Origin: Calditrichales bacterium MX18-03
Lineage (GTDB): Bacteria; Bacillota; Clostridia; Lutisporales; Lutisporaceae
DNA: 64,000 nucleotides
Reading direction: 5' to 3'
NCBI GenBank assembly: GCA_021083345.1
Contig: JAJGRE010000001.1
Span: 1,240,001-1,304,000, forward strand
Part shown: one piece after another, positions 1 through 64,000 of the stretch
Layout: every line of letters begins with the position of its first letter
Numbering within the stretch: the stretch's first letter is position 1
Notes under the pieces: generated by a model
What the model saw: only the letters and a program-made list of their open reading frames with translations
Database searches by the model: none
Told to the model about the DNA's origin: nothing
Translations under genes and position numbers: made by a program

Positions 1-948
1 GCGCTTAAGCTTCAGCTTATTGTCCGCGATATCGGCTACCAGGCCGTCCCGTAATGAAATCAGAGGCGCTAGGAGCACTTCTGAGTCTACCAGCTCCAAA
101 AACTTGATGAATACAATAACCGACGGCAGCAATATTTCAGCCCGGTCACTTGCAATGCCGTACTTTTGCACGATATTCTGCGTGCTCATGGACTTTAGCA
201 TCCCAAAGAGCCTAATCAGCTCCTGCTTATGTAATCTCACGACATGATCAAGCTTGTGATTGCACAGCACTGAGATGACTTTCAATTCGCCGCCGATGCC
301 GATCATGTTTTTTAAGCCGCTTTCTCTGATCTGCGATTTAAGGAGATAGATCCTGCTTTCGACAAAAGCGTCCATCACGTTGGGGAAATCAAGGGTTTTG
401 CGCTCCAGATCATGCAGAATCTCACGAAGGCGAAGGGATCCCACTTTAATATTCTCGGTATAATTCAGATGCCCATGCTTATAGACCGAGGCTTCCACCC
501 CGCCGGATCCGATATCCAGCACCAAAACACCGTCACTTCTCAGACCGGTATAATCCTGTATCTTGTCTCTAATACCCTTATAGGTATAGAAGCGTTCCTG
601 TGCATTATTGATGATTTCCACATCAATTCCGGTTTTTGTTCGGATCTGCTCAAGGATATAATCGCAATTTTCGGCTTCACGGATTGCACTGGTAGAAACG
701 GCACGGTATACCTTGACTTTGTATTCCTTCAACAGCATGTGGTAGTCATTGAGGATTTCACAGGTCTTTTGCACCGTTTCGGATTTGATAATGCCGTAGG
801 AAAAGGAGTCCCGCCCCAGGTTGATGGTCTTTCTGAGATCCTCAAGGGGAATGATCCTGCCATTGTTTTTTATTTCTACAATTTTCATCCTGATGGAATT
901 GGAGCCGATATCAATTGCTGCCGCCAAATCATTCTTCAACATGCCCAT
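1..948 (-). CDS. Ppx/GppA family phosphatase, 3' end beyond window
   Basis: Exopolyphosphatase/pppGpp phosphatase family (actin-like ATPase fold), hydrolysing polyphosphate or guanosine pentaphosphate in the cytoplasm. 316 codons are visible and remain open at base 1, so the C-terminus is missing. The N-terminal phosphate-1 motif AAIDIGSNSIRMKIVEI is clear, followed by STSAIREAENCDYI, a phosphate-2 segment VLDIGSGGVEASVY and GIGGELKVISVL. The usual second motif is DIGGGSxE; here it is DIGSGGVEAS, so activity may be altered. Three in-frame ATGs lie at 954, 948 and 942; GGAGG at 956-960 is 7 nt from the one at 948, which decides that start. It lies 108 nt downstream of a second Ppx/GppA gene on the same strand. 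A polyphosphate kinase gene might follow outside the window, but this is only inference. Confidence 0.88.
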   Translation of the reverse strand, partial: MGMLKNDLAAAIDIGSNSIRMKIVEIKNNGRIIPLEDLRKTINLGRDSFSYGIIKSETVQKTCEILNDYHMLLKEYKVKVYRAVSTSAIREAENCDYILEQIRTKTGIDVEIINNAQERFYTYKGIRDKIQDYTGLRSDGVLVLDIGSGGVEASVYKHGHLNYTENIKVGSLRLREILHDLERKTLDFPNVMDAFVESRIYLLKSQIRESGLKNMIGIGGELKVISVLCNHKLDHVVRLHKQELIRLFGMLKSMSTQNIVQKYGIASDRAEILLPSVIVFIKFLELVDSEVLLAPLISLRDGLVADIADNKLKLKR

Positions 949-1056
949 GGTCATCCCTCCGGTTTTCCTTTGTTACTCACTATTATAGCGGATTGTACGG
1001 CAAAAATTGACAAGAACTTGCAAGATTTTGTGTTATGTTTATGTAAAATTCTGCTC

Positions 1057-2568
1057 CTATATTATAACCAACTCTTTCTTGAATACCTTTTTAAATGCAG
1101 CACCCTGCTTAGCTGCCTCCGATATCTCCAGCGCCCCGTCTCCATCCTTCAAGGTTTCAAATATGACCCTTTCGCCCTTGATGCTGCATGCCACATCCTT
1201 GATGACTCCCGATTTGCTCCGGTCCAACTTGTCACATAACGTCAGCAATATGATCAGTTTTTTGAGCGCTTTATAGTCCTCCTTGGAAACGATATCCGAA
1301 TGCTTCATATAAAGGTTTTTAAGCTTGTCGCCCGAGAACTTCGGCGCAATCAGCGCTGCCATGACGATCTCGTGGTGTGTCAGACCATTCAGGCGGGCAT
1401 TGGTGATCAGGTAATACGTATGCCGGTCCCGGTTATAAAAATCAATGTTGATGCCCGCATCATGCAAAAGCGCCGCCCGTTCAAAGATCTGCCGGTATCG
1501 GTCCGGTGAATCCAGTATTCTTCCCATCTGATCATAAACCCGCATTGCAAGATGGGTCACATGTCCGGCATGAACCCGATCTATATCGTACAGTTTCAGG
1601 AAATTATTCATACTGAATTCGGCAGCATTCTCAATTGCAGAAATGCCCATCTGCCTCAAATAGTGACTGTAGAAAATTCCTTCCCGGATCCCGCTGCCGC
1701 TTATGATAAACCGGTCTGTTCCAAGCACTTCCAAAAGCTTGTTGACCGCACAGACACCGGCAGGGAGTATATCGGCCCGGTCCTTGGAAACCCCCGGCAT
1801 GCTGCACAGCTCTTCATAGCTCTTGCTTTTAATATCATTATAGATAATTAATACATCCGTCTGATTCATTTGGTACTGATGGGTAATATCCAGACTATAG
1901 CCTTTATTGACCCGATCGATCTTGCAAATGTTTCGGATCGTTCCCCCTACACCGATCAGTGGGAGAGCCGTGCCGGCCTGCAGCCAGGGAATGGATGCCA
2001 GCTTCTGAGCTAAAAAAGTCTCCAGCCTTTCCAATCCCCTCATGGAATCGTTTTCCCCTTTTAGAAACATCTCCGTCAGATTGACAGCCCCATAAGGAAG
2101 GCTGACGGCATCAACCTGCTTTCTTCCTATATATCTCGTAATCTCGGTACTGGCTCCTCCGATATCCACTGTGAATCCGCTGTCAATCATCATCGTACAG
2201 CTGACGCCGAGATAACCCAGCTCCGCTTCCTTTTTTCCGGATATCACCTCGAACCGGATGCCTGTTTCCTTTTCCAGCAGCGACAAAAATGCCGCCTGGT
2301 TTTTTGCCGCTCTCACGGCTGCAGTGGCAACAGCCAGTATATTGGTGACACCGCTGGTATCACACAGCTTTTTAAAAAGCTTGATGGTGCGTACCGTCCG
2401 TATGATCGCTTCCGGCTTCAGAAGCATATCTTCCGACATGTTTTCCGAGAGCCTTACGGTGTCCTTGACTTCGTTGACGATCCTGAAGGCACCGTCCTGA
2501 CGAATTTCAAAAAGTACCAGCCTGACGGAATTCGAACCAAGGTCTATGATGGCAATCATTTCTTTCAC
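1057..2568 (-). CDS. Ppx/GppA phosphatase with C-terminal HD domain
   Basis: About 503 aa, the long form of the exopolyphosphatase family: two actin-like subdomains (residues ~1-300) and a C-terminal HD-type helical domain (~310-500). Visible motifs are MIAIIDLGSNSVRLVLFEI, ATAAVRAAKNQAAF, GFTVDIGGASTEITRY and GVGGTIRNICKI; in the C-terminal part ERAALLHDAGINID supplies the His-Asp pair. It probably removes terminal phosphate from polyphosphate or pppGpp. The frame opens further upstream with a TTG overlapping the helicase gene, but GTG at 2568 has AGGTGA five nt before it, and ATG at 2559 begins right at the family's usual N-terminus. It follows the UvrD-like gene by about 22 nt, so it is probably cotranscribed with it. 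Its partner paralogue at 1-948 seems to lack or not yet reach the HD part. Confidence 0.9.
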   Translation of the reverse strand: MKEMIAIIDLGSNSVRLVLFEIRQDGAFRIVNEVKDTVRLSENMSEDMLLKPEAIIRTVRTIKLFKKLCDTSGVTNILAVATAAVRAAKNQAAFLSLLEKETGIRFEVISGKKEAELGYLGVSCTMMIDSGFTVDIGGASTEITRYIGRKQVDAVSLPYGAVNLTEMFLKGENDSMRGLERLETFLAQKLASIPWLQAGTALPLIGVGGTIRNICKIDRVNKGYSLDITHQYQMNQTDVLIIYNDIKSKSYEELCSMPGVSKDRADILPAGVCAVNKLLEVLGTDRFIISGSGIREGIFYSHYLRQMGISAIENAAEFSMNNFLKLYDIDRVHAGHVTHLAMRVYDQMGRILDSPDRYRQIFERAALLHDAGINIDFYNRDRHTYYLITNARLNGLTHHEIVMAALIAPKFSGDKLKNLYMKHSDIVSKEDYKALKKLIILLTLCDKLDRSKSGVIKDVACSIKGERVIFETLKDGDGALEISEAAKQGAAFKKVFKKELVII

Positions 2569-2590
2569 AATCTTCACCTGCTTTACTTCA

Positions 2591-4711
2591 CTAGTCAATA
2601 TATTTTAATGGACAGAACATTTTGGAAAACGCTTTCTCGCCATACACATCAAAATGCACCGTAACCGCATTGTCATCTTCGCTGATGACGGTGCCGATTC
2701 CATATTTATCATGGCTCACCTTTCTCAAACGCTCTTTCTCCTGCTCCGGAGCCGATGCCACCGCATGCCTTGCCTTATTGTCCATGTTGCTTTTGATCTC
2801 CCTGCGAAGCTGGCTGAGGTTGGAAGCACGGCTTCCAAAATCGTCACTTTCAATCAGCTCCTGGGGAATCATCCTGAGAAAGGGGCTGGGTATGCCGTAT
2901 ACACCAAACTCCTCAGGATTGGCATGATAGGAAATTTCCAAATAATCCTTTGCTCTGGTGATCCCCACAAAAAACAACCGTTTTTCTTCTTCTTCCTCCT
3001 CCGGATTTTTTGCCGGAATGGGCATCAGGCCCAGATTGGCGCCGGATATGAACACGTATTGGAACTCAAGACCCTTGGCGGCATGGAGCGTCATGAGCTT
3101 CACAGCCGGCTTGCCTTTATCTGCGGCTGCATTCCATATCGGACTGCCGTATAAGGCTGTCTGGTTCAGAAAATCCGTGATGCCTTCCAGGATGGGCTTT
3201 TCCCTTTCCAGTATAAAATGAATGAGTTCCTCAAGGTATCTCATGACAAAGGCCTCATCGTCTGCATAACTGACAGAGGTAGGCATCAGCAAGCCGCCCA
3301 TGCCAAAGTAGTCAAAGATGCTACGGGCATCCGGCATGCTTTCAAACGATGCGCACCATGACGCAAAACCCTTGGAATTTTCTAAAAGTGCCGGCAGGCT
3401 GCCGCTTCCTTCATAAAAATCCAGCAGCAGCTTTTTTGCCTGTTTGCCGCTGATTCCCAGGCCGTACCGGTTGTCACCCACCACATACAGCAGGCTGTCC
3501 CTGTCATTGGCATTAACGGCAGCCTTCAGCAGCCTGACAGTAAAATGCAGGACGGGTATATCCCGAAGTGATTTTTTAATGGATATCTCATGGGGGATGC
3601 CTTGGTTCTCAAATACATTCCTGAATACCTCGCTCTGCTTCTGCTTGCGGTACAGCACCGCCATCTCGCCGTAACCGGCACCGCTGTCATGCAGCTTCCG
3701 GAGTTTTTCACTTAAATACAAAGCTTCATTAAAGGTATTATAGTGCTTTTTTACATAAATGGGCTTCCCAGCCTCCCGGATGCCCGAAATGGATTGCCCC
3801 GGCTCCAGGAAGGCCTTTGCAGCATCCAGTATGGTACCGGTGGACCGGTAGTTGATGGGTAGCGTCAGCTCGTTGGCATGATAGCGCTGCTTGAACTGCC
3901 TGAAAAGCTCCCGCTGGCTGCCCCTGAAGCTGTAGATTACCTGGTTGGGGTCACCTACCACAAAGAGATGCCCCTTTCCCTTATGCAGACAGTCTATCAG
4001 CTCCAGCTGCATTGAATCGCAGTCCTGAAATTCATCCACCACAACCCAGTCGGGACAAAACACATGCTCTCTCAGAAGCTCCACGGCATATTCCAGGAGG
4101 TCGTCGAATTCCATCATGTTGCAGCGCTTTTTCTCTTCCTTCAAGAGCTTCAGAAAGTCATGCAAATCATCGTCATGCTTCATATTGCCGTACAGCAGCC
4201 TGCCCTGCCTGACCATTTCGATCCGCTTTTTCAGCTTGTTCCGGTATTTGACAGACAGCTCATGCTCGTGGATGACGCGGTCATAGAATGCCAGAATCTC
4301 GTCCCCGTCACAAATAGAGAAGTTTCCGGTAAAGCCCAGGATCTCCACCGGAAGCACAGTGGCCAGCAAAGTGCGGGCAACACTGTGAAAAGTACCGAAA
4401 AAGCGCATGGAGGCTTCACTGATCCCCGGATTTTTCTCCCGCAGCCTGGTCTTGATTTCTTCTGCGGCCTTGTTGGTAAAGGTCAGCACCACCATGCGCT
4501 CCAGCGGAATCCCCTTTATGAAATGCAGATAGAGCACCTTATGGATCAGGACAGTTGTCTTGCCGCTGCCAACCTGTGCATTCAGGAGCAGCGCCCGGCT
4601 GTGGTCGTATATTGCCGCCTGCTGGTACTCATTCAGCACCTCCAGGTCGGATTTAAGCCGGGTCTGGAAGCTGCCGCCTTCCGGTATTGACTTGTTTGGA
4701 ATATCCTGCAT
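2591..4711 (-). CDS. UvrD/PcrA-like superfamily 1 DNA helicase
   Basis: 706 aa ATP-dependent 3'-5' DNA helicase of the UvrD/Rep/PcrA group, acting in repair or removal of proteins from DNA. Motif I (Walker A) is AQVGSGKTT at residues 45-53, preceded by the Q-motif LNEYQQAAI; motif II is VVDEFQDCD (~225); motif III VGDPNQVIYSFRGS; motif IV LPINYRSTGTILDAA; motif V TLHAAKGLEFQYVF; motif VI LFFVGITRAKDYLEI. The last ~45 residues (VSHDKYGIGTVISED to the FCPLKYID end) resemble the Tudor-like C-terminal module by which PcrA/UvrD contacts RNA polymerase. ATG at 4711 has a TAGGTG site. It begins 8 nt after the MrfA-like gene ends, so the two are probably translated from one mRNA. Confidence 0.92.
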   Translation of the reverse strand: MQDIPNKSIPEGGSFQTRLKSDLEVLNEYQQAAIYDHSRALLLNAQVGSGKTTVLIHKVLYLHFIKGIPLERMVVLTFTNKAAEEIKTRLREKNPGISEASMRFFGTFHSVARTLLATVLPVEILGFTGNFSICDGDEILAFYDRVIHEHELSVKYRNKLKKRIEMVRQGRLLYGNMKHDDDLHDFLKLLKEEKKRCNMMEFDDLLEYAVELLREHVFCPDWVVVDEFQDCDSMQLELIDCLHKGKGHLFVVGDPNQVIYSFRGSQRELFRQFKQRYHANELTLPINYRSTGTILDAAKAFLEPGQSISGIREAGKPIYVKKHYNTFNEALYLSEKLRKLHDSGAGYGEMAVLYRKQKQSEVFRNVFENQGIPHEISIKKSLRDIPVLHFTVRLLKAAVNANDRDSLLYVVGDNRYGLGISGKQAKKLLLDFYEGSGSLPALLENSKGFASWCASFESMPDARSIFDYFGMGGLLMPTSVSYADDEAFVMRYLEELIHFILEREKPILEGITDFLNQTALYGSPIWNAAADKGKPAVKLMTLHAAKGLEFQYVFISGANLGLMPIPAKNPEEEEEEKRLFFVGITRAKDYLEISYHANPEEFGVYGIPSPFLRMIPQELIESDDFGSRASNLSQLRREIKSNMDNKARHAVASAPEQEKERLRKVSHDKYGIGTVISEDDNAVTVHFDVYGEKAFSKMFCPLKYID

Positions 4712-4719
4712 GATAGCAC

Positions 4720-7353
4720 CTACTTTACCAGGTCGTCATACCTTCTCATGATTTTTTCCGTGATGTCGGCTGGTGTCTTTTCAATGACCTTGACGCTGAC
4801 ATCAAAGCCCGAGGGTACCTCTACATACCGCTTGATGGTATTGATCAGCTTGCGCTTGTTTGCGGTTTCCAGGATCCACGTCTCATAGAACCGAAAGTCG
4901 GTAATAATGTTGAGAAGGTCACCGGTTACTTCAACCCTATCTATCGTACTCAAAAAGCTGTTCATGTATTCGCCCTTGTTCTTCAGGAACAGCACAAACG
5001 CCTGCCATCTGGCAGGCAGCTCCTTCAGCTTGAAGCTGTATTCCATCACCACCTGCGGTGCCTTCTCCGGCCGTCTGACATTCTGTGGCGCTTCCGCCTC
5101 CTTCAGCATGCTGAGGAGTCCCCAGCGCACCAGCGTGCGGTCCAGATGATAATCTCCTACGCAGGCTGGGCACCCTTCATCGCATTTGCAGTTTTCCACC
5201 AGTTCAACAGCTTCCTGGATGATTTCCCGGGCAAAATCATATGCCTTTTCCGAAAAGCCCAGGCCTCCGGGATAAAGATCATACAACAGCACATGGGATT
5301 TTTTGACCTCCCCCTGCTCGTTCTTGGTATTAAAAACCGTCGCCGATAGGTCCTCATGGGTGGACATGGTCCGCCGCATGGCCGCGGAGAGCAGGCTGTG
5401 CTTCAGGCCGTTGTAATAGTTGTGCTGCGTATGGACATTATAGACCCGGTCCACCTCATCATCTACTGTAAACCACAAGCCTTCGGTCTCGATCTCCATA
5501 AAAAGCGGAAGCGTGATCCTTTCAAAGCCCAGGTTCTGGTGGTTGTGGAACTGGACCATCTTATACGCCGGTATGGCTTCTTTGACCTTGACGTCTCCGA
5601 AAAAGGCCAATGTCCGCTCAATGCTCCGGTATTTGAACTCCCGGATCACGTTGACGTCAGTCTCCACAAAGGGGACAGTAAAATAGTTCATATCAACCGG
5701 AAACACGTAGGCAATCCGGTTGGTCAGGTCCAGGCTTTCCACCATGTACTGCATACTGTCATGGATATAGATGGCCTTGGGGTGTACCTCATGGAAGGCC
5801 AATGGCTCATCCATCTCGGTAATCACCATGCCGTTCATTTTATTGATCACCTTGTAGGTTTTATTGTCAATGTTCCGGAGACTATAGTCTCCTGCCGGAA
5901 ATTCATTGCCGGTCCATACGAAGCTGCCGTTCTCATTCTTCAGTTCCTTGGCCTGCAACAGTACCGGCACGATTTCCCCCAGGTCGGGAAAGACCGCAGC
6001 ATCGTCCAGTGTCAACGGCAGCTCGGCAGCGGCCGCCCTGACGTGAGCCAGCTGGATGAACAGATTATTCTTATCGATTACGGCATTTTCCACGCCGGAA
6101 TCAAACAGCCAATCGCTGTTGACAGCCAGGTACTGGTCGTTGGGTGTTATATCCAGGATCAGGATGCCGTACGCCTTCCCGCCCCGTCTCCCAGCCCGGC
6201 CCAGCTGCTGCCAGAAAGAGGCCTTCGTGCCGGGAAAGCCGGCTTCCACCACCAGGTCCAGCTTTCCGATATCAATGCCCAATTCCAGAGCATTGGTAGA
6301 AACAACACCGGCCAGCTTGCCGGAGGCCAGCCGTCCCTCGATTTCCTTCCGCTCCTCCGGCGTATAGCCGCCCCTGTAGCCGGCTACCAGGTGTGAAAGG
6401 TTCCTTCCAAGCGTCGGCTTGTTGTCCATATCGGACAAACGGTCCCTCACTTCTTTCAACACCACCTCCACCTCCCGCCTGGTCTTGCAGAAGGTGATGA
6501 AGCGTATATCCTGCTCTACCAGCAGAGGTATCAGCTCACTGGCTTCCGCCTCCGGGGTCCTCCGGTACTGGGTATCCCGGATCAACGGCGGCTGCCAGAA
6601 CTGCACCAGCTTCTCGCTGGAGGGGGACCCGTCCTTGTCGATGCGGCAGAATTTCTGTCCGCAGATCGCTTCTGCCAGCTCCAGCGGATTGGCGATGGTC
6701 GCCGAGCTGCACAGGAACTGGGGGGAACTCTTATAGTAGCCGCAGATGCGGTTCAATCGCCGGAGGATATTGGCCATGTGGGAGCCGAAAGCACCCCGGT
6801 AATAATGCAGCTCGTCAATGACCAGAAAGCCCAGTCTGGAAAAAATGTGGTTGAAACCGAAAACACTGTGGTTGGATAAGAAAGCGCCATTCAGCATTTC
6901 GGGATTTGTCAGAATGATATTGGCGTTCTTTCGGATCCGGGAACGCTCGCTGGGAGGCGTATCACCATCGTAAATGCCGGCTTGTATCCGCTTGCCCCCG
7001 AAATGTTCCAGCAGCGGCACCATGTTCCGGTACTGGTCATGGGCAAGGGCCTTGGTAGGATAGAGGAAAATCGCCCGCGTAGCGGGATCCTCCAATATCT
7101 TCTGCACAACGGGCAGCAGGAAACTCAAAGTCTTGCCGCTGGCCGTAGCCGTGGTAATGACCAGGTTGCTGCCTTCCAAAGCCCTTTCAAACATCTCCGC
7201 CTGATGGCTGTACAGCTTTTCGATGCCCTGGCTCTTCAGGTAGCCCCCAAGCTCCGGGGATAACTTTTCCGGAAATTCTGCCGTCACCGGCTGACGCGCA
7301 GGAATGGTTTTTGACGCAATGATGCGGTTTTGAAACTCACCGAGATTAACCAT
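4720..7353 (-). CDS. DEAD/DEAH-box helicase with C-terminal DUF1998 (YprA/MrfA-like)
   Basis: 877 aa superfamily 2 helicase. Motif I ATASGKTLSFLLP, motif Ib TNPEMLNG, motif II VIDELHYYRGAFG, motif III CSSATIANP, helicase-C with TNALELGIDIGKLDLV and QLGRAGRRGG. The C-terminal DUF1998/MZB region holds a four-cysteine cluster CKCDEGCPACVGDYHLDR. This architecture is that of B. subtilis YprA (MrfA), which with the nuclease MrfB repairs mitomycin-type lesions; no mrfB-like gene is visible here. The start at 7353 is chosen because GGAGG at 7359-7363 sits five nt before that ATG, although the frame is open further upstream. It is about 130 aa longer than B. subtilis YprA as I remember that protein, mostly at the C-terminus. 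It is the first gene of the operon with the UvrD-like helicase. Confidence 0.9.
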   Translation of the reverse strand: MVNLGEFQNRIIASKTIPARQPVTAEFPEKLSPELGGYLKSQGIEKLYSHQAEMFERALEGSNLVITTATASGKTLSFLLPVVQKILEDPATRAIFLYPTKALAHDQYRNMVPLLEHFGGKRIQAGIYDGDTPPSERSRIRKNANIILTNPEMLNGAFLSNHSVFGFNHIFSRLGFLVIDELHYYRGAFGSHMANILRRLNRICGYYKSSPQFLCSSATIANPLELAEAICGQKFCRIDKDGSPSSEKLVQFWQPPLIRDTQYRRTPEAEASELIPLLVEQDIRFITFCKTRREVEVVLKEVRDRLSDMDNKPTLGRNLSHLVAGYRGGYTPEERKEIEGRLASGKLAGVVSTNALELGIDIGKLDLVVEAGFPGTKASFWQQLGRAGRRGGKAYGILILDITPNDQYLAVNSDWLFDSGVENAVIDKNNLFIQLAHVRAAAAELPLTLDDAAVFPDLGEIVPVLLQAKELKNENGSFVWTGNEFPAGDYSLRNIDNKTYKVINKMNGMVITEMDEPLAFHEVHPKAIYIHDSMQYMVESLDLTNRIAYVFPVDMNYFTVPFVETDVNVIREFKYRSIERTLAFFGDVKVKEAIPAYKMVQFHNHQNLGFERITLPLFMEIETEGLWFTVDDEVDRVYNVHTQHNYYNGLKHSLLSAAMRRTMSTHEDLSATVFNTKNEQGEVKKSHVLLYDLYPGGLGFSEKAYDFAREIIQEAVELVENCKCDEGCPACVGDYHLDRTLVRWGLLSMLKEAEAPQNVRRPEKAPQVVMEYSFKLKELPARWQAFVLFLKNKGEYMNSFLSTIDRVEVTGDLLNIITDFRFYETWILETANKRKLINTIKRYVEVPSGFDVSVKVIEKTPADITEKIMRRYDDLVK

Positions 7354-7450
7354 ATGTACCTCCATATGTAAAATGAGTCGCATTCTATATACATTGTACC
7401 AGATTGGAATTGGACAGTGAATCTTCAGCTGCCAATTTGTATGGGATTGC

Positions 7451-7480
7451 AAAAAATGAAAGGCCCTGTAAGGCCTTTCA
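7451..7480 (-). terminator. Rho-independent terminator of the small P-loop gene
   Basis: Read on the minus strand, TGAAAGGCC and GGGCCTTTCA form a 9-10 bp stem with a tetraloop, directly followed by six T. It lies about 30 nt downstream of the gene ending at 7510 and separates it from the helicase operon. Confidence 0.85.
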
Positions 7481-7509
7481 TTAAATATGGTCATGATATT
7501 GTTTTCAAG

Positions 7510-7920
7510 TTAAATCATGTATTCCTTAAGGAACTCGGGAATACCGTCAATGCTGCGGCTGCAGCTGATGATAAAGTTGACGCCGAACTTCTCGTGTAGC
7601 TTCTTCAGGTTTTCAATGAAAGCCTCAAGGCAATCATCCTGAGCATTGGTAATGATTTTCTGACCGTCGATGAATATCTTGTCTATGTCAAAGTTCTGGG
7701 AAACGACACCACAAAGGAATCCGTAGAAGGATTTCAGGTTTTCGAGATGGAAGTCACCGGTTTCGATGAGGCGGATGTCTCTGTTCAAGTCATGCATATG
7801 CCTGCTGTTGCGGTCGACATAGACCACACTGCCACTGGAGTTTGCTACCGCTTCGTTCGCCATATCGATCATCCGCTTGGTCTTGCCTGACCCTTTGACA
7901 CCCAGTATAAAATGAACCAT
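7510..7920 (-). CDS. Small P-loop ATPase-like protein, function unknown
   Basis: 136 aa. The N-terminus MVHFILGVKGSGKTKRMIDM is a Walker A P-loop (GVKGSGKT, residues 7-14). A Walker-B-like hydrophobic strand ending in acid (IDKIFIDGQKI) is at ~80-90, and FIISCSRS at ~115 could be the sensor strand. The size fits a minimal P-loop NTPase, with no accessory domain. Such proteins are found as single genes in Clostridia, but I know no defined function. ATG at 7920 has GGGGG eight nt upstream. It is monocistronic: its own terminator lies below it and the divergent nhaC promoter region above it. Confidence 0.75.
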   Translation of the reverse strand: MVHFILGVKGSGKTKRMIDMANEAVANSSGSVVYVDRNSRHMHDLNRDIRLIETGDFHLENLKSFYGFLCGVVSQNFDIDKIFIDGQKIITNAQDDCLEAFIENLKKLHEKFGVNFIISCSRSIDGIPEFLKEYMI

Positions 7921-8216
7921 TTTAACTACCCCCTAACGCTTTTTTTTAGAGATTAATATAAAGATACTATAACATGACCTTTTTTTCAATCGAAATATTT
8001 TTTCAAATTGCTTTTTTATTCACAATATTGCGTTTATGCATAAATATCAGTCTTATTATCCCTGAAATCACTGGTATTTTATGCATCGCTTTTATCCGCT
8101 TTTTTGTATAAACTTAACTATTTTGCCCCCTGGGATGTACACTCCGGAAATTCGGGAAAAAGGACGAAATCTGGAGGAAAGTAAGAAAATGCACAAATGT
8201 CGGATAAATTTAACTA
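7921..8216. other. AT-rich intergenic region between the P-loop gene and the nhaC promoter
   Basis: About 300 bases with no open frame having a ribosome-binding site. It is strongly AT-rich with poly-T tracts near 7945 and 7980. A possible minus-strand promoter for the P-loop gene lies near 7965-7990 (TTGAAA with poorly spaced TAGTAT). I see no further feature. Confidence 0.5.
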
Positions 8217-8245
8217 TTTACACAATTTAAAAACTTTGAGATAAT
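8217..8245 (+). promoter_or_regulatory. nhaC copy 1 promoter
   Basis: TTTACA at 8217-8222, exactly 17 bp spacer, then GATAAT at 8240-8245. The same boxes and spacing occur before nhaC copy 2 (10051-10079), including the shared spacer end TTTGA, which supports function. The predicted start near 8252 gives a leader of about 200 nt. Confidence 0.75.
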
Positions 8246-8251
8246 ATAAAT

Positions 8252-8450
8252 TAGTGAAATCTTAAAATATAATTGTATTTTTTTGTTTTTAGGGGGGTTG
8301 ACCTGACTGGTTTAAAACTGCCGTGGCGGTGGACAAAAAGCCCGACACAACCGAAATTTTTAGTAATTCCTAGTGTCAATCTTCGTTTGGCTTTCGGTTT
8401 GCCGGCAACAGGCAGTAAAATAAAAAGCAAATCAGAAAGGGGAAATGTAA
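8252..8450 (+). promoter_or_regulatory. Long structured leader of nhaC copy 1
   Basis: Untranslated leader of about 200 nt. CAACCGAAA near 8346 can pair with TTTCGGTTTG near 8394, inside an outer CTGCC/GGCAG pairing (about 8321 and 8410), so the RNA can fold into one long closed structure ending about 25 nt before the AAAGGGG ribosome-binding site. I cannot assign it to a known riboswitch class. The copy 2 leader has no visible similarity to it. Confidence 0.4.
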
Positions 8451-9911
8451 ATGGCAACAAAAGTAAGGGAAAAAAGAGAAGCCTCTCTATGGGAAGCGCT
8501 GATACCGGTAGTATTCACCGTCGGTCTTCTCATGTACACCGTTCTTCCGTTTTTCGGAGTTGAAGGCGAGGTACATATCCCGCTGGTTCTCGGTTCAATG
8601 GTCGCTATACTCGTTGCAGTCTACAGACTCGGTTACACTTGGACCGAGGTAGAAGAAGGCATTATCAGTAGTATAGCTGGTACTATGCAGGCAATCATCA
8701 TTCTTGCAATCATCGGTATGATTATTGGTACATGGATTCAGGGCGGTATCGTTCCGACACTTATTTATTACGGTTTGTCCATCCTTTCACCCTCCATGTT
8801 CCTTGTTGCGGCTTGCCTTCTCTGCTGTATCGTCTCCCTTGCAACAGGAACCTCCTGGGGTACTGCAGGTACGATCGGTATCGCACTTATGGGTATTGGT
8901 ATCGGTCTTGGCGTACCGGCTCCCATCACCGCAGGTGCCGTTATCTCCGGTGCATACTTCGGTGACAAGATGTCCCCGCTGTCCGACACAACAAACCTGG
9001 CTCCCGCTATGGCAGGTGCCAACCTGTTCGATCACGTCAGACACATGGTTTATACAACAGGCGTCAGCTTGATCATTGCACTTATCGGCTTCGGAATAAT
9101 CGGTGCCGGCTATGCAGGCCAAGGATTTGATGCATCCAACGTTCAGGCTGTCAAGGATCTGATGTCACAGAACTTCAACATCAATCCGCTGTTGCTTTTG
9201 GTTCCGGTTATCGTATTCGTACTAGTCGCAAAAAAGTGTCCGGCAATTCCGGGCCTCTTCATCGGCACACTCCTGGGCGGCGTTGCTGCTATATTGTTCC
9301 AGGGTCAGACAATGGCCGGCGTTATGGACGCTATGCAGAACGGCGTTGTTTCCGAAACAGGCAACCAGGTTCTGGATGACCTGCTCACAAGAGGCGGCTA
9401 CCAGAGCATGATGTGGACTATTTCCTTGATTCTCGCAGCATTGACCTTCGGCGGCATCCTGGAAAAGACCGGCATGCTGGAAGCCATCGCCAAGAGAATC
9501 CTTCGGTTTGCAAAGAGCACAGGCGCTCTTGTTACCGCTACCATCTTCACCAGCATCTTCACCAATGTTCTGGCAGGCGACCAGTACCTCTCCATCGTGC
9601 TTCCCGGCAAGATGTATAAGGAAGAATTCAGGAAGAGAGGCCTTGCTCCCAGAAACCTTTCCAGATGTCTGGAAGATGCCGGTACACTGACTTCTCCGCT
9701 GGTTCCGTGGAACACTTGCGGTGCCACAATGTCAACCTATCTTGGTGTTCCGACACTGGAATACCTCCCATACGCCTTCCTCAACCTGGTGAACCCGGTT
9801 GTATCCATCGTATATGGATTCACAGGCATCACCATGATGAAGCTGGAGGATGATCCTTCCGCTCCGGAATACAAGGGACCAAAGAACAAGAATAAAGGCA
9901 TTTCGGCATAA
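8451..9911 (+). CDS. nhaC: NhaC family Na+/H+ antiporter, copy 1
   Basis: 486 aa polytopic membrane protein (about 11-12 hydrophobic segments) of the NhaC family, which exchanges external protons for cytoplasmic sodium, or a related organic-acid exchange. Family features are the repeated glycine-rich membrane segments GTSWGTAGTIGIALMGIGIG and SGAYFGDKMSPLSDTTNLAPA, and late in the protein FTNVLAGDQYLSIVLPG and EDAGTLTSPLVPWNTCGA. The start is fixed by AAAGGGG about 9 nt upstream. A second copy with almost the same sequence begins at 10341, exactly 1890 bp downstream. This copy has its own promoter and terminator, so the two are separate transcription units. Confidence 0.93.
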   Translation: MATKVREKREASLWEALIPVVFTVGLLMYTVLPFFGVEGEVHIPLVLGSMVAILVAVYRLGYTWTEVEEGIISSIAGTMQAIIILAIIGMIIGTWIQGGIVPTLIYYGLSILSPSMFLVAACLLCCIVSLATGTSWGTAGTIGIALMGIGIGLGVPAPITAGAVISGAYFGDKMSPLSDTTNLAPAMAGANLFDHVRHMVYTTGVSLIIALIGFGIIGAGYAGQGFDASNVQAVKDLMSQNFNINPLLLLVPVIVFVLVAKKCPAIPGLFIGTLLGGVAAILFQGQTMAGVMDAMQNGVVSETGNQVLDDLLTRGGYQSMMWTISLILAALTFGGILEKTGMLEAIAKRILRFAKSTGALVTATIFTSIFTNVLAGDQYLSIVLPGKMYKEEFRKRGLAPRNLSRCLEDAGTLTSPLVPWNTCGATMSTYLGVPTLEYLPYAFLNLVNPVVSIVYGFTGITMMKLEDDPSAPEYKGPKNKNKGISA

Positions 9912-9936
9912 ATTCGGCATAAAGATAAAGCAGATA

Positions 9937-9970
9937 AAAAGCCCGTTGGTTCACAAACCAACGGGCTTTT
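9937..9970 (+). terminator. Terminator of nhaC copy 1
   Basis: AAAAGCCCGTTGGTT and its exact complement flank a CACA loop; the stem ends in TTTT followed by a T/C-rich run. It lies about 25 nt after the stop codon. Confidence 0.9.
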
Positions 9971-10050
9971 CTATTCCCTTTTCCAGATTCATAATTGTGA
10001 AGAAAATATAATACAATTTTAACAATTATTAAATAATTGTAATTTTTCTA

Positions 10051-10079
10051 TTTACATAATCCTTAATTTTTGAGATAAT
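10051..10079 (+). promoter_or_regulatory. nhaC copy 2 promoter
   Basis: TTTACA at 10051-10056, 17 bp spacer, GATAAT at 10074-10079. It is nearly the same as the promoter of copy 1, while the sequence downstream differs completely. Confidence 0.72.
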
Positions 10080-10085
10080 AACAGT

Positions 10086-10340
10086 GCTATTTACATTTTT
10101 CTAATAATTTTTACTTATTTCATCACATTTCGACACATTTAGAAAGCCAGCCGTTTCGGAAAGGCTACCCGCCATTCCTTGAAGGAAATCCGTGAGCCGG
10201 AACCGATACGGTTATGGATTGCAGGCTGTAGGATTCTTAATCGCAACAGTTTGCGCACCTTAAGATATCCGGTATAAACATAAGGCCTTTTCGGATATCT
10301 GGGAGTCCAATTTATTTTTATTTTGAAGGGAGTTATGCAA
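10086..10340 (+). promoter_or_regulatory. Long structured leader of nhaC copy 2
   Basis: About 250 nt untranslated leader. AGATATCCG (10263-10271) and CGGATATCT (10292-10300) form a perfect 9-bp stem about 26 nt before the AAGGGAG ribosome-binding site; upstream are further possible stems in the segment 10141-10240. It is unlike the copy 1 leader and I do not recognise the class. Confidence 0.4.
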
Positions 10341-11777
10341 ATGTCGACAAAAGTAAGGACAAAGAGAGAGGCTTCCCTGCTGGAAGCACTGATCCCGATC
10401 CTGTTCACCGTCGGTCTTCTCATGTACACCGTCCTCCCGGTCTTTGGGGTCGAGGGCGAAGTACACATCCCCCTGGTCCTTGGGTCAATGGTCGCTATAC
10501 TCGTTGCAGTCTACAGACTCGGTTATACCTGGACTGAGGTAGAAGAAGGTATTATCAGTAGTATAGCTGGTACTATGCAGGCAATCATCATCCTGGCGAT
10601 TATCGGTATGATTATCGGTACCTGGATTCAAGGCGGTATTGTTCCCACATTGATTTATTACGGTTTGAACGTTTTATCGCCAAGCTTCTTCCTGGTTGCT
10701 GCCTGCCTCCTTTGCGGCGTGGTTTCACTTGCAACAGGTACCTCCTGGGGTACTGCAGGTACAATCGGTATCGCATTGATGGGCATCGGCATCGGCCTCG
10801 GCGTACCGGCTCCTATTACAGCAGGTGCCGTTATCTCCGGTGCATACTTCGGTGACAAGATGTCCCCGCTGTCCGACACAACAAACCTGGCTCCCGCTAT
10901 GGCAGGTGCCAACCTGTTCGATCACGTCAGACACATGGTTTATACAACAGGCGTCAGCTTGATCATTGCACTTATCGGCTTCGGAATAATCGGTGCCGGT
11001 TATGCAAGCAAAGCTTATGATGCTTCTGCCGTACAGGCCGTAAAGGATCTGATGACGCAGAATTTCAACATCAATCCGCTGCTGCTTTTGGTTCCGGTTA
11101 TCGTATTCGTACTAGTCGCAAAAAAGTGTCCGGCAATTCCGGGCCTCTTCATCGGCACACTCCTCGGCGGCGTTGCTGCTATATTGTTCCAGGGTCAGAC
11201 AATGGCCGGCGTTATGGACGCTATGCAGAACGGCGTTGTTTCCGAAACAGGCAATCAGGTTCTGGATGACCTGCTCACAAGAGGCGGCTACCAGAGCATG
11301 ATGTGGACCATCTCCTTGATTCTCGCAGCACTGACCTTCGGCGGCATCCTGGAAAAGACCGGCATGCTGGAAGCCGTTGCAAAGAGAATCCTTCGGTTTG
11401 CAAAGAGCACAGGCGCTCTTGTTACTGCTACCATCTTCACCAGCATCTTCACCAATGTTCTGGCAGGCGACCAGTACCTCTCCATCGTGCTTCCCGGCAA
11501 GATGTACAAGGACGAATTCAGAAAGAGAGGCTTGGCTCCCAGAAATCTTTCCAGATGCTTGGAGGACGCCGGTACACTGACTTCTCCGCTGGTTCCGTGG
11601 AATACATGCGGTGCGACCATGACAACTTATCTTGGCGTTCCAACATTGGAATATTTACCATACGCCTTCCTGAACCTGGTGAACCCTGTTGTATCCATTA
11701 TCTACGGATTCACAGGCATCACCATGATGAAGCTGGAGGATGACCCCTCCGCTCCGGAATATAAAGGAAAGAAATAA
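10341..11777 (+). CDS. nhaC: NhaC family Na+/H+ antiporter, copy 2
   Basis: 478 aa, same architecture as copy 1, with long stretches identical even at third codon positions (for example 10821-10999 equals 8931-9109). Differences gather in the first 30 codons, around 10650-10760, just after GAGY (VYD-type positions near 11000-11050) and at the C-terminus, where this copy is eight residues shorter. The ATG at 10341 is chosen because AAGGGAG lies 8 nt upstream and the product MSTKVRTKREASL then aligns with MATKVREKREASL of copy 1; the ATG at 10335 is too close to that site. Probably a sodium/proton antiporter, differing in expression rather than mechanism. Confidence 0.92.
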   Translation: MSTKVRTKREASLLEALIPILFTVGLLMYTVLPVFGVEGEVHIPLVLGSMVAILVAVYRLGYTWTEVEEGIISSIAGTMQAIIILAIIGMIIGTWIQGGIVPTLIYYGLNVLSPSFFLVAACLLCGVVSLATGTSWGTAGTIGIALMGIGIGLGVPAPITAGAVISGAYFGDKMSPLSDTTNLAPAMAGANLFDHVRHMVYTTGVSLIIALIGFGIIGAGYASKAYDASAVQAVKDLMTQNFNINPLLLLVPVIVFVLVAKKCPAIPGLFIGTLLGGVAAILFQGQTMAGVMDAMQNGVVSETGNQVLDDLLTRGGYQSMMWTISLILAALTFGGILEKTGMLEAVAKRILRFAKSTGALVTATIFTSIFTNVLAGDQYLSIVLPGKMYKDEFRKRGLAPRNLSRCLEDAGTLTSPLVPWNTCGATMTTYLGVPTLEYLPYAFLNLVNPVVSIIYGFTGITMMKLEDDPSAPEYKGKK

Positions 11778-11803
11778 GCAAACCAGCATCATTGCTGAAA
11801 AAA

Positions 11804-11831
11804 GAAGCCTGTTGGTGATTCAACAGGCTTC
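11804..11831. terminator. Bidirectional terminator between nhaC copy 2 and the peptidase gene
   Basis: GAAGCCTGTTG and CAACAGGCTTC form an 11-bp stem with a six-base loop. On the minus strand it is followed by six T, on the plus strand by AATATTTT, so it is strongest for the peptidase gene. Confidence 0.85.
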
Positions 11832-11847
11832 AATATTTTGATGTTTC

Positions 11848-12957
11848 TCAATCCAGTATTTCAATCAGTTCCTTGGAAAACTGGTTCAACGACTCTCCGC
11901 CGCTTTCCGTCACCACGACCAGATCCTCTATGCGGACGCCAAAGCGCCCCGGCAGGTAGATCCCCGGCTCAATGCTGAAAACCATGCCGGGCTCCAGAAT
12001 GGTTTCACTTCTGTCTGATATGTAAGGTTCTTCGTGCACTTCCATTCCGATGCCGTGTCCGGTCCTATGGATGAAAAAGCTGCCATAGCCCGCCTCCTCG
12101 ATATGACGCCTGGCTATGTCGTCGATTTCGGCTGCCCTGACACCGGGCTTAACTGCTGCTGCAGCCTTCCTGTTGGCATCCTTGACAGTCTGGTAAACGG
12201 TTCTAAATTCCTCCGGTGCCTGACCCATGAATACCGTACGGGTCATATCCGAGCAATAGCCTTGATACATGCCGCCAAAATCGATGACGATGCTGTCGCC
12301 GGGCTGAAGCAGCCTGTCGCCGGCTGTATAATGGGGCAATGCACTGTTGGACCCGGAACCGATAATGGTATCAAAGGAGGGACATGCCAGTCCTTGCTTT
12401 TTCATCTCCGCTTCCAGCATTTCCTTGACTTCAGTCTCCCTCATGCCCGACTTTATCCTTCCCAGGGTCTGTGCCAAGGCATTTTCAGTTAATTCACTGG
12501 CCTTGCGCATCGTTTCAATTTCTGCAGGCGACTTAAGCTGCCTGATTGAACCGATAACCTCTGAAGCTTTTATAAATTGCACACCCTCAAAGGCTTGTGC
12601 AATTTTCTCAAAAATACAAAACCACATGGTGTCTTCGACAGCGGTTGTCCCACACAGGTCATATTCAAGGAATACCTGTTGCAGCAGCGTCACCGGATTC
12701 TCAGAATCACCCCAGGAAAGCAGCGCATCAAAGGTGCCTTTCTCCCGCACCTCCTGCTCATACAGCTTGGGAACGATAAAAACTGTTTTGCCCCCGTCGG
12801 TATGGATGCTTACCAAAAGTCTTTCTCCCGGAAAAGTAGTAAATCCTGTCATATAGGCCATGTTCATGGAAGGAGCCAAAATGACGCTTCTGACGCTTTT
12901 TTCCTTCATTTTTTCCATCAGCATCGCTTTTTTGTCTTTTTCATTCACTTCACTCAT
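11848..12957 (-). CDS. Xaa-Pro peptidase, M24 family
   Basis: 369 aa cytoplasmic metallopeptidase that removes N-terminal residues before proline. An N-terminal creatinase-like domain (~1-140) precedes the pita-bread catalytic domain. Metal ligands can be read: Asp in VIDFGG, Asp in CSDMTRT, His in HRTGHGIGMEVHEEP, Glu in FSIEPGIY and Glu in VRIEDLVVV. The ATG at 12957 has GGGGGAG upstream at good spacing; the frame is open further upstream but without a site. No signal peptide. It is a single gene ending at the terminator at 11804-11831. Confidence 0.9.
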   Translation of the reverse strand: MSEVNEKDKKAMLMEKMKEKSVRSVILAPSMNMAYMTGFTTFPGERLLVSIHTDGGKTVFIVPKLYEQEVREKGTFDALLSWGDSENPVTLLQQVFLEYDLCGTTAVEDTMWFCIFEKIAQAFEGVQFIKASEVIGSIRQLKSPAEIETMRKASELTENALAQTLGRIKSGMRETEVKEMLEAEMKKQGLACPSFDTIIGSGSNSALPHYTAGDRLLQPGDSIVIDFGGMYQGYCSDMTRTVFMGQAPEEFRTVYQTVKDANRKAAAAVKPGVRAAEIDDIARRHIEEAGYGSFFIHRTGHGIGMEVHEEPYISDRSETILEPGMVFSIEPGIYLPGRFGVRIEDLVVVTESGGESLNQFSKELIEILD

Positions 12958-13150
12958 GCTTTCTCCCCCTGTTTTGCTTATTTCGCTTCCTTTACCCATT
13001 CAAAAAGGTATGTCCCTTATCATTATATACTGCTTTAAGGAAAGCATCAAATAGATCCCTCTGTCACACAATGCCGCTTTCTACATATTATGAAAATATA
13101 CATTCATTTTTCCTAAGCTTCATGGACATAACCTTCGGGAGGTAAATGGA

Positions 13151-14278
13151 ATGATTTTAGGCGTAGACGGAAGAGTTATCACCTGGCATATCGGCTCAGG
13201 TTTAGCCACTTATACCAACAATCTGATTCACGGCATTCGGAAGCTGCAGCACATGAAATGCATCTACCTTTTTTATCCATACAGCGGCAAAACCGAGGTC
13301 TTTGAAATGGACAACATACCTCCAAGCCTTCTGGTTGGGGAGCGGCGCCTGGATTTCTGGCAGAATGTCTATCAAACACCCTGGAAAACGGAATATCCTG
13401 TGGATATCTTCCATAATACCGTAAACGGTATCGGGTTGCCTGCCACCAAGGGAGGCTGCCGAATCATCACCATGCATGACCTTATCCCCTATATAATGCC
13501 GGAAACCGTTGACCGGGCGCATTTGAATTATACACTGAAATATACGCCTTATATTCTTGAAAGTGTTTCCCACATAATAACTGTTTCCGACTACTCCAAA
13601 GCGGACATACAACGCTACTTCGGCATTGACGACAGTATCATAACCGTAACCCATCTGGCAGCCGACCCTATATACCAGCCCATGGACCGGGCGCGTGCAA
13701 GAAGTGTGATCTTCAACAAATATGGCATTGACACCCGTTATATTCTCTACTTGGGCGGCTTCAGTCTCCGTAAAAATATTGCCCGCCTGATCAAGGCATT
13801 CGGGAAGGTCCGCCAAGAATCCAAGGAACCGGTTAAGCTGCTGATCCTGGGAGAGCACTCCAGATCCTTCGGCGGCCTGTGGAAGCTGACGGAAGAGTTG
13901 AATCTCTGTGATGATGTCAGATTCATGAACTTTGTTCCAACCTCCGATCTTCCTTTTTTCTATAACGGTGCCGAGGTTTTTGTCTATCCCTCCTTGTATG
14001 AAGGCTTCGGACTGCCGCCCCTGGAGGCAATGCAATGCGGTACGCCGGTTGTAACCTCCAACGTATCCTCTATACCGGAAATCGTAGGCAATGGCTGCAA
14101 GCTGATAGATCCCTATTCTATCGATCAGATTTCCGAGGCCATATACACACTGCTGCATGATATGGCATTGTGGCAAAAATTCAGCACCTTAGGCCTTCAG
14201 AAAGCAAAAGAATATTCCTGGGATAAAACAGCGGAAAAGACTCTGTCGGTTTATGAGTCTTGCCTGTCCAGCCATTAG
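13151..14278 (+). CDS. Glycosyltransferase, GT4 family
   Basis: 375 aa GT-B-fold glycosyltransferase. The N-terminal acceptor half (1-180) has [10 protein letters not shown] and [16 protein letters not shown], typical of mannosyl/glucosyl transferases of this family. The C-terminal donor half has [37 protein letters not shown] (the E-x7-E nucleotide-sugar motif) and [17 protein letters not shown]. It probably uses a nucleotide sugar to extend a surface polysaccharide or glycolipid; the acceptor cannot be told. ATG has GGAGG eight nt upstream. It stands alone, without other polysaccharide genes; a MITE-like element follows. Confidence 0.88.
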
Positions 14279-14323
14279 TGTATCCGTTATAAAAAGCCGG
14301 GATAAAGCACAAATTAATGCTTA

Positions 14324-14480
14324 GGAATAACTAAATAATAAAACCCGATTTTCAAGCGAGATAGTTTTCGTCAAGACAAGGCGAAGGAAGGCGCAATAGT
14401 GGTGCTCTTGCAACTGAGGACAACGCAGTATTGGCGAAAAATAGCCGCTTCAAAGCGGGAATTTATTATTTAGATATTCC
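14324..14480. mobile_element. 157-bp MITE-like imperfect palindrome
   Basis: Terminal inverted repeats of about 24 bp: GGAATAACTAAATAATAAA at 14324-14342 and, reading inward from 14480, GGAATATCTAAATAATAAA. Both continue into CCCG. The palindrome extends further inward (AAGCGAGATAGTTTTCG against AAGCGGCTATTTTTCG). TTA flanks both ends (14321-14323 and 14481-14483), a possible 3-bp target duplication. It contains no coding capacity. Its right edge ends 20 nt before the ribosome-binding site of the DUF155 gene. Confidence 0.7.
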
Positions 14481-14512
14481 TTATCAAATAGATGATATTA
14501 AGGGAGCGAATG

Positions 14513-15334
14513 ATGATGGACTCTTTAGAGTTTAAGGTTTTCTCACTCTGCAATGAGATCAGCCTGAATAAAATTGCTTCACATTTCGGAATCAACAAGA
14601 AATACCGCTGGGAGGAATCCCTGACACTGAAGGAGCAGCATTTGAAGGGCGTCATGCCAGTGCCTGAAAACAAATCCGCTGTTATTTTTCCTTTCGGCAC
14701 CATTGTTTTTATCAATATGATCCACAACGAGATTGTCGACCTGGTGGACTATCTCAAACGGATCGACAGAAACCTTTCGGCTGCATCCTATGATTTTTTT
14801 GACGATTATGTTCTGGAGGTGGGAGGCAAGGCATCCGGAATCAATTATGACCGGATGGCAGTCAGCACGCTTCAGGATTACCAGTTGGAGCTCCTTACCA
14901 TTGTCCTTGCAAAATCCGTCTCCCTGGACCGGGTAGAAACCGATATCAGCAACCTGCTGGACGAGGTTGAGACCATTGTCAACCAGTTGGGCAAAGGCAA
15001 GCTGGGCTTTAAAGACGAAAAGCTCGCTAACATCTCTTCCCGCATACTGGGTTTCAAATTTGATACCATATCCTACATCATGCTTCTGGATAAACCGGAT
15101 ATCACCTGGGAAAATGAAGAGGCTGAAAAACTGCATAAACAGCTCTCCCACTTGTTTGAGCTGAATGACCGGTATGAAAAAATACAGGCAAAGTCCGAGA
15201 CTCTGATGGATATTACTCAAGTGTTTACCTCCCTGGGCCACCAAAAAAGAGGCAATCGTCTGGAGTGGATGATCATCATCCTGATTACTTTTGAAATATT
15301 CCTCACACTATTTGAATTTGCTTTCCTGAAATGA
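14513..15334 (+). CDS. RMD1/YagE family protein (DUF155)
   Basis: 273 aa. Recognised by the pattern of the RMD1/YagE family: an N-terminal AVIFPFGTIVFINM strand segment, a long central helical region with SVSLDRVETDISNLLDEVE, and a C-terminal RLEWMIIILITFEIFLTLFEF membrane anchor. The molecular function is unknown in bacteria; the yeast relatives are mitochondrial membrane proteins. Three consecutive in-frame ATGs occur at 14510-14518; AAGGGAG at 14500-14506 is six nt from the one at 14513. The MITE-like element lies just upstream, so native promoter sequence may have been replaced or displaced. Confidence 0.82.
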   Translation: MMDSLEFKVFSLCNEISLNKIASHFGINKKYRWEESLTLKEQHLKGVMPVPENKSAVIFPFGTIVFINMIHNEIVDLVDYLKRIDRNLSAASYDFFDDYVLEVGGKASGINYDRMAVSTLQDYQLELLTIVLAKSVSLDRVETDISNLLDEVETIVNQLGKGKLGFKDEKLANISSRILGFKFDTISYIMLLDKPDITWENEEAEKLHKQLSHLFELNDRYEKIQAKSETLMDITQVFTSLGHQKRGNRLEWMIIILITFEIFLTLFEFAFLK

Positions 15335-15341
15335 AAGAAGA

Positions 15342-15376
15342 GGCTGTTTCTTCAATTGCTTGAAAAGAACAGCTCC
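15342..15376. terminator. Possible bidirectional terminator
   Basis: GGCTGTTTCTT and AAGAACAGCTCC pair with one bulged base around a 12-base loop. The run after it is T/C-rich rather than a clean T tract, so this is tentative. It lies between two convergent genes. Confidence 0.4.
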
Positions 15377-15398
15377 TTCCTGTTTCTGCAAAAGCTAT

Positions 15399-15572
15399 TT
15401 ATTTATTCCGATGTGTTGCCAGATCAATTCCGCCTAATACGATATGCGCAAGTCCAAAACCGGTGATGCCGGCAGCTGTAATGGGGTATGCGCCAAATGC
15501 CGCGAGACCGGTTGCCGTTACGGCCGCACCTAGCACCGTAGGTATCAGGCCTTCTCTCACTCTTTTGTCCAT
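15399..15572 (-). CDS. Small membrane protein, 57 aa
   Basis: A start at 15572 (AGGAGG eight nt upstream) gives 57 aa beginning MDKRVREGLIPTVLGAAV. A charged N-terminus is followed by two hydrophobic, Gly/Ala-rich segments (about 10-28 and 33-50), separated by PITAAG, and a basic end THRNK. This suggests a two-pass or hairpin membrane peptide. I do not recognise a named family. It lies alone between convergent DUF155 and the rubrerythrin terminator. The strong ribosome-binding site is the main support for a real gene. Confidence 0.65.
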   Translation of the reverse strand: MDKRVREGLIPTVLGAAVTATGLAAFGAYPITAAGITGFGLAHIVLGGIDLATHRNK

Positions 15573-15674
15573 AGTCGTTGCCTCCTGTCTCCAATTTATT
15601 TGCTTACATCCCTTAGTTTTAGTCCTCGCAATTGTTTTATTCCAGGGAAATACATGCTTTCTAACCAATATTCA

Positions 15675-15710
15675 CAATGAAAAACACGACTTCCGTCGTG
15701 TTTTTCATTG
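15675..15710. terminator. Rubrerythrin terminator
   Basis: A perfect 16-bp stem (CAATGAAAAACACGAC and its complement) closes on a TTCC loop; the arms carry five T on the 3' side in either orientation. It lies just after the rubrerythrin stop codon. Confidence 0.85.
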
Positions 15711-15712
15711 TT

Positions 15713-16246
15713 TTAATAATTGTCGGCTGCCACTTCAAAGTATGCTCTCGGGTGCTTGCAGGTCGGACAGGACTCCGGCGCCTCGATGCCATGATGAATA
15801 TGGCCGCAGTTTCTGCATCTCCATTTGGTATCTGCTTCCTTTTTGAATACCGTTCCGGCTTCCAGGTTCTTGAGCAATGCCAGATATCTTTCTTCATGCT
15901 CTTTCTCTACCAATGCCACCTTGCCAAAGAAAGCAGCAATCTCATTAAAGCCCTCTTCCAGTGCGATCTTTTCAAATTCCTTGTACATGGAGGTCCATTC
16001 GTAGTTCTCGCCGCCAGCCGCGTGCTTCAGGTTTTGCTTGGTGTCGCCAATACCGCTTAAAAACTTAAAAATCAGCTTAGCATGCTCTTTCTCGTTGTCG
16101 GCCGTTTCCTGGAAGATACCTGAAATCTGCTCATAGCCTTCCTTTTTTGCTACACTGGAGAAATATGTATACTTGTTTCTTGCCTGCGATTCACCTGCGA
16201 AGGCTTCCCATAAGTTTTTCTCAGTCCTGCTTCCTTTCAAATCCAT
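15713..16246 (-). CDS. rbr: Rubrerythrin
   Basis: 177 aa. The N-terminal ferritin-like four-helix domain (~1-135) carries the diiron ligands in [40 protein letters not shown] and VEKEHEERY. The C-terminal rubredoxin-like domain has two CxxC pairs, CRNCGH and CPTCKH. It reduces hydrogen peroxide using electrons from rubredoxin/NADH in anaerobes, protecting the cytoplasm from oxygen. The ATG at 16246 has AGGAGGT upstream; the open frame upstream of it is not coding-like. No Per-type box is obvious directly before it. Confidence 0.95.
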
Positions 16247-16386
16247 CTTTCTTACCTCCTGAACTAAATTTTTATTATCGCTATTTCTTCCGGTAACCCA
16301 ATACAACCCCTTCAGAAATAAACATAGGCATTTTATCAATAATAATTATCTTTCAATATTAATTTTACTACACTTTGTCATCCATT

Positions 16387-16926
16387 TCAACCCTTTATTC
16401 TCTTTAACAGCATTTTTTCGCTGCTCTTATATTTATCTTTAAGACTGCTGATATAATATTCCATATCATGATTAACATAATACCCTTTCAGTATGTTATC
16501 CAAGCCGCTTAAAGCCTGCTTGACGTCGCTGTCATCCAATTCGCTGCGGCAAATGGCATCATTGAACTCATCTATGTCCACCACATAGTACTTGCCATCT
16601 TTTTTTATGATAAAATCGATATAAAGATCCTTCACCCGCCAGAAGCCTTTCTCTTTTGACACCGAGACCATATCGACATAGTAATGATAGGTCTCAGAAG
16701 GGCTGTACAGGCTATTCTTGTTTTGAAACAGCCTGTAGATGCCGATGTTTTCCTTGGGGAAGAGATTGTATTCTACTGCTTCATGGAATTTATGGTCTAC
16801 ATACCGCCTTCTGTAGTAGAGGTAGTTTTCATAGACCTCCAGCTCCTCAATCTTGTAATCGTGTATCCTGCCGTCTTTTCTGACGCTTTCAATCATGGCT
16901 TCAAAATCGAGAATCGTATGCTTCAA
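16387..16926 (-). CDS. DUF402 domain protein
   Basis: 179 aa of the DUF402 family. Recognised by YYVDMVSVSKEKGFWRVKD followed by LYIDFIIKKDGKYYVVDIDE and a C-terminal helical region. Family members include nucleoside tri-/diphosphatases and a domain related to FomD; the acidic residues of VDIDEFNDA would bind metal. The start is a TTG at 16926, with GGGGG seven nt upstream and no better in-frame ATG at the family N-terminus. It lies alone, followed by a short AT-rich gap and rubrerythrin on the same strand. Confidence 0.75.
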   Translation of the reverse strand: MKHTILDFEAMIESVRKDGRIHDYKIEELEVYENYLYYRRRYVDHKFHEAVEYNLFPKENIGIYRLFQNKNSLYSPSETYHYYVDMVSVSKEKGFWRVKDLYIDFIIKKDGKYYVVDIDEFNDAICRSELDDSDVKQALSGLDNILKGYYVNHDMEYYISSLKDKYKSSEKMLLKRIKG

Positions 16927-17249
16927 AGTTTTTCCCCCTTTACTGCAATGACAAGCACTTCAAGCCACTGCCGGCATGAAAGGTGCAAATGACATAAAGT
17001 TTTGGAATTTTTCTAAAAATAGTGTTAAAATTAGTATAACGAATAATGATAACGAACGCAATTGATTTTTCCAGTGCATATTTGACGTGATTCTGCAAAA
17101 AATAATGAGGCCGCTCCAACTCCAGCTTTAGCAAAAGCAGACGCCGGCGGATCCTTCTGATACACAGCTGAAGAAAGGTAATAAAACACTAGATTCGACA
17201 GATAATACTATAGACTATGTAAATATTTTATGTTAATATATACTTACAG

Positions 17250-17446
17250 TAAGGCTTCTAACCTGGAATGCACGAGTAAGCTATTATTTTGAACCTACAG
17301 TTGAGAAAAGGGAATCCGCGTACATGACTCAATATCATGCCTCTTTCACAGCCCAAATGCAGCAGAGGAAGATAGGCCGTCAGGTCAGGATACCCACCTA
17401 GCGTGGGCTAGGTGTCAAAATATAGCGATCGGCATTTTGGGGCAAT
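17250..17446 (+). ncRNA. ssrS: 6S RNA (SsrS/BsrA-type)
   Basis: About 200 nt that folds like a Firmicutes 6S RNA. The closing stem pairs GCTATTATTTTGA (17280-17292) with TCAAAATATAGC (17415-17426), extended by GGAATGC with GGCATTT. The arm GCCTCTTTC (17339-17347) pairs with GCAGAGGAAG on the other side, giving the apical stem, and CACCTAG/CTAGGTG (17395-17414) gives the small 3' hairpin beside the central bubble. AACCTACA and AAAAGGGAATCC are the characteristic 5' bubble sequences. 6S binds housekeeping RNA polymerase and dampens transcription in stationary phase. A TATACT box at 17239-17244 fits a start near 17250. The exact ends are estimates. Confidence 0.75.
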
Positions 17447-17449
17447 TAT

Positions 17450-17492
17450 AAAAGCAGATGGATCCATCTTAAGGGATTGCCGTCTGCTTTTT
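17450..17492 (+). terminator. Terminator downstream of 6S RNA
   Basis: AAAAGCAGATGG and CCGTCTGCTTTT pair (one G-U) around an 18-base loop, ending in five T. It also separates 6S RNA from the convergent lacI-type gene. Confidence 0.7.
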
Positions 17493-17517
17493 GCTTTTCA
17501 GGCCAGCGGACCATGCA

Positions 17518-18540
17518 TCAGAGATGTGTTATCCCTGAAGATTGACGCAGCACAAGCCTTGTAGGTATCATGATATGCTTTTTATGGCCATCGGACCCTT
17601 CCAATTGGTCAATTAAGACTTCCCCCGCATGATAACCTAAGTCGAAAACAAAGATCTCCACTGAAGAAATTGGTGGATCCATGTACCGAGCCAGCGGGGT
17701 ATCATTAAACCCGATCACTGCAATATCCTCCGGGACTCTCATGCCGGCTTCCTTAATGCAGCGGACCGCGCCGAAGGCCATCAGGTCGTCTGCAGTTACA
17801 ACTGCGGTGGGTCTGTCGCTTGCCTGCAGCAGCTTTTCCATTGCTCTGCGGCCGCCATCCTCCAGCAGTTCGTCCACACCCAGATGTTCCTTCCGGAACA
17901 CCAGTCCGTTGGCATCCAATGCCTTCTTATAACCCTTGAACCGTTCACAAATGAAAACATAGGAAAATGCCCCGCCGATAAACCCAATCTTTGTGTGCCC
18001 CTGCCTTGCCAGATAATCCGCTGCAGCGTAGCCCGCTTCAACATTATCATTGTCCACCCAGCTTACATCCTCCATTTTGGCAGGTTTGCCCACCACTACA
18101 AAAGGAAAACGCTTCTTCTTAAGGCTTTCAATTGTCTTGTCCCCTACTCTGGAAGTCAGCAATATCAGGCCATCCACCCTTTTTTCATCTACCAGCCTCT
18201 GCGTTGCCTTGTATTCATCCTCCCCGCCGCCCCAGGTGGAAAGCAGTACATAATAGCCTCTCTTGAATGCACTGACCCCTATCCCCCGCATGACCTCGGT
18301 AAAAAACGGATTGACAAAAACCTGCTCCATCTCACTGGGCATCACTACCCCGATGGTCCTGGTACTGCGGTTGGCAAGACTGCGGGCTATGGCGTTGGGG
18401 TGATATTCCAGCTCAGCCATGACCATCAATACCTTTTCCTTTGTTTTTCCGCTGATTCTGGGATGGCCCGCAATGACCCTGGATACAGTGGATGGATCTA
18501 CCCCTGCCGCTTTGGCCACATCCTTTATCGTCACTGCCAT
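17518..18540 (-). CDS. LacI family transcriptional repressor
   Basis: 340 aa. The N-terminal helix-turn-helix and hinge read VTIKDVAKAAGVDPSTVSRV and then YHPNAIARSLANRSTRTIGVV. The periplasmic-binding-protein-like effector domain covers 60-335, with DGLILLTSR, TAVVTADDLMAFGAV and VIGFNDTPLARYMDPPISSV. Last gene of the apparent operon malQ - CPBP protease - this gene (50-nt gap). Two LacI-type palindromes sit on the malQ promoter and on the divergent glucan phosphorylase promoter, so it is the likely local repressor, with a maltodextrin-type inducer as an inference. GGAGG lies nine nt before the ATG. Confidence 0.93.
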   Translation of the reverse strand: MAVTIKDVAKAAGVDPSTVSRVIAGHPRISGKTKEKVLMVMAELEYHPNAIARSLANRSTRTIGVVMPSEMEQVFVNPFFTEVMRGIGVSAFKRGYYVLLSTWGGGEDEYKATQRLVDEKRVDGLILLTSRVGDKTIESLKKKRFPFVVVGKPAKMEDVSWVDNDNVEAGYAAADYLARQGHTKIGFIGGAFSYVFICERFKGYKKALDANGLVFRKEHLGVDELLEDGGRRAMEKLLQASDRPTAVVTADDLMAFGAVRCIKEAGMRVPEDIAVIGFNDTPLARYMDPPISSVEIFVFDLGYHAGEVLIDQLEGSDGHKKHIMIPTRLVLRQSSGITHL

Positions 18541-18589
18541 ATCGGTTTTCCTCCTTTGCAGATTGCATCAAATCAATGGCTAACTGTGT

Positions 18590-19522
18590 TCAGCGCCCTT
18601 CCTTACGAATGGCCCGATCGCTTATCTTGTTCCTGAAAAAATATAAAACGGCCAGAATCAACAGCTCAGCTGCTACGAAGACAGCCTCCATAGCCGATCC
18701 CCAGTTGACTCCCAGGAGACTGAGATCACCAGCGGTGCCGAATATGAAAAGTACTGCCCCCTTATACCCCTCATAGGCTTGAAGCCTGACAATATTCACC
18801 TGCAGCAGGTCGGTCACAAAGTGGTACCCTGCAGGCAGGAATATCGACCCGCTGAGTATATACAAATATCCCATTATAATACCGCCTAATGCAACGTCCA
18901 GCAGGTCCAGGGGCTTATTGTATACCAGCAAATGTGCAGCTGCAAAAATGATAGCACTGAGCAGAAGTGCTTTTCCTTCTTTCATACTCAACATCAACCT
19001 TTTTAGAATATATCCCCTGTAAACCACCTCTTCGCCGAACCCGACCAATAGGAAAGCCAGAACACCAAATAACACGGAGTCTGCCAGCTGTCCGACAGTA
19101 TATAGGCTGCTGCCGCTCTGCTGATACCATAGAACTCCCGAAAAAAATCCAAGGAGAATAACCAGGGCAATTTCACATACCGCTGCGATACTGCCTGCAC
19201 AGAACAATTTCAGACTGTTTGTTTTCCACTGCAGCCCCATTTGCTCCGGACTGTCCTTTTCTATATAGCGCCAGAAAAGCATCACCAGCAGGATTGCAAG
19301 CAGATTATACAGACAGCTTAGAAACAGTGCCTGGGGACTCTCTGCCATCCGGTTCCATAGCTCATCTGCAGATAACATCCCTATACGCGCTGCCAGATAA
19401 CCGGCATACACACCTGCTGAAATGACGGACCAGATGATCATGACCAGCCAGTCGATAAAAAATAGCAGCGCTATGTTGAACATGGCTCTTCCCACCGGCC
19501 TCCGGATCCTATCCGCATACAT
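18590..19522 (-). CDS. CPBP family intramembrane metalloprotease
   Basis: 310 aa membrane protein with about eight hydrophobic segments. The CPBP (Abi/Rce1-like) motifs are present: GFGEEVVYRGYIL (glutamates that bind metal), FAAAHLLVY (His) and HFVTDLL (His and Asp). Such enzymes cleave membrane peptides or prenylated/processed peptides; the substrate is unknown. It lies between malQ and the lacI-type gene, 33-40 nt from malQ and 50 nt from lacI, so it is probably in the same transcript, an unusual place for a protease. The ATG at 19522 is preferred, because the ATG at 19528 immediately abuts GGAGGA. Confidence 0.88.
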   Translation of the reverse strand: MYADRIRRPVGRAMFNIALLFFIDWLVMIIWSVISAGVYAGYLAARIGMLSADELWNRMAESPQALFLSCLYNLLAILLVMLFWRYIEKDSPEQMGLQWKTNSLKLFCAGSIAAVCEIALVILLGFFSGVLWYQQSGSSLYTVGQLADSVLFGVLAFLLVGFGEEVVYRGYILKRLMLSMKEGKALLLSAIIFAAAHLLVYNKPLDLLDVALGGIIMGYLYILSGSIFLPAGYHFVTDLLQVNIVRLQAYEGYKGAVLFIFGTAGDLSLLGVNWGSAMEAVFVAAELLILAVLYFFRNKISDRAIRKEGR

Positions 19523-19560
19523 ATCCATTCCTCCGCCACGTATAAATCGTTTTGCTGGTC

Positions 19561-21072
19561 TTAAGGCACATTCCGACCGCTTTCAATGGTCAGCGCCTTC
19601 AGCCTGTCTGCCAATTCCTCCGTCAGGCTGCCTTCCTCAAAGCGCCACGCCCAATTTCTTCCGCCCATGGTGTTGGGCGTGTTCATTCTGGCCTCACTTC
19701 CGAGGCATAATATGTCCTGAAGGGGAATGACGGCCGTATTGGCTTTGCTCTTGAAAGCAATCTCAATAAACATCCAGCAGATATGCTGCTCCGGTATATC
19801 GCCGCTCACGCCGAAATAAGACTTAAAGCTTTCGAAATCCTCCGGTTCAAACTCTCTTTTCTTCCTGTACCAGCCAAGGGTGGTATCATTGTCATGGGTG
19901 CCTGTATATACCACCGTGTTTTCCTCATAATTATGCGGCAGAAAACGTTCTTCCGCACCTCTCCCAAAGGTAAACTGAAGGATTTTCATCCCCGGAAATT
20001 TAAAAGCCTCCTTCAGCTCCTCCACCTCCCTGGTGATGAAGCCCAAATCCTCAGCGATGATGGGCAAACGGTCCATGTTCCGGCCAATTGCCTCAAACAG
20101 CTGCCGGCCAGGTGCTTTCACCCATTTTCCCTTGACCGCGGTGGTTTCCCCTCCCGGTATTTCCCAATAGCTTTCAAACCCTCTGAAGTGATCGATACGA
20201 GCGATGTCAACCACCGATAACAGCATTTGCAGCCGATCCTGCCACCATTTGAAGCTATCCTTCTCCATTGCCTCCCATCGGTAGTGCGGATTTCCCCAGT
20301 ACTGACCGGTCTCACTGAAATAGTCAGGGGGCACCCCGGCTGTTTTGGCCGGGTTTCCGGCTTCGTCCAGTTCGAACAATTCAGGCCTTGACCAAGCATC
20401 GCTGCTGTCATAGGATATGAAAATCGGCAGATCGCCGATAATCCGTATATGCTTTTTGTTGGCGTAAGTTTTCAATTCCAACCACTGTTCAAAGAAGGTA
20501 TATTGCAAAAACATATGGTAACCGATGCCATCTTCCAAAAGACTTCGGTAACGTTCAATTGCAGCACGTTCTCTGAAGGCAATCGCTTTATCCCAGTAAT
20601 TCCAGGCCGCCCCTCCGAAATAATCCTTCAGTGCCATAAAAAAAGCGAATTCTTCCAGCCAAAATCTGTTCTGCACCTCAAAAAGAAGGTAGCTGTCCGG
20701 CAAAGCTCTTGAACGAAACCGCTCAAAAGCTTTCTTGAAAAGCTTTTCCTTAAAGGGCTTGACATGGTGGAAATCCACCATGGATTCGCTGAAATTGATA
20801 GGCCGTGCTATGTCTGTCTCCTCTATGAGCCCTTGGGCCATCAGCTTTTCTATGCTGATCAGATAAACATTGCCGGCAAAAGCAGAAAAGCATTGATACG
20901 GCGACTCTCCATACCCTACAGGACCCAAAGGCAGGATCTGCCAGAGCCTCTGATCGCTTCTTTCCAAAAAATCGACGAAACGGTAAGCACCGCTTCCCAA
21001 TTCACCGATGCCATACTCTGAAGGCAGCGACGTCGGGTGCAGCAGAATGCCGCTCTCCCTCACAAAAACCAT
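19561..21072 (-). CDS. malQ: 4-alpha-glucanotransferase (amylomaltase, GH77)
   Basis: 503 aa, full length for the family. It transfers alpha-1,4-glucan segments between maltodextrins in the cytoplasm. Family signatures are SGILLHPTSLPSEYGIGELG at the N-terminus, GDLPIFISYDSSDAWSRPELF, VDIARIDHFRGFESYWEIP (nucleophile Asp in RIDHFRG), IAEDLGFITREVEEL (acid/base Glu in AEDLG) and YTGTHDNDTTLGWY. First gene of the operon with the CPBP protease and lacI. The promoter and an operator lie directly upstream, so expression is expected to respond to maltodextrin through the local repressor. Confidence 0.96.
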   Translation of the reverse strand: MVFVRESGILLHPTSLPSEYGIGELGSGAYRFVDFLERSDQRLWQILPLGPVGYGESPYQCFSAFAGNVYLISIEKLMAQGLIEETDIARPINFSESMVDFHHVKPFKEKLFKKAFERFRSRALPDSYLLFEVQNRFWLEEFAFFMALKDYFGGAAWNYWDKAIAFRERAAIERYRSLLEDGIGYHMFLQYTFFEQWLELKTYANKKHIRIIGDLPIFISYDSSDAWSRPELFELDEAGNPAKTAGVPPDYFSETGQYWGNPHYRWEAMEKDSFKWWQDRLQMLLSVVDIARIDHFRGFESYWEIPGGETTAVKGKWVKAPGRQLFEAIGRNMDRLPIIAEDLGFITREVEELKEAFKFPGMKILQFTFGRGAEERFLPHNYEENTVVYTGTHDNDTTLGWYRKKREFEPEDFESFKSYFGVSGDIPEQHICWMFIEIAFKSKANTAVIPLQDILCLGSEARMNTPNTMGGRNWAWRFEEGSLTEELADRLKALTIESGRNVP

Positions 21073-21090
21073 CCTAACACCCCGTGCACC

Positions 21091-21118
21091 AGATTAATGC
21101 AATCGCTTGCATTAATCT
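21091..21118. promoter_or_regulatory. LacI-type operator at the malQ start
   Basis: A 28-bp near-perfect palindrome: AGATTAATGCAA, four central bases, TTGCATTAATCT. It overlaps the predicted malQ transcription start and lies 19 bp before the coding region. Its TGCAA/TTGCA core matches the second palindrome at 21229-21244. Confidence 0.85.
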
Positions 21119-21119
21119 C

Positions 21120-21148
21120 ATGGTATATCAACCTTCTTTAATTGTCAA
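21120..21148 (-). promoter_or_regulatory. malQ operon promoter
   Basis: On the minus strand TTGACA (21148-21143), 17 bp, TACCAT (21125-21120). The predicted start near 21113 falls inside the operator palindrome, the usual arrangement for repression. Confidence 0.7.
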
Positions 21149-21228
21149 TATCACTCAATTCATTTCAAGTGCCCTCTTGATTCAACGTCTTTACAGCTGA
21201 ATAAAATAAAAGTCCACGCCCTTTGTTA

Positions 21229-21244
21229 GTGCAATCGATTGTAC
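21229..21244. promoter_or_regulatory. LacI-type operator at the short phosphorylase promoter
   Basis: GTGCAATCGATTGTAC is a 16-bp palindrome with one mismatched pair. It shares the GCAATCG half-site with the malQ operator and overlaps the -35 box of the phosphorylase promoter. Confidence 0.82.
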
Positions 21245-21267
21245 TTTTCGCCCGAATGGGTTATAAT
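21239..21267 (+). promoter_or_regulatory. Short glucan phosphorylase promoter
   Basis: TTGTAC (21239-21244), 17 bp, TATAAT (21262-21267). The -35 box is inside the operator, so repressor binding would block polymerase. Confidence 0.75.
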
Positions 21268-21361
21268 AGGTAGTAAATCTAAGGCAATGAATAAATCCGC
21301 ATAGCCGTTGTATAATAGGTCTTAGATTATCAAAATGGGACATTCATTAGGGAGGTATTTG

Positions 21362-22963
21362 ATGTATCCGAAAGTCGCTTACTTCTGCATGGAATATGGT
21401 ATGGACACCGCATTCAAGATGTATGCCGGGGGCCTTGGCATCCTGGCCGGCGATTACTTGAAGGGTGCGCGGGACCTGTCGCTGCCCATGGTGGGCATCG
21501 GCATCAAATGGAAGCAGGGCTACACCGATCAGCTGGTCGGCAAGGATGGAAAGCCCTATGACGCCTATCACAACTATCAGTATGACTGCCTGGAGGACAC
21601 CGGTGTCTGCGTGACGGTAAAAATCCGTCAGCGGGACGTACGCTGCAAGGTATGGAAGGTGGAAGCCTTCGGCAATGTCCCTCTCTATCTCCTGGATACC
21701 GATTTGCCCGAAAACGAGGATGCCTGGATCACCGGGCAGCTGTACGGCTGGTTCGGCGAGGAGAGGATCGCACAGGAAATGGTGCTGGGGATTGGCGGTG
21801 TCAGGGTGCTGAGAGCTTTGGGAATCGATGTGGATGTCTACCACTTCAACGAAGGCCATGCCGTTCTGGCTGCACTGGAGCTGATCCGGGAGAAAATGGA
21901 CTCCGGCCTTAACTTTGAAAATGCTGTGGAGACCACAAAGCAGGAGGTTGTATTCACAACACACACGCCTGTACTGCAGGGAAATGAGTCCCACTATCTG
22001 GACAGACTGGCCTATATGGGTGCTTATAACGGCTTGTCCCATGAGCAAATGATCCATATCGGAGGCGCTCCTTTTAATATGACCGTAGCGGCACTGCGTT
22101 TGAGCAAAAAAGCCAACGCTGTGGCACAGCTTCACGCAGAGACTGCCAATTGCATGTGGCAGCATGTGGATTACAACAAGCCAATTATCGGCATAACCAA
22201 TGCCATCCATGTGCCGACATGGGTGGACCCTGAGATTCTATCTGCGGTAGACCGTGAAGGTGACCTTTGGCAGGTGCACATGCAGAACAAAAGAAGCCTT
22301 TTGGACTTTATCAAGCGGCGCAATGGCGTGGAGTTGGACCCTGACGTCCTGCTCATCGGCTTTTCACGGCGGGCTGCCCCTTATAAGCGCAGCAACTTCA
22401 TCTTCAGTGATGAAAACATCATCGCTCCCCTTTTGGAAGGCCGAAAGCTTCAGATCGTCTTTTCCGGCAAGGCGCATCCCTTGGATGACACCGGCAAAAG
22501 CATCGTAGAAAACCTGGTCGGAATGTCCAGGCGCTATCCCAATGCAGTGGTTTTCCTGGAAAACTACGATATGGAGATCGGAAGAATGCTGACACGGGGC
22601 TCCGACATCTGGCTGAATAATCCCAGGCGGCCCCTGGAGGCCAGCGGCACCTCCGGCATGAAGGCGGCCATGAACGGCGTCCTGAATTTCAGCGTGCTGG
22701 ACGGCTGGTGGCCGGAAGCCTGCAGGCACGGCGTCAACGGCTGGCAGATCGGCGGCGGCTTTGAAAGCTGCGACGTCTGCGAGCAGGACTGCCATGACCT
22801 GAAGTCGCTTTATCAGGTCCTGCTGGAGGAAATCCTGCCAACTTATTATGAACGGCGGGATCGGTGGGTCGATATGATGAAAAACAGCATCCACTCCACC
22901 CGCAAGCAATTTGCGATGGAACGCATGCTGTCTGAATACTACGAACTTCTATATAAGGCTTAA
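21362..22963 (+). CDS. Alpha-glucan phosphorylase, short form (GT35)
   Basis: 533 aa, the short bacterial/archaeal type that lacks much of the N-terminal dimerisation region of classical glycogen phosphorylase. It releases glucose-1-phosphate from alpha-1,4-glucans or maltodextrin using pyridoxal phosphate. The N-terminus reads PKVAYFCMEYGMDTAFKMYAGGLG; the PLP lysine is in EASGTSGMKAAMNGVLNF; GFSRRAAPYKR and FTTHTP-type segments are also present. ATG 21362 is chosen because GGGAGG lies six nt before it; the ATG at 21335 has no site. Divergent from malQ and sharing its operator type, it is probably the maltodextrin phosphorylase of the module, distinct from the long GlgP at 44406-46838. Confidence 0.93.
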   Translation: MYPKVAYFCMEYGMDTAFKMYAGGLGILAGDYLKGARDLSLPMVGIGIKWKQGYTDQLVGKDGKPYDAYHNYQYDCLEDTGVCVTVKIRQRDVRCKVWKVEAFGNVPLYLLDTDLPENEDAWITGQLYGWFGEERIAQEMVLGIGGVRVLRALGIDVDVYHFNEGHAVLAALELIREKMDSGLNFENAVETTKQEVVFTTHTPVLQGNESHYLDRLAYMGAYNGLSHEQMIHIGGAPFNMTVAALRLSKKANAVAQLHAETANCMWQHVDYNKPIIGITNAIHVPTWVDPEILSAVDREGDLWQVHMQNKRSLLDFIKRRNGVELDPDVLLIGFSRRAAPYKRSNFIFSDENIIAPLLEGRKLQIVFSGKAHPLDDTGKSIVENLVGMSRRYPNAVVFLENYDMEIGRMLTRGSDIWLNNPRRPLEASGTSGMKAAMNGVLNFSVLDGWWPEACRHGVNGWQIGGGFESCDVCEQDCHDLKSLYQVLLEEILPTYYERRDRWVDMMKNSIHSTRKQFAMERMLSEYYELLYKA

Positions 22964-23003
22964 GTTAAAAGAAGCGCGACATGTGTCACGCTTCTTTTAA
23001 CTT
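22962..23003. terminator. Bidirectional terminator
   Basis: AAGTTAAAAGAAGCG pairs with CGCTTCTTTTAACTT, with further GAC/GTC pairing toward the loop. It overlaps the stop codons of the convergent phosphorylase and HD genes and gives a T-rich 3' arm in both directions. Confidence 0.85.
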
Positions 23004-23565
23004 ATAATCCCAAATCCTCTGCTATCTCGTTCATCGCTTTTAGTGACAGCTCGGCGAACTCCGGGAAGGAGATGCCCAGCTTTTCGATGGACCGCATGGC
23101 GTTCCGGTCGGCTCCTGCAGCGAACCTGACTTCCTCCATCCGCTTGGTGATGGACTTGACTTTGACGCTGGAAATCTTCTTATCGGGATATACCAGCGTA
23201 ATGGCTGTAATAAAGCCGGTAATGGGATCAGCGGCATAGATGGCCCTATCCATCTTGCTTTCGATTTTTACGCCGGATTCCTCGTTATGCGCACAAATTG
23301 CGTGATACATTTCCTCCGTTCCAAAGCGCTCTTCCTTTAAGTCTGCTACAGCTGTTTTCCCATGCAGCTCCGGATGATTCCGGTAGTCCACCTTATCTGC
23401 ATCCAGATCGTGCAGCAACCCGGTCATGGCCCACAACTCCTCCTTCTCCGGCTCCAGCTTCCGGGCCAGCGCCCGCATCACGCTTTCAACTGCATAGGAA
23501 TGCTTGATCAGATGTTCGGTTTCCAGATACTTGTGAAGCAATCCCATTGCTATGTCCCTATCCAT
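23002..23565 (-). CDS. HD domain phosphohydrolase
   Basis: 187 aa HDIG-type protein. His/Asp ligands are in HLIKHSYAVESVM, TGLLHDLDADK (HD pair), NHPELHGK and ICAHNEESG. Such small HD proteins hydrolyse nucleotides or other phosphomonoesters; the substrate is not predictable. The ATG at 23565 has AAGGAGG at six to seven nt; the ATG at 23571 is too close to it. It ends in the bidirectional terminator and lies 31 nt downstream of the fRMsr gene, so the two are probably cotranscribed. Confidence 0.85.
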   Translation of the reverse strand: MDRDIAMGLLHKYLETEHLIKHSYAVESVMRALARKLEPEKEELWAMTGLLHDLDADKVDYRNHPELHGKTAVADLKEERFGTEEMYHAICAHNEESGVKIESKMDRAIYAADPITGFITAITLVYPDKKISSVKVKSITKRMEEVRFAAGADRNAMRSIEKLGISFPEFAELSLKAMNEIAEDLGL

Positions 23566-23596
23566 GTCCATTCCTCCTTCTTATGTCACTTTTTGA

Positions 23597-24097
23597 TCAG
23601 TGAATCTGATTCCATTCAATATATTTGTTCAGCTTATCCACAAAACGCTGAAGATACTCAGCATCCTTTTCGTCAAAGCGCTCCTTTACCGGACTGTCGA
23701 TATCCAATACCCCATAAACCGCATCATTTTTTATAATCGGTACGACGATCTCAGAATTCGAAGCGCAATCACAGGCTATATGCCCAGGAAACTGATGCAC
23801 ATCGGGTACAAGCTGTGTTTCACGCGCCATGGCGGCAGTTCCGCATACGCCTTTCCCTAGTTTGATCCTTGGGCAGGCCGTTTTGCCTTGAAAAGGACCC
23901 AGTACCAGCTCTCCGCCTTTCATCAGGTAGAAACCCGCCCAGTTGATGGTCTCCAGGTTCTGATACAGCAGCGCTGCTGCATTCGAAAGATTAGCCAGCC
24001 AGTCCGTTTCAGTGCAGAGCAGTCCTTCCAGTCTGACCAGCATGATCTTATAGAACTTTTCCTTATCCTCCGAGGGGATCCGGCTATTGTCATTCAT
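23597..24097 (-). CDS. msrC: Free methionine-(R)-sulfoxide reductase (GAF domain)
   Basis: 166 aa GAF-fold enzyme that reduces free L-methionine-(R)-sulfoxide, a cytoplasmic oxidative-stress repair. Motifs of the fRMsr (YebR/YtsP) group are NWAGFYLMKGGELVLGPFQG, IKLGKGVCGTAAMARETQ and FPGHIACDCASNSEIVVP; the catalytic cysteines are in GVCG and ACDC. The ATG at 24097 is preferred because the one at 24106 directly abuts GGAGG. First gene of a two-gene unit with the HD protein. Confidence 0.92.
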   Translation of the reverse strand: MNDNSRIPSEDKEKFYKIMLVRLEGLLCTETDWLANLSNAAALLYQNLETINWAGFYLMKGGELVLGPFQGKTACPRIKLGKGVCGTAAMARETQLVPDVHQFPGHIACDCASNSEIVVPIIKNDAVYGVLDIDSPVKERFDEKDAEYLQRFVDKLNKYIEWNQIH

Positions 24098-24280
24098 TCC
24101 CTTCATCCTCCGTTCTAATGTACGTACCCTATTTTACCCAGGAATACACTCATTATTATAATGGAACATGCATGGAATGTAAATTCACAGGTGAAAAGAT
24201 GTGGCTGATGATAACGAACTTTGACATCCTATCGCGCCTGTGCTATGTTAAATCTCAGAGCATGCTTAATTTGAGGGTTT

Positions 24281-24898
24281 ATGAAAAAGCTGAGCAGGGA
24301 ATTCTATTTGCAGGACACGCTGGCGGTGGCAAAAGCGCTTCTGGGAAAACACCTGGTTCACGAAACGCCACAGGGGCGGTTGGTGGGAAGGATCGTCGAA
24401 ACCGAAGCTTACATCGGACCGGAGGATAAGGGCTGTCACTCATACGGCGGCAAAAGGACAAAAAAAAATGAGGTCATGTACCATATCGGCGGTACTGCCT
24501 ATATTTACCTGATTTATGGGATGTACTGCTGCTTCAATGTGGTCACGGAAGACGAAGGCAAAGCCTCAGCCGTGCTGATCCGGGCCCTGGAACCGGTCGA
24601 GGGCCTGGATGTCCTGTCGTCCAACCGCTTCGGCGTACCTTACGGCGGGCTGACAGGCCGGCAGCAGTACAGCCTGACCAATGGTCCGGGCAAGCTGTGC
24701 ATTGCAATGGATCTTGGAAGGGAAGACAACGGCACAGATCTTTGCGGCTGCCGGATCTATATAACGGAGCCGGAGCTGACGCGATCCTTTGAGATAGTAG
24801 AGACCGCCCGCATTAATATCGATTATGCCGAAGAGTACAAGGATATGCCTTGGCGTTTCTACATCAAGGACAGCAGCCACGTATCAGTAAAAGATTGA
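24281..24898 (+). CDS. 3-methyladenine DNA glycosylase (AAG/MPG family)
   Basis: 205 aa, full length for the alkyladenine glycosylase family that excises alkylated purines in base excision repair. Clear signatures: LLGKHLVHETPQGRLVGRIV, ETEAYIGPEDKGCHSYGG with the catalytic Glu, GTAYIYLIYGMYCCFNVVTE and LTNGPGKLCIAMDL. A GAGGG site lies three nt before the ATG, rather close. It is monocistronic and ends five bases before the first of two long palindromic repeats. Confidence 0.95.
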   Translation: MKKLSREFYLQDTLAVAKALLGKHLVHETPQGRLVGRIVETEAYIGPEDKGCHSYGGKRTKKNEVMYHIGGTAYIYLIYGMYCCFNVVTEDEGKASAVLIRALEPVEGLDVLSSNRFGVPYGGLTGRQQYSLTNGPGKLCIAMDLGREDNGTDLCGCRIYITEPELTRSFEIVETARINIDYAEEYKDMPWRFYIKDSSHVSVKD

Positions 24899-24903
24899 AA
24901 AAG

Positions 24904-24959
24904 GGGACGGTTCTTGAATTGAATGGTGCAGCTGCACCATTCAATTCAAGAACCGTCCC
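24904..24959. repeat. Perfect 56-bp palindrome, REP-like copy A
   Basis: Two perfect 28-bp arms beginning GGGACGGTTCTTGAATTGAA with no loop. Preceded by AAAAAGG and followed by TGATTTA. It lies in the 3' space between convergent genes and may also act as a terminator. Copy B is at 26274-26331 in the same orientation. Confidence 0.9.
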
Positions 24960-24977
24960 TGATTTACTTTAAATTAT

Positions 24978-26087
24978 TTATTTAACGCCAGCTTTAATAA
25001 TACTATCAGCCAGTTTCAGATATTTGCCTACATCAACGGAGCAGCTTGTGATGGCGTCAGCTTTTACGACTTCGGATCTTGCTGCACCTTTAAGCTTTGC
25101 TGTATCAATTGCACCATTTGTTGCGCTTACTGTATAAGCCGCATACTTACCACCAAGCATCTTATTGAAGTCAAGAACAGATGGGTGCGTTGCATCTCTC
25201 TGGCAAGTTGGGAATTGGTTTATATCAAAACCAGCTTTTTTGTACTCAGCAATCAAAGTTGACATCTGCTTATCCCAAGCAAAAATCGTGTCTGCCGGTC
25301 TGTCATCAGAAGGTTTTACCATAACATACTGTTTTGCTTTTGAATAAGCAACCTTGCCCCAGTTTCCCTGTCCGCCTGAAGAAAGAATACCGGGCTTCAT
25401 GAAGTAAGCGGGACCCATAACATCGATATAAACATCATGCGGTTTGGCATCTTTGAAAGTAACAGCAACCTTCATCATGTCGCCGCTTGTAGCAGCTTCA
25501 CTGTACTTACCGTAGTTGGTAACGGTTTGCGGCTTGAGGTTGCTCGGAAGCTTCTGGCTGCCGATCCAAACATCGCCCTTAATTACAACGTTATTAAACT
25601 TCGCAGAATCATATTCTTCCTGTGTGCCAAAGCCCAACTGGCCTGTGATGGTGCAGTATTCGAGAGTAAAGCCCTTAGCCCGTACTCTTACGTTGCCGTC
25701 AAGGGTTCCATAAGAAAGCTTTGCGTTTTCAGCATTTACTACCAATGTAGGAACCTTTAATGTAAATAACTGTTCGCCGCCGATATTGGGTGAGGAGTGA
25801 TAGTACAAACCGAGTTTTCTTCCCGGTACTGTGCCACCTTCTTTTCTAATGTCACCTGACCAAACAAGCTCATTTGCAACAGTAACATCGCTGCCAAGTG
25901 TTGTAATCCAAGTTCCATTTGCTCCTAAAGAGTTCTGTAATTCTTGTTCTGTTGTAAGCATTACAGAGGCACTAGCTACAACATCAGGATAAATACCAGG
26001 TGTTTTTGCTTCTTCAGCCAATGCAGTCATGCCAAAGGTAGACAGAACCAAGGTTGTAACCACAAGCAACGCAATCAGTTTTTTCAT
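24978..26087 (-). CDS. Secreted protein of unknown family
   Basis: 369 aa starting MKKLIALLVVTTLVLSTFGM, a typical signal peptide with probable cleavage after TALA. The start at 26087 has GGGAGGG upstream. The mature part (~27-369) has a central stretch rich in short alternating beta-strand segments (TLVVNAENAKLSYGTLDGNV, GFTLEYCTITGQLGFG, FNNVVIKGDVWIG) that suggests a beta-helix or beta-roll, then a mixed alpha/beta end. No catalytic motif is recognised. The gene is AT-richer than its neighbours and is bounded by the two long palindromes. Function unknown; export and its isolation suggest an accessory gene. Confidence 0.8.
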   Translation of the reverse strand: MKKLIALLVVTTLVLSTFGMTALAEEAKTPGIYPDVVASASVMLTTEQELQNSLGANGTWITTLGSDVTVANELVWSGDIRKEGGTVPGRKLGLYYHSSPNIGGEQLFTLKVPTLVVNAENAKLSYGTLDGNVRVRAKGFTLEYCTITGQLGFGTQEEYDSAKFNNVVIKGDVWIGSQKLPSNLKPQTVTNYGKYSEAATSGDMMKVAVTFKDAKPHDVYIDVMGPAYFMKPGILSSGGQGNWGKVAYSKAKQYVMVKPSDDRPADTIFAWDKQMSTLIAEYKKAGFDINQFPTCQRDATHPSVLDFNKMLGGKYAAYTVSATNGAIDTAKLKGAARSEVVKADAITSCSVDVGKYLKLADSIIKAGVK

Positions 26088-26273
26088 AAGCACCCTCCCA
26101 AAATAATAAATTTGTCTCACTAATTATTATCTTATGCTAATGTTAATTACATGTCAATCCATATTATGGACTACTTTGTGAATTTTATAATGAGAATATC
26201 GTATTAGCAGCTTTTTTCATTAGCTTTCTCAACTAGGATGTTTTGTTTGTAGAGTAGGGGGAATGAAAAAAAA

Positions 26274-26331
26274 GGGGACGGTTCTTGAATTGAATGAACC
26301 GGTTGGCTCATTCAATTCAAGAACCGTCCCC
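26274..26331. repeat. 58-bp palindrome, REP-like copy B
   Basis: 24-bp perfect arms beginning GGGGACGGTTCTTGAATTGA around a 10-base centre. The arms match copy A at 24904-24959, and the flanks AAAAA on the left and GATTTA on the right also match. It lies immediately after the stop of the membrane-protein gene at 26339 and upstream of the secreted-protein gene. Confidence 0.9.
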
Positions 26332-26338
26332 GATTTAC

Positions 26339-27016
26339 CTATGCCGATTTGGGGCCCTTCTTCTTGGCAAATGCCAGGATACCGCCCAGCGCGATGGAAA
26401 GGAAAGAAGCCATCAGAACACGGTATTCTGGTTTCAGGATGAATGTGATGGTATGTGCAGGAATCCAGAAAAATGGAATGGTCTTTATGACCACAAAGTT
26501 GATGAAACCATAGAAATCGATCCTGCCGACCACATCCTTCAGCCGGACTTTGAAAATGCGGTCCAACTTTCCTACTCCCAGATCGATATAGGTATCGGTA
26601 ACCCGGTGCAATAGCATAAAGGTCGGCGCAAAGATCAGGTTCATCAGGGTACTGGTTAAAAACGCAAATAATAGCGTGCGTCCAAAGGTTCCTTCAGCCG
26701 CCGTGGGCAAATACCCCTTGCTCATAGATCCGGTTACCCCATTGGCAAACAGGTCGAAGACAATGACGAAGGCCATACCCAGAACGCCCCACACAAATGC
26801 CCTGTATGGCATGCCGATGGGCTTTTTCCAATCTCCTGCCACGATTCTTAATGCCAGCAGCTCTCCCATGGATGCCAGTATTGCTACCTTGACAAAACCC
26901 ATGAGGTAGGGGTAGGCTTTAGTTGCTGCAACAAATGCATGGTGTGTCACCGGTACAACCAGGATCGCGACAACTGCCAGCAGTGCAGCCAGCCAGGCAA
27001 AATCATACTTTTTCAA
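26339..27016 (-). CDS. Integral membrane protein, Mpv17-like pattern
   Basis: 225 aa with about five or six hydrophobic segments. The segment FINFVVIKTIPFFWIPAHTI followed by LKPEYRVLMASFLSIALGGI recalls the Mpv17/PMP22 family pattern (W-x-P ... P-x-x-x-R), but the match is loose, so the family is tentative. It starts with TTG at 27016, eight nt after GGAGG, and ends in KKKGPKSA. The MgtC gene lies 62 nt upstream on the same strand and may be cotranscribed. No transport or enzyme role can be derived. Confidence 0.65.
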   Translation of the reverse strand: MKKYDFAWLAALLAVVAILVVPVTHHAFVAATKAYPYLMGFVKVAILASMGELLALRIVAGDWKKPIGMPYRAFVWGVLGMAFVIVFDLFANGVTGSMSKGYLPTAAEGTFGRTLLFAFLTSTLMNLIFAPTFMLLHRVTDTYIDLGVGKLDRIFKVRLKDVVGRIDFYGFINFVVIKTIPFFWIPAHTITFILKPEYRVLMASFLSIALGGILAFAKKKGPKSA

Positions 27017-27078
27017 TCAATCAGCCTCCTTCACTTGCAAAATTAATAGATATATTACAATTATACTGTAAATCCCAC

Positions 27079-27744
27079 TCAATCACAAACCTCTATCAGA
27101 CTGATTCCATCAATATTTTGGATTCTTTCTATTAATACCTGTTCATCCAGGCTTTTGGTCCGGTTGACCCTGACCTTGATCAACACAGCGCCATCATCCG
27201 TACGCTCCATGTCAATATGTTCAATCAAGATGTTGAGCCCTCCCAGCACCGTTCCGATCTTCCCGATTTGTCCAGGTTTATCCACCGATTTGATCTTAAG
27301 CACTGCATGGCTGCGCTTGCCCCATAGAACGAACTCAAACTTGGAGAAAACCACAAGGGTAATCAGTACGAAAATCGTCGCAAAAATTGCCCCGTGATAA
27401 AACCCCAAGCCATTGGCTATGCCGATGCAGGCAACGGTCCATAGGCTGGCAGCTGTCGTCAGCCCCCTGATGGTGACCCCCTCTTTCAATATGGTGCCTG
27501 CCCCCAGAAAACCGATGCCGCTGATGACTTGTGCGCCTAAACGGGCCGGATCCACATTCGCCACATTCTTGTATTTTTCAAATATGTAGATGTTGCACAG
27601 CATAACCAGCGTTGAGCCAACACAGACCAGTATATGTGTTCGGAAGCCGGCCGGATGGCGGGAACGCTCCCGTTCAAGTCCAACCAGCCCGCCCAACAGG
27701 CAGGCCAACCCTAGTCTGACCAGCATTTCGATCTGATCCGGCAT
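27079..27744 (-). CDS. MgtC/SapB family membrane protein
   Basis: 221 aa. Four or five N-terminal membrane segments carry the MgtC signature: LLGGLVGLERERSRHPAGFR, then RLGAQVISGIGFLGAGTILK and RGLTTAASLWTVACIGIANG. The C-terminal ~75 residues (AVLKIKSVDKPGQIGKIGTV...) form an ACT-like domain. MgtC proteins are linked to Mg2+ limitation and acid stress, and regulate ATP synthase or other membrane complexes rather than transporting Mg2+ themselves. ATG has GGAGGG at six nt. Confidence 0.92.
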   Translation of the reverse strand: MPDQIEMLVRLGLACLLGGLVGLERERSRHPAGFRTHILVCVGSTLVMLCNIYIFEKYKNVANVDPARLGAQVISGIGFLGAGTILKEGVTIRGLTTAASLWTVACIGIANGLGFYHGAIFATIFVLITLVVFSKFEFVLWGKRSHAVLKIKSVDKPGQIGKIGTVLGGLNILIEHIDMERTDDGAVLIKVRVNRTKSLDEQVLIERIQNIDGISLIEVCD

Positions 27745-27907
27745 TTTTTTCCCTCCATTTTCACCGATTTAATTTGTATTATATTCCTTAATGCTTCAAA
27801 ATGCAACGATTCTACCGCCTTCGCACTTGAAAACGGTTAAACGAAGTGGTAAGTTATTTATAGGCATCAGCCTGCAAAACGAAATATCTGACCGGGAGTT
27901 GTATACA

Positions 27908-28735
27908 TTGAAGAATGAACTGATAGAAAGCTTTTTGATTCAGAATGGCAATACGGTTGCAGTAAACCTGTTTAAGGACATTGATACCGGTACCGTCTCA
28001 ATCTATGAGGTTATCCGGGTCATCAGGGGCATCTCGTTGTTCCTGGAAAGGCATCTGGAGCGACTGGAAGGCTCCGCCAGGCTATTGGGGCATTCCATTG
28101 CTTCTCTTGAAAAGGATCTTCGAGAAGCCATGAAAGAATTGATCCATGTAAACGGTGCCCCTGAAAAGAATATCAAACTCATCATATATGATCTTTCGTC
28201 CGGCTCACCGAAATATTTGATGGGTTTTATCCAAAGCAGCTATCCCACACTGTCGCAATACAAATGCGGCGTCCCTGTGCTGACCTATGAAGCCGTCAGG
28301 CACAACCCCAATGCCAAGGTCATAAACGCCGGCTTCAAAGAAGACATCTCCAGAGCACTGGCAGAGGCCGGTGCATATGAAGCGCTTCTGGTCAATGAAA
28401 AGCAGCAGCTTACTGAAGGAAGCCGCTCCAATCTTTTCTTTGTCAAGCAAGGCAGGCTCTATACCGCCCCCAAGGCTGACGTACTGGTAGGCATTACCCG
28501 GATATATGTGTTTGAGCTTTGCGAAGCTCTGGGAATCGAGCTTCGGGAGCAGCTTATACCCCTTGCGTTTCTGCAGGAAGCTGATGGGCTTTTCCTGACC
28601 GGCACCTCCCCCAAGATCCTTCCTATCGGCTCGGTAAACGGCAGGTCCTTTGACTCAGCCGGCAACGAAGCCGTTCTCAGGCTGAGGCATGCCTATGACC
28701 GGCAGATCAATGACTACATACAATCACACGGATAA
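27908..28735 (+). CDS. Class IV PLP-dependent aminotransferase
   Basis: 275 aa (with this start) of the branched-chain/D-amino-acid aminotransferase and aminodeoxychorismate lyase fold group. Motifs: SIYEVIRVIRGISLFLERHLERL, NAKVINAGFK with the likely PLP lysine, EALLVNEKQQLTEGSRSNLFF and TGTSPKILPIGSV. It could be a D-alanine or branched-chain aminotransferase, or ADC lyase; substrate not assignable. The frame is open back to an ATG at 27791 without a ribosome-binding site, and those 39 residues do not look like the family; TTG at 27908 follows GGGAG by nine nt and gives normal length. The neighbouring D-serine dehydratase suggests amino-acid catabolism. Confidence 0.82.
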   Translation: MKNELIESFLIQNGNTVAVNLFKDIDTGTVSIYEVIRVIRGISLFLERHLERLEGSARLLGHSIASLEKDLREAMKELIHVNGAPEKNIKLIIYDLSSGSPKYLMGFIQSSYPTLSQYKCGVPVLTYEAVRHNPNAKVINAGFKEDISRALAEAGAYEALLVNEKQQLTEGSRSNLFFVKQGRLYTAPKADVLVGITRIYVFELCEALGIELREQLIPLAFLQEADGLFLTGTSPKILPIGSVNGRSFDSAGNEAVLRLRHAYDRQINDYIQSHG

Positions 28736-28739
28736 TAAT

Positions 28740-28771
28740 AACGGGCAACCTGAAAATGCAGGTTGCCCGTT
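28740..28771. terminator. Bidirectional terminator
   Basis: AACGGGCAACCTG and CAGGTTGCCCGTT form a perfect 13-bp stem with a six-base loop, between the convergent aminotransferase and dsdA genes. Confidence 0.85.
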
Positions 28772-28780
28772 CCTTTCGAA

Positions 28781-30142
28781 TTACATGTTCTGCTTGCCCT
28801 TCTGATAGAACTCTTGCATCATTGCATCGGGGACGAACAGGCCCCCGGTAGCCCAAGCCAGGTGGACAGCATTCTGCATCCTATCCATCAGCCGGTGCTT
28901 TTCCAGATAGACTGCTGCTTCGGGAGATTGCTGAAGCAGAATGGGGCCCAGCAAGCCGGGAGTGGCGGAAGGCTCAATCTTGATGCCCTCCGAGTCTTGC
29001 ATCATCGCCAGCAGTTTATTGAGCTCCCGGTCATCCACCGTATAAATCCCGCTGAGCAAGTGCTCCACCACTTTCCCGACGAAACCGGACGCCCTTCCAA
29101 CGGCCAGGCCGTCAGCCTCGGTTATGTTGTCCATACCGAAATCCTGCACCGATACGCTATCATGGGCACCTGTCATGACACCCAGGAGCATACAGGGTGA
29201 GTGAGTGGGCTCAACAAAGAAAACATGGACATTATCCCCAAATACCTGCTTCAAGCCGAAGCAAATGCCGCCCGGCGCGCCGCCAACACCGCAGGGCAGG
29301 TATGCAAACAGCGGATGCTCCTCGTTGACGGTTATACTCTGCTCCGCCAGCTGTTTTCTTAATCGCAATGCTGCGACGCTGTAGCCAAGGAACAGATTCT
29401 TTGAATGCTCGTCATCCACAAAATAGCTTGCGGGATCCAGCATGGACTGCTTCCTGCCCTCTTCTACCGCTTTACTGTAATCCGATGCATATTCAACCAC
29501 ATTGACGCCCCTGCTCCGAAGCAGGCTTTTTTTCCACGCCTTAGCGTCTGCTGACATATGTACCGTTACCTTGAAGCCTAAAGCCGCCCCCATAATGCCG
29601 ATGCTAAGACCCAGGTTTCCGGTTGAGCCTACCGCAAGTGAGTACTGGGCAAAAAAATCTCTGAAGCTGGGCTCAGCCAATTTGGCATAGTCATCCGTCT
29701 CTTTCAGCCAACCCTTGCTTAAGACCAAATCCTCCGCATGTTTCAGTACTTCGTAGATCCCGCCTCTGGCCTTAATGGACCCAGCTACCGGCAGTGCATT
29801 ATCGCATTTTAGAAGAAGCCGCCCCTGGAAATCCTGATTATAATACTGCTGCAGCAGAACCTTCATGTTGTCAACGGCAGTCAGTTCCGATTCAATCATC
29901 CCGGCCTTTGACCAGGTTTCCGGGAATAGCTTCACTAAAAGGGGTGCAAAACGCTGCAGCCTTCTTTCGGCATCCAGCATCTCCTCATAGGCTATGGGAA
30001 GCCGCTGCAAGGCTCCGGCTACCGGCTCCAATCCTTCGTTCAGCCAGAAAACAGGCCGGTAGTCTATTATCTGCCCGATAATCGGAAATGTATCTTTCCA
30101 TTTATTAACTGATTTTTCAAGAATCTCATCGGTACCCAACAT
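28781..30142 (-). CDS. dsdA: D-serine ammonia-lyase
   Basis: 453 aa, full length. This PLP enzyme converts D-serine to pyruvate and ammonia. Motifs: LLLKCDNALPVAGSIKARGG (PLP lysine in GSIKARGG), AVGSTGNLGLSIGIMGAALG (phosphate-binding), YLPCGVGGAPGGICFG and ITEADGLAVGRASGF. Cytoplasmic, detoxifying or catabolic. GAGGAGGG lies before the ATG. It is a single gene, convergent with the class IV aminotransferase. No DsdC-like regulator is nearby. Confidence 0.95.
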   Translation of the reverse strand: MLGTDEILEKSVNKWKDTFPIIGQIIDYRPVFWLNEGLEPVAGALQRLPIAYEEMLDAERRLQRFAPLLVKLFPETWSKAGMIESELTAVDNMKVLLQQYYNQDFQGRLLLKCDNALPVAGSIKARGGIYEVLKHAEDLVLSKGWLKETDDYAKLAEPSFRDFFAQYSLAVGSTGNLGLSIGIMGAALGFKVTVHMSADAKAWKKSLLRSRGVNVVEYASDYSKAVEEGRKQSMLDPASYFVDDEHSKNLFLGYSVAALRLRKQLAEQSITVNEEHPLFAYLPCGVGGAPGGICFGLKQVFGDNVHVFFVEPTHSPCMLLGVMTGAHDSVSVQDFGMDNITEADGLAVGRASGFVGKVVEHLLSGIYTVDDRELNKLLAMMQDSEGIKIEPSATPGLLGPILLQQSPEAAVYLEKHRLMDRMQNAVHLAWATGGLFVPDAMMQEFYQKGKQNM

Positions 30143-30292
30143 GTTCCCTCCTCATCGCTTTTCTTAGTCCATAATATCACAGAACTTCAATTATCATATA
30201 CAGGTTTGTGAACATATTTTTCGCGGCAAAAGCAATAATATAGTTGTAACCGGAGTAAAACCGGCATATCATTCTGCCAGAGGAGGAAAAAA

Positions 30293-30607
30293 ATGAAACA
30301 GATTACTACTGATCAAGGCGTTCAGGTTACACCCGACAGAATAAAGCCCAATAGTGTGATTGAGATCAACTATTCCGGTTTGCTGGCACAGTCGGGAGCA
30401 GAGGACGTATATGTGCACTGCGGATCGTCCGAAATGTTCGAATGGCGTGACGTGCAGGATGTAAAAATGTCAAAGCATGGGAACAATTCGTTCTCAGCCA
30501 ATGTCCTGGTACAGGAAGGAAAGGCCTTCAATTTATGCTTCAGGGACGGCTCTCAGAACTGGGACAACAACGCCGGTTCCAACTATTCCTTCAAAATCGT
30601 AGAGTAA
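30293..30607 (+). CDS. Stand-alone starch-binding domain (CBM25-like)
   Basis: 104 aa without a signal peptide. The pattern INYSGLLAQSGAEDVYVHCG, then FEWRDVQDVKMSK and CFRDGSQNWDNNAGSNYSFK is that of CBM25-type carbohydrate-binding modules, with Trp and Asn residues for alpha-glucan binding. As a free cytoplasmic protein it may sit on glycogen granules; this is inference, supported by the full glycogen pathway in this window. A GAGGAGG site lies upstream. It is monocistronic, with its own terminator. Confidence 0.78.
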   Translation: MKQITTDQGVQVTPDRIKPNSVIEINYSGLLAQSGAEDVYVHCGSSEMFEWRDVQDVKMSKHGNNSFSANVLVQEGKAFNLCFRDGSQNWDNNAGSNYSFKIVE

Positions 30608-30644
30608 AATCTACGAAATCCAGTGCGTTCCAGTTATCCATAAT

Positions 30645-30688
30645 CGAAAAGGTGCTGCTTGCAAATAGCAGTGCCTTTTTCGTTTTTT
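30645..30688 (+). terminator. Terminator of the CBM25-like gene
   Basis: CGAAAAGGTGCTGCT pairs with AGCAGTGCCTTTTTCG, followed by six T. Confidence 0.85.
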
Positions 30689-30693
30689 GCTGT

Positions 30694-30720
30694 GTCATTT
30701 TTGACTCAGCCACATAAAAT
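30694..30720 (+). promoter_or_regulatory. Possible sigma-E-type promoter of cwlJ-gerQ
   Basis: GTCATTTT (30694-30701) and CATAAAAT (30713-30720) resemble the mother-cell sigma-E boxes, but the 11-bp spacer is short. In B. subtilis cwlJ is transcribed in the mother cell. Tentative. Confidence 0.35.
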
Positions 30721-30749
30721 GTAATATCACTGTATGCGAGGTGACACTC

Positions 30750-31193
30750 ATGGCATTATCAACCAGAGAATTGTTGGCACGCCTTATTAAATGTGAGGCA
30801 GGCGGTGAAGGAGACAACGGCATGAAGGCCGTTGCAACTGTTGTGATGAACCGGGTACATGTGCCTAATGGCGAATATCAGCGGATAGGTCAAGGCGATC
30901 TTCGGAAGGTACTTTATCAGAGAGGTCAATTTGATTGCATTTCCGAAACCTTGGTAGGAAGGTACAACCCCCAGAATATTTATAATATGCGGCCCGACCA
31001 GATTCATTACGATATTGCAGACTGGGCTTTGTCCGGAAACAAGATACTGACGATAGGATATGCCCTCTGGTATTTCAATCCATTCCAGCCTGTCTGCCCG
31101 CAGACCTTCCCCCGCAACGGCACCGGCAGATTTGCAAACAAAATTGCATTGCACTGCTTCTATAACCCTACCAGGGCTTACTATCTGACATAA
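30750..31193 (+). CDS. cwlJ: Spore cortex-lytic hydrolase, CwlJ/SleB family
   Basis: 147 aa with one Hydrolase_2 domain and neither signal peptide nor peptidoglycan-binding domain, the layout of CwlJ rather than SleB. Signatures: LLARLIKCEAGGEGDNGMKA with the catalytic Glu, VATVVMNRVHVPNGEYQRIG, FDCISE and ALWYFNPFQPVCPQTFP. It degrades cortex peptidoglycan during germination. ATG 30750 follows AGGTGA by five nt; a GTG at 30741 lies inside that site. It is followed after 46 nt by gerQ, whose product is needed to place CwlJ in the spore, which supports the assignment and a sporulating host. Confidence 0.92.
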   Translation: MALSTRELLARLIKCEAGGEGDNGMKAVATVVMNRVHVPNGEYQRIGQGDLRKVLYQRGQFDCISETLVGRYNPQNIYNMRPDQIHYDIADWALSGNKILTIGYALWYFNPFQPVCPQTFPRNGTGRFANKIALHCFYNPTRAYYLT

Positions 31194-31239
31194 ATGTTCT
31201 TATCATTAAATAACATTCAGTATCAGAAAGGAGATTTTT

Positions 31240-31701
31240 ATGTACTGCAACAACCCCTTCAACAGTTGTCAAACGAATGCGAGGCAGCAGTTTCCCGGTA
31301 CAGCACATCAAGGTATGATGAATCAGGTACCTACTCAGGAGATACCGATGCAGCAAATGCCGATGATGCAAATGCCGATGATGCAAATGCCGATGATGCA
31401 GCAAATACCCATGATGCAGACGCCGATGATGCAGGTTCCCCTTACCGGTGCGGCACCTGTCGACTTTGACATGCTGCCTCAAACACCGGTCATGGACATT
31501 GAATTCACGCAAGGGTATCTTAGGACCCAGATCGGCAGACGGGTTAAAGTAGAATTTCTTATTGGCACCAGTATGTTGGTAGACAGGGAAGGCATCCTGA
31601 CAGATGTAGGCATCAGCTATATCATTATCAACGAAACAGAAACCGATGATTTGCTCCTATGCGATATTTACTCCATCAAGTTTGTAAAGTTTTACTATTA
31701 G
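31240..31701 (+). CDS. gerQ: Spore coat protein GerQ
   Basis: 153 aa. The C-terminal ~65 residues (EFTQGYLRTQIGRRVKVEFL ... LLLCDIYSIKFVKFYY) match the conserved GerQ domain. The N-terminal ~85 residues are low-complexity, with Met/Pro/Gln repeats (MQMPM units) instead of the Gln/Pro-rich N-terminus of Bacillus GerQ. GerQ is a coat protein cross-linked by transglutaminase in Bacillus and required for CwlJ localisation. Ribosome-binding site AAAGGAG. Second gene of the cwlJ-gerQ unit. Confidence 0.9.
   Translation: MYCNNPFNSCQTNARQQFPGTAHQGMMNQVPTQEIPMQQMPMMQMPMMQMPMMQQIPMMQTPMMQVPLTGAAPVDFDMLPQTPVMDIEFTQGYLRTQIGRRVKVEFLIGTSMLVDREGILTDVGISYIIINETETDDLLLCDIYSIKFVKFYY
31354..31434 (+). repeat. 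15-bp coding repeats in gerQ
   Basis: CAAATGCCGATGATG occurs three times in a row (31354-31398), then as decayed copies to 31434. Each unit encodes QMPMM. Because the unit is a multiple of three, copy number can change without a frameshift. Confidence 0.85.
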
Positions 31702-31775
31702 AAAAAAACTCCGGATACGGATTAAAACAGCCATTGGCCCTTATGTGGCTCCATGGCTGTTTTTGTCTATGTCTT

Positions 31776-33524
31776 CTACATTTCCAACGACTCACTGTCT
31801 TCAAACTGTGCATTGTACAGTGATGCATAAATGCCGCTGCTTCGAATCAGCTCATCATGGCTCCCTTTTTCTTCAATGCCGCTGTCCGTCAATACCAGAA
31901 TGGTTTTAGCATTCTTGATGGTGGATAGCCGGTGAGCAATGACAAAAGTCGTCCTGTTGCTGGAAAGCAGCTCCAGAGATTGCTGTACGACCCTCTCACT
32001 TTGATTGTCCAGGGATGAAGTAGCCTCATCCAGTATCAATATTGGCGGGTTTTTCAAGAATACCCTGGCAATACTGATCCGCTGCTTCTGACCGCCTGAA
32101 AGCTTGACGCCCCTTTCCCCCACATAGGTATCATAGCCCTTTTCAAGGCCCATGATGAATGCGTGGGCATTGGCTTTTTGTGCTGCAGCCACCACCTCGT
32201 CCTCCGTTGCATCCGGTTTTCCGTACCGTATATTCTCCATAATGGTCCCGGCAAAAAGATAAACATCCTGCTGCACAATGCCGATGTTTTCCCTAAGGGA
32301 TTTCAGCCGGAGATTCCGGATATCTCTGCCGTCGATCCGGATGCTGCCTTCGGTAACCTCATAAAACCTCGGGATCAGGCTGCAGAGAGTCGACTTTCCG
32401 CCACCGGAAGGTCCCACCAGCGCCACCGTCTCACCCGGCTCAAGGGATAGGCTGATATTTTTCAGTACATGGCTGCCGCTGTCATACTTGAATGACACAT
32501 TGTCAAACTCCACTTTACCGGTAACCCGTTCCAGCTCCGTGCTGCCTTCATTGTCCTCGATATCCGGCCGGGTATCCAGCACTTCAAGGAACCGCTCAAA
32601 GCCTGACATGCCCTTCTGGAACTGCTCTGTGAAATCGATGAGGGAACGGATAGGCACCAACAAGGTGTTGATATAAAGAAGATAGGCAACCAGGTCTGTG
32701 GTGCTGACTGCACCCATCTTGATGAAATAAGCCCCGGCAATGACGGCAAAAACATAAATAACCCCGTCAAACAGCCGGATCCCGCTGAAAAACCTACCCA
32801 TATAATAGTAGCTGTCCTGCTTTGTCAGAAGGAAAGCCTTGTTTCCCTGGGTGAATTTTATCTGCTCGATTTCTTCATTGGAAAAAGACTGGACGACTCG
32901 GATCCCCGCTATGCTGTCTTCGATCTGCGCATTGATCTCCGCGATCTTTTGCCGGTTTCGGGTGAAAACAGCTCTCATTTTTTTATTGTAATAGACTGCA
33001 AAGACCAGCATAAAGGGAATAAATGCAAAGGTGATGAGCGTCAGCTTCACGTCAATGCTGAGCAAGATGAAAAATGAACCGATTATCTTTATGGCAGATA
33101 TGAATATCTCTTCAGGGCCATGATGTGCCAGCTCGGATATATCAAAAAGATCGTTGACGATCCTGGACATGATCTGCCCTGTCTTGCTGTTATCATAATA
33201 GGAAAAGGAAAGCTTCTGCAGGTGCGAAAAGATATCCTCCCGCATGTCGTATTCCATTCTGGCTCCCATGATGTGGCCCCAGGCTGTAATATAATACTGG
33301 CAGAAGTATTTCATAATAAAAATGGCCAGCATCAGAAGCCCCATTTTCATGATGAAATGCATGGCAATGCCCAGTTCCCGGTTTATTCCCTCTTCCAGCA
33401 GCTGCCTGACCAGGATCGGAAAAAGCAGGTCGATTCCGGCTGCTGCGAGGGCGCACAGCATATCCAGCATGAACATGCCCTTATAAGGCTTATAGTAAGT
33501 AATGAAACGCTTGATCTTTTTCAC
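31776..33524 (-). CDS. ABC exporter half-transporter (MsbA/LmrA type)
   Basis: 582 aa with a six-helix membrane domain (~1-310) fused to an ATPase domain (~335-582). Walker A is GPSGGGKST, signature LSGGQKQRIS, Walker B ILILDEATSS, H-loop IAHRLST. It works as a dimer exporting lipids, drugs or peptides; the substrate is unknown. The GTG at 33524 is preferred (GGAG about nine nt upstream, product MKKIKRFITYYKPYK). The only other in-frame start, GTG at 33539, lacks a site. Single gene without an adjacent partner half, so probably a homodimer. Confidence 0.93.
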   Translation of the reverse strand: MKKIKRFITYYKPYKGMFMLDMLCALAAAGIDLLFPILVRQLLEEGINRELGIAMHFIMKMGLLMLAIFIMKYFCQYYITAWGHIMGARMEYDMREDIFSHLQKLSFSYYDNSKTGQIMSRIVNDLFDISELAHHGPEEIFISAIKIIGSFFILLSIDVKLTLITFAFIPFMLVFAVYYNKKMRAVFTRNRQKIAEINAQIEDSIAGIRVVQSFSNEEIEQIKFTQGNKAFLLTKQDSYYYMGRFFSGIRLFDGVIYVFAVIAGAYFIKMGAVSTTDLVAYLLYINTLLVPIRSLIDFTEQFQKGMSGFERFLEVLDTRPDIEDNEGSTELERVTGKVEFDNVSFKYDSGSHVLKNISLSLEPGETVALVGPSGGGKSTLCSLIPRFYEVTEGSIRIDGRDIRNLRLKSLRENIGIVQQDVYLFAGTIMENIRYGKPDATEDEVVAAAQKANAHAFIMGLEKGYDTYVGERGVKLSGGQKQRISIARVFLKNPPILILDEATSSLDNQSERVVQQSLELLSSNRTTFVIAHRLSTIKNAKTILVLTDSGIEEKGSHDELIRSSGIYASLYNAQFEDSESLEM

Positions 33525-33620
33525 CTGTATCCACTCCACTCTGCAGAAATTCTTTTGTCAGTATCATAATAGCACAACCTGCAGCAGGAGTGTATGGGAA
33601 ATTTAAAAGAGAGAAGCGGC

Positions 33621-34631
33621 TTATCGGTCATTCCATGGATTAAACTTGCCCGAAACCATCAGTTCTTTGATGATATCAACCACATCGGCATCATATTTCA
33701 CACCTCTGCCTGCTGCAAGCTCTTTCAGAACCTCTTCCCTGGTGCGGGCCGGTCTGTAGGGCCTGAAGGTTGACATAGCCTCTACCACGTCGCACACGCA
33801 GATGATGCGGACCTCTTTGCTCAGCCTGCTTCCGGAAATGCCATCGGGATAGCCGGAGCCGTCAAGCTTTTCATGGTGATGCAATACGATTTCGCCAATA
33901 TTCCAGGGCAGCTTTGCATCCCGTATGATTTCAAAACCTGTTAGAGGGTGCTCTTTAATGAACTCGAATTCCAGATTGGTCAGCTTGGTAGGCTTTGACA
34001 GAATGTCGATAGGAATCCTCACTTTCCCGATATCGTGCAGCAATCCGCCGATATAAAGCTCATTGATTTTTTCTTCACCCAGCTTCATGATCTCCCCGAC
34101 CTGTCGGGCCAGAATGGCTGCTCTCTTCTGATGGCCGGCCGTATAAGGGTCTCTGAATTCTATGGTCCTTGATACGGTCTCGGTCAAGTCAAACAAGGAT
34201 TGACGGATTGCCCGTTCCGCATTTCTCCTGTCAGTAATATCACGGAGTACAAGTACTGCGCCGATGATTTCGTTTCTGTTGTTGCGGATGGGCGAAGCAT
34301 TATAATCGATGGGTATGATGCCCTTGCTCCGGATGACCAGGAGTGTATCGTTCTGCACACTCAGCATGATTTCATCCCGAATGACCCTCATAATGGGATT
34401 CTCGGTCTTTTCCCCCGTTTTCTCATTGACCATGCTGAAAATACTCTCGATACTTTTTCCTTCCACATCCCTGTAGTTTGTGCCCAACAGCACTTCGGCA
34501 ACCGCATTCATAAAAATGATGTAACCGTTCTTGTCTGTTGTGATGACAGCTTCTCCTATACTTTTCAGCGTAGTATACAGCCATTGCTCGCTCTCCCTCA
34601 GCTGCTCTTCGACCATCTTCATTGTTTTCAT
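33621..34631 (-). CDS. PAS domain - HD-GYP protein
   Basis: 336 aa. A PAS sensor domain (~15-135: ITTDKNGYIIFMNAVAEVLL, SPIRNNRNEIIGAVLVLRDI) is joined to an HD-GYP domain (~145-330). The HD-GYP motifs are complete: GHQKRAAILA, LHDIGKVRIP, EHPLTGFEII, HHHEKLDGSGYPDGISG. The family hydrolyses cyclic di-GMP or related dinucleotides. No transmembrane segment is seen, so it is cytoplasmic. GGAGG lies before the ATG. The CheY-like gene 249 nt upstream on the same strand ends in its own terminator, so a single operon is unlikely. Confidence 0.92.
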   Translation of the reverse strand: MKTMKMVEEQLRESEQWLYTTLKSIGEAVITTDKNGYIIFMNAVAEVLLGTNYRDVEGKSIESIFSMVNEKTGEKTENPIMRVIRDEIMLSVQNDTLLVIRSKGIIPIDYNASPIRNNRNEIIGAVLVLRDITDRRNAERAIRQSLFDLTETVSRTIEFRDPYTAGHQKRAAILARQVGEIMKLGEEKINELYIGGLLHDIGKVRIPIDILSKPTKLTNLEFEFIKEHPLTGFEIIRDAKLPWNIGEIVLHHHEKLDGSGYPDGISGSRLSKEVRIICVCDVVEAMSTFRPYRPARTREEVLKELAAGRGVKYDADVVDIIKELMVSGKFNPWNDR

Positions 34632-34820
34632 TTATGCCCCTCCAGCCAATTCTATCTTCTGTCATATTCTTCTGATGCGCAGCCTCATCCGCGCGAGTTA
34701 GCCTATCAGTCTAAATCCATATAAAAAAAGAGACATCCTGTTGCGGTTATTTGAGACCCACGGCGTAATATATTGAATATTCTACAAACTTACCTTTTTC
34801 CCTTCTTTTTGACAGAAAAT

Positions 34821-34845
34821 AAAAAGGCCTCGATTGACGCCTTTA
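34821..34845 (-). terminator. Terminator of the CheY-like gene
   Basis: On the minus strand AAAGGC, a ten-base loop and GCCTTT followed by a T-rich run. The stem is short but the position is right. Confidence 0.6.
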
Positions 34846-34879
34846 AGAGATCAATCTTGCCTTTTACCAATCCATGAAA

Positions 34880-35248
34880 TTATTTCTGTTCCGACATCAC
34901 GGCATCCAGTACCGACAAAACCTTCTCCGGCGTGATGGGTTTAATGATATAATGCTTCGCTCCGTTTTCCAGTGCCTCAAACACCATATTCCGTTGATCC
35001 AGTGCACTGATCATGACGACTCTGGCATCCGGAAAAGCGCTGATGATTTTTTTTACGGACTCAATACCGTTCATGACGGGCATTGTAATATCCATTGTAA
35101 TGATATCCGGCCTGTGCCTTTCATATTCCCCATAGGCTTCTTTTCCGTTGGAGGCTTCAGCTACAACCCTGTGCCCTGCCTGGGACAGGATGACTTTGAG
35201 ATTTCTGCGGACAATGATGGAATCATCAACAACCAATACGCTTGCCAT
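34880..35248 (-). CDS. CheY-like single-domain response regulator
   Basis: 122 aa receiver domain without an output domain. Acidic pocket residues D8 and D9 (VVDDS), phosphoacceptor D53 (TMDITMP), switch residue S81 (ISALD) and K103 (IIKPI) are all present. It is phosphorylated by an unknown histidine kinase and acts through protein contacts. Upstream GGAG. No chemotaxis genes are nearby, so a chemotaxis role is not supported; a link with the adjacent PAS-HD-GYP protein is possible but unproven. Confidence 0.92.
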   Translation of the reverse strand: MASVLVVDDSIIVRRNLKVILSQAGHRVVAEASNGKEAYGEYERHRPDIITMDITMPVMNGIESVKKIISAFPDARVVMISALDQRNMVFEALENGAKHYIIKPITPEKVLSVLDAVMSEQK

Positions 35249-35383
35249 AATACCACTCCTACTGCATCAATGCATCAAACTATATAATAGCCGGATAATG
35301 CGTATACCCTATATCATAAATCCACTATACATTGTTTGGATGCACATTGTCAACTCACACAGCAGGCTGAGCGGGCCAAACCA

Positions 35384-35881
35384 CTAAGAACTGGTTTTCT
35401 TTCCATCCCGCTTTGTCATGATGACGATGCCTATAATGATCAGCACTGCCGGGATCAGGTAGTCCTTCAGGTCAAAGTGGAAGTAAGCTCTGAAAAGGGC
35501 TGAACCGCCGATACCACCAAGAATGGCCACCGGAATCAGCAGACCTTTGTCATGATTTCCAAACAGGTATAGCTCAAAGAGCCCGATGGCTATACCGATC
35601 AGAAACAGCGGCCAGAGATTCCCCATCATATGCCAGCCAAAGAATACATTGGTATAAAAAAGTGCGCCATAAGTTGTCAATATACCACCCGGCACCAATA
35701 TGCCCGGGTTTTTGTCAATGCCCGTAAAAAAGGCGAAATGCATGTATACGCCGGGAACCAGCAAGGCCAGCGGCCATATATAATCCCACGAGAAATTGAC
35801 ATATCCGAGATTGGAAAGTAAGAACAGTGTGCCCAACGTGATCAACACCGCTCCGATGACTATATTTGAATTACGATTCAT
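35384..35881 (-). CDS. LiaI/LiaF-like transmembrane protein (DUF5668-type)
   Basis: 165 aa with about five hydrophobic segments in the repeated pattern VIGAVLITLGTLFLLSNLGY ... YIWPLALLVPGVYM and NLWPLFLIGIAIGLFELYLF, typical of the LiaI-LiaF-like membrane domain. Relatives act in cell-envelope stress sensing, but there is no two-component system here. GGAGG before the ATG. It is divergent from the fthC gene. Confidence 0.78.
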   Translation of the reverse strand: MNRNSNIVIGAVLITLGTLFLLSNLGYVNFSWDYIWPLALLVPGVYMHFAFFTGIDKNPGILVPGGILTTYGALFYTNVFFGWHMMGNLWPLFLIGIAIGLFELYLFGNHDKGLLIPVAILGGIGGSALFRAYFHFDLKDYLIPAVLIIIGIVIMTKRDGKKTSS

Positions 35882-36025
35882 TTTAAAACCTCCATTGATG
35901 TTTGTTGTTCTTCTATATGATTATACGTTTGTGACCCGGTTATGTCTGATGCTAAAGCAGCAAAGATTTTGCAGACTTATGCAATAAATGTTAATATAGA
36001 GAAAAGACTTACTCAGGAGGTGCAT

Positions 36026-36601
36026 ATGAAGACACAGCTTAGGAAAGATATCCTTAAGGCACGGGCTGGATTGAGTGAAGCAGAAGCAGACCGCTTCAGC
36101 CGGTCTGTCTTTGCAAACATATTGAAATCAGGCCTGTTGGAAAATAAAAGGAGCATCATGACCTATCTGGATTTCAGGAATGAAGTCGGTACAAGCGACC
36201 TTATCCGATATGCCTTATCTGGTCAGTTGATGGTTTCAATTCCGGTGTGTATCCCAGAAACAAAGGAGTTGGTGGCAGCCAGAATCTTCTCTTTGGATGA
36301 GCTGTCAGCAGGCCATTACGGAATCTTGGAGCCCAGACCCGAAAAAATACGAATAACGGACAGCAGCACTCTGGACATTGTATTTACTCCCGGTGCTGCC
36401 TTTGACCGACAGGGAAACCGGATCGGCTACGGTGCAGGCTATTACGATAAGTTCTTCAAACGGATGGGAAAGGAAGTTTTGAAAGTAGCCCTGGCCTATT
36501 CCTTACAGGTGGTTGACTTTGTACCGTCTGATGCGTACGATATACCGGTGGATATCATCGTGACTGAAAACGAAATCATATATACAATGATGAACAGGTA
36601 G
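36026..36601 (+). CDS. fthC: 5-formyltetrahydrofolate cyclo-ligase
   Basis: 191 aa, normal length. It converts 5-formyl-THF to 5,10-methenyl-THF with ATP in one-carbon metabolism. Motifs: MKTQLRKDILKARAGLSEAE at the N-terminus, FTPGAAFDRQGNRIGYGAGY and the YDKFF that follows. The ATG at 36026 has AGGAGGT upstream; the frame is open to 35942 without a site. The chromate transporter pair follows after 8 nt, so they are probably cotranscribed. Confidence 0.94.
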   Translation: MKTQLRKDILKARAGLSEAEADRFSRSVFANILKSGLLENKRSIMTYLDFRNEVGTSDLIRYALSGQLMVSIPVCIPETKELVAARIFSLDELSAGHYGILEPRPEKIRITDSSTLDIVFTPGAAFDRQGNRIGYGAGYYDKFFKRMGKEVLKVALAYSLQVVDFVPSDAYDIPVDIIVTENEIIYTMMNR

Positions 36602-36609
36602 GTGATAAA

Positions 36610-37140
36610 TTGCTGCTGGAGATTTTCGTCACATTCTTTAAAATTGGGGCTTTTACCATTGGCGGAGGTTACGCCATGCTGCCCGTTATTCAGAAAGAAG
36701 TCGTGGATAATAAAAAATGGCTGACGGATCAGGAATTCCTTGATTCCATAGCGGTAACCAACAGTCTGCCGGGTCCCTTTGCCATAAACTCGGCCACCTT
36801 TGTGGGCTACAGACGGGCAGGGCTTCCCGGTGCTGTTACTGCGGCACTCGGAGCAACCGCACCCTCCTTCATCATCATCCTGTTGATAGCCGTTTCTTTT
36901 ACAACGCTCAGCGGAAACAAGTACATGGAGTATATTTTCGCCGGCGTACGCCCGGCTGTGGTAGCTCTGATTTTCTTTGCTTTGGTCAAACTGACAAAGT
37001 CCGTTGGCATCAATGGAGTCAATCTGTCCATTGCGGGGCTTGCATCGGCGATGCTGCTTTTTTTAAATTTCCACCCAATAGCGGTTATCCTGCTATGCGG
37101 TTCAATCGGATTCTTCTTCCTTAGAAAGGAGGCCGAGTAG
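36610..37140 (+). CDS. Chromate transporter family protein, first half
   Basis: 176 aa with about five membrane segments. CHR family signature: FFKIGAFTIGGGYAMLPVI near the N-terminus and SLPGPFAINSATFVGYRRAG. In the short-chain CHR type two half-size proteins together form the transporter. Start is TTG at 36610 with TAGGTGAT upstream. The stop is one base before the second half gene. Chromate/sulfate exchange is the family label; the physiological substrate in anaerobes is uncertain. Confidence 0.9.
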   Translation: MLLEIFVTFFKIGAFTIGGGYAMLPVIQKEVVDNKKWLTDQEFLDSIAVTNSLPGPFAINSATFVGYRRAGLPGAVTAALGATAPSFIIILLIAVSFTTLSGNKYMEYIFAGVRPAVVALIFFALVKLTKSVGINGVNLSIAGLASAMLLFLNFHPIAVILLCGSIGFFFLRKEAE

Positions 37141-37141
37141 C

Positions 37142-37669
37142 ATGCTGCTTTTCAAGCTCTTTTTTGCTTTCTTTAAAATCGGAGCATTCAGTTTTGGAGG
37201 CGGTTATGCCGTTCTGGCCATGATCCAAAGAGAGATCATTACCAGCAATCGCTGGATAACCCCGGCAGACTTCGTCAACATTGTCGCCATAGCGGAAATG
37301 ACGCCAGGGCCCATTGCTGTCAACGCCTCCACCTATGTAGGCTTTAAGATCGGCAGCTATGCCGGTTCGGCATTGGCTACCCTGGGTGTCATTTTAGTCC
37401 CTGTAGCGGTTACGCTTCTTGCATCCGTGTACTTCAACCGCTTTAAGAGCCTGAAGCAGGTAAACTGGATCCTTAAAGGGATCCGGCCTGCCGTACTGGG
37501 TCTGATTGCTGCTGCATGCATTGACATCGGCAAAATATCCTTTACCGACCTTAAGAGTGTATTCATTGGGCTGGCGGTTTTTTCAGGCGTATACAAGTTC
37601 AAGCTGCATCCCATTCTGGCCATTGTATTGGCAGGCTTCCTTGGTATCCTTATGTACGGACTCCTATAA
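37142..37669 (+). CDS. Chromate transporter family protein, second half
   Basis: 175 aa, homologous to the preceding gene: FFKIGAFSFGGGYAVLAMIQ, AEMTPGPIAVNASTYVGFKI, and about five membrane segments. AAGGAGG, inside the end of the previous gene, precedes the ATG, so translation is probably coupled. The two halves would insert in opposite orientation to make one functional unit. Transcription ends at the terminator at 37695-37750. Confidence 0.9.
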   Translation: MLLFKLFFAFFKIGAFSFGGGYAVLAMIQREIITSNRWITPADFVNIVAIAEMTPGPIAVNASTYVGFKIGSYAGSALATLGVILVPVAVTLLASVYFNRFKSLKQVNWILKGIRPAVLGLIAAACIDIGKISFTDLKSVFIGLAVFSGVYKFKLHPILAIVLAGFLGILMYGLL

Positions 37670-37694
37670 GCGGCAAGCCAGCTGCTCCCTATTT

Positions 37695-37750
37695 CAGCCG
37701 GATTGCAGGAATACCAGACGGTATCTTGACAATCCGGCTGTTTCTTTTTT
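37695..37750 (+). terminator. Terminator of the fthC-chromate transporter unit
   Basis: CAGCCGGATTG and CAATCCGGCTG form the outer stem, ATACC/GGTAT an inner one; followed by TTTCTTTTTT. Confidence 0.88.
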
Positions 37751-37828
37751 GAATAGCCGTTTAAAATCCGGTCCGCCGCAAATACTATTAACTGCGGTAT
37801 TATAGCAGTTGATACGAGGAGGTATGAA

Positions 37829-38815
37829 ATGGCGGCAAAGATCGGTATTCCCAGGGGAATGTATTATTACAAACATTTCCCTTTCACAAAAACCTTTCTG
37901 ACGGAAATCGGCGCAGAAATCGTTCCTTCTCCGGAGACAACCAAGGAGATTCTGGACAAGGGCGTTCAATATTGTATTGACGATGCATGCCTGCCCGTAA
38001 AGGTATACCACGGGCACGCCCATTACCTGCGGGATAAAGCAGATTTTCTTTTGATCCCGCGTTTGACCAGCATCTCCAAGGGCGAGTACATCTGCCCGAA
38101 ATTCGGAGGTCTTCCGGAAATGGTGAAATATTCCGTACCGCAGCTCCCCCGTATTCTTGATGTTGAGGTCAACATGCTCCGGAGCAGATGGGGACTAGAT
38201 AAGGCGCTCTATCGCCTTGCATACGGGCTAGGTATAAAAAACCCTTTCAGGATACGCCAGGCAGCAGGCAAGGCGCTGTCTGCGCATCGCAGCTTCAAAG
38301 GCAGAGTCCTGGAAGGGCATTCACCTAATGATGTGATCGACGGTAAACCGCCTAAATATATCAACGGCAGGGACACGGTGGGTTTGGTTGCACATCCTTA
38401 CCTGCTTTACGATTCCTATATTAATATGAATTTGTTGAATAAGCTGACAGAAAGGGGCATCCGGTATGTGACGACCGAAATGGTGGACCCCCATATCATT
38501 GAGCAGCGCTGCATGGAACTGCCCAAAAGAATGTTTTGGAGCAGCGGAAAAGAATTGATCGGGAGCGCCTTGTACCTGATGGACAACAGCCGGATTGACG
38601 GTGTGCTTTTTCTAACGGCTTTTTCTTGCGGAATCGATTCCCTGGTTGGAGAATTCATTGAGAAATATGCCAGAAGAGACTACCGTAAGCCTTTTATGGT
38701 GCTCAATATCGATGAGCACACAGGGGATGCCGGCTTTAATACCCGCATTGAAGCCTTTAAAGATTTGCTGAACGGGAGGTGCAAAGATGCGACTGACCTA
38801 TCCTCACATGGGTGA
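37829..38815 (+). CDS. DUF2229/HgdB-like protein, small subunit type, copy 1
   Basis: 328 aa of the 2-hydroxyacyl-CoA dehydratase/CoA-activase-associated group (COG3580/3581-like). N-terminus KIGIPRGMYYYKHFPFTKTF, then CIDDACLPVKVYHGH, GEYICPKFGGLPEMVKYS and FSCGIDSLVGEF; the ending NIDEHTGDAGFNTRIEAF is shared with all four relatives in this window. Conserved cysteines suggest iron-sulfur cluster binding. The substrate is unknown. GAGGAGG before the ATG. The next gene starts within its last 29 nt. Its closest relative here is the gene at 58413-59402. No ATPase activase accompanies this pair. Confidence 0.85.
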   Translation: MAAKIGIPRGMYYYKHFPFTKTFLTEIGAEIVPSPETTKEILDKGVQYCIDDACLPVKVYHGHAHYLRDKADFLLIPRLTSISKGEYICPKFGGLPEMVKYSVPQLPRILDVEVNMLRSRWGLDKALYRLAYGLGIKNPFRIRQAAGKALSAHRSFKGRVLEGHSPNDVIDGKPPKYINGRDTVGLVAHPYLLYDSYINMNLLNKLTERGIRYVTTEMVDPHIIEQRCMELPKRMFWSSGKELIGSALYLMDNSRIDGVLFLTAFSCGIDSLVGEFIEKYARRDYRKPFMVLNIDEHTGDAGFNTRIEAFKDLLNGRCKDATDLSSHG

Positions 38816-39878
38816 AGCCTACATTGCCATTAAGAGCCTTTTTGACGATATCGGCGTAGAAAGCACCATTCCTTCTTTTACGACAGATACCACACTGCGG
38901 CTGGGCGCTGCACTATCACCGGAAACCATATGCCTGCCGTTCAAGATCATGCTTGGAAATTATATAAACAGCATTAAAGCAGGAGCGGACACCGTCCTGA
39001 TCACCGGAAGCTGCGGTCCCTGCCGCTACGGCTATTATGGCCCCATCCAGCAGCAGATCCTTAGGGAAGCTGGTTATCGGGATATTGACATCATTGTGCT
39101 GGATCCGCCCAGAGAAGGCTACCGGGATTTTTATGCTGCCGTGAAGAAACTATCCCACCGAGGCAGGACGCATCCGCTTCAAGCGGTGCTGACGGCTTAT
39201 AGAGTCAGCTGTGCCGTAGATGCGCTGAATGACCTGCTGTATCATATACGGCCCCGAGCCGTCAATAAAGCGGAAGTAAGGGCTATCCTGCATCGCTTCA
39301 AGGAGCAGGTGACGCAAGCATGCGGCTCTGCAGAGATCCTGAAAATGGTGGAAGAAACCGGCAATGCGCTGAAGCAGGTTGAAATCAACAATGAAATCAA
39401 ACCGCTGAAGATCGGAATCATCGGTGAGATATACACCATCATCGAGCCCTTTACCAATCTGAATATTGAAGAGAGGCTTGGAGAAATGGGAATGGAAGTG
39501 CACCGTTCCATGACTGTAAGGAGCTGGATACAGAATACCCTGATCAAGCCCATGACAGGCCGCAAGAGCTACGTGCTTGAGAAAAAGCTCTCAAAGCCCT
39601 ATCTTCCCGCCATGATTGGGGGGCATGCGCAGCAATGCATCGGCCATGCAGTACAATATGCCCAAATGGGCTACGACGGCCTCATCCAGATCTATCCCAT
39701 GACCTGCATGCCGGAAATCGTATCCCGGTCCATCCTGCCTCAGGTTGAAAAGGACTATGGCATCCCCATCCTCTATCTTATTGTGGATGAGCAGACCGGA
39801 ATGGCAGGTTATGTGACCCGCATCGAGGCTTTTGTGGATTGTGTTGCACGGCGAAAAAAAGAAATGCTGCACGAATAA
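38787..39878 (+). CDS. DUF2229/HgdB-like protein, large subunit type, copy 1
   Basis: 363 aa. Starts MRLTYPHMGEAYIAIKSLF; ETICLPFKIMLGNYINSIKA and TGSCGPCRYGYYGPIQQQIL carry the likely cluster cysteines; KIGIIGEIYTIIEPFTNLNI, GGHAQQCIGHAV and MTCMPEIVSRSI follow, and the end is IVDEQTGMAGYVTRIEAFVD. Paralogue of the gene at 57209-58405. The ATG lies seven nt after GGGAGG inside the preceding gene (29-nt overlap), so the two products are probably made in step and form a complex. Function unknown; low-potential electron transfer to a dehydratase-type substrate is the family's theme. Confidence 0.85.
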   Translation: MRLTYPHMGEAYIAIKSLFDDIGVESTIPSFTTDTTLRLGAALSPETICLPFKIMLGNYINSIKAGADTVLITGSCGPCRYGYYGPIQQQILREAGYRDIDIIVLDPPREGYRDFYAAVKKLSHRGRTHPLQAVLTAYRVSCAVDALNDLLYHIRPRAVNKAEVRAILHRFKEQVTQACGSAEILKMVEETGNALKQVEINNEIKPLKIGIIGEIYTIIEPFTNLNIEERLGEMGMEVHRSMTVRSWIQNTLIKPMTGRKSYVLEKKLSKPYLPAMIGGHAQQCIGHAVQYAQMGYDGLIQIYPMTCMPEIVSRSILPQVEKDYGIPILYLIVDEQTGMAGYVTRIEAFVDCVARRKKEMLHE

Positions 39879-39900
39879 AGCGGCCTATACCGCTTTATTC
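39873..39900. terminator. Terminator overlapping both stop codons
   Basis: GAATAAAGCGG and CCGCTTTATTC form an 11-bp stem with a six-base loop. The TAA stops of the convergent genes (39876-39878 on plus; 39897-39895 on minus) both lie inside the stem. Confidence 0.8.
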
Positions 39901-40599
39901 TTCGCTTTCGATGTCATCCGCATCTCTTAGTACTTGCTTATAGGGCGAGTATTCTACCAGTTCGTCGACGTTTTTGAGCGCCCTGCGCCAAAGATAGAGC
40001 ATATAAGGGACGAAAAGGACCAGCATGTAGAACCGCTGCGAGAATAATATAAAATCATAAAAGCCGTGCAGCAGGATCGGTACAAGGAAGGCTAGCCGGG
40101 TATACTTCGTTCTGAGAGCGGGACGCACAAACTTGGCGATGCCCAGGTAATAGCCCATTGTCACGCCGAAAAGGGCGTGGGCCGGCACAGCTGTCAAGGA
40201 ACGGATCAAAGCCGTGTTGAACCCGCTGCCTAAGACATAACCTACATTTTCTACCGTGGCAAAGCCCAGGGAAATGAAAACGCAGTAGACGATGCCGTCG
40301 TACATCTCATCGAACTCCCTGTCCTTCCAGATGTACATAAAAAAAAGGAGATATTTGAAGGCTTCTTCCACCAGTCCGGCTACCACAAAGGCTGTGTACC
40401 CGGCGGCCAGCAAGCTGCTGTCGGCCATATCAAACAGGTTAAGGCGCATCTCGACAATCAGCACCGGTATCACCGCAAGGCTGCCTGCCATGAAGGCCTT
40501 CAGCAGCATCCGCCTGGGTTCCTTTTCGTATCTGTCCCTCATGTAGAAGTAATACAACAGCGCTATGGAAGGCGCAATGGCTGCTGATAACAAAAGCAT
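39895..40599 (-). CDS. PrsW family intramembrane glutamic protease
   Basis: 234 aa membrane protein with about seven or eight segments. PrsW motifs in order: AGLVEEAFKYLLFFMYI (EExxK), FISLGFATVENVGYVLGSGF (FAxxEN), VPAHALFGVTMGYYLG (HAxxG) and LLHGFYDFILF (HGxYD). PrsW in B. subtilis cleaves the anti-sigma factor RsiW; no RsiW/SigW pair is nearby, so the substrate is unknown. Last gene of the run glgP - GH13 - methyltransferase - PrsW (20 nt after the methyltransferase). GGAGGGG before the ATG. Confidence 0.92.
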   Translation of the reverse strand: MLLLSAAIAPSIALLYYFYMRDRYEKEPRRMLLKAFMAGSLAVIPVLIVEMRLNLFDMADSSLLAAGYTAFVVAGLVEEAFKYLLFFMYIWKDREFDEMYDGIVYCVFISLGFATVENVGYVLGSGFNTALIRSLTAVPAHALFGVTMGYYLGIAKFVRPALRTKYTRLAFLVPILLHGFYDFILFSQRFYMLVLFVPYMLYLWRRALKNVDELVEYSPYKQVLRDADDIESEE

Positions 40600-40619
40600 C
40601 GGATCCCCTCCAAAAAGAT

Positions 40620-42401
40620 TTATCTTTTTATCATTTTTTCAATCAGTTCTATTTGTCGGTCATTGAGGTCATACAACCTATAGAGTTCCCTATCAATGCA
40701 CTCAATAATCGCTTCTCGCTCCAGCAGAGCGTCTGCCTCGCAAAGCCTCTGCGCGAGGGCAGCTATCGGTTCGTCCATGTGATCTGCTTTCAGCTTAAGC
40801 CTCAGTACCGTATTCGGGTAATAATCAAACAGGTTATCGCTGATTTTCTTTGCATAGCATTTGAAATAGTATTCAAACAGTTTGGAATTCAATAGCGCCG
40901 CCGCATACGGCAGTGTCAGCTGCCAGGGCGCTTTTCGCTTCAGCCTGAGGCTATAGACATCTGCACTGCAATAATTGCCTTCTGTATCAATGGCAAACCG
41001 GCTGCTGGCCGATTTGTAAGGATAAACCAGCTTCTCGCCCTCAAAAACCGCTTTGTTTCTCCCCCATTGCAGCTGATACCATTTCCGCACACCGTTTCTG
41101 CATTCACGACGCTGCTCCAGACGCTCCCTGTACCGCCCAATAAATGTGATGGCGTTGGGGCAATCCGTTTCATTTTCTATTTCATCCGCATAGATCAGAA
41201 GATAGTCCGAAGGCTTGACAAAATAACGTTCAACACTGCTGTTCTTGATCCAGGGCTTCAGCAAACGGGGTTCGATCCCCTCCCGCTCTGCCGTTGCCGT
41301 ATCCAGAATAAATGCCTTGTCGCAGCCGGTTATGACACCCTGATAGCTGTCAAAAAGCTGTCCCAGGGTGTGGGTTCCTGCTGCTTCAAGCTTCAAGAAG
41401 ATCTCATGCTTTTCCGGCGGCAGCAGCAGCCACCCCTCATCCTTCAGCATATGCTCCCGTATCTGAAACTGATCGAAATTCTCACTGGAAAACAGCCCTG
41501 TATCCTTTGCTGCATCGGCCTCTCCCTGGTATCTGAATACTTCTCCGCTCTGAAGCCGGCTGTTCTTCTGCAAGGTGATGATGCAGGAAGCGACGCCTGC
41601 ATCCTTAAAAACCGGATATCCGAAAAAATCCACAATCTCAAGGATTGTACTGTTGCGCTTCACAAACCGTCTCAGCCCCTCTGCCGACGGCCCCTCCAGG
41701 AAGTATCTGGATGTTATGAAGGACAGGGTTCCCCCATCCACCAGTAGATCCAGCCCTCTTTTAAAAAAGCAGAAGGATATATCGGACTTGTCCTTATATA
41801 TACCTGGGTAATGCTGCTGCAACGTCTTTTTGTATGTACCCGAAACCTGCTTATGTCCCACATAAGGCGGATTGCCGATAATATAATGGTAATTGTTTTG
41901 CCAGATCCCGTTTTCGCCGGTATTTAAAAAAGCCAGGAGATTGTCTGCTTCAGCAGAAGAAACCAGGCTGTCGCAGCACGCCAGATTTGTCCGGCAGGCG
42001 CAGCCTGCTGCTTTGGCCAGTGCTGCTCCGGCTAAGCTTATAGCTGCCTCATCGATATCTGCACCCCAAAGGTTGTTTTCCACAATAAAACGTCCCAGCC
42101 TGTCCCCCGTCAGCAGCGGCTCCAGCTCTGTGTGGCGCTTCAATATGTCCTCCATGCAGGCCTCAAACCGCCTCTTCAGAACCTCAAAGGCTTTAAGCAG
42201 AAAATGCCCGGTGCCGCATGCGGGATCCAGGATTCTGATGTAGGGATCCTTTATTACATCCGCATTACCCAATAGTTTTTCAGTCATATGTTCCACCACC
42301 ACCTGGGGCGTATAGAACACGCCTTTGCTCTTCCTGGCCTGCTGGCCTTTTGAGCTCTCAACCGTCTTGCTCATCTCCAGATAGCTTTTGTCGAAGCCCA
42401 T
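40620..42401 (-). CDS. Orphan N6-adenine DNA methyltransferase, CamA-like
   Basis: 593 aa, a type II gamma-class adenine methyltransferase with a C-terminal TaqI-like target recognition domain. SAM motif I LDPACGTGHFLLKAFEV, motif II-type GADIDEAAISLAG and catalytic motif IV YIIGNPPYVGHKQ lie in the N-terminal half. The C-terminal half has YQGVITGCDKAFILDT and RRECRNGVRKWYQLQWGR. These segments closely match what I remember of Clostridioides difficile CamA (577 aa, CAAAAA methylation, affects sporulation); this is from memory and not aligned. The ATG at 42401 has GAGGTG; upstream codons of the open frame belong to the GH13 gene's end. No endonuclease gene is adjacent. Gaps of 22 and 20 nt to GH13 and PrsW suggest one operon. 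Confidence 0.88.
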   Translation of the reverse strand: MGFDKSYLEMSKTVESSKGQQARKSKGVFYTPQVVVEHMTEKLLGNADVIKDPYIRILDPACGTGHFLLKAFEVLKRRFEACMEDILKRHTELEPLLTGDRLGRFIVENNLWGADIDEAAISLAGAALAKAAGCACRTNLACCDSLVSSAEADNLLAFLNTGENGIWQNNYHYIIGNPPYVGHKQVSGTYKKTLQQHYPGIYKDKSDISFCFFKRGLDLLVDGGTLSFITSRYFLEGPSAEGLRRFVKRNSTILEIVDFFGYPVFKDAGVASCIITLQKNSRLQSGEVFRYQGEADAAKDTGLFSSENFDQFQIREHMLKDEGWLLLPPEKHEIFLKLEAAGTHTLGQLFDSYQGVITGCDKAFILDTATAEREGIEPRLLKPWIKNSSVERYFVKPSDYLLIYADEIENETDCPNAITFIGRYRERLEQRRECRNGVRKWYQLQWGRNKAVFEGEKLVYPYKSASSRFAIDTEGNYCSADVYSLRLKRKAPWQLTLPYAAALLNSKLFEYYFKCYAKKISDNLFDYYPNTVLRLKLKADHMDEPIAALAQRLCEADALLEREAIIECIDRELYRLYDLNDRQIELIEKMIKR

Positions 42402-42423
42402 TTCACACCTCAAATCTCCGATC

Positions 42424-44382
42424 CTATTCCATTCGATATAAGGCGCCCTCCAGCGGTTCCAGGCTGATCTCAACTGCCTGATCCAAAATAGGGATATGCT
42501 GCGCATCAGCCAAGAGGTTCCTCATGCCGTACACCTTCAAGCCCGGCAAATCGATGCGGATGCCGTGCCGTTTGTCCTGGCTACGGTTTATCAGGATCAG
42601 GAATGTACCGTTATCCGCTGTATTCCCAAAAACATCTTGCTGATTCACGATCCTTCTCAGATAACCCAGCACATCTCCTCTTGAAAAAACCGGCTGCCAG
42701 CTCCCTACCGACAAGGCATCATGCCGCTTGCGGGTGGCAATGAGCAGCCGATACCAGGCCAATAAATCCTTGTCTTCCGCTCCCCAAGGGTAGGTGCTCC
42801 GGTTGAGGGGGTCCCTGTAACCTTCCACACCTGCCTCATCTCCGTAATAGACACAAGGGACGCCGGGAAAAGTCATCTGTATCAGCACCGCCAGCTTCAG
42901 CCGGGCAACAGCCAGGTTCCGCTGCGAATCCGGCAGCACATATTGCTCCTTCCGGCGCTGCGTCATGGCACTCTCATCCGGTGCTTCACCCAGTAGTGTC
43001 AATACCCTTGGTACGTCATGGCTCCCAATCAAGTTCATGCTGCTGTAAAAACTGTAGGGGGGATAGTTCTCATATAAACTGGCTAAAGCCGTTTCTGTAA
43101 AAGCGGCATCATGTTTGTACAGAAAAAAATCCAGAAGGATGGACCGGAAAGGATAGTTCATGACCGAGTCCAGGCCGCTTCCCTGGAGATAACTGCGGCG
43201 CTTTCCGTAGCTGATCTTGTTGGAAGCGTCTTCCCACACCTCACCGATGAGGACGGATTCGGGATCGGTCTCCTTCATGGCTTGCCTGACAAGGGTGATA
43301 AACGCATCCGGCAGTTCATCCGCCACATCCAGCCGCCAGCCCTTGGCACCCTGCTTCATCCAATACTTGATAACGCTTTCCTCTCCGGTTATAACGAAGT
43401 CAATGTAGCTTGGGTTCATTTCCTCGACATTGGGCAGCGTATTGATACCCCACCAACATTCATAGCTGTCCGGGTTGCCGCAGAAACGGTACCAGCCGTA
43501 GTAGGGTGAACTCTGGGACTGATAGGCCCCAATGCCCGGATAATTGCCGTAACGGTTAAAGTAAATACTGTCACTGCCCGTATGGCTGAAGACACCATCC
43601 AGAATAACAGAGATCCCCATCTCCCGTGCTTTGGCACACAAGGTGCCGAACAACGCAATATCTCCAAACATAGCGTCAATTTTTTTGTAGTCGCCTGTGT
43701 CGTACTTATGGTTGCTGGGTGCTTCAAAAATAGGGTTGAGATACAAGACATCCACACCCAATTCCTTCAGATAGGGCAGCTTGCTGATGACACCCTGCAG
43801 GTTCCCGCCGAAAAAATCCCATCGGAGGATGCCCCCGGTTTCCGGATCCTTCAAATACACCGGCTTATCTGCCCAATTCCCGTATATGAAGCTGTTCTTC
43901 TTGGGATTCAGCACCTTGCCGTCATCACTGCCGTTGCAGAACCGGTCTACAAAAATCTGGTACATGACCGCTTTCTTGTACCAGACCGGTGTGACTGCCT
44001 TTTCATCATATACCGTTATCTGATAAAAAGGCGGCAATGTCCGGGAGAGGACCCCGACCCCGCCAAAGCGGTTTGAGTTATTTCCGTAATAGTACAGCTG
44101 GCCGGCTGCATGGATCTCGAAGCAATACCACAGCAGTCCGGGCTCTTCAGTCACCCGGGTCTCAGCCAGATACACGGAATACCCGCCTGCCTGCTTTTCC
44201 TGCTGCATGGGCAGCTTATTTACAGGCCCCCCTTCAACCTGAAGCAAAAGCCACACCTGATCGATAGGATCATCGGTCAGGCTGGCAAGCTTCAGCTGAA
44301 TTTCTGTACCGCAGCACACGGCACCAAAGGGCCTTCTGTAAACTTCGCGATGCGAGTCATGTATGATCTGCAAATCTGACAT
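42424..44382 (-). CDS. GH13 alpha-glycosidase (neopullulanase/maltodextrinase type)
   Basis: 652 aa. An N-terminal beta-sandwich (1-120) precedes the TIM-barrel. GH13 conserved regions: I DGVFSHTG, II GWRLDVADE (nucleophile Asp), III LIGEVWED (acid/base Glu), IV LIGSHDVPR (third Asp). It lacks a signal peptide, so it acts in the cytoplasm on maltodextrins or glycogen branches. The N-terminal domain and sequence LNPIFEAPSNHKYDTGDYKK resemble cyclomaltodextrinase/neopullulanase. It starts 23 nt after glgP and shares its transcript, fitting glycogen breakdown. Confidence 0.93.
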   Translation of the reverse strand: MSDLQIIHDSHREVYRRPFGAVCCGTEIQLKLASLTDDPIDQVWLLLQVEGGPVNKLPMQQEKQAGGYSVYLAETRVTEEPGLLWYCFEIHAAGQLYYYGNNSNRFGGVGVLSRTLPPFYQITVYDEKAVTPVWYKKAVMYQIFVDRFCNGSDDGKVLNPKKNSFIYGNWADKPVYLKDPETGGILRWDFFGGNLQGVISKLPYLKELGVDVLYLNPIFEAPSNHKYDTGDYKKIDAMFGDIALFGTLCAKAREMGISVILDGVFSHTGSDSIYFNRYGNYPGIGAYQSQSSPYYGWYRFCGNPDSYECWWGINTLPNVEEMNPSYIDFVITGEESVIKYWMKQGAKGWRLDVADELPDAFITLVRQAMKETDPESVLIGEVWEDASNKISYGKRRSYLQGSGLDSVMNYPFRSILLDFFLYKHDAAFTETALASLYENYPPYSFYSSMNLIGSHDVPRVLTLLGEAPDESAMTQRRKEQYVLPDSQRNLAVARLKLAVLIQMTFPGVPCVYYGDEAGVEGYRDPLNRSTYPWGAEDKDLLAWYRLLIATRKRHDALSVGSWQPVFSRGDVLGYLRRIVNQQDVFGNTADNGTFLILINRSQDKRHGIRIDLPGLKVYGMRNLLADAQHIPILDQAVEISLEPLEGALYRME

Positions 44383-44405
44383 CCTATCACCTGCTTGCGC
44401 TGTTT

Positions 44406-46838
44406 TTATTCTTTCACCATAATGCTTTGAGCTCCCCAGATGCCGCTTGCATATTCCTCTATGGTGCGGTCACTGGAGAAACGGCCGGAATGGGCTATAT
44501 TGTTGATACTCATCTGCTGCCATTTGGCAGGCTGTCTGTATAACTGATCCACCCGCTGATGCGCCTTGATATAATCGTCAAAATCCTTCAATACGAAATA
44601 TTCATCATTATGCATCAGTAAGGCATTGTAAATACTCATGAATTCCACATGGCCTACGCGGAAAAAGCCGTTAACAAGCTGCTCCAATATGGTCTTGAGC
44701 CGGGGATCGTTGTTGTAGAATTCCATTGAGTTGTAGCCGCCGTTGCGGTAATATTCCAGCACCTCCCGCTCGGTCATGCCGAATATGATGATATTGTCGT
44801 CGCCTACCTCTTCCCGTATCTCAATATTGGCACCATCCAACGTGGCGACGGTAATAGCCCCGTTCATCATGAGCTTCATGTTTCCTGTACCGGAAGCCTC
44901 CTTGGTGGTGGTGGAAATCTGCTCGCTGATGTCGGCAGCAGGTATGATCCTTTCCGCCAGGGATACCTTGTAGTCTTCCATAAAGACAATCTTTATCTTA
45001 TCCTTTATGACAGGATCATGGTTCACTTTTTCCGCCAGTGTATTGATCAGCTTGATCTGCTGCTTCGCCAGATAGTAGCCCGGTGCTGCCTTGGCACCAA
45101 ATATGAATGTTCTGGGTATGACATCCAAATCCGGGTCTTCCCGCAAACGGTTATATAAATCCATGATGTGGAATACGTTCAGAATCTGCCGTTTGTACGC
45201 GTGCATACGTTTGACCTGAACGTCGAAAATCGATTCCGGATTGACGGTGATATTATATTTATCCTTAATGATGCCGGCCAGCTGCCGCTTATTGTCCAGC
45301 TTGATTTTCCTTGTGATTTCCTGAAAAGCCGGATCGTTTTCAAATTTCAATAGCTTCTTAAGCTCGGAAGGATGGCGCATCCAAGCCGTTCCAATGGCGT
45401 CCCTTATGGCACAGGTCAACCCCGGATTGGCTTTGAGAAGCCATCTCCTGTGGGTGATGCCGTTGGTTTTGTTGTTGAACTTATACGGATAGAAGTTGTA
45501 GAAATTGGCCAGTTCCTGCTTCTTCAGTATCTCGGTGTGGATCTTTGCAACACCATTGACGCTGTGGCTCCCCACAATTGCCAGGTTAGCCATTTTGACA
45601 TAACCGTCGGCCAGTATCGCCATTGCCGCAATCCGTCCCCAATCTGCCGGATACCGGTTCCACAACTCCCTGCAGAACCTTTCGTTGATTTCCTGTACGA
45701 TCATATAAATACGCGGCAGCAGTTCCTTGAAGAGGTCGATAGGCCATTTTTCAAGGGCTTCCGACATAATGGTATGATTGGTGTAGGAAATGGTATTGGT
45801 GGTGATTTTCCAGGCTTCGTCCCACTCCAGACCTTCCTGGTCTATCAGGATCCTCATAAGCTCCGGAACAGCGACTGCAGGGTGGGTATCGTTGATATGC
45901 ACGGCTACTTTTTCATCAAAATCCCGGATGTCATGATTGCCCGACTTAAACCTTTTGACGATGCTCTGAAGTCCTGCAGACACGAAGAAATACTGCTGCT
46001 TGAGCCTCAAGCGCCGTCCTTCAGCATAGGAATCATCGGGATACAGTACCTGGGAAATCGACTCAACGGAGTACTTGTATTCCACTGCCTTCATATAATC
46101 TCCCCGGCTGAAGGAGGTCAGGTCGAAGTCCTTGTTGGGCGCTTCGGCACTCCAAAGCCGGAGGGTATTGACCGTGTCATTTTTATAGCCTATGATGGGC
46201 GTATCATAGGGAACGGCCAGTACGGTTTCATAATCCTCATGATGAACCTTCAGCTTGTCGTCCGTCCGCTCAACCCACACATTCCCGCCGAAGCGCACCT
46301 CTACAGCCTTATCCGCCTTCCGGATCTCCCACACATTGCCTTCCCGCAGCCAGTTTTCGGGCAGCTCAACCTGGTAACCGTTTACGATCTTCTGCTCAAA
46401 AAGACCGTATTTGTACCGAATACCGCAGCCGTGCCCTGGAATGCCCAGTGATGCCATGGAATCCAGAAAACATGCCGCCAGTCTGCCCAATCCGCCGTTG
46501 CCAAGTCCGGCATCCGGCTCAGCGGCTTTCAGCTCCTTAAGGGACATGCCCAATTCGCTGAGGACCTCTTCACAAACCTGCTCCAGACCCGTGTTAACGA
46601 GATTATTGCCGAGGAGCCTTCCTAGCAGAAACTCTATGGAGAAATAGTACACCTGCTTGGAACCTTTTTTTAGATAGGCCTCATTCGTTTTGACCCAGTT
46701 CTCAGCGGCGTAATCCCGGATCAGGCTTCCCAGTGCCGAGTATTTATCTGAGACGGATGCCTGCTCAAAACTCCTGGCATGCATCGTCATGAGCTTTCTC
46801 AAATAGTCTTCCTTGAATTTCTCTTTACTTATCACCAT
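44406..46838 (-). CDS. glgP: Glycogen phosphorylase (long form, GT35)
   Basis: 810 aa, normal length. It phosphorolyses glycogen to glucose-1-phosphate. Signatures: YYFSIEFLLGRLLGNNLVNT, EPDAGLGNGGLGRLAACFLD, VHINDTHPAVAVPELMRILI, and EASGTGNMKLMMNGAITVAT with the PLP lysine. The ATG at 46838 has GGAGG five nt upstream; the frame is open to 46916 without a site. First gene of the run with the GH13 enzyme, methyltransferase and PrsW. An inverted repeat at 46921-46938 lies about 85 bp upstream and could be an operator. Confidence 0.96.
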   Translation of the reverse strand: MVISKEKFKEDYLRKLMTMHARSFEQASVSDKYSALGSLIRDYAAENWVKTNEAYLKKGSKQVYYFSIEFLLGRLLGNNLVNTGLEQVCEEVLSELGMSLKELKAAEPDAGLGNGGLGRLAACFLDSMASLGIPGHGCGIRYKYGLFEQKIVNGYQVELPENWLREGNVWEIRKADKAVEVRFGGNVWVERTDDKLKVHHEDYETVLAVPYDTPIIGYKNDTVNTLRLWSAEAPNKDFDLTSFSRGDYMKAVEYKYSVESISQVLYPDDSYAEGRRLRLKQQYFFVSAGLQSIVKRFKSGNHDIRDFDEKVAVHINDTHPAVAVPELMRILIDQEGLEWDEAWKITTNTISYTNHTIMSEALEKWPIDLFKELLPRIYMIVQEINERFCRELWNRYPADWGRIAAMAILADGYVKMANLAIVGSHSVNGVAKIHTEILKKQELANFYNFYPYKFNNKTNGITHRRWLLKANPGLTCAIRDAIGTAWMRHPSELKKLLKFENDPAFQEITRKIKLDNKRQLAGIIKDKYNITVNPESIFDVQVKRMHAYKRQILNVFHIMDLYNRLREDPDLDVIPRTFIFGAKAAPGYYLAKQQIKLINTLAEKVNHDPVIKDKIKIVFMEDYKVSLAERIIPAADISEQISTTTKEASGTGNMKLMMNGAITVATLDGANIEIREEVGDDNIIIFGMTEREVLEYYRNGGYNSMEFYNNDPRLKTILEQLVNGFFRVGHVEFMSIYNALLMHNDEYFVLKDFDDYIKAHQRVDQLYRQPAKWQQMSINNIAHSGRFSSDRTIEEYASGIWGAQSIMVKE

Positions 46839-46920
46839 AAATGCCTCCACAAAAAGATTTGTATGACGGCCTAAAAAAATGCAACTTGCCGTACGGTCTG
46901 TTTTCGTCCCATACAAGAAC

Positions 46921-46938
46921 GAATATTTTCCAATATTC
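46921..46938. promoter_or_regulatory. Inverted repeat upstream of glgP
   Basis: GAATATT-N4-AATATTC, 83-100 bp before glgP. A weak minus-strand promoter (TTGCAT, 17 bp, AATATT) would overlap it. It differs from the LacI-type sites at malQ, so regulation may be separate. Tentative. Confidence 0.4.
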
Positions 46939-47006
46939 TACATGAAAACAGGCAATGCAACAAGTTATTTTTTGCAGGCTTCATGCTATTATTCAAAAAA
47001 TTACGG

Positions 47007-47024
47007 AGCGCCGTTGCCGGCGCT
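47007..47024 (-). terminator. Terminator of glgC-glgD-glgA
   Basis: AGCGCC-N6-GGCGCT stem; on the minus strand TTTTTT follows six bases after the stem. It separates the synthetic genes from glgP. Confidence 0.65.
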
Positions 47025-47115
47025 GCTGCCGCATATATAAATTATAATGCATCCGTTAGGATAAGACGATGGTGATAGCTGTACAACCTGGTGATCTCTT
47101 GCTTTTCAACCTGAA

Positions 47116-48540
47116 TCAGGTAAGGTTCTGGTAAAGCTTTTTATACAGCACCGCTGTTTTCTTCCAGCTGAAATCCTCGCTCATGGCATTCCTGACAATC
47201 TGCTGCCAGGTATCCGTCCTGAAAAAGGACAATGCCCGCTTGACCGTAAAAAGCAAATCGTGGGGATTATATTGCGAAAAGCTGAAACCGTTTCCTTCTC
47301 CAGTATATTCATTATAGGCCCGGATGGTATCCTTAAGCCCGCCTGTTTCTCTTACAATGGGTACACAGCCATAGCGCAGGGCAATCAATTGACCGACGCC
47401 GCAGGGTTCAAACAGGGACGGCATCAGGTACATGTCGGCGCCTGCATAAATCTTTCGTGCAAACGTATCATCATAGCTGATATTCACTGAAAGCTTTTCA
47501 GGATACTTTTGTGCATATTCCTTGAAAAAATTTTCATAGCTGCTGTCTCCCGTTCCCATGACCACCATCTGAATATCATCTGACATCAGTTCGTCAATGG
47601 TATGCGCGATCAGGTCAATGCCCTTGCGCCGTGTCAGCCTGAAAATCATGGCCAGCATGGGGACATCCTTACGGATCGGCAAGCCCAGAAGCGCCTGAAG
47701 GCGGACCTTGTTTTCCGCTTTCTTTTCCAGGGTTTTGTGGTCATACTGGGCAAAGATGCTTCTGTCCTTGGCCGGGTTGTAGTGGGTATAATCAATGCCG
47801 TTTGTGATGCCGTACAGGTCTTCCCGCCTTTTCCGCACCAGGTCATCCAGCCGCTCGCCGAAGAAGGGTGTTTGAATTTCCTCGGCATAAGTATTGCTGA
47901 CCGTGGTGATGATATTGGAATAATTCAGGCCGCCCTTGGCGAAACTCACACCGCCGTAAAACTCAACCCCATCGATGCTGAAGTATTCTTCCGACAGGTT
48001 CAGGAGCTCGCCCAATATTTCCTTGGGAAATATTCCCTGATATTGAAGGTCATGTATGGTAAATACCGTTTTTATGTCCTTATAACACTCATCTTCGGTA
48101 TAATGTGCCTGAAGCAGCGGGCTGATCATTCCCGTTTCCCAATCGTGGCAGTGCAGCACATCCGGTTTGAAATCCAGATATTTGATGGACTCCAGCGCTG
48201 CCCTGGAAAAAAATGCATATCTTTCCGCTTCGTCATAGAAGCCGTAAATCCCCTGTCGTTTGAAGTAATACTCATTATCAATGAAATAGAAGGGCATCCC
48301 TTCATATTTCAGCAGCTCTACTCCGCAATACTGGTTTCGCCAGCCTACCGGAACGCTGAAGATGCTGATGCAGGACATTTTATCCCTGAAAAAGGCGGGT
48401 ATGTCCCCATATTTGGGAATCATCACCCTGGCATCGATCCCAAGCTTCCGTAATTCTTTCGGAAGTGAAAATATAACATCTCCCAACCCTCCGGTCTTTA
48501 TAAACGGAAAGGCTTCCGAAGCGATAAACAATACCTTCAT
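47116..48540 (-). CDS. glgA: Glycogen synthase (GT5)
   Basis: 474 aa. It transfers glucose from ADP-glucose to the glycogen chain. N-terminal substrate loop MKVLFIASEAFPFIKTGGLG, then VLHCHDWETGMISPLLQAHY, and C-terminal LMPSLFEPCGVGQLIALRYG with VRETGGLKDTI. The ATG at 48540 has AAAGGAG upstream; the frame is open 12 codons further without a site. Third gene of glgC-glgD-glgA, 57 nt after glgD. No glgB branching enzyme is visible in this window. Confidence 0.96.
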   Translation of the reverse strand: MKVLFIASEAFPFIKTGGLGDVIFSLPKELRKLGIDARVMIPKYGDIPAFFRDKMSCISIFSVPVGWRNQYCGVELLKYEGMPFYFIDNEYYFKRQGIYGFYDEAERYAFFSRAALESIKYLDFKPDVLHCHDWETGMISPLLQAHYTEDECYKDIKTVFTIHDLQYQGIFPKEILGELLNLSEEYFSIDGVEFYGGVSFAKGGLNYSNIITTVSNTYAEEIQTPFFGERLDDLVRKRREDLYGITNGIDYTHYNPAKDRSIFAQYDHKTLEKKAENKVRLQALLGLPIRKDVPMLAMIFRLTRRKGIDLIAHTIDELMSDDIQMVVMGTGDSSYENFFKEYAQKYPEKLSVNISYDDTFARKIYAGADMYLMPSLFEPCGVGQLIALRYGCVPIVRETGGLKDTIRAYNEYTGEGNGFSFSQYNPHDLLFTVKRALSFFRTDTWQQIVRNAMSEDFSWKKTAVLYKKLYQNLT

Positions 48541-48597
48541 GCCGATATACTCCTTTCCTGAGGAACAGCAAAACAACCGCTTATGAACCTGCCGTTC

Positions 48598-49716
48598 CTA
48601 TATCATGGCCTTTTTCTCAATGACCACGGGATATTTCTCGTCTCCTTTAAGTTGCTTCTCTTTTGTAATTCTGACGTTCTTATCCAAAATCACATTCCGC
48701 AGGAATGCATTCTCTTCGATGATGCAATTCTGCATGATGATGCTGTTCTTCACAACAGCGCCTTTCTTGATCTGAACCCCTCTGAAAATGACGCTGTTCT
48801 CAACCACCCCGTTAATGACACCCCCGCTGGCAATCAGAGAATTCGATACCTTGGCATTTTCAGTATACTTTGTCGGCGGTTCGTCTTTGACTTTTGTATA
48901 GATGAGTCCGTTCTTGAAGAAAAGCTCCTTGGAAACCGGCAGACTCAAAAGCTGCATATTAGCCCTGTAATAGCTTTGAATGGAGTTGACACAGGCCAGG
49001 TGCCCTTCAAAGCGGTAGCCCATAACCTTGAACTTGCCGATATTCTTATGGATGGCATCCTTTAGATAATCGCAGTCGCCTCTGGATACACAGGTATGTA
49101 CGATATCGAGGAAAAGCGATTTCTTCATGATGTACATTTCCATCGAAATATTGCATTCGTCGCGTTTGCACATATTGATGTCAACCCCGTTGACCCTGCC
49201 GTTTTCATCCAGGCTCAGCGTATTGCACTGGTAGAAATCCTCCGAACAGGTATTGGCCTTCTTATAAACGATGGTAATATCTGCCCCCGATTCTTCATGG
49301 GACCGGATGGCTTTCCTCATATCCACATTGCAGATCATATGGCTTGAGGTAATCACCACATTGTTCTGCTTGCTCAAGTGGATGTAATCGATATGGTTCT
49401 TGAAGTTTTCGATATCGCCTCTAAATATACCAAGGGTATAGTAATTGAACATCGGCGTCATGATGAACATGCCGTCGTTTTTTCTGTCCAGGTCCCAGGC
49501 TTTGCCGGTACCCAGGTGGTCCAGCAGCGACCTGTATTTGTTCTGTGTGAAGATGCTGACATTCTGAATGCCGGCATTGACCAGATTTGACAACGCAAAA
49601 TCTATGATCCGATACCTGCCTGCAAACGGAACGGAAGCAATGGGCCTGTTGTATGTAAGCTCTTTTATATAGTCTTCCCGCTCGCTCAGGTTGATAATGC
49701 CCATATAATCCAACAT
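48598..49716 (-). CDS. glgD: ADP-glucose pyrophosphorylase subunit GlgD
   Basis: 372 aa, homologous to GlgC but with a degenerate active site: the usual glycine-rich N-terminal loop AGGQGSRL is absent and the protein starts MLDYMGIINLSEREDYIKEL. The nucleotidyltransferase fold continues with IASVPFAGRYRIIDFALSNL and a C-terminal left-handed beta-helix of hexapeptide-like repeats (GGVINGVVENSVIFRGVQIK). GlgD is the non-catalytic partner of GlgC in Firmicutes and changes its kinetics. It begins 14 nt after glgC. Confidence 0.95.
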   Translation of the reverse strand: MLDYMGIINLSEREDYIKELTYNRPIASVPFAGRYRIIDFALSNLVNAGIQNVSIFTQNKYRSLLDHLGTGKAWDLDRKNDGMFIMTPMFNYYTLGIFRGDIENFKNHIDYIHLSKQNNVVITSSHMICNVDMRKAIRSHEESGADITIVYKKANTCSEDFYQCNTLSLDENGRVNGVDINMCKRDECNISMEMYIMKKSLFLDIVHTCVSRGDCDYLKDAIHKNIGKFKVMGYRFEGHLACVNSIQSYYRANMQLLSLPVSKELFFKNGLIYTKVKDEPPTKYTENAKVSNSLIASGGVINGVVENSVIFRGVQIKKGAVVKNSIIMQNCIIEENAFLRNVILDKNVRITKEKQLKGDEKYPVVIEKKAMI

Positions 49717-49730
49717 GATGTTCCCTCCCC

Positions 49731-50885
49731 CTACTCTTTATACACCGTGTTCTCCGGCAGCTCTTCATTCTCACCTACCAGCGTGATGCTCTTGGAGCTT
49801 TTGTCTCCGATGCGGCAGCCGGGTTTGATGGAGGACTCCTGCCCGATGATGGCCCTTTCAATAGTGACATTCTCCTCAATGATGACCTTCGGCATCACCA
49901 CCGTATCGATGACTTTTGTATTCTTGCCCACATAGACACCGGGGAAAAGGACGGAATTCCGTACTTCGCCGTATATGACACAGCCTTCTCCCACCATAGA
50001 GCCTTGAACCACGGCCGTATCCCCCATATAATGCGGCGGACGGATAGGGCTGACGGAATAGATCTTCCATTTGTTATCCAAGAGATTCAGTTTGTTGTCT
50101 TCCTTTAGAAGGTCCATATTGGCTTCCCACAGGCTGTCTATGGTCCCCACATCCTTCCAGTAGCCCTCGAAGGGGTAGGCAAAAAGCCGGATATCCGACT
50201 GAAGCATCTGGGGAATGATGTTTTTTCCGAAATCGTTGCTGGAGTCAGGATCCAATTCATCTTCGACCAGATACTGCTTCAGGATTTCCCAATTGAATAT
50301 GTAAATTCCCATTGAAGCCAGATTGCTCTTGGCATGCTTGGGCTTTTCATCGAATTCGTATATCTTGCCGTCTTTTTCGGTATTCATGATGCCGAAACGG
50401 CTTGTTTCCTCCCAGGGTACCTCGATAACGGCAATGGTCGCCTCGGCTTCTTTTTCCTTATGGTATTCCAGCATCTTGGAATAATCCATCTTGTAGATGT
50501 GGTCTCCGGACAGGATCACCACATATTCGGGATTGTATTCATCAATAAAGTTGATATTCTGGTATATGGCGTTGGCCGTTCCTTTATACCATTCCCCTCC
50601 CTTTTCATTGACATACGGCGGCAGCAGGGTTACTCCGCCCTTCTTTCTGTCCAGGTCCCAGGGGCTTCCGATACCGATATAGGTATTGAGCGCCAGCGGC
50701 TGGTACTGTGTCAGGACACCTACCGTGTCTATGCCTGAGTTGGAACAGTTGCTCAAAACAAAATCAATAATGCGGTATTTGCCGCCGTAATAAACGGCAG
50801 GCTTGGCGATTTTTTTCGTCAACAGTGTCAGCCTGCTGCCCTGTCCTCCCGCCAGAATCATGGCAATCCATTCTTTTCTCCTCAT
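49731..50885 (-). CDS. glgC: Glucose-1-phosphate adenylyltransferase
   Basis: 384 aa. It makes ADP-glucose from glucose-1-phosphate and ATP, the committed step of bacterial glycogen synthesis. N-terminal catalytic loop [58 protein letters not shown] and [14 protein letters not shown]; the C-terminal beta-helix begins near [20 protein letters not shown]. First gene of the operon glgC-glgD-glgA. GGGAGG lies before the ATG. A palindrome about 90 bp upstream may be regulatory. Confidence 0.97.
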
Positions 50886-51215
50886 CTTGCTTCCCCTCCC
50901 CTATTCATTCTTGCACTATTTATATTAATTTCTATTTATTACATGCTTAATAAAATTATAGAGGATTGACATTAACAGTATGTTAATAGGCCATTAACCT
51001 CTGATTAATTCTGGTCCGCATCCGCATCGGGCAACGACAGTCTAATTTTGAATATTTAGAATATTTCTTTGTTTCGTATGAATTCTACAATAACATGGAA
51101 TATCCTGCATATGCAAGCAAATTTGTGCAGCTGAATATGCAAAATTGTCCCTATCAGGCACGACATTAGCCATTATATTCAATTGAAGCAAAATTTATGT
51201 CGGCAGCCCGGAGGC
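50886..51215. other. Intergenic region upstream of glgC
   Basis: 330 bases without a credible gene. On the minus strand TATAAT (50960-50955) could be the glgC -10 box, with a poor -35 overlapped by the palindrome at 50971-50987. The rest, up to the end of the capA-like gene, is AT-rich and shows no other structure. Confidence 0.5.
50971..50987. promoter_or_regulatory. Palindrome near the glgC promoter
   Basis: ATTAACA-GTA-TGTTAAT, a perfect 7-bp inverted repeat around three bases, placed about 11 bp upstream of the likely -10 box. Candidate operator for the glycogen-synthesis operon. Confidence 0.45.
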
Positions 51216-52235
51216 CTAAAAACAAATGTTTTTGCTCAGTCTGTTTAGTTCTGCAATCAGGATCCGCTTCTGTTCAACATCCATCCGGACGGGTTTGCCT
51301 CCCATTATGATACCGGGAACAAGGTCGATGCCCGCCAGTTTTTTCTCACTGTCATACCGCAGACTTGCTACCAGCATGCGGTTGGAAAGCGCCGACCTGG
51401 ACTGGGTAAACACAAAATTGCCCAGGCTGTAAAATATGGGTTTTCCTTTATATAGCTCCACGCCTTGTACGACGTGTGGGTGATGCCCCATGACGACATC
51501 TGCCCCGGCATCCACCATTTTATGTGCCGTTTCCATTTCCTGCATCCGAACCTCTGTGGAACCCTCTTTCCCCCAATGGACGGAAACGACGACCAGGTCA
51601 CATTTTTCCTTTAGCTTCCTGATGCTTTCCGTGTATGCAGCCTCTTGAATCCTATACGCGCCTAGGATCCCAGGCCTGTTCTCTCTTGCATACCACGCTA
51701 CATTGGGAATAACGCTGGAAAAAGCTAAAAAACCCACCCGCAGGTCCTTTTTTTCGATAACGACACCTGCTTCCGCCTCCTCACGGGTGTATCCGCCGCC
51801 GCCATAGAACACGCCGGCAGCCTTTAGATGCTGCAAGGTATCAGTAAAAGCAGCAGTCCCGTAATCCAATATATGGTTGTTAGCTATTGATACGGCTGTA
51901 AAGTTGTTCTCCTTCAAAAGCCCTGCGATTTCCGGACTGCTCCTGAAGGTGTACGCTTTCCCCTCAACCGGGATGCCCCGCTCGGACAAAGCCGTTTCAA
52001 GGTTGCCGAATACAAAGTCGCTGCTTTTCAGGTGCCCGGCATAATCCTCGAAAACCACAGCGCCCCCTTCCTTTTCGATCAGAGCCCCTACATGCTTGTC
52101 GAACATCATGTCGCCTGCCACCGTTATGGTGATTGCCGCCTGCCGCCCTGCCTGCTGCTTCTCTACCCCGGTATCCGCAAATTCCGGCCCCAGAGACATT
52201 AGAAACATCATAAAGGTCAGCAGCATCCTTTTCAT
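51216..52235 (-). CDS. CapA family protein (metallophosphatase-like, secreted)
   Basis: 339 aa. A short N-terminal hydrophobic segment (MKRMLLTFMMFLMSLGPEFA) looks like a signal peptide. The CapA/PGA_cap fold follows: ITVAGDMMFDKHVGALIEKE, FVFGNLETALSERG, ISIANNHILDYGTAAF, VVVSVHWGKEG and ADVVMGHHPHVVQGVELYKG, residues typical of metallophosphatases. CapA relatives take part in poly-gamma-glutamate capsule export or chain release, but there are no capB/capC genes here, so the role is open. It begins 17 nt after the DUF1232 gene and is probably cotranscribed with it. Confidence 0.88.
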   Translation of the reverse strand: MKRMLLTFMMFLMSLGPEFADTGVEKQQAGRQAAITITVAGDMMFDKHVGALIEKEGGAVVFEDYAGHLKSSDFVFGNLETALSERGIPVEGKAYTFRSSPEIAGLLKENNFTAVSIANNHILDYGTAAFTDTLQHLKAAGVFYGGGGYTREEAEAGVVIEKKDLRVGFLAFSSVIPNVAWYARENRPGILGAYRIQEAAYTESIRKLKEKCDLVVVSVHWGKEGSTEVRMQEMETAHKMVDAGADVVMGHHPHVVQGVELYKGKPIFYSLGNFVFTQSRSALSNRMLVASLRYDSEKKLAGIDLVPGIIMGGKPVRMDVEQKRILIAELNRLSKNICF

Positions 52236-52252
52236 GAACCCATCCCTCCTGC

Positions 52253-52534
52253 TCAGTCTTCTTTTCTCTTGCTGTCGATCCGTATGATCCTGGCTTCTCC
52301 GGTTTTTCCGGCCCGCTTCTTTTCCTCATAGGCATCCAGCTCGGCTTTGTAGGCAGCCCAGATAAAAGCCAGTACTGTAACGTCATCCAGCAGCCCCAGG
52401 CCCAAAATGAAATCCGGCACGATATCAGCGGGAAAGATGAAATACAGCAGACTTGCCATAAAAAGCAGCTTCTTCACGACAGGGATTTCCTTATCTCTGA
52501 GATAACTCAGCGTCAGCCTCAAACGTTTAATCAT
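52253..52534 (-). CDS. DUF1232 (YkvA-like) membrane protein
   Basis: 93 aa (start at 52534, GAGAGG upstream). The DUF1232 core LLFMASLLYFIFPADIVPDF and LGLGLLDDVTVLAFIWAAYK is clear; one or two hydrophobic segments, then a charged tail. Function unknown. It leads a two-gene unit with the CapA-like protein, divergent from the c-di-AMP riboswitch. Confidence 0.88.
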   Translation of the reverse strand: MIKRLRLTLSYLRDKEIPVVKKLLFMASLLYFIFPADIVPDFILGLGLLDDVTVLAFIWAAYKAELDAYEEKKRAGKTGEARIIRIDSKRKED

Positions 52535-52625
52535 CGTATCATCCTCTCCATTATTATACATTTATTCGACCCTTGTTATGTATTTCCTGCCGGTAATGAA
52601 TCTGTCAGGGAAAGAAAATATTCCC

Positions 52626-52654
52626 TTCACATATTGGAAATGCTGTAGTATAAT
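52626..52654 (+). promoter_or_regulatory. Promoter of the riboswitch-LysM gene
   Basis: TTCACA (52626-52631), 17 bp, TATAAT (52649-52654); predicted start about 52661, just before the riboswitch. Confidence 0.7.
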
Positions 52655-52668
52655 ATAGTATAAATATA

Positions 52669-52822
52669 GACAGGCTGAATTCCTATGGAAGCGGGGGATC
52701 ACTTCCGGGGTGAATGGGCACTTTGCAGGCAAAGTGGGCTTAACTAGTTGTTAAGCAGCATGAGTACAGGTGTCCTAGGGTTACTCTCGATCCGAATCCG
52801 TCAACTAACCTCGTAAGCCTGG
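52669..52822 (+). promoter_or_regulatory. c-di-AMP riboswitch (ydaO-yuaA type)
   Basis: P1 pairs CAGGCT (52671-52676) with AGCCTG (52816-52821). Conserved class segments are present: GGAAGCGGGGGATC, CGGGGTGAATGGGC, CTAGGGTTACTCTCGATCCG and AATCCGTCAACTAACCTCGT. Downstream GATAACG/CGTTATC can form a hairpin (52826-52870) that ends close to the ribosome-binding site. Binding of c-di-AMP normally turns off expression; wall-remodelling genes are its classical targets. Confidence 0.95.
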
Positions 52823-52890
52823 CAGATAACGTTTCGCTTATTCTTTGCAGGTAAGCCGGTATCCGTTATCCAAGTGAGAGGAGAAATCGA

Positions 52891-54135
52891 ATGAAAAACT
52901 GGAGCAGACCGTATTCACTTGTTGTATTGACCCTGCTTATAACTATTGCATTATCGGTTCCTGTGTTTGCAGATTCTATTGTTTTCGAAAAGGGCGACAG
53001 TTCGCCCACTATCGCTGAAGCACAGGCCGCGCTTAAGAAGCTGGGTTTTTTTAACGAAAGCTGTACAGGCTATTTCGGTGACGTCACCGAGAAAGCCGTC
53101 GTTCAGTTTCAAAAGAAGTACGACCTGGGCGCCGATGGCAAACTAGGACCTACCACCATCAGCTGGCTTGACAAAGAGACCGGCAAAAAGATTACCGTAA
53201 CCCCCTCCACCGGCAGATCACAATCCGCCGCCAGAAGGGATACGACCAAGGTCGATGTCCGGTACAAAGTCAGAAAAGGCGACACCATCTGGGATATTGC
53301 AGACGACTATAATGTTTCCGTCCGTTCCATACTGGAAGCCAACGGACTCAGCGAGGATTCCGTACTGCGGATCAACCAGGAGCTGATTATTCCAAACGTC
53401 GTCAAGGTTATAAAGCCCAGCACCCCTGCCGAAAAGGAAACAAAGAAGGCTACCGAAGCCAATGCTGAGCCTGCCAAGGCAGATGCACAAAAGCCAGTAC
53501 AGGACAGCGCAGAGATCGGTACCATCTATGAACATAATGCCAATACTGCCGTAGTCAAGGAAGGCGACACCATCGAATCTATCGCAGAGGATTATGGTGT
53601 GACCATCGAAGCCTTACTTAAGGAAAACGAATTGGACGCAGCAGCAGTGCTGCAGCCGGGACAGGAACTGAAGGTTCCGGAAGACAGCGGACATATCGAT
53701 GAAAACAGCACCTCGGATCAGGGATCTGCCGCACCACTAAAGGGTGAGTATCTGGATTGGTTCGGCAAGGTGGACAAGATCTTCGAGAAGGGTGCCGTAG
53801 CAACCGTAACGGATATCGCAACCGGCAAGAGCTTCAAGGCCAGAAGGCTTTACGGCCGCAATCATGCGGACTCCGAACCGCTGACCAAGAAGGATACGGA
53901 AATAGTGAAGAGCATCTACGGAAGCTGGAGCTGGAACCGTAGAGCCGTTATTGTCACCATTGACGGCCGCAATATCGCAGCATCCATGAACGGCATGCCC
54001 CATGGCGGCGAAGCCATCAAGAATAATGGCTTCAAAGGCCACTTCTGCATCCACTTCAAAGGCAGCAAGACCCATGCAGGCAACAGAGTGGACAAGAGTC
54101 ACCAGGCAGCAGTCAAAAAAGCTGCCGGACAATAA
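52891..54135 (+). CDS. Secreted LysM/peptidoglycan-binding protein under c-di-AMP control
   Basis: 414 aa. Signal peptide (MKNWSRPYSLVVLTLLITIA, cleavage about VFA-DS), a PG_binding_1 domain (~35-90: AQAALKKLGFFNES ... GKLGPTTISWL), LysM 1 (~125-170, YKVRKGDTIWDIADDYNVSV), an Ala/Lys/Glu-rich linker, LysM 2 (~215-265, VKEGDTIESIAEDYGVTIEA), and a C-terminal domain of ~130 residues with RRLYGRNHADSEPLTKKDTE, SWSWNRRAVIV, AASMNGMPHGG and GHFCIHFKGSKTHAGNRVDK. The conserved His/Cys residues there suggest a catalytic or wall-binding unit, but no standard hydrolase motif is seen. The riboswitch ties it to osmotic/wall homeostasis. Confidence 0.9.
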   Translation: MKNWSRPYSLVVLTLLITIALSVPVFADSIVFEKGDSSPTIAEAQAALKKLGFFNESCTGYFGDVTEKAVVQFQKKYDLGADGKLGPTTISWLDKETGKKITVTPSTGRSQSAARRDTTKVDVRYKVRKGDTIWDIADDYNVSVRSILEANGLSEDSVLRINQELIIPNVVKVIKPSTPAEKETKKATEANAEPAKADAQKPVQDSAEIGTIYEHNANTAVVKEGDTIESIAEDYGVTIEALLKENELDAAAVLQPGQELKVPEDSGHIDENSTSDQGSAAPLKGEYLDWFGKVDKIFEKGAVATVTDIATGKSFKARRLYGRNHADSEPLTKKDTEIVKSIYGSWSWNRRAVIVTIDGRNIAASMNGMPHGGEAIKNNGFKGHFCIHFKGSKTHAGNRVDKSHQAAVKKAAGQ

Positions 54136-54149
54136 AAAGATCAAGCTGT

Positions 54150-54174
54150 AACCCCTCATACACTGAGGGGTTTT
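54150..54174 (+). terminator. Terminator of the LysM gene
   Basis: AACCCCTCA and TGAGGGGTT form a 9-bp stem with a five-base loop, followed by TTCTT. Confidence 0.85.
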
Positions 54175-54175
54175 C

Positions 54176-54520
54176 TTATGCGCCAAATTTCTTCAGCTTC
54201 ATTGCGTTTGCGAGCAAATAGTTGACCAGATACCTGCTTTCGAAGGTCCCAAGCCCCCCTTTATTGCACTCGTTTTCGGTGAAGCGGCAGGTATCATCCG
54301 CACCGCAGAAGGCGGAGTGGATCAGTACCGGCACATGGTGCCAGCTGTGTGCTTTCATTGCAGCCGCATGCATCGCAGTATGCCGCAAAGATATCCGGCC
54401 TGCCCTTCTGTCGATTATGACCCCTTCCGGGTCTGCAGTGGCAAAGTTGCATCTTGCCGCGATATCACCGTCTATGATGTCCATATCCAGACCGGCAGCT
54501 TCCAGCATCCCTCTCCCAAT
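54176..54520 (-). pseudogene. apgM: Remnant of apgM (cofactor-independent phosphoglycerate mutase)
   Basis: An open frame of 110 codons (ATG at 54508) reads as two pieces of ApgM joined together. First [19 protein letters not shown] and [12 protein letters not shown] with DRRAGRIS, then directly [19 protein letters not shown] and [14 protein letters not shown] to the true C-terminus AMKLKKFGA. About 250 residues of the middle and the first ~85 of the N-terminus, including the metal-binding DG and HD motifs, are missing. A TGA at 54521-54523 stops the frame just before IGRG. No ribosome-binding site fits the ATG. The remaining codons cannot make an active mutase. Confidence 0.8.
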
Positions 54521-54705
54521 TCAAACCACACCCTTTGATTTTGAGATGCCATCCTTAACTGCTTCTTGCTGATCTATAAAAATTTTTATTATTTTAACAA
54601 GAAAAGAAGGAAAAGTGGATTTTTTATAGTAATTATAGGTAACAACCCTAAAAGTAGTATCAACGATTTCCTGCCGTTTATTCTATCAGCAAAGGACTGA
54701 AAAGT

Positions 54706-54930
54706 ATGAAGGATGCCAATGAAATCATCAAGTATTTTTTCCTGATTTTTCTATCCACCGAATTAACCTATTATATTGCAAAAGGGAAGCCTGATTTCTT
54801 TCTGGTCATGGGCATAACTGTTTTTTTCACCACGCTGTTTGCATTGGACAGATATGGCCTATTTAAAGGCATTCCACTTTCCCGCCTGAAACGTGACAGT
54901 CAATCCATAAAAAAGGATCAGTCCATGTAG
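54706..54930 (+). CDS. Small two-pass membrane protein
   Basis: 74 aa. Two hydrophobic segments (~9-25 and ~31-48: FFLVMGITVFFTTLFAL) and a basic, Lys/Arg/Ser-rich tail. AAAGGA lies 12 nt before the ATG, weak spacing. A good terminator starts 12 nt after the stop, which supports a real gene. No family recognised. Confidence 0.6.
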   Translation: MKDANEIIKYFFLIFLSTELTYYIAKGKPDFFLVMGITVFFTTLFALDRYGLFKGIPLSRLKRDSQSIKKDQSM

Positions 54931-54941
54931 GGTAATTTGAG

Positions 54942-54967
54942 CAGAAGCAACCAGCTTCTGTTTTTTT
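54942..54967 (+). terminator. Terminator of the small membrane protein gene
   Basis: CAGAAGC-N5-GCTTCTG followed by seven T. Confidence 0.88.
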
Positions 54968-55030
54968 ATACTCTTTTTGCCGGTTTGTGAAATTTTTGTT
55001 AAATTATTCTCCATTAAAGCCTCAGACCTA

Positions 55031-55058
55031 TTTACAAATTTCATATTTATGGTATAAT
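55031..55058 (+). promoter_or_regulatory. Distal promoter before the Fur-family gene
   Basis: TTTACA (55031-55036), 16 bp, TATAAT (55053-55058). It would give a leader of about 180 nt and its start lies just upstream of the Fur-like palindrome. Confidence 0.5.
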
Positions 55059-55078
55059 GGTTATAACAATTTGCTATT

Positions 55079-55091
55079 GATAATAGTTATC
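55079..55091. promoter_or_regulatory. Candidate Fur/Per box
   Basis: GATAATAGTTATC, GATAA/TTATC around three bases, similar to the core of Fur/PerR boxes and 150 bp before the regulator gene. It suggests autoregulation. Confidence 0.5.
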
Positions 55092-55176
55092 TTCACAATC
55101 CCGAATTAACAGCCCTATACACACAAATGGTTCAAGATAAATGGTTGTAATTTATTCCAATAACAGATTATTTGTC

Positions 55177-55205
55177 TTGACAGATAGCATTTATTGGATT
55201 ATGCT
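55177..55205 (+). promoter_or_regulatory. Proximal promoter of the Fur-family gene
   Basis: TTGACA (55177-55182), 17 bp, TATGCT (55200-55205); predicted start about 30 nt before the coding region. Confidence 0.7.
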
Positions 55206-55243
55206 TTTTGTAGAATAATAATTTTCGCTGGAGGATGAGAAAA

Positions 55244-55675
55244 ATGTTTGATTTGATCAGGGTATTGAAAGAAAAGGGTTATAAAGTAACTCCCCAGCGT
55301 ATTGCAGTATATGATCTCTTAAAAGGCACTAAGGAGCATCCCAGTGCCGATATGCTTTATAACAAACTGCAGCCGCTGTATCCCACCATGAGTCTGGCTA
55401 CGGTCTACAAATCCTTGGAGGTTTTCAAGGAGTTGGGTCTGGTCCAGGAGTTGAACGTGGGAGAGGACAAATTCCGGTATGATGCAAATGCCAGGCAGCA
55501 CCCTCATATTACCTGCAGCTGTTGCGGCAAAGTAGAGGATGTTGACGACGAAATGTTCTTCGACCTTTTGGAGCAGGTAAGTCAGAAAACAGGTTATGAG
55601 CTGGTCAATCAGAAGCTGTATTTTTTCGGTTATTGCCCGCAATGCCAGAAGAACAAAGTTTCAGGTGTATCCTAA
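55244..55675 (+). CDS. Fur family regulator, PerR-like
   Basis: 143 aa. Winged-helix part YKVTPQRIAVYDLLKGTKEH and TMSLATVYKSLEVFKELGLV; the hinge and metal part has HPHITCSCCGKVEDVDDEMF and a C-terminal CPQC, giving two CxxC pairs for structural zinc. The regulatory-site residues and the short length fit PerR (peroxide sensing), but Fur or Zur cannot be excluded from sequence. The ATG at 55244 is chosen because the ATG at 55235 is fused to GGAGG. Rubrerythrin in this window would be a natural PerR target. Confidence 0.93.
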   Translation: MFDLIRVLKEKGYKVTPQRIAVYDLLKGTKEHPSADMLYNKLQPLYPTMSLATVYKSLEVFKELGLVQELNVGEDKFRYDANARQHPHITCSCCGKVEDVDDEMFFDLLEQVSQKTGYELVNQKLYFFGYCPQCQKNKVSGVS

Positions 55676-55700
55676 AATATACTCTCTGTATGTAGATGAA

Positions 55701-55735
55701 AAAACACTCAATGGTTCTTGGCCATTGAGTGTTTT
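55701..55735. terminator. Bidirectional terminator
   Basis: AAAACACTCAATGG and CCATTGAGTGTTTT form a 14-bp stem around seven bases, with T or A runs on both ends, between convergent genes. Confidence 0.9.
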
Positions 55736-55737
55736 TA

Positions 55738-56208
55738 TTATTCTTTGAGCATGGATTGGTTTAAAGCATGATTCACTGCTTTTACCACTTTGTTGATGAC
55801 GTATGCGGAGCTTCCTTCTGTGCTGACCTGTGCCACTTCCTGGTTTTTAATGGTAGAATAGATCAGGTCTGAGATCTCATCCTTCAGTTTCGGATTCTCA
55901 CTCATATAGGCAGCCGGCAGCTCCAGGAGCTTTATACTTTTGATCCGCTGGTTTTTGACTGTCACTTCGGCTTTGATGGCCCCAAGCTCTGTTTTCTCCG
56001 TTCCGACAAATGTGCCGTCATTATACTTTAGATATGTATATCCTGAAGCAGCCATCCCCGCTTCATTACTTCGCAGTGTAAACAACAATACCAGCCCGGC
56101 AATCAAAACCAGTAAAAGAGCCGCATAAATCATCAGATTCTTCTTTGTGATTACAATAATTTTCGGTTTAATAACTATCCCTCCCATCTTATTGGTGTCG
56201 CTTTTCAT
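55738..56208 (-). CDS. Membrane-anchored FMN-binding-domain-like protein
   Basis: 156 aa. One N-terminal transmembrane segment (~26-45: IYAALLLVLIAGLVLLFTL) and an extracytoplasmic FMN-binding-type domain: YNDGTFVGTEKTELGAIKAE, VTVKNQRIKSIKLLEL, then IKNQEVAQVSTEGSSAYVIN and KVVKAVNHAL. Standard members carry an SGAT motif where flavin is attached; here it reads STEGSSA, so covalent FMN attachment is doubtful. It could be a degenerate electron-transfer subunit or a fold reused for another purpose. It lies downstream of the activase cluster (105-nt gap). Confidence 0.72.
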   Translation of the reverse strand: MKSDTNKMGGIVIKPKIIVITKKNLMIYAALLLVLIAGLVLLFTLRSNEAGMAASGYTYLKYNDGTFVGTEKTELGAIKAEVTVKNQRIKSIKLLELPAAYMSENPKLKDEISDLIYSTIKNQEVAQVSTEGSSAYVINKVVKAVNHALNQSMLKE

Positions 56209-56313
56209 CGTCCTAATCCTAATATAAGGTTATTACGGAGGGATTCAATATATGTTAGGGTGATAAAAAAAGTTTGCCTACAAAATAAACGATTTTCCGA
56301 TAACCGTCGACCA

Positions 56314-57282
56314 TCAGCCAACAACGGAGTTCGTCCATTTGCCGCACCGGTCTCCCCACATGGCAACAGTTTTCTTATTCATGTCGACTTTGATGACTTC
56401 ACAGGTATTATCGCAGCCGCCGCACTCGAAGCTGGTGGGATGGAAATCGAAATCCGTGCTTTCAAAGCCTCTGAAGCGTGTGACGGCACCGGTGCCCTCA
56501 ATGTACTCCTTTGCCAGTACGGCTGAGCCGATGGCACCCATGACGTTGTAATGCTCCGGTATGATGATTTCATGACCGACTTCTTTTTCAAAGGCTGCTT
56601 TGATTCCCTTGTTGGCTGCAACGCCACCCTGGAATACAAAAGGCGGCTCCAGCTTTTTTCCTCTTCCCAGATTATTGATATAGTTGCGTACCAAAGCTTC
56701 ACACAGTCCGTTGATGATCTCAGCCTTGGAGAAGCCGTATTGCTGCTTTGCTATCATATCTGATTCAGCAAAGACAGTACATCTGCCTGCTATTCTCACG
56801 TTCTTCGCGGCAGTCAGTGCCAAGTCGCCGAACTCCTCAATCGGCACCTTCAGCCGTTCAGCCTGATGCTCAAGGAAGGAGCCGGTCCCGGCGGCACATA
56901 CGGTATTCATGGCAAAATCAATGACCATTCCATCCTTCAGGAGAATGATCTTTGAATCCTGCCCGCCTATTTCAAATATGGTACGGGCTTCCGGCACATA
57001 GGTGATGGTGGCTGTCGCATGAGCTGTTATCTCATTTTTCACAACGTCTGCGCCGACGAGAATGCCCGTTAGCTGCCTGCCGCTGCCTGTCGTTCCAACG
57101 CCCAGCACCGTGACGCCATCCCCGAATTCCTTTCTCAGGTTACGGAGTCCCAGCTTCACCGATTCCAGCGGCTGCCCATTGGTTCTTATATACTGTTTTG
57201 ATAATACGTTATACTGATTGTCTACTGCAACCACATTGGTACTGACTGAGCCCACGTCGATGCCAATATAAAAGGTCTTCAT
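56314..57282 (-). CDS. 2-hydroxyacyl-CoA dehydratase activase-type ATPase (BcrAD/BadFG family)
   Basis: 322 aa ASKHA-fold ATPase, normal length for HgdC-type archerases. Motifs: IGIDVGSVSTNVVAVDNQYN, LGVGTTGSGRQLTGILVGAD, IFEIGGQDSKIILL, NTVCAAGTGSFLEHQAERL and AGRCTVFAESDMI; the cysteines of the last two bind the bridging 4Fe-4S cluster of the dimer. It injects a low-potential electron into a partner protein at the cost of ATP. GGAGG lies six nt before the ATG. The start lies 74 nt inside the upstream gene. With the two downstream-type subunits it forms a three-gene unit. Confidence 0.93.
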   Translation of the reverse strand: MKTFYIGIDVGSVSTNVVAVDNQYNVLSKQYIRTNGQPLESVKLGLRNLRKEFGDGVTVLGVGTTGSGRQLTGILVGADVVKNEITAHATATITYVPEARTIFEIGGQDSKIILLKDGMVIDFAMNTVCAAGTGSFLEHQAERLKVPIEEFGDLALTAAKNVRIAGRCTVFAESDMIAKQQYGFSKAEIINGLCEALVRNYINNLGRGKKLEPPFVFQGGVAANKGIKAAFEKEVGHEIIIPEHYNVMGAIGSAVLAKEYIEGTGAVTRFRGFESTDFDFHPTSFECGGCDNTCEVIKVDMNKKTVAMWGDRCGKWTNSVVG

Positions 57283-58405
57283 TCTTTACCTCCACATTCT
57301 GCGAATCTGTAATCGTATTTAACAACTTAGACTTCTTCATCTTGATCATGTCTATAAATGCCTCGACCCTTGTCTGCACATTGGCCGTTCCTGTTTGCTC
57401 ATCAATGGACAGTGAAAGCACGGGGATTCCCCATTCTTTGGTGATGGTCGGAATCACACTTTGAGATATCAGTTCGGGAAGGCAGGCGAAGGGCATCAGA
57501 TGGATAACGCCGTCGAAGCCTCTCTGGGCATAATCTACAATATGCCCAACTGTCTGTTTGGCGTGTCCCCCAATCATCTCCTGGATATAGGGTTCTCCCA
57601 GTTTCAGGATCTCCAATTCATGGGGTTTGGTGTACCGCTTCGGCAGGAGGTTGAAATCAATCCAGTCCGAAAGGTACTGGGATCTCTCTACTTCTGCATT
57701 GAGGCCGCCCAACAGCTCTTCTATCTTCATATTGATGGACTGCTCCATGACAACATATATTTCCCCTACAACACCTATTTTTATTCTTTTCTCCTGCGGC
57801 ACCTGGCGGAGCTTAATGCCTTCAATGGCATTCTGCCCTTGCGCTTCAGCCTCAATCAGATCCGTATCGTTGTAAACCCGTTCAAAGCATCCTTGTATTC
57901 CTTCCCATACCCGTGTTGATTCGCCGGTATGTGCCTCATATGCCCGCTTAATCTGAATCTGCTTCTCCAGGCGGTCAAGGGCCTTACTCATGCGGTAAGA
58001 CAGCTTCAAGGTGCGCCAGACCTCAGCCCACGACTTGCCGTTCTTGACCTTCCATACCTTTCTCATACTGTCCTTGAAATCATCCTTAAAGTCATCAAAA
58101 ATGATGACTTCCACCTCGTGGCCCAAGCTGTTCAGGATCCTTTGGTGCGTCTCTCCGTAGTAACCGGCACGGCAAGGGCCGTGCCCGCCGGAGGAAATGA
58201 TGGTGTCCGCTCCCATTTCCAAGGCTTCCAGATAACTTCCCATCAGAACCTTCATTGGAAAACAGGAAAACTCCGGACTATGTTTGACCCCCAGATCGAT
58301 GGTCCTTTTGGAAGGCACCGGAGGATCAATGATCTCATGCCCCAATAGCTCCAACAGCTTTTTATAAACCATGGTATTTCCCATATGTGGAAATGTAACC
58401 TTCAT
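57209..58405 (-). CDS. DUF2229/HgdB-like protein, large subunit type, copy 2
   Basis: 398 aa. Starts MKVTFPHMGNTMVYKKLLEL; cluster cysteines in HSPEFSCFPMKVLMG and SSGGHGPCRAGYYGETHQRI; KIGVVGEIYVVMEQSINMKI, IGGHAKQTVGHIV and MPFACLPELISQSVIPTITK follow. Paralogue of 38787-39878. After the family end RVEAFIDMIKMKKSK it continues about 38 residues (ending CGCSRQSV) that run over the start of the activase gene, an extension the paralogue lacks. GGAGG lies 12 nt before the ATG. It follows the small-subunit gene after 7 nt. Confidence 0.87.
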   Translation of the reverse strand: MKVTFPHMGNTMVYKKLLELLGHEIIDPPVPSKRTIDLGVKHSPEFSCFPMKVLMGSYLEALEMGADTIISSGGHGPCRAGYYGETHQRILNSLGHEVEVIIFDDFKDDFKDSMRKVWKVKNGKSWAEVWRTLKLSYRMSKALDRLEKQIQIKRAYEAHTGESTRVWEGIQGCFERVYNDTDLIEAEAQGQNAIEGIKLRQVPQEKRIKIGVVGEIYVVMEQSINMKIEELLGGLNAEVERSQYLSDWIDFNLLPKRYTKPHELEILKLGEPYIQEMIGGHAKQTVGHIVDYAQRGFDGVIHLMPFACLPELISQSVIPTITKEWGIPVLSLSIDEQTGTANVQTRVEAFIDMIKMKKSKLLNTITDSQNVEVKNEDLLYWHRRGLSQYQCGCSRQSV

Positions 58406-58412
58406 AATCTAT

Positions 58413-59402
58413 CTATGCCTCCTTCTTAGCAGCCCGGTGTTTTCTCTTGAGCATGTCTGAAAACGCTTCGATCCGTGTCAAAAGATGGTTCTCACCGGTA
58501 TGCTCATCCACCCTTACCGTCATGAAGGGCTTCTGGCACCGGATGGATTCCAGTTCCGCCACCTTGCCGATCAGGGAGTCCGGCCCGCAGCCGAAGGCTG
58601 TGACATGGATGATTCCGTCAACCGTATCATCCTCAAAGAACTTGTAAGCCGCTGACAGCAGTTTGTTTGAAAACGTCCAGAAAAGCTTTTTCCTTAAGTG
58701 CTTCAAGCCTGCATCCAGCAGCCTTTCATCATACATTTCGAAGGTCACGACATCGACCTTCATTTCACGGAGCTTATCCACAATATTCATACTGACAAAT
58801 TCATCGTATATATCATAAACATAGCCCATCAGTCCAATTTTTATCTCACCCTTATGCTGCCGCACCTCGATGCTCTGTTTGCTTTCTAAAATCTCCAAGG
58901 CTTCAGCAGCGGTGTAGCCCTGCTTCATGATATAGCGGTACCGATTCCAGACCCTTTGGGCATCCTTCAACGCTTCCCTGACCAGGAAATCGGATTTCCC
59001 TAGTTTTGCTCCAATCTCAAGGAAGTTACCAGGCTGTGCAATATCATCGCTATCGGATTTGATCTGCGAGGACAAGAGCTTATCTGCAGCTCCAGGCAGG
59101 CTGTATTTCACCATATCCGGCAAACCCATGAACTTGGGACAAAAGCATTCCCTTTTCCGAATCTCCATCATTCTGGGAACATAGACATAATCAACGCCCT
59201 GCTCCAGTAAATCCAGAACATGTCCATTAAAGATTTTAATGGGTACGCAGATCTCAGGCACAGAATGCTTGATGCCCTTATCGATCAGTTCTTTGGTTGT
59301 CTGCTTTGATACAACCACCTGGCAGCCCATTTCTTCGAAGAAGGTTTTCCATAGAGGATAATAATAATAAAATAATAATGCCCGTGGTATACCTATTTTC
59401 AC
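58413..59402 (-). CDS. DUF2229/HgdB-like protein, small subunit type, copy 2
   Basis: 329 aa. KIGIPRALLFYYYYPLWKTF, HSVPEICVPIKIFNGHVLDL, RECFCPKFMGLPDMVKYSLP, FGCGPDSLIGKVAEL and the ending VDEHTGENHLLTRIEAFSDM. Paralogue of 37829-38815. Cysteines in EICVP, ECFCP and FGCGPD are candidates for iron-sulfur ligands. The GTG at 59402 is preferred over TTG 59405, seven nt after GGGGG. First gene of the three-gene unit small subunit - large subunit - activase. Substrate unknown. Confidence 0.86.
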   Translation of the reverse strand: MKIGIPRALLFYYYYPLWKTFFEEMGCQVVVSKQTTKELIDKGIKHSVPEICVPIKIFNGHVLDLLEQGVDYVYVPRMMEIRKRECFCPKFMGLPDMVKYSLPGAADKLLSSQIKSDSDDIAQPGNFLEIGAKLGKSDFLVREALKDAQRVWNRYRYIMKQGYTAAEALEILESKQSIEVRQHKGEIKIGLMGYVYDIYDEFVSMNIVDKLREMKVDVVTFEMYDERLLDAGLKHLRKKLFWTFSNKLLSAAYKFFEDDTVDGIIHVTAFGCGPDSLIGKVAELESIRCQKPFMTVRVDEHTGENHLLTRIEAFSDMLKRKHRAAKKEA

Positions 59403-59405
59403 CAA

Positions 59406-59669
59406 TTGACCCCCTCCCTTTATGATGCTGTTTATTATAAATATGAAAATGCATGCCCAAATATCAGCATAATATCATTTTATTCCTGCCGGCTCCAAAC
59501 TACAAATGCAGTATTCATCCAATTATATGACTAAACACCGCCTATATGTTAGTTTAACCAATAGCAATTGCCGTCCTTTGATTATTTTCATGCCGTTCGC
59601 GGATGCTTCGTTTTGCATCTTTGCAACGGTTGAAATACCTGAGTTCAGGCTCATTTTGTCAATCTATGT
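59406..59669. other. Intergenic region before the activase cluster
   Basis: About 260 bases without a credible gene. A TATAAT box on the minus strand near 59435 could serve the three-gene unit, with a weak -35. The rest is unremarkable mixed sequence. Confidence 0.5.
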
Positions 59670-59704
59670 AAAAAGACACCCTGCCTTTTAAGCTCAGGGT
59701 GTCT
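59670..59704 (-). terminator. Terminator of the secreted helical protein gene
   Basis: AGACACCCTG and CAGGGTGTCT form a 10-bp stem; on the minus strand TTTTT follows. Confidence 0.88.
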
Positions 59705-59713
59705 GATCCTATC

Positions 59714-61141
59714 CTATTTAAGTGCATATAGCCTGTCAAGAATCCACAAGCAGGCTTCCTGATGATCCTTGTACTGAAGTACCTGCTCCCGGAGCTGCCG
59801 CTTTGTATTTCCGTCCAGCTCCCCATATTCCCGTATATGCTGATAGAACTCTGTCATACCGCTGCTTCCTGCCTTCTGTTCCGATCCGAAGGTTTTCATC
59901 AGCTGCAGCAGCGAATGCCTCCATTGAGGCAGGTCTTTTTCGAAGCTATCGGTAAATGTGTTTTTGAGTCCGTTTTTCCCGGCATCCTCATAAAACGCAT
60001 GCCGCGTCAATTGTGCCACCAGCATTGCTGCAGCCTGCACCTTGTCTTGCGGTATGGCTTCCTGCTTTATTCCAGTAGCAGCCTTGCTGTCCCGGTTGTC
60101 TTCTTCCTGCAGTCTTATACCGTTAGGCGCATTCAAGGCAGCTATACTTGTTGCCTGGCCTGCTGCATCCAAGTCCAAGCATAATCCTCCTGCATGATCC
60201 GGTCGGATGCTGCCCAGAAGCCCTTCCCATAACACAGGCATCGCCGGCCCGCTTCTGCTTTGGAAGTGGAGTTCCCCCTCTCCCAGCATCAAAATGCCCA
60301 GATTCAGGACAGCAGCACGCTGTCCCGCCGGTATATAGACCTGTGTGCTTTTAGTTTCCTGCGGTTCTGACAAAGGTCTATAAGAGAAGGACAGGACGCC
60401 TCCGGAGTTGCTATATACCTTCACCAGGCACTCCTGCAGCTGCTTTTCTATAACCCGGCGCTTCTCTGAAAAAAGCTGCTCCAGCAAATCCAGCCTGACC
60501 CTGCTCTCCAGCAACTGATAGGAGACCTGCTTCAGCGCTGCCTTATTACCAGGCATACGGAGCGCCAGGATCTCCTGGAAATAAGCATCTCTATCGGCCA
60601 CCGCCTTTTCCATTGCTTTTTCCATCAGCTTATCCTGCACCAGCAGCGTTAGCCTTAGCATTCTCTCCGGCTTGCTTTCCAGCTGCTTGTAAAACTTTTC
60701 AAAATCCACGGCAGCGGCTCTATAAAATGCGGTCAGATCACTGCCCTGCGCCGATGCTGACGGTTTACTCAGGCTGCCGCTTCTGAACAGCTTGTATTCT
60801 CCATAAAGGGCATCCCCGAAAATAAAGGCACCTTGTGACAACCTATCAGGGTGATGCGCCATAAGCGCCATAAGATTGTCCCGGTCAACCACTGTCAATG
60901 CTTCCGGCTCACCTGAAACAAGATGCGCCAGCTTATCGTTCATGAACATGATCGCCTCAAGCATGCCGGTCAGCCGCACTTCCTGCTCGTGAAGCATTTC
61001 CAATTGTGTACTGCTTTCATAGCTGTCCAGAAGCTTCAGATCCGTCAGCGGCAGCGGAACCTGCGCTTCGCTGTAGCAATGTATCAGCATCGTTGCCTTC
61101 AATAGAAATATCAGTAGTAAAATTGATAATGTTCTTTTCAA
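59714..61141 (-). CDS. Secreted, mostly helical protein of unknown family
   Basis: 475 aa. N-terminal signal peptide MKRTLSILLLIFLLKATMLI. The mature protein is rich in Leu, Gln, Glu and Lys, with long predicted helices (for example ~150-235, DFEKFYKQLESKPERMLRLT and EKAMEKAVADRDAYFQEILA), a central beta-type segment ~240-330 (VLSFSYRPLSEPQ, VYIPAGQRAAVLNLGILMLG), and a helical C-terminus. The spacing of Leu/Glu suggests coiled-coil parts. I do not recognise it; no catalytic motif. It ends in a strong terminator and has no same-strand neighbour close by. Confidence 0.78.
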   Translation of the reverse strand: MKRTLSILLLIFLLKATMLIHCYSEAQVPLPLTDLKLLDSYESSTQLEMLHEQEVRLTGMLEAIMFMNDKLAHLVSGEPEALTVVDRDNLMALMAHHPDRLSQGAFIFGDALYGEYKLFRSGSLSKPSASAQGSDLTAFYRAAAVDFEKFYKQLESKPERMLRLTLLVQDKLMEKAMEKAVADRDAYFQEILALRMPGNKAALKQVSYQLLESRVRLDLLEQLFSEKRRVIEKQLQECLVKVYSNSGGVLSFSYRPLSEPQETKSTQVYIPAGQRAAVLNLGILMLGEGELHFQSRSGPAMPVLWEGLLGSIRPDHAGGLCLDLDAAGQATSIAALNAPNGIRLQEEDNRDSKAATGIKQEAIPQDKVQAAAMLVAQLTRHAFYEDAGKNGLKNTFTDSFEKDLPQWRHSLLQLMKTFGSEQKAGSSGMTEFYQHIREYGELDGNTKRQLREQVLQYKDHQEACLWILDRLYALK

Positions 61142-61222
61142 CGCGCAGCCTCCTGCCTTATATACTCACCATTTAGATTATAGCGTCCCGTGTGAGATTC
61201 CCGCAACCAGAATTTAAATAAT

Positions 61223-61251
61223 TTCACTACCGCTTCCTGTCGAAATATAAT
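61223..61251 (+). promoter_or_regulatory. Promoter of the double HD-GYP gene
   Basis: TTCACT (61223-61228), 17 bp, TATAAT (61246-61251); predicted start about 55 nt before the coding region. Confidence 0.6.
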
Positions 61252-61314
61252 ATAATATGCTTAAACAGCCTTTAAACTATTAGAGCAGAATATCATCTGT
61301 GGGAGAGGATTATA

Positions 61315-62571
61315 TTGAGCGAACTGCATGCTGCCATAGATTTCAACAACTATATCCACTCGGTTTCCCTGGCTCTGGATCTGGCTGAGGCCTGCGCGTT
61401 TAGGGATAAAATCCGCCGTGTCAATTTTGATGTTGCCGTTCCGGGCTTCAGCGTTTATACCCATAATTTTGCGGCCCATTCGAAGCGGACGGCGCTGATT
61501 TCTCTGTTTCTTGCCCAGCGGATGCAATATGATAAAAAAGAATTGCAGAATCTGTACATGGCCTCCTTCATGCACGATATCGGTGCAGTGGATGCATTTT
61601 ATGTCTGCCACTCAGACCGCAGTTTCATCTATGAGCACTCTGATTTCGGCGCCGCCATCATCAAAAAACTGCCGGTCGACAGGTGCATATCGGAGTATAT
61701 CAAGTTCCATCACGAGAACCATGACGGCTCCGGTCCCAACGGACTGGCAGGCAGCGATATTCCCGAAGCAGCCCGTATCATTCATGCTGCCGACATGCTG
61801 GAACTGATGTATAACGACGATGTACCCGGCCATCTGCAGCGGGATAAAATAATGACATGGATCCGGTCCAAGAAAGGTTCGCTTTTCTCACCTACGATTA
61901 TTGATGCATTGGAGGAAGCAGCCTCCAGCGAAAAGTTCTGGCTGGACATTGAAAACGTCCATGGGGATTTTGGTGTGCTGATGCGCATTCAGCCTGTCAT
62001 CTGTACGCCGCTGTCCATGGATATCATCACGGATGTAGCCCGGGTATTTGCTGCCATCATCGACAAAAAAAGCGCCTTTACCCATGAGCATTCCATCGGG
62101 CTGACCAATTTGACGGAGCGGTTTGCCAGGCTTTACGGCTTTGATGAGAAAAAGTCCAGGGAGTTTAAGATTGCGGCATTGCTGCACGACCTGGGAAAGC
62201 TGGCTATACCTAATGATATACTGGACAAGCCGGGGAAGCTTACCAAAGAAGAGTATATCATTATCAAGTCCCATACTTACTATACCAAGCTGATTTTGAG
62301 CAAAATCGACGGCATGAAGGAAATAGCCGAGTGGGCTGCCAATCATCATGAGACCCTGAGAGGAACAGGCTATCCCGAAATGTTGGATGGGAGCAGGCTT
62401 TCCCTGGAATCCCGGATCATGACTGTCTGCGATATCTACCAGGCACTGACCGAGAACAGGCCTTACCGGAGCGGACTCAGCCGGGACCGGGCGCTCCAGA
62501 TCATCGAATCCATGCGGGACCGCGGCGATATAGATGCCGACATCATAAAAGATCTGAAAGATATTGTATAA
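61315..62571 (+). CDS. Tandem double HD-GYP domain protein
   Basis: 418 aa with two HD-GYP-type domains. The first (~45-190) is degenerate: FMHDIGAVDAFYVCH and HHENHDGSGPNGLAGSDIPE lack the complete GYP. The second (~235-418) is complete: EHSIGLTNLTERFA, LLHDLGKLAIPNDILDKPG, NHHETLRGTGYPEMLDGSRL. It probably hydrolyses a cyclic dinucleotide with the second domain, while the first has a regulatory or dimerisation role. Start is TTG at 61315 with GAGAGG about six nt upstream. No sensor domain, no membrane segment. Confidence 0.9.
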   Translation: MSELHAAIDFNNYIHSVSLALDLAEACAFRDKIRRVNFDVAVPGFSVYTHNFAAHSKRTALISLFLAQRMQYDKKELQNLYMASFMHDIGAVDAFYVCHSDRSFIYEHSDFGAAIIKKLPVDRCISEYIKFHHENHDGSGPNGLAGSDIPEAARIIHAADMLELMYNDDVPGHLQRDKIMTWIRSKKGSLFSPTIIDALEEAASSEKFWLDIENVHGDFGVLMRIQPVICTPLSMDIITDVARVFAAIIDKKSAFTHEHSIGLTNLTERFARLYGFDEKKSREFKIAALLHDLGKLAIPNDILDKPGKLTKEEYIIIKSHTYYTKLILSKIDGMKEIAEWAANHHETLRGTGYPEMLDGSRLSLESRIMTVCDIYQALTENRPYRSGLSRDRALQIIESMRDRGDIDADIIKDLKDIV

Positions 62572-62575
62572 AAAG

Positions 62576-62600
62576 CGGCAGGTCAATAAAATACCTGCCG
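62576..62600. terminator. Bidirectional terminator
   Basis: CGGCAGGT and ACCTGCCG form an 8-bp stem around nine bases, followed by TTATTTATT; it lies between convergent genes. Confidence 0.75.
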
Positions 62601-62604
62601 TTAT

Positions 62605-64000
62605 TTATTCCTTCAATTTCAGCCGTTCCATCACTTCACCTATCACGGTAACGCCTGCTGTGATTCTTTCTATTGTCTCTCCGGCAAAGCTGAGCCTGAA
62701 GTACCTTTCTCCCTCTTCCCCTTTTAGGAAGACAGTCCCAGGCGTAATCAGCACCCCTCTGGCTTTGCACCCTTCCGCCAATGCCGTTGCATAGACGCCT
62801 TCAGGCAGCCTTATCCATAGGTTCAGACCACCGTAGGGCTGTTGAAAGCTGGCACCCCTTAAAGCTTTTTTTGCAATCCTTATGGTCTCAATATACCGGA
62901 GGCTGTATTCCCGCTTCATGCTCTCGATATGCTTCTCCCAGAAGCTGCTTCTCAGATAGACCGACAAGACGCGCTGCATGAAACCGGAGGTGGAAATGTC
63001 CGTCATGTATTTGACACTCATGACACGCTCCCGGATATTATCCGGTATCACCAGATAACCCACACGCAAGCCCGGCATGAAAATCTTGGAGAAGCTCTTG
63101 ATGTATATGACCCTGTCCTCTCGGTCATAGGCTTTCAATGGCTTGATGCCGTCTTCCAAATAACTCAGTTCGCTGAGGTAGTCGTCCTCCAGCACCAGCA
63201 CATCGTATTTCCTGCACAGCAGAAGCAGATGCTTCCGTTTACGTTCGGAGTAAGTACAGCCTGTGGGATTCTGAAAGCTTGGCATGACATAAATGCACTT
63301 TGGCTTCATCAGCTTGAGCATTTTCTCCAGCGCTTTCACGTCCAGCCCATCAGCCATCAGGGGTATTTCCACAATTTTTGCACCTCTTGACTTGAAAGCA
63401 GCGACAGCACCATTATAGGTAGGGCTCTCAACAAACACATAATCCCCATTTGCAAGCAGGACTCTGGAAATGATATCAATACCCTGCTGTGCACCGGAAA
63501 TGATATAGATGTCTTCCAAATTCACCGTCATCTGCAGCTTCTGCATATAGGCGTGTATCGCTTCCCGCAGCGGACGGTAGCCCTTGCTTTCCAGATATAG
63601 GAATGCGTTGCCGCCGTCCCGCTCCAGCACTTCATTGACAACACGCTTGAAATCCGCAACTGGAAACAGCTTCGGATCCGGATTGGCTGTAGCAAGGTTG
63701 ATCAGCTCCCCGTCCTCCCCGGCAGCCAGTTCCGGCTCAAGCTCTTCCTCATCGCTGCTGGCATCCAGGTTTATTTTCTCTCTGAGCGGCATAACATAGC
63801 TGCCGCTTCCAACCTTTTTGTAGATCAGCTTGTTCTCTTCCAGCAGCTTATATGCATTCACCACTGTCACGCTGTTGACATCAAGCTGCGCCGCCAGCTG
63901 TCTGATGGGAGGCAGCTTTTCATCCTCCTGGATCAGTCCGTCTTGGATACAGTCTCTGAGCTGTTCATAAAGCTGAATATATAAGGGTGTTCCCCCATCC
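62605..64000 (-). CDS. MocR/PdxR-type GntR regulator with aminotransferase domain, 5' end beyond window
   Basis: 465 codons visible, open at base 64000, so the N-terminus is missing. The winged helix of the GntR family is readable at the window end: PLYIQLYEQLRDCIQDGLIQ, KLPPIRQLAAQLDVNSVTVV, then GSGSYVMP. The rest is a class I aminotransferase-fold domain: YLESKGYRPLREAIHAYM, ISGAQQGIDIISRVLLANGD, MPSFQNPTGCTYSERKRKHL and YIKSFSKIFMPGLRVGYLVI with the PLP lysine in SFSKIF. MocR proteins sense PLP or amines and control vitamin B6 or amino-acid genes; the target may lie outside the window. Confidence 0.9.
   Translation of the reverse strand, partial: DGGTPLYIQLYEQLRDCIQDGLIQEDEKLPPIRQLAAQLDVNSVTVVNAYKLLEENKLIYKKVGSGSYVMPLREKINLDASSDEEELEPELAAGEDGELINLATANPDPKLFPVADFKRVVNEVLERDGGNAFLYLESKGYRPLREAIHAYMQKLQMTVNLEDIYIISGAQQGIDIISRVLLANGDYVFVESPTYNGAVAAFKSRGAKIVEIPLMADGLDVKALEKMLKLMKPKCIYVMPSFQNPTGCTYSERKRKHLLLLCRKYDVLVLEDDYLSELSYLEDGIKPLKAYDREDRVIYIKSFSKIFMPGLRVGYLVIPDNIRERVMSVKYMTDISTSGFMQRVLSVYLRSSFWEKHIESMKREYSLRYIETIRIAKKALRGASFQQPYGGLNLWIRLPEGVYATALAEGCKARGVLITPGTVFLKGEEGERYFRLSFAGETIERITAGVTVIGEVMERLKLKE

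Follow-up and report, generated by a model that had tools for sequence, protein, structure and literature searches.

Repeats of the REPIN and TIR-dimer type are inferred to spread through RAYT/TIRYT (HUH Y1) enzymes. As defined by Bertels and Rainey (2011, PMC3116915), a REPIN is a doublet of REP sequences that forms a hairpin and is associated with a RAYT. TIRYT genes and their TIR dimers, which carry the motif GGGGWSAS, were described by Di Nocera et al. (2013, PMC3733652), and PMC6006769, which likewise reports the motif, treats the corresponding enzymes as subclass 2.1 TnpA-REP. The account of TIR dimers also describes conv-REPs that lie within 20 bp of gene 3' ends and sometimes provide the stop codon (PMC3733652). 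Palindrome-associated transposable elements (PATEs) have been described in Haloquadratum (PMC3119063). Here we compare these systems with a pair of long palindromes in a 64,000-nucleotide stretch (the window, G000:C7:1240001-1304000) of a clostridial genome, G000, which comprises 4.69 Mb in 15 contigs.

The two palindromes are the longest perfect-arm hairpins of the window, in which the third-longest arm measures 17 bp. REPIN-like element 1 (24898-24967, no strand assigned) has a 56-bp core at 24904-24959 that is a perfect palindrome with 28-bp arms, as the initial annotation had stated. An A-run at 24898-24902 (T5 on the minus strand) precedes the core and GATTTAC follows it, and the element separates the stop codon of the gene at 24281-24898 (plus strand) from that of the gene at 24978-26087 (minus strand). 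REPIN-like element 2 (26266-26339, no strand assigned) was first recorded as a perfect 58-bp palindrome, but its core at 26274-26331 is perfect only in its 24-bp arms, the 10-nt centre between them being imperfect. Its A-run at 26266-26273 reads T8 on the minus strand, and its right flank is GATTTACC, the final C of which is part of the TAG stop codon of the gene at 26339-27016. The arms common to both elements span 22 bp, or 23 on the left counting an extra G, rather than the 24 bp first reported, and the centres differ. The flanks and orientation agree as described, with AAAAA on the left and GATTTAC on the right of both. Exactly one gene is enclosed, also as described; it is encoded on the minus strand (24978-26087), and its 369-aa product has a signal-peptide-like N-terminus. 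Repeat, gene and repeat exactly make up the stop-to-stop space in G000. We rejected the idea that the palindromes are a duplicated or matched pair, given that their mutual flank similarity ranks 63 of 240 and each has closer flank matches elsewhere. Rfam matches to the hairpins were sub-threshold, mostly to microRNA precursor models, and we took them as chance.

Counting the arm over the whole genome, as the initial annotation had proposed, placed both palindromes among at least 18 dispersed two-armed copies, which lie on five contigs, mostly between genes, and are scattered singly at gene 3' ends. This number comprises 16 canonical two-armed copies, including both elements, and two degenerate ones (L036 and L039). 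A 20-nt arm with up to two mismatches occurs 18 times per strand in G000. Single arms are present too (for example L040 and L118), and L116 shares the ends but is otherwise a distinct palindrome. The centres of the copies vary and are mostly self-complementary, and the flanks often prolong the stem. We aligned the 16 copies from G000 with one copy from a second genome, G336. In these 17 sequences 93.3% of alignment cells are paired, as in the inverted-doublet hairpin of a REPIN, and 11 of 30 pairs, flank pairs included, have changed on both sides, which is above all 500 shuffles. We regard this covariation as support for the stem and not as proof, because related sequences can beat shuffles without structure. 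With their dispersed, extragenic copies, the palindromes look like REPIN/TIR-dimer-like repeats with a GGGGACGGTTCT tag. The 1.72-Mb contig C7 has five palindromes, all of them within 122 kb (G000:C7:1144492-1266330); they may cluster according to replication position, or may have hopped locally.

In a REPIN system the unit is expected to flank a RAYT gene of its own genome. A search of the whole G000 assembly for Y1_Tnp gave 0 matches at E ≤ 0.001, so neither a unit beside a RAYT gene nor the Y1 transposase itself was found in this genome, the latter as previously noted for the window. Y1 genes scored above the cut-off in 28 of the 41 genomes of our relatives search (G000 counted). The 11-mer GGGACGGTTCT, on either strand, was present at 7 of 37 long-Y1 loci (99,276 bases) versus 1 of 56 control loci of relatives (202,208 bases), and at several loci it adjoins the Y1 gene both upstream and downstream (G003, G006, G011, G033 and G036). 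Other Y1 loci have GGGGACAG forms (G002 and G012) or no such motif. One Y1 gene (L087, G033:C100) sits in a dense REP cluster amid eight GGGACGGTTCTGTGTCTT-type units. Across the class, the 20-nt arm with up to two mismatches occurs in 7 of 391 genomes, G000 among them. G336 contains eight arms and one full inverted doublet (L185). Two of its arms, 1 kb apart on opposite strands (C2 472738 and 473725), flank a Y1 gene (472947-473279) and match the G000 arm over 19-20 nt; a unit of this type thus does adjoin a RAYT-like gene in some genome. The best NCBIfam match of that Y1 protein is REP_Tyr_transpos, with a score of 77.2 bits where the cut-off is 80. Because the tag and the exact arm adjoin Y1 genes in relatives and in G336, respectively, the repeats are evidently of the RAYT/TIRYT kind, and the likeness to REP palindromes drawn in the initial annotation is borne out. 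The G000 repeats would have been mobilised by a RAYT that has since been lost or is unassembled.

We examined where the repeats lie relative to genes. Fifteen of the 16 aligned copies (14 loci elsewhere in the genome and the two elements here) lie at most 25 bp behind a stop codon, the exception being L031; positions were judged from crude ORF calls, and 2.0% of window positions lie that close behind a stop. Nine copies occupy gaps between convergent genes (L025, L026, L027, L028, L029, L030, L034, L035 and element 1), where the call for L028 depends on a 93-aa ORF and the left ORF at L035 enters the core by 15 bp. Six occupy gaps between co-directional genes (L024, L032, L033, L037, L038 and element 2), and the setting of one is unclear. 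At a control locus, the convergent gap between FapA and TyrRS holds the repeat in G000 and other hairpins in G002, G008 and G012. At the locus studied here, the gap in G004 and G009 (53-55 bp) contains a hairpin instead of a repeat. There are thus two loci at which ordinary terminator hairpins of relatives stand in place of the G000 repeat. Both elements present a G+C-closed hairpin followed by a U-run behind a stop codon, with T-rich tails on the minus strand. A terminator scan flagged both elements on the minus strand; it returned 3 sites versus 3.3 in shuffles and by itself was not significant. Judging from hairpin and T-run, each element is probably the intrinsic terminator of the minus-strand gene before it. 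Element 1 stands behind the stop codon of the secreted gene and element 2 behind that of the next minus-strand gene (26339-27016). Since each palindrome follows the stop of its own gene with a T-run on that strand, the apparent bracketing amounts to two consecutive gene ends. A parallel case exists in G013, where the orthologue of 26339-27016, a non-foreign gene (L134 1471-2280, G013:C276), lies between two single REP units of the same orientation at consecutive minus-strand 3' ends, with a stem of TGAGCCAC around GGGGACGGTTCT and no Y1 gene. Bracketing can therefore arise without cargo.

The neighbours of the locus reveal an empty site. To the left lies a gene for a methylpurine-DNA glycosylase (PF02245; 24281-24898, plus strand), and to the right one for a conserved membrane-type protein with only a sub-threshold Mpv17/PMP22 match (26339-27016, minus strand). 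These two conserved genes form a convergent pair in relatives, where the gap between them measures 53 bp (G004), 55 bp (G009), 93 bp (G001), 375 bp (G017), 492 bp (G014), 1069 bp (G011), 1433 bp (G002) and 2746 bp (G007). The site accepts insertions, as the three largest gaps are filled with other DNA. In the remaining relatives, either one gene is missing or the pair was not observed side by side. The comparison with relatives that had been suggested thus did uncover an empty site, in relatives of other genera, and the secreted gene is a lineage-specific insertion between ancestrally adjacent convergent genes. Elsewhere in the window, an ORF at 21335-22963 gave a partial carbohydrate phosphorylase match in three stretches.

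The enclosed gene encodes a secreted or cell-wall-type protein of an unnamed family. The initial annotation had called its family unknown. This stands insofar as no Pfam model matched at E < 0.1 and NCBIfam matches were sub-threshold only, but residues ~28-170 are ~30% identical to a domain that recurs in further secreted proteins from this family of bacteria. An 898-aa secreted protein of the peptidoglycan-binding type, encoded ~6.5 kb to the left of the window (L230 2786-5482, G000:C7:1230785-1233481), contains three copies of the domain with ~30% identity to the N-terminal half of the secreted gene product. In Thermotalea metallivorans the homologue carries a PG_binding_1 domain as a fusion, and large secreted proteins contain tandem arrays of similar domains; the fusion and the tandem arrangement make a cell-wall role likely. 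The predicted structure was poor (mean pLDDT 40.3, pTM 0.37) and a fold search gave no match at E ≤ 0.001, so we claim no fold. Phage and plasmid searches gave one partial match each, ~30% identical across 41% of the query, and thus nothing to suggest that a phage or plasmid carries the gene. A sigma-70-like promoter, TTGACA-17-TAAGAT (26129-26157, minus strand), lies in an upstream stretch conserved with relatives.

Homologues with 77-82% identity are present in G002, G007, G014 and G017 and also in T. metallivorans (L199), in other neighbourhoods, and the four G-numbered genomes contain 0 copies of two-armed GGGACGGTTCT palindromes. Homologues in relatives have ~100 bp of conserved upstream sequence, including the promoter, and a conserved downstream terminator. 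Homology to the G000 gene spans 24970-26197: the upstream part is kept to 26197, and downstream it ends at 24970, where the repeat begins. As the initial annotation had observed, the gene is AT-richer than its surroundings: at 0.381 its GC3 is below that of every other gene among 52 in the window (second-lowest, 0.493), and the codon-usage test it called for ranked the gene as the most atypical of 49. Identity at four-fold sites between the G000 and G002 genes is 78.3% versus 38.7% expected from codon use, and it ranges from 63.7 to 86.0% in the other eight pairs reported. TyrRS pairs show 24-34%, at the codon-use expectation, and the glycosylase and membrane-protein genes show 23-33% between G000 and relatives. 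Of six genomes searched for ribosomal proteins as highly expressed controls, three yielded S12. Because its dS between G000 and G002 is 0.43 where the neighbours are saturated, and its GC3 is the lowest of 52 genes, the secreted gene is evidently a horizontal acquisition. Together with the empty site, its atypical codon use upholds the earlier view of a foreign-looking gene inserted in this lineage. Contigs of three homologue-bearing MAGs (G007, G014 and G017) end in or at the secreted gene (L054, L055, L052 and L053), so some MAG placements are unsafe and may be assembly artefacts. The G007 contig ends share 99 identical overlapping bases, as expected of a gene repeated in that community.

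We weighed several explanations for this arrangement. Low silent divergence could reflect constraint on the nucleotide sequence instead of transfer, in which case the secreted gene may be an old resident. The copies G014b and G017b, which share an RNase-Z-like neighbour that is saturated and yet retain 86% four-fold identity in the secreted gene, point that way. We consider constraint very unlikely, however: third codon positions vary 2-3 times more than first and second ones, as in ordinary coding evolution, the gene occupies different places in different genera, and the terminator sequence is conserved across loci. Moreover, shuffling within codon boxes left the identity above expectation in all nine pairs tested, which also led us to reject codon bias as the cause of the low divergence. 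A different possibility is that a REPIN was already resident in the gap, and that an incoming gene with one or two REPINs recombined with it, leaving a repeat on each side. REPINs do occupy similar convergent gaps elsewhere in G000, and such an event would account for the loss of both the ancestral hairpin and the gene's own terminator. It would require recombination over ~60 bp or less, though, exchanging repeat halves gives no better-paired flanks by eye, and no donor with gene and repeat was found; we judge it improbable.

The initial annotation had suggested a repeat-bounded cassette. In such a case the two repeats would be the left and right ends of a passenger unit, comparable to IS200/IS605 ends or to PATEs, and a Y1 enzyme, since lost, would have moved repeat, promoter, gene and repeat as one single-stranded piece into the terminator slot. 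Several observations suit this idea: the site is empty in relatives, the block fits exactly from one stop codon to the other, the gene has foreign codon use and the repeats share one orientation. Against it, the four gene-bearing relatives of our first search have 0 copies of the palindrome, each of the other 14 aligned copies is found alone at the end of a gene, the two repeats have dissimilar centres and flanks, with closer flank matches elsewhere for each, and G000 has no Y1 gene. Palindromes scattered without a cassette pattern were named at the outset as evidence against a cassette, and this is largely what we observed. A cassette is therefore not supported, and we hold transport of the gene between RAYT-type ends to be quite unlikely. 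We are reasonably confident of an account with three parts, taken jointly: the palindromes belong to a REPIN/TIR-dimer family that carries the tag GGGGACGGTTCTTG and is dispersed, non-autonomous and low in copy number; repeats of this family occupy 3'-end (terminator) slots; and the secreted gene arrived independently of them, not as their cargo, the repeats at two consecutive 3' slots being a coincidence. Repeats of this type would have settled in 3'-end slots, including those after the secreted gene and after 26339-27016, and the gene, having come in by horizontal transfer, would have landed between two convergent genes that were neighbours in the ancestor. In random placements of 17-19 copies, the closest pair lies within 1371 bp in 7.4-9.5% of cases, an estimate that is conservative because the copies cluster. 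For such a pair to flank, in addition, the gene that is most foreign in the window, the probability is lower than this 7-9%. Also counting against coincidence, the inserted block exactly fills the stop-to-stop space with a repeat at each edge. Moreover, neither the ancestral terminator hairpin of the site nor the conserved terminator of the gene remains, a loss for which a joint insertion would likewise account.

These results bring a clostridial family into the range of REPIN/TIRYT-type repeats and describe in G000 a genome that retains such repeats without the enzyme. The repeats stand where relatives have ordinary terminators and may replace them. The silent divergence of the secreted gene between genera is far below that of other genes, which marks it out as a cell-surface gene that is often exchanged and deserves a name. 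Like the PATEs described in PMC3119063, which are related to IS605 ends, the locus is a transposase-free stretch with palindromes near both ends. Its site is empty in relatives of other genera. In contrast to PATEs, no second repeat-gene-repeat copy was found in G000, where the repeats are mostly alone. The resemblance to REPINs as set out in PMC3116915 extends to two inverted REP units, a variable self-paired spacer, dispersed extragenic copies and a unit beside a Y1 gene, here in other genomes. The G000 repeats differ from them in numbering ~18 rather than hundreds, in having no Y1 gene, in the tag GGGGACGGTTCTTG and in a very long, nearly perfect stem. A literature search for the literal string GGGGACGG returned no REP title among the matches listed, and we do not claim its absence from print. 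Compared with the TIR motif GGGGWSAS given in PMC3733652, GGGGACGG does not conform, departing at position 7 (G for A) while fitting at 7 of 8 positions, and the G000 dimers are without an enzyme. Y1 genes flanked by inverted repeats with GGGGAC..G, dispersed dimers and the habit of lying at gene 3' ends are nonetheless features that these repeats share with the TIRYT systems of that report.

Follow-up and report, generated by a model that had tools for sequence, protein, structure and literature searches.

N6-methyladenine (m6A) in the motif CAAAAA has been published for Clostridioides difficile, where the effect of the methyltransferase CamA is mediated by one CAAAAA site at spoIIE (PMC13395437). 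The residues with which CamA touches the DNA bases have been named in its structure paper (PMC8187626). The enzyme has been described as C. difficile specific and has for that reason been put forward as a selective drug target (PMC8187626, PMC13395437). In addition, m6A in CAAAAAR has been published for Acetobacterium woodii, Eubacterium limosum, Clostridium pasteurianum, C. ljungdahlii, C. acetobutylicum, and others. The A. woodii enzyme (Awo_c14460) was cloned and assigned CAAAAA(m6A)R (PMC6700114), and its published identity to the E. limosum enzyme is 48.9%. C. carboxidivorans reads the looser CRAAAAR; therefore, small specificity shifts occur.

Here we analyzed a clostridial DNA stretch of 64,000 nucleotides (the window, to which all positions refer), in which a sequence-only reading had noticed a CamA-like methyltransferase gene within a run of glycogen genes. 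The locus was compared by whole-genome searches of 22 genomes from the host’s bacterial family and of 393 sampled genomes of the class Clostridia.

A CamA-family enzyme and its DNA-reading residues

The methyltransferase gene (40620-42401, minus strand) encodes 593 amino acids with an Eco57I/N6_Mtase domain and a TaqI_C recognition domain (Pfam/NCBIfam), the catalytic part spanning approximately residues 1 to 328 and the recognition domain approximately residues 329 to 593. Motif I reads DPACGTG, and motif IV is the NPPY at residues 177 to 180. The best match of the protein is the solved CamA (8cxz/7lni; E value, 4e-129), followed by M.BseCI (6e-21). Identity to CamA is 41% in the catalytic domain and 41% in the recognition domain by profile alignment and 39% by BLAST; a recognition domain of low similarity, which had been named beforehand as speaking against CamA likeness, was thus not found. 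The segments GADIDE, IIGNPPYVGHK, ITGCDKAFIL, and RRECRNGVRKWYQLQWGR, noted at the outset as CamA-like, are indeed present in the translation and align with it. A structure model, built with AlphaFold from a 17-sequence alignment (mean pLDDT, 87), gave query-normalized TM scores of 0.85 to 0.88 against most CamA-DNA complexes (lowest, 0.82), compared to 0.75 against M.BseCI (PDB accession no. 7QW5), with which the protein shares the overall fold but only about 20% identity.

Fold, domain order, and catalytic and SAM-binding motifs are therefore those of CamA (PDB accession no. 7LNI and 7LT5). In the MAFFT alignment, from which the placement of motif III is taken (the HMMER alignment shifts this motif at an insertion), Asp60, Asp114, Asp149, Phe200, Phe253, and the NPPY of CamA are all identical in the window protein. 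Differences are found at Tyr30 in the cage around the target adenine, which is replaced by Phe, and at Ser62, replaced by Ala, both as in many relatives, and at the phosphate-contacting Lys173, replaced by Gln; positions 30 and 173 are both variable within the CamA family.

Fourteen of the 15 base-contacting residues in CamA are identical in the window protein, and the fifteenth, Ile517, is replaced by Leu, whereas M.BseCI, taken as a control, keeps none of the 12 compared. In a family alignment of 70 rows reaching down to about 30% identity, Lys172, Gln346, Ile349, Arg425, Trp439, Arg441, Lys456, Ser472, and Ala473 are invariant, although the median column of the recognition domain is only 54% conserved. 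Gln438 and Tyr521 deviate in one row each, and the row counted for Tyr521 ends before that position. While a search with short peptide patterns could favor contact residues, whole-protein searches could not, and these give the same invariance. Judged by sequence and structure model, the window methyltransferase is a member of the CamA family and a close structural relative of CamA, as first suspected.

Strict one-to-one orthology with C. difficile CamA is not indicated, however. The window enzyme belongs to a clade of 11 rows, recovered as one clade at 100 in a quick, unrooted tree, that lies apart from the CamA clade. No shared neighbors of the two genes were seen at the compared loci: the window gene adjoins a gene for a PrsW-family protease, whereas an EAL/GGDEF protein is encoded nearby in L109.

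The predicted motif and the absence of a restriction partner nearby

To which motif the window enzyme binds may be judged from the A. woodii enzyme. One sampled genome (G104) holds exactly 5576 CAAAAAR sites, the figure published for A. woodii DSM 1030, and L132, the sole family member there, shares 48.6% identity with the member in genome G349, close to the published value for A. woodii and E. limosum. L132 is thus almost certainly the published CAAAAAR enzyme. It keeps 13 of the 15 CamA base-contact residues, including every one that is invariant in the family, but its identity to the window protein is only 34%. It also carries a long N-terminal extension and a Gly at the position of Ser514, and it is followed by a gene for a RarA/MgsA-type ATPase. 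Since an enzyme of such low identity with the same core contact residues almost certainly has CAAAAAR specificity, CAAAAA is a well-supported prediction for the window enzyme from its sequence. A purine requirement at position 7 may go either way, because residues 514 and 517 vary; at residue 514, C. difficile and almost the whole window clade have Ser, and most other members have Gly.

Within 464 kb of the host genome, we found no trace of selection on CAAAAA in counts or intergenic placement: the word occurs at its expected frequency, and its intergenic excess is similar to that of permuted words. This result counts against the reading as a CAAAAA methyltransferase, as do the Phe, Gln, and Leu at positions 30, 173, and 517 and the CRAAAAR of C. 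carboxidivorans. Near the methyltransferase gene, CAAAAA occurs 5′ of the phosphorylase gene glgP (46850, 46974, and 46994) and 5′ of the PrsW gene (40611). Because these sites fall within or next to a terminator T tract and Shine-Dalgarno leaders, they were not counted as regulatory. The leaders of the PrsW gene and glgP are nearly alike, reading AAATCTTTTTG(TG)GAGG (40600-40617 and 46839-46856), and in both a predicted CAAAAA site on the opposite strand abuts the Shine-Dalgarno sequence.

No restriction-enzyme domain was detected among the genes scanned at 28.8 to 57.3 kb, in line with the initial impression of an orphan enzyme and with the lack of a restriction partner for CamA. The distant similarity of the protein to PglX and type IIG enzymes could nevertheless point to a methyltransferase of restriction-modification or BREX type that is solitary or decayed and acts in defense. 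We regard this as highly improbable: the score against the curated BREX PglX model is 110 bits, far below the cutoff of 500, the protein holds no nuclease domain, neither BREX partners nor a restriction gene appeared among the genes scanned, and, unlike mobile defense genes, the gene keeps its chromosomal position within several bacterial families. Elsewhere, the host genome contains at least two other reading frames (659 and 1055 amino acids) that distantly resemble adenine methyltransferases, with 26 to 31% identity (G000:C7:859236-859934 [L002] and G000:C10:82055-82909 [L003 and L004]), which are possibly restriction-modification or BREX-like.

A constant PrsW neighbor and variable glycogen genes

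The methyltransferase gene is the third of four genes on the minus strand, preceded by glgP for a glycogen/alpha-glucan phosphorylase (44406-46838) and a gene for a GH13 alpha-amylase-type enzyme (42424-44382), both assigned by Pfam/NCBIfam, and followed by the gene for a PrsW-family intramembrane protease (39895-40599), whose NCBIfam score of 224.9 lies just under the cutoff of 225. The gaps along this run are 23, 22, and 20 nucleotides, as noticed at the outset, and a Shine-Dalgarno-like sequence stands at each of the four starts. A terminator-like hairpin in the interval between glgA and glgP (47007-47024, minus strand) probably bounds the transcription unit upstream, and another lies at the convergent end after the PrsW gene (39873-39900); over the region, such hairpins are in no excess (9 matches versus 7.5 in shuffled sequences). 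This layout makes a four-gene transcription unit plausible, as well as the proposed co-transcription of the protease gene with the methyltransferase gene. Convergent with the PrsW gene are two overlapping DUF2229/HGD-D genes (2-hydroxyglutaryl-CoA dehydratase related; 37829-39878), a pair that keeps its place beside PrsW across much of the host’s bacterial family.

The gene-order comparison that had been suggested as a check separated the two kinds of neighbors: the link to PrsW proved constant, and the link to glgP and GH13 did not. In each of the 10 window-clade loci whose contig extends far enough, PrsW directly follows the methyltransferase gene, which it overlaps or nearly overlaps in several. 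In genome G012 a methyltransferase fragment precedes PrsW, and in G018 each of the two genes is at a contig end, in an orientation that would fit the pair. The glgP-GH13 pair directly precedes the methyltransferase gene in 5 of the 11 clade loci (the window, L045, L047, L049, and L052) but is absent there in the other six (L046, L048, L050, L051, L053, and L054), which nevertheless have several flanking genes in common with the window. Two more distant genera of the family, g6 and g7, have PrsW among flanking genes like those of the window, but neither the methyltransferase gene nor the glycogen genes lie there; their different CamA-type enzyme is encoded elsewhere in the genome and falls on the same side of the tree as CamA. 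Because of this arrangement in g6 and g7, PrsW looks ancestral at the locus. In one clade the methyltransferase gene lies directly upstream of it, and the glycogen genes would have come or gone independently, with the direction of gain and loss deduced from this comparison.

These observations bear on the idea that a CamA enzyme is embedded in a glycogen-degradation operon and that its marking, perhaps with sporulation, is coupled to glycogen use. The short gaps, the lack of a convincing terminator between the genes, and the gene order that four other clade loci have in common with the window would fit such a coupling. Given, however, that the glycogen genes are missing from more than half of the clade loci while PrsW is the constant neighbor, that no GlgP was found in the methyltransferase carrier G018 at the threshold used, and that genera g2 and g4 encode a less similar GlgP elsewhere in the genome, we consider it very unlikely. 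Rather, the glycogen genes would have been added to this transcription unit in particular lineages and would be no part of the methyltransferase function.

Sporulation and the spread of the CamA family

That the host is a spore former, as noted at the outset, is supported by a full-length SpoIIE (E value, 2.5e-208). Of the gene pair read as cwlJ-gerQ, 30741-31190 encodes a CwlJ-like Hydrolase_2 protein, but 31240-31698 matched no family. As in C. difficile, the main role of the enzyme might be to favor sporulation by activating sigma-F, which would agree with the presence of SpoIIE, with the single spoIIE site that mediates the effect there, and with the relatives of the gene that lie upstream of spoIIAA-spoIIAB-sigF in Clostridiaceae. 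Unlike in C. difficile, though, no CAAAAA was found in the 350 bp upstream of the host spoIIE, and the host gene is not near the spoIIA genes. Furthermore, carriers of a CamA-family gene are not richer in SpoIIE, which was found in 31 of 46 carriers and 254 of 347 noncarriers of the class sample (counts that ignore kinship) and was missing at an E value of 1e-60 in 15 of the 46 carriers. Neither the promoter site nor gene content thus links the host enzyme to sporulation, and a carry-over of the C. difficile mechanism is not supported; we judge such a main role unlikely. The spoIIE upstream regions of L082 to L098, from much of the host’s bacterial family, share a recurrent TGACAAATATTTC...TGTTAAAAT-like arrangement with several TTGTC words, perhaps Spo0A boxes and promoter. 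The spoIIE-linked promotion of sporulation is a property of C. difficile CamA and not of the family.

The location beside the sigma-F operon is nonetheless recurrent elsewhere. In 18 of 71 loci, from Clostridiaceae and a few others and in at least two separate parts of the tree, a CamA-family gene lies upstream of spoIIAA-spoIIAB-sigF (L008, L014, L016 to L019, L022, L023, L062, L111, L112, L115 to L119, L121, and L125), often followed by spoVA genes, and one literature search found no paper noting this adjacency. It provides a lead toward an old sporulation connection and says nothing of the window host. Apparent sigma-factor neighbors at the Tissierella loci L007 and L015 turned out to be other genes, one of them for a Nif3-like protein. 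It is tempting to speculate that CAAAAA methylation is an old epigenetic mark of many Clostridia with unchanging DNA-reading residues, that its gene took up an early, fixed position next to the sigma-F (spoIIA) operon, and that in the lineage of the window it formed with PrsW a two-gene module linking chromosomal methylation to membrane or sigma-factor signaling, a history that we regard as possible but rather doubtful.

What we consider highly probable is a CamA-family orphan CAAAAA methyltransferase that sets a genome-wide epigenetic mark, encoded by a PrsW-linked gene of one clade to which the glycogen genes are incidental. The enzyme would belong to the gamma class of N6-adenine DNA methyltransferases. 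Its target is very likely the final adenine of CAAAAA, at sites throughout the host chromosome, and it would act with no partner restriction enzyme. Its gene appears to be maintained in a single clade of the host’s bacterial family, directly ahead of the PrsW gene and probably co-transcribed with it, and the most likely role of the mark would be to shift the expression of some genes with CAAAAA in their control regions.

Relatives of the enzyme were found in 17 of the 22 genomes of the host’s bacterial family, with a contig-end fragment in an eighteenth, and in 46 of the 393 sampled Clostridia genomes (about one in nine), sporulating or not; the named loci include Clostridium, Tissierella, Alkalibaculum, and Paraclostridium. 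Since the family is present in so many sampled genomes, these searches indicate that CamA as a family is not C. difficile specific but widespread across many Clostridia. Other neighborhoods recur as well. At Acetobacterium/Eubacterium-type loci (L020, L063, L120, L123, L124, L126 to L134, and L140), a RarA/MgsA-type AAA+ ATPase gene comes next, followed in most by genes for a PreP-like peptidase and then a D-Ala-D-Ala carboxypeptidase, and at L009 to L012 a MutS domain V protein is encoded close upstream (the domain is shown for L009).

A methyltransferase that has been called C. difficile specific is thus one of a family that is spread widely among Clostridia and in which the DNA-reading residues do not vary; the motif of this family was already recorded in scattered biotechnology methylomes. 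CamA inhibitors may therefore also hit other clostridial family members, and the purpose of the CAAAAA mark becomes a comparative question, one that can be asked in nonpathogenic, tractable species such as A. woodii.
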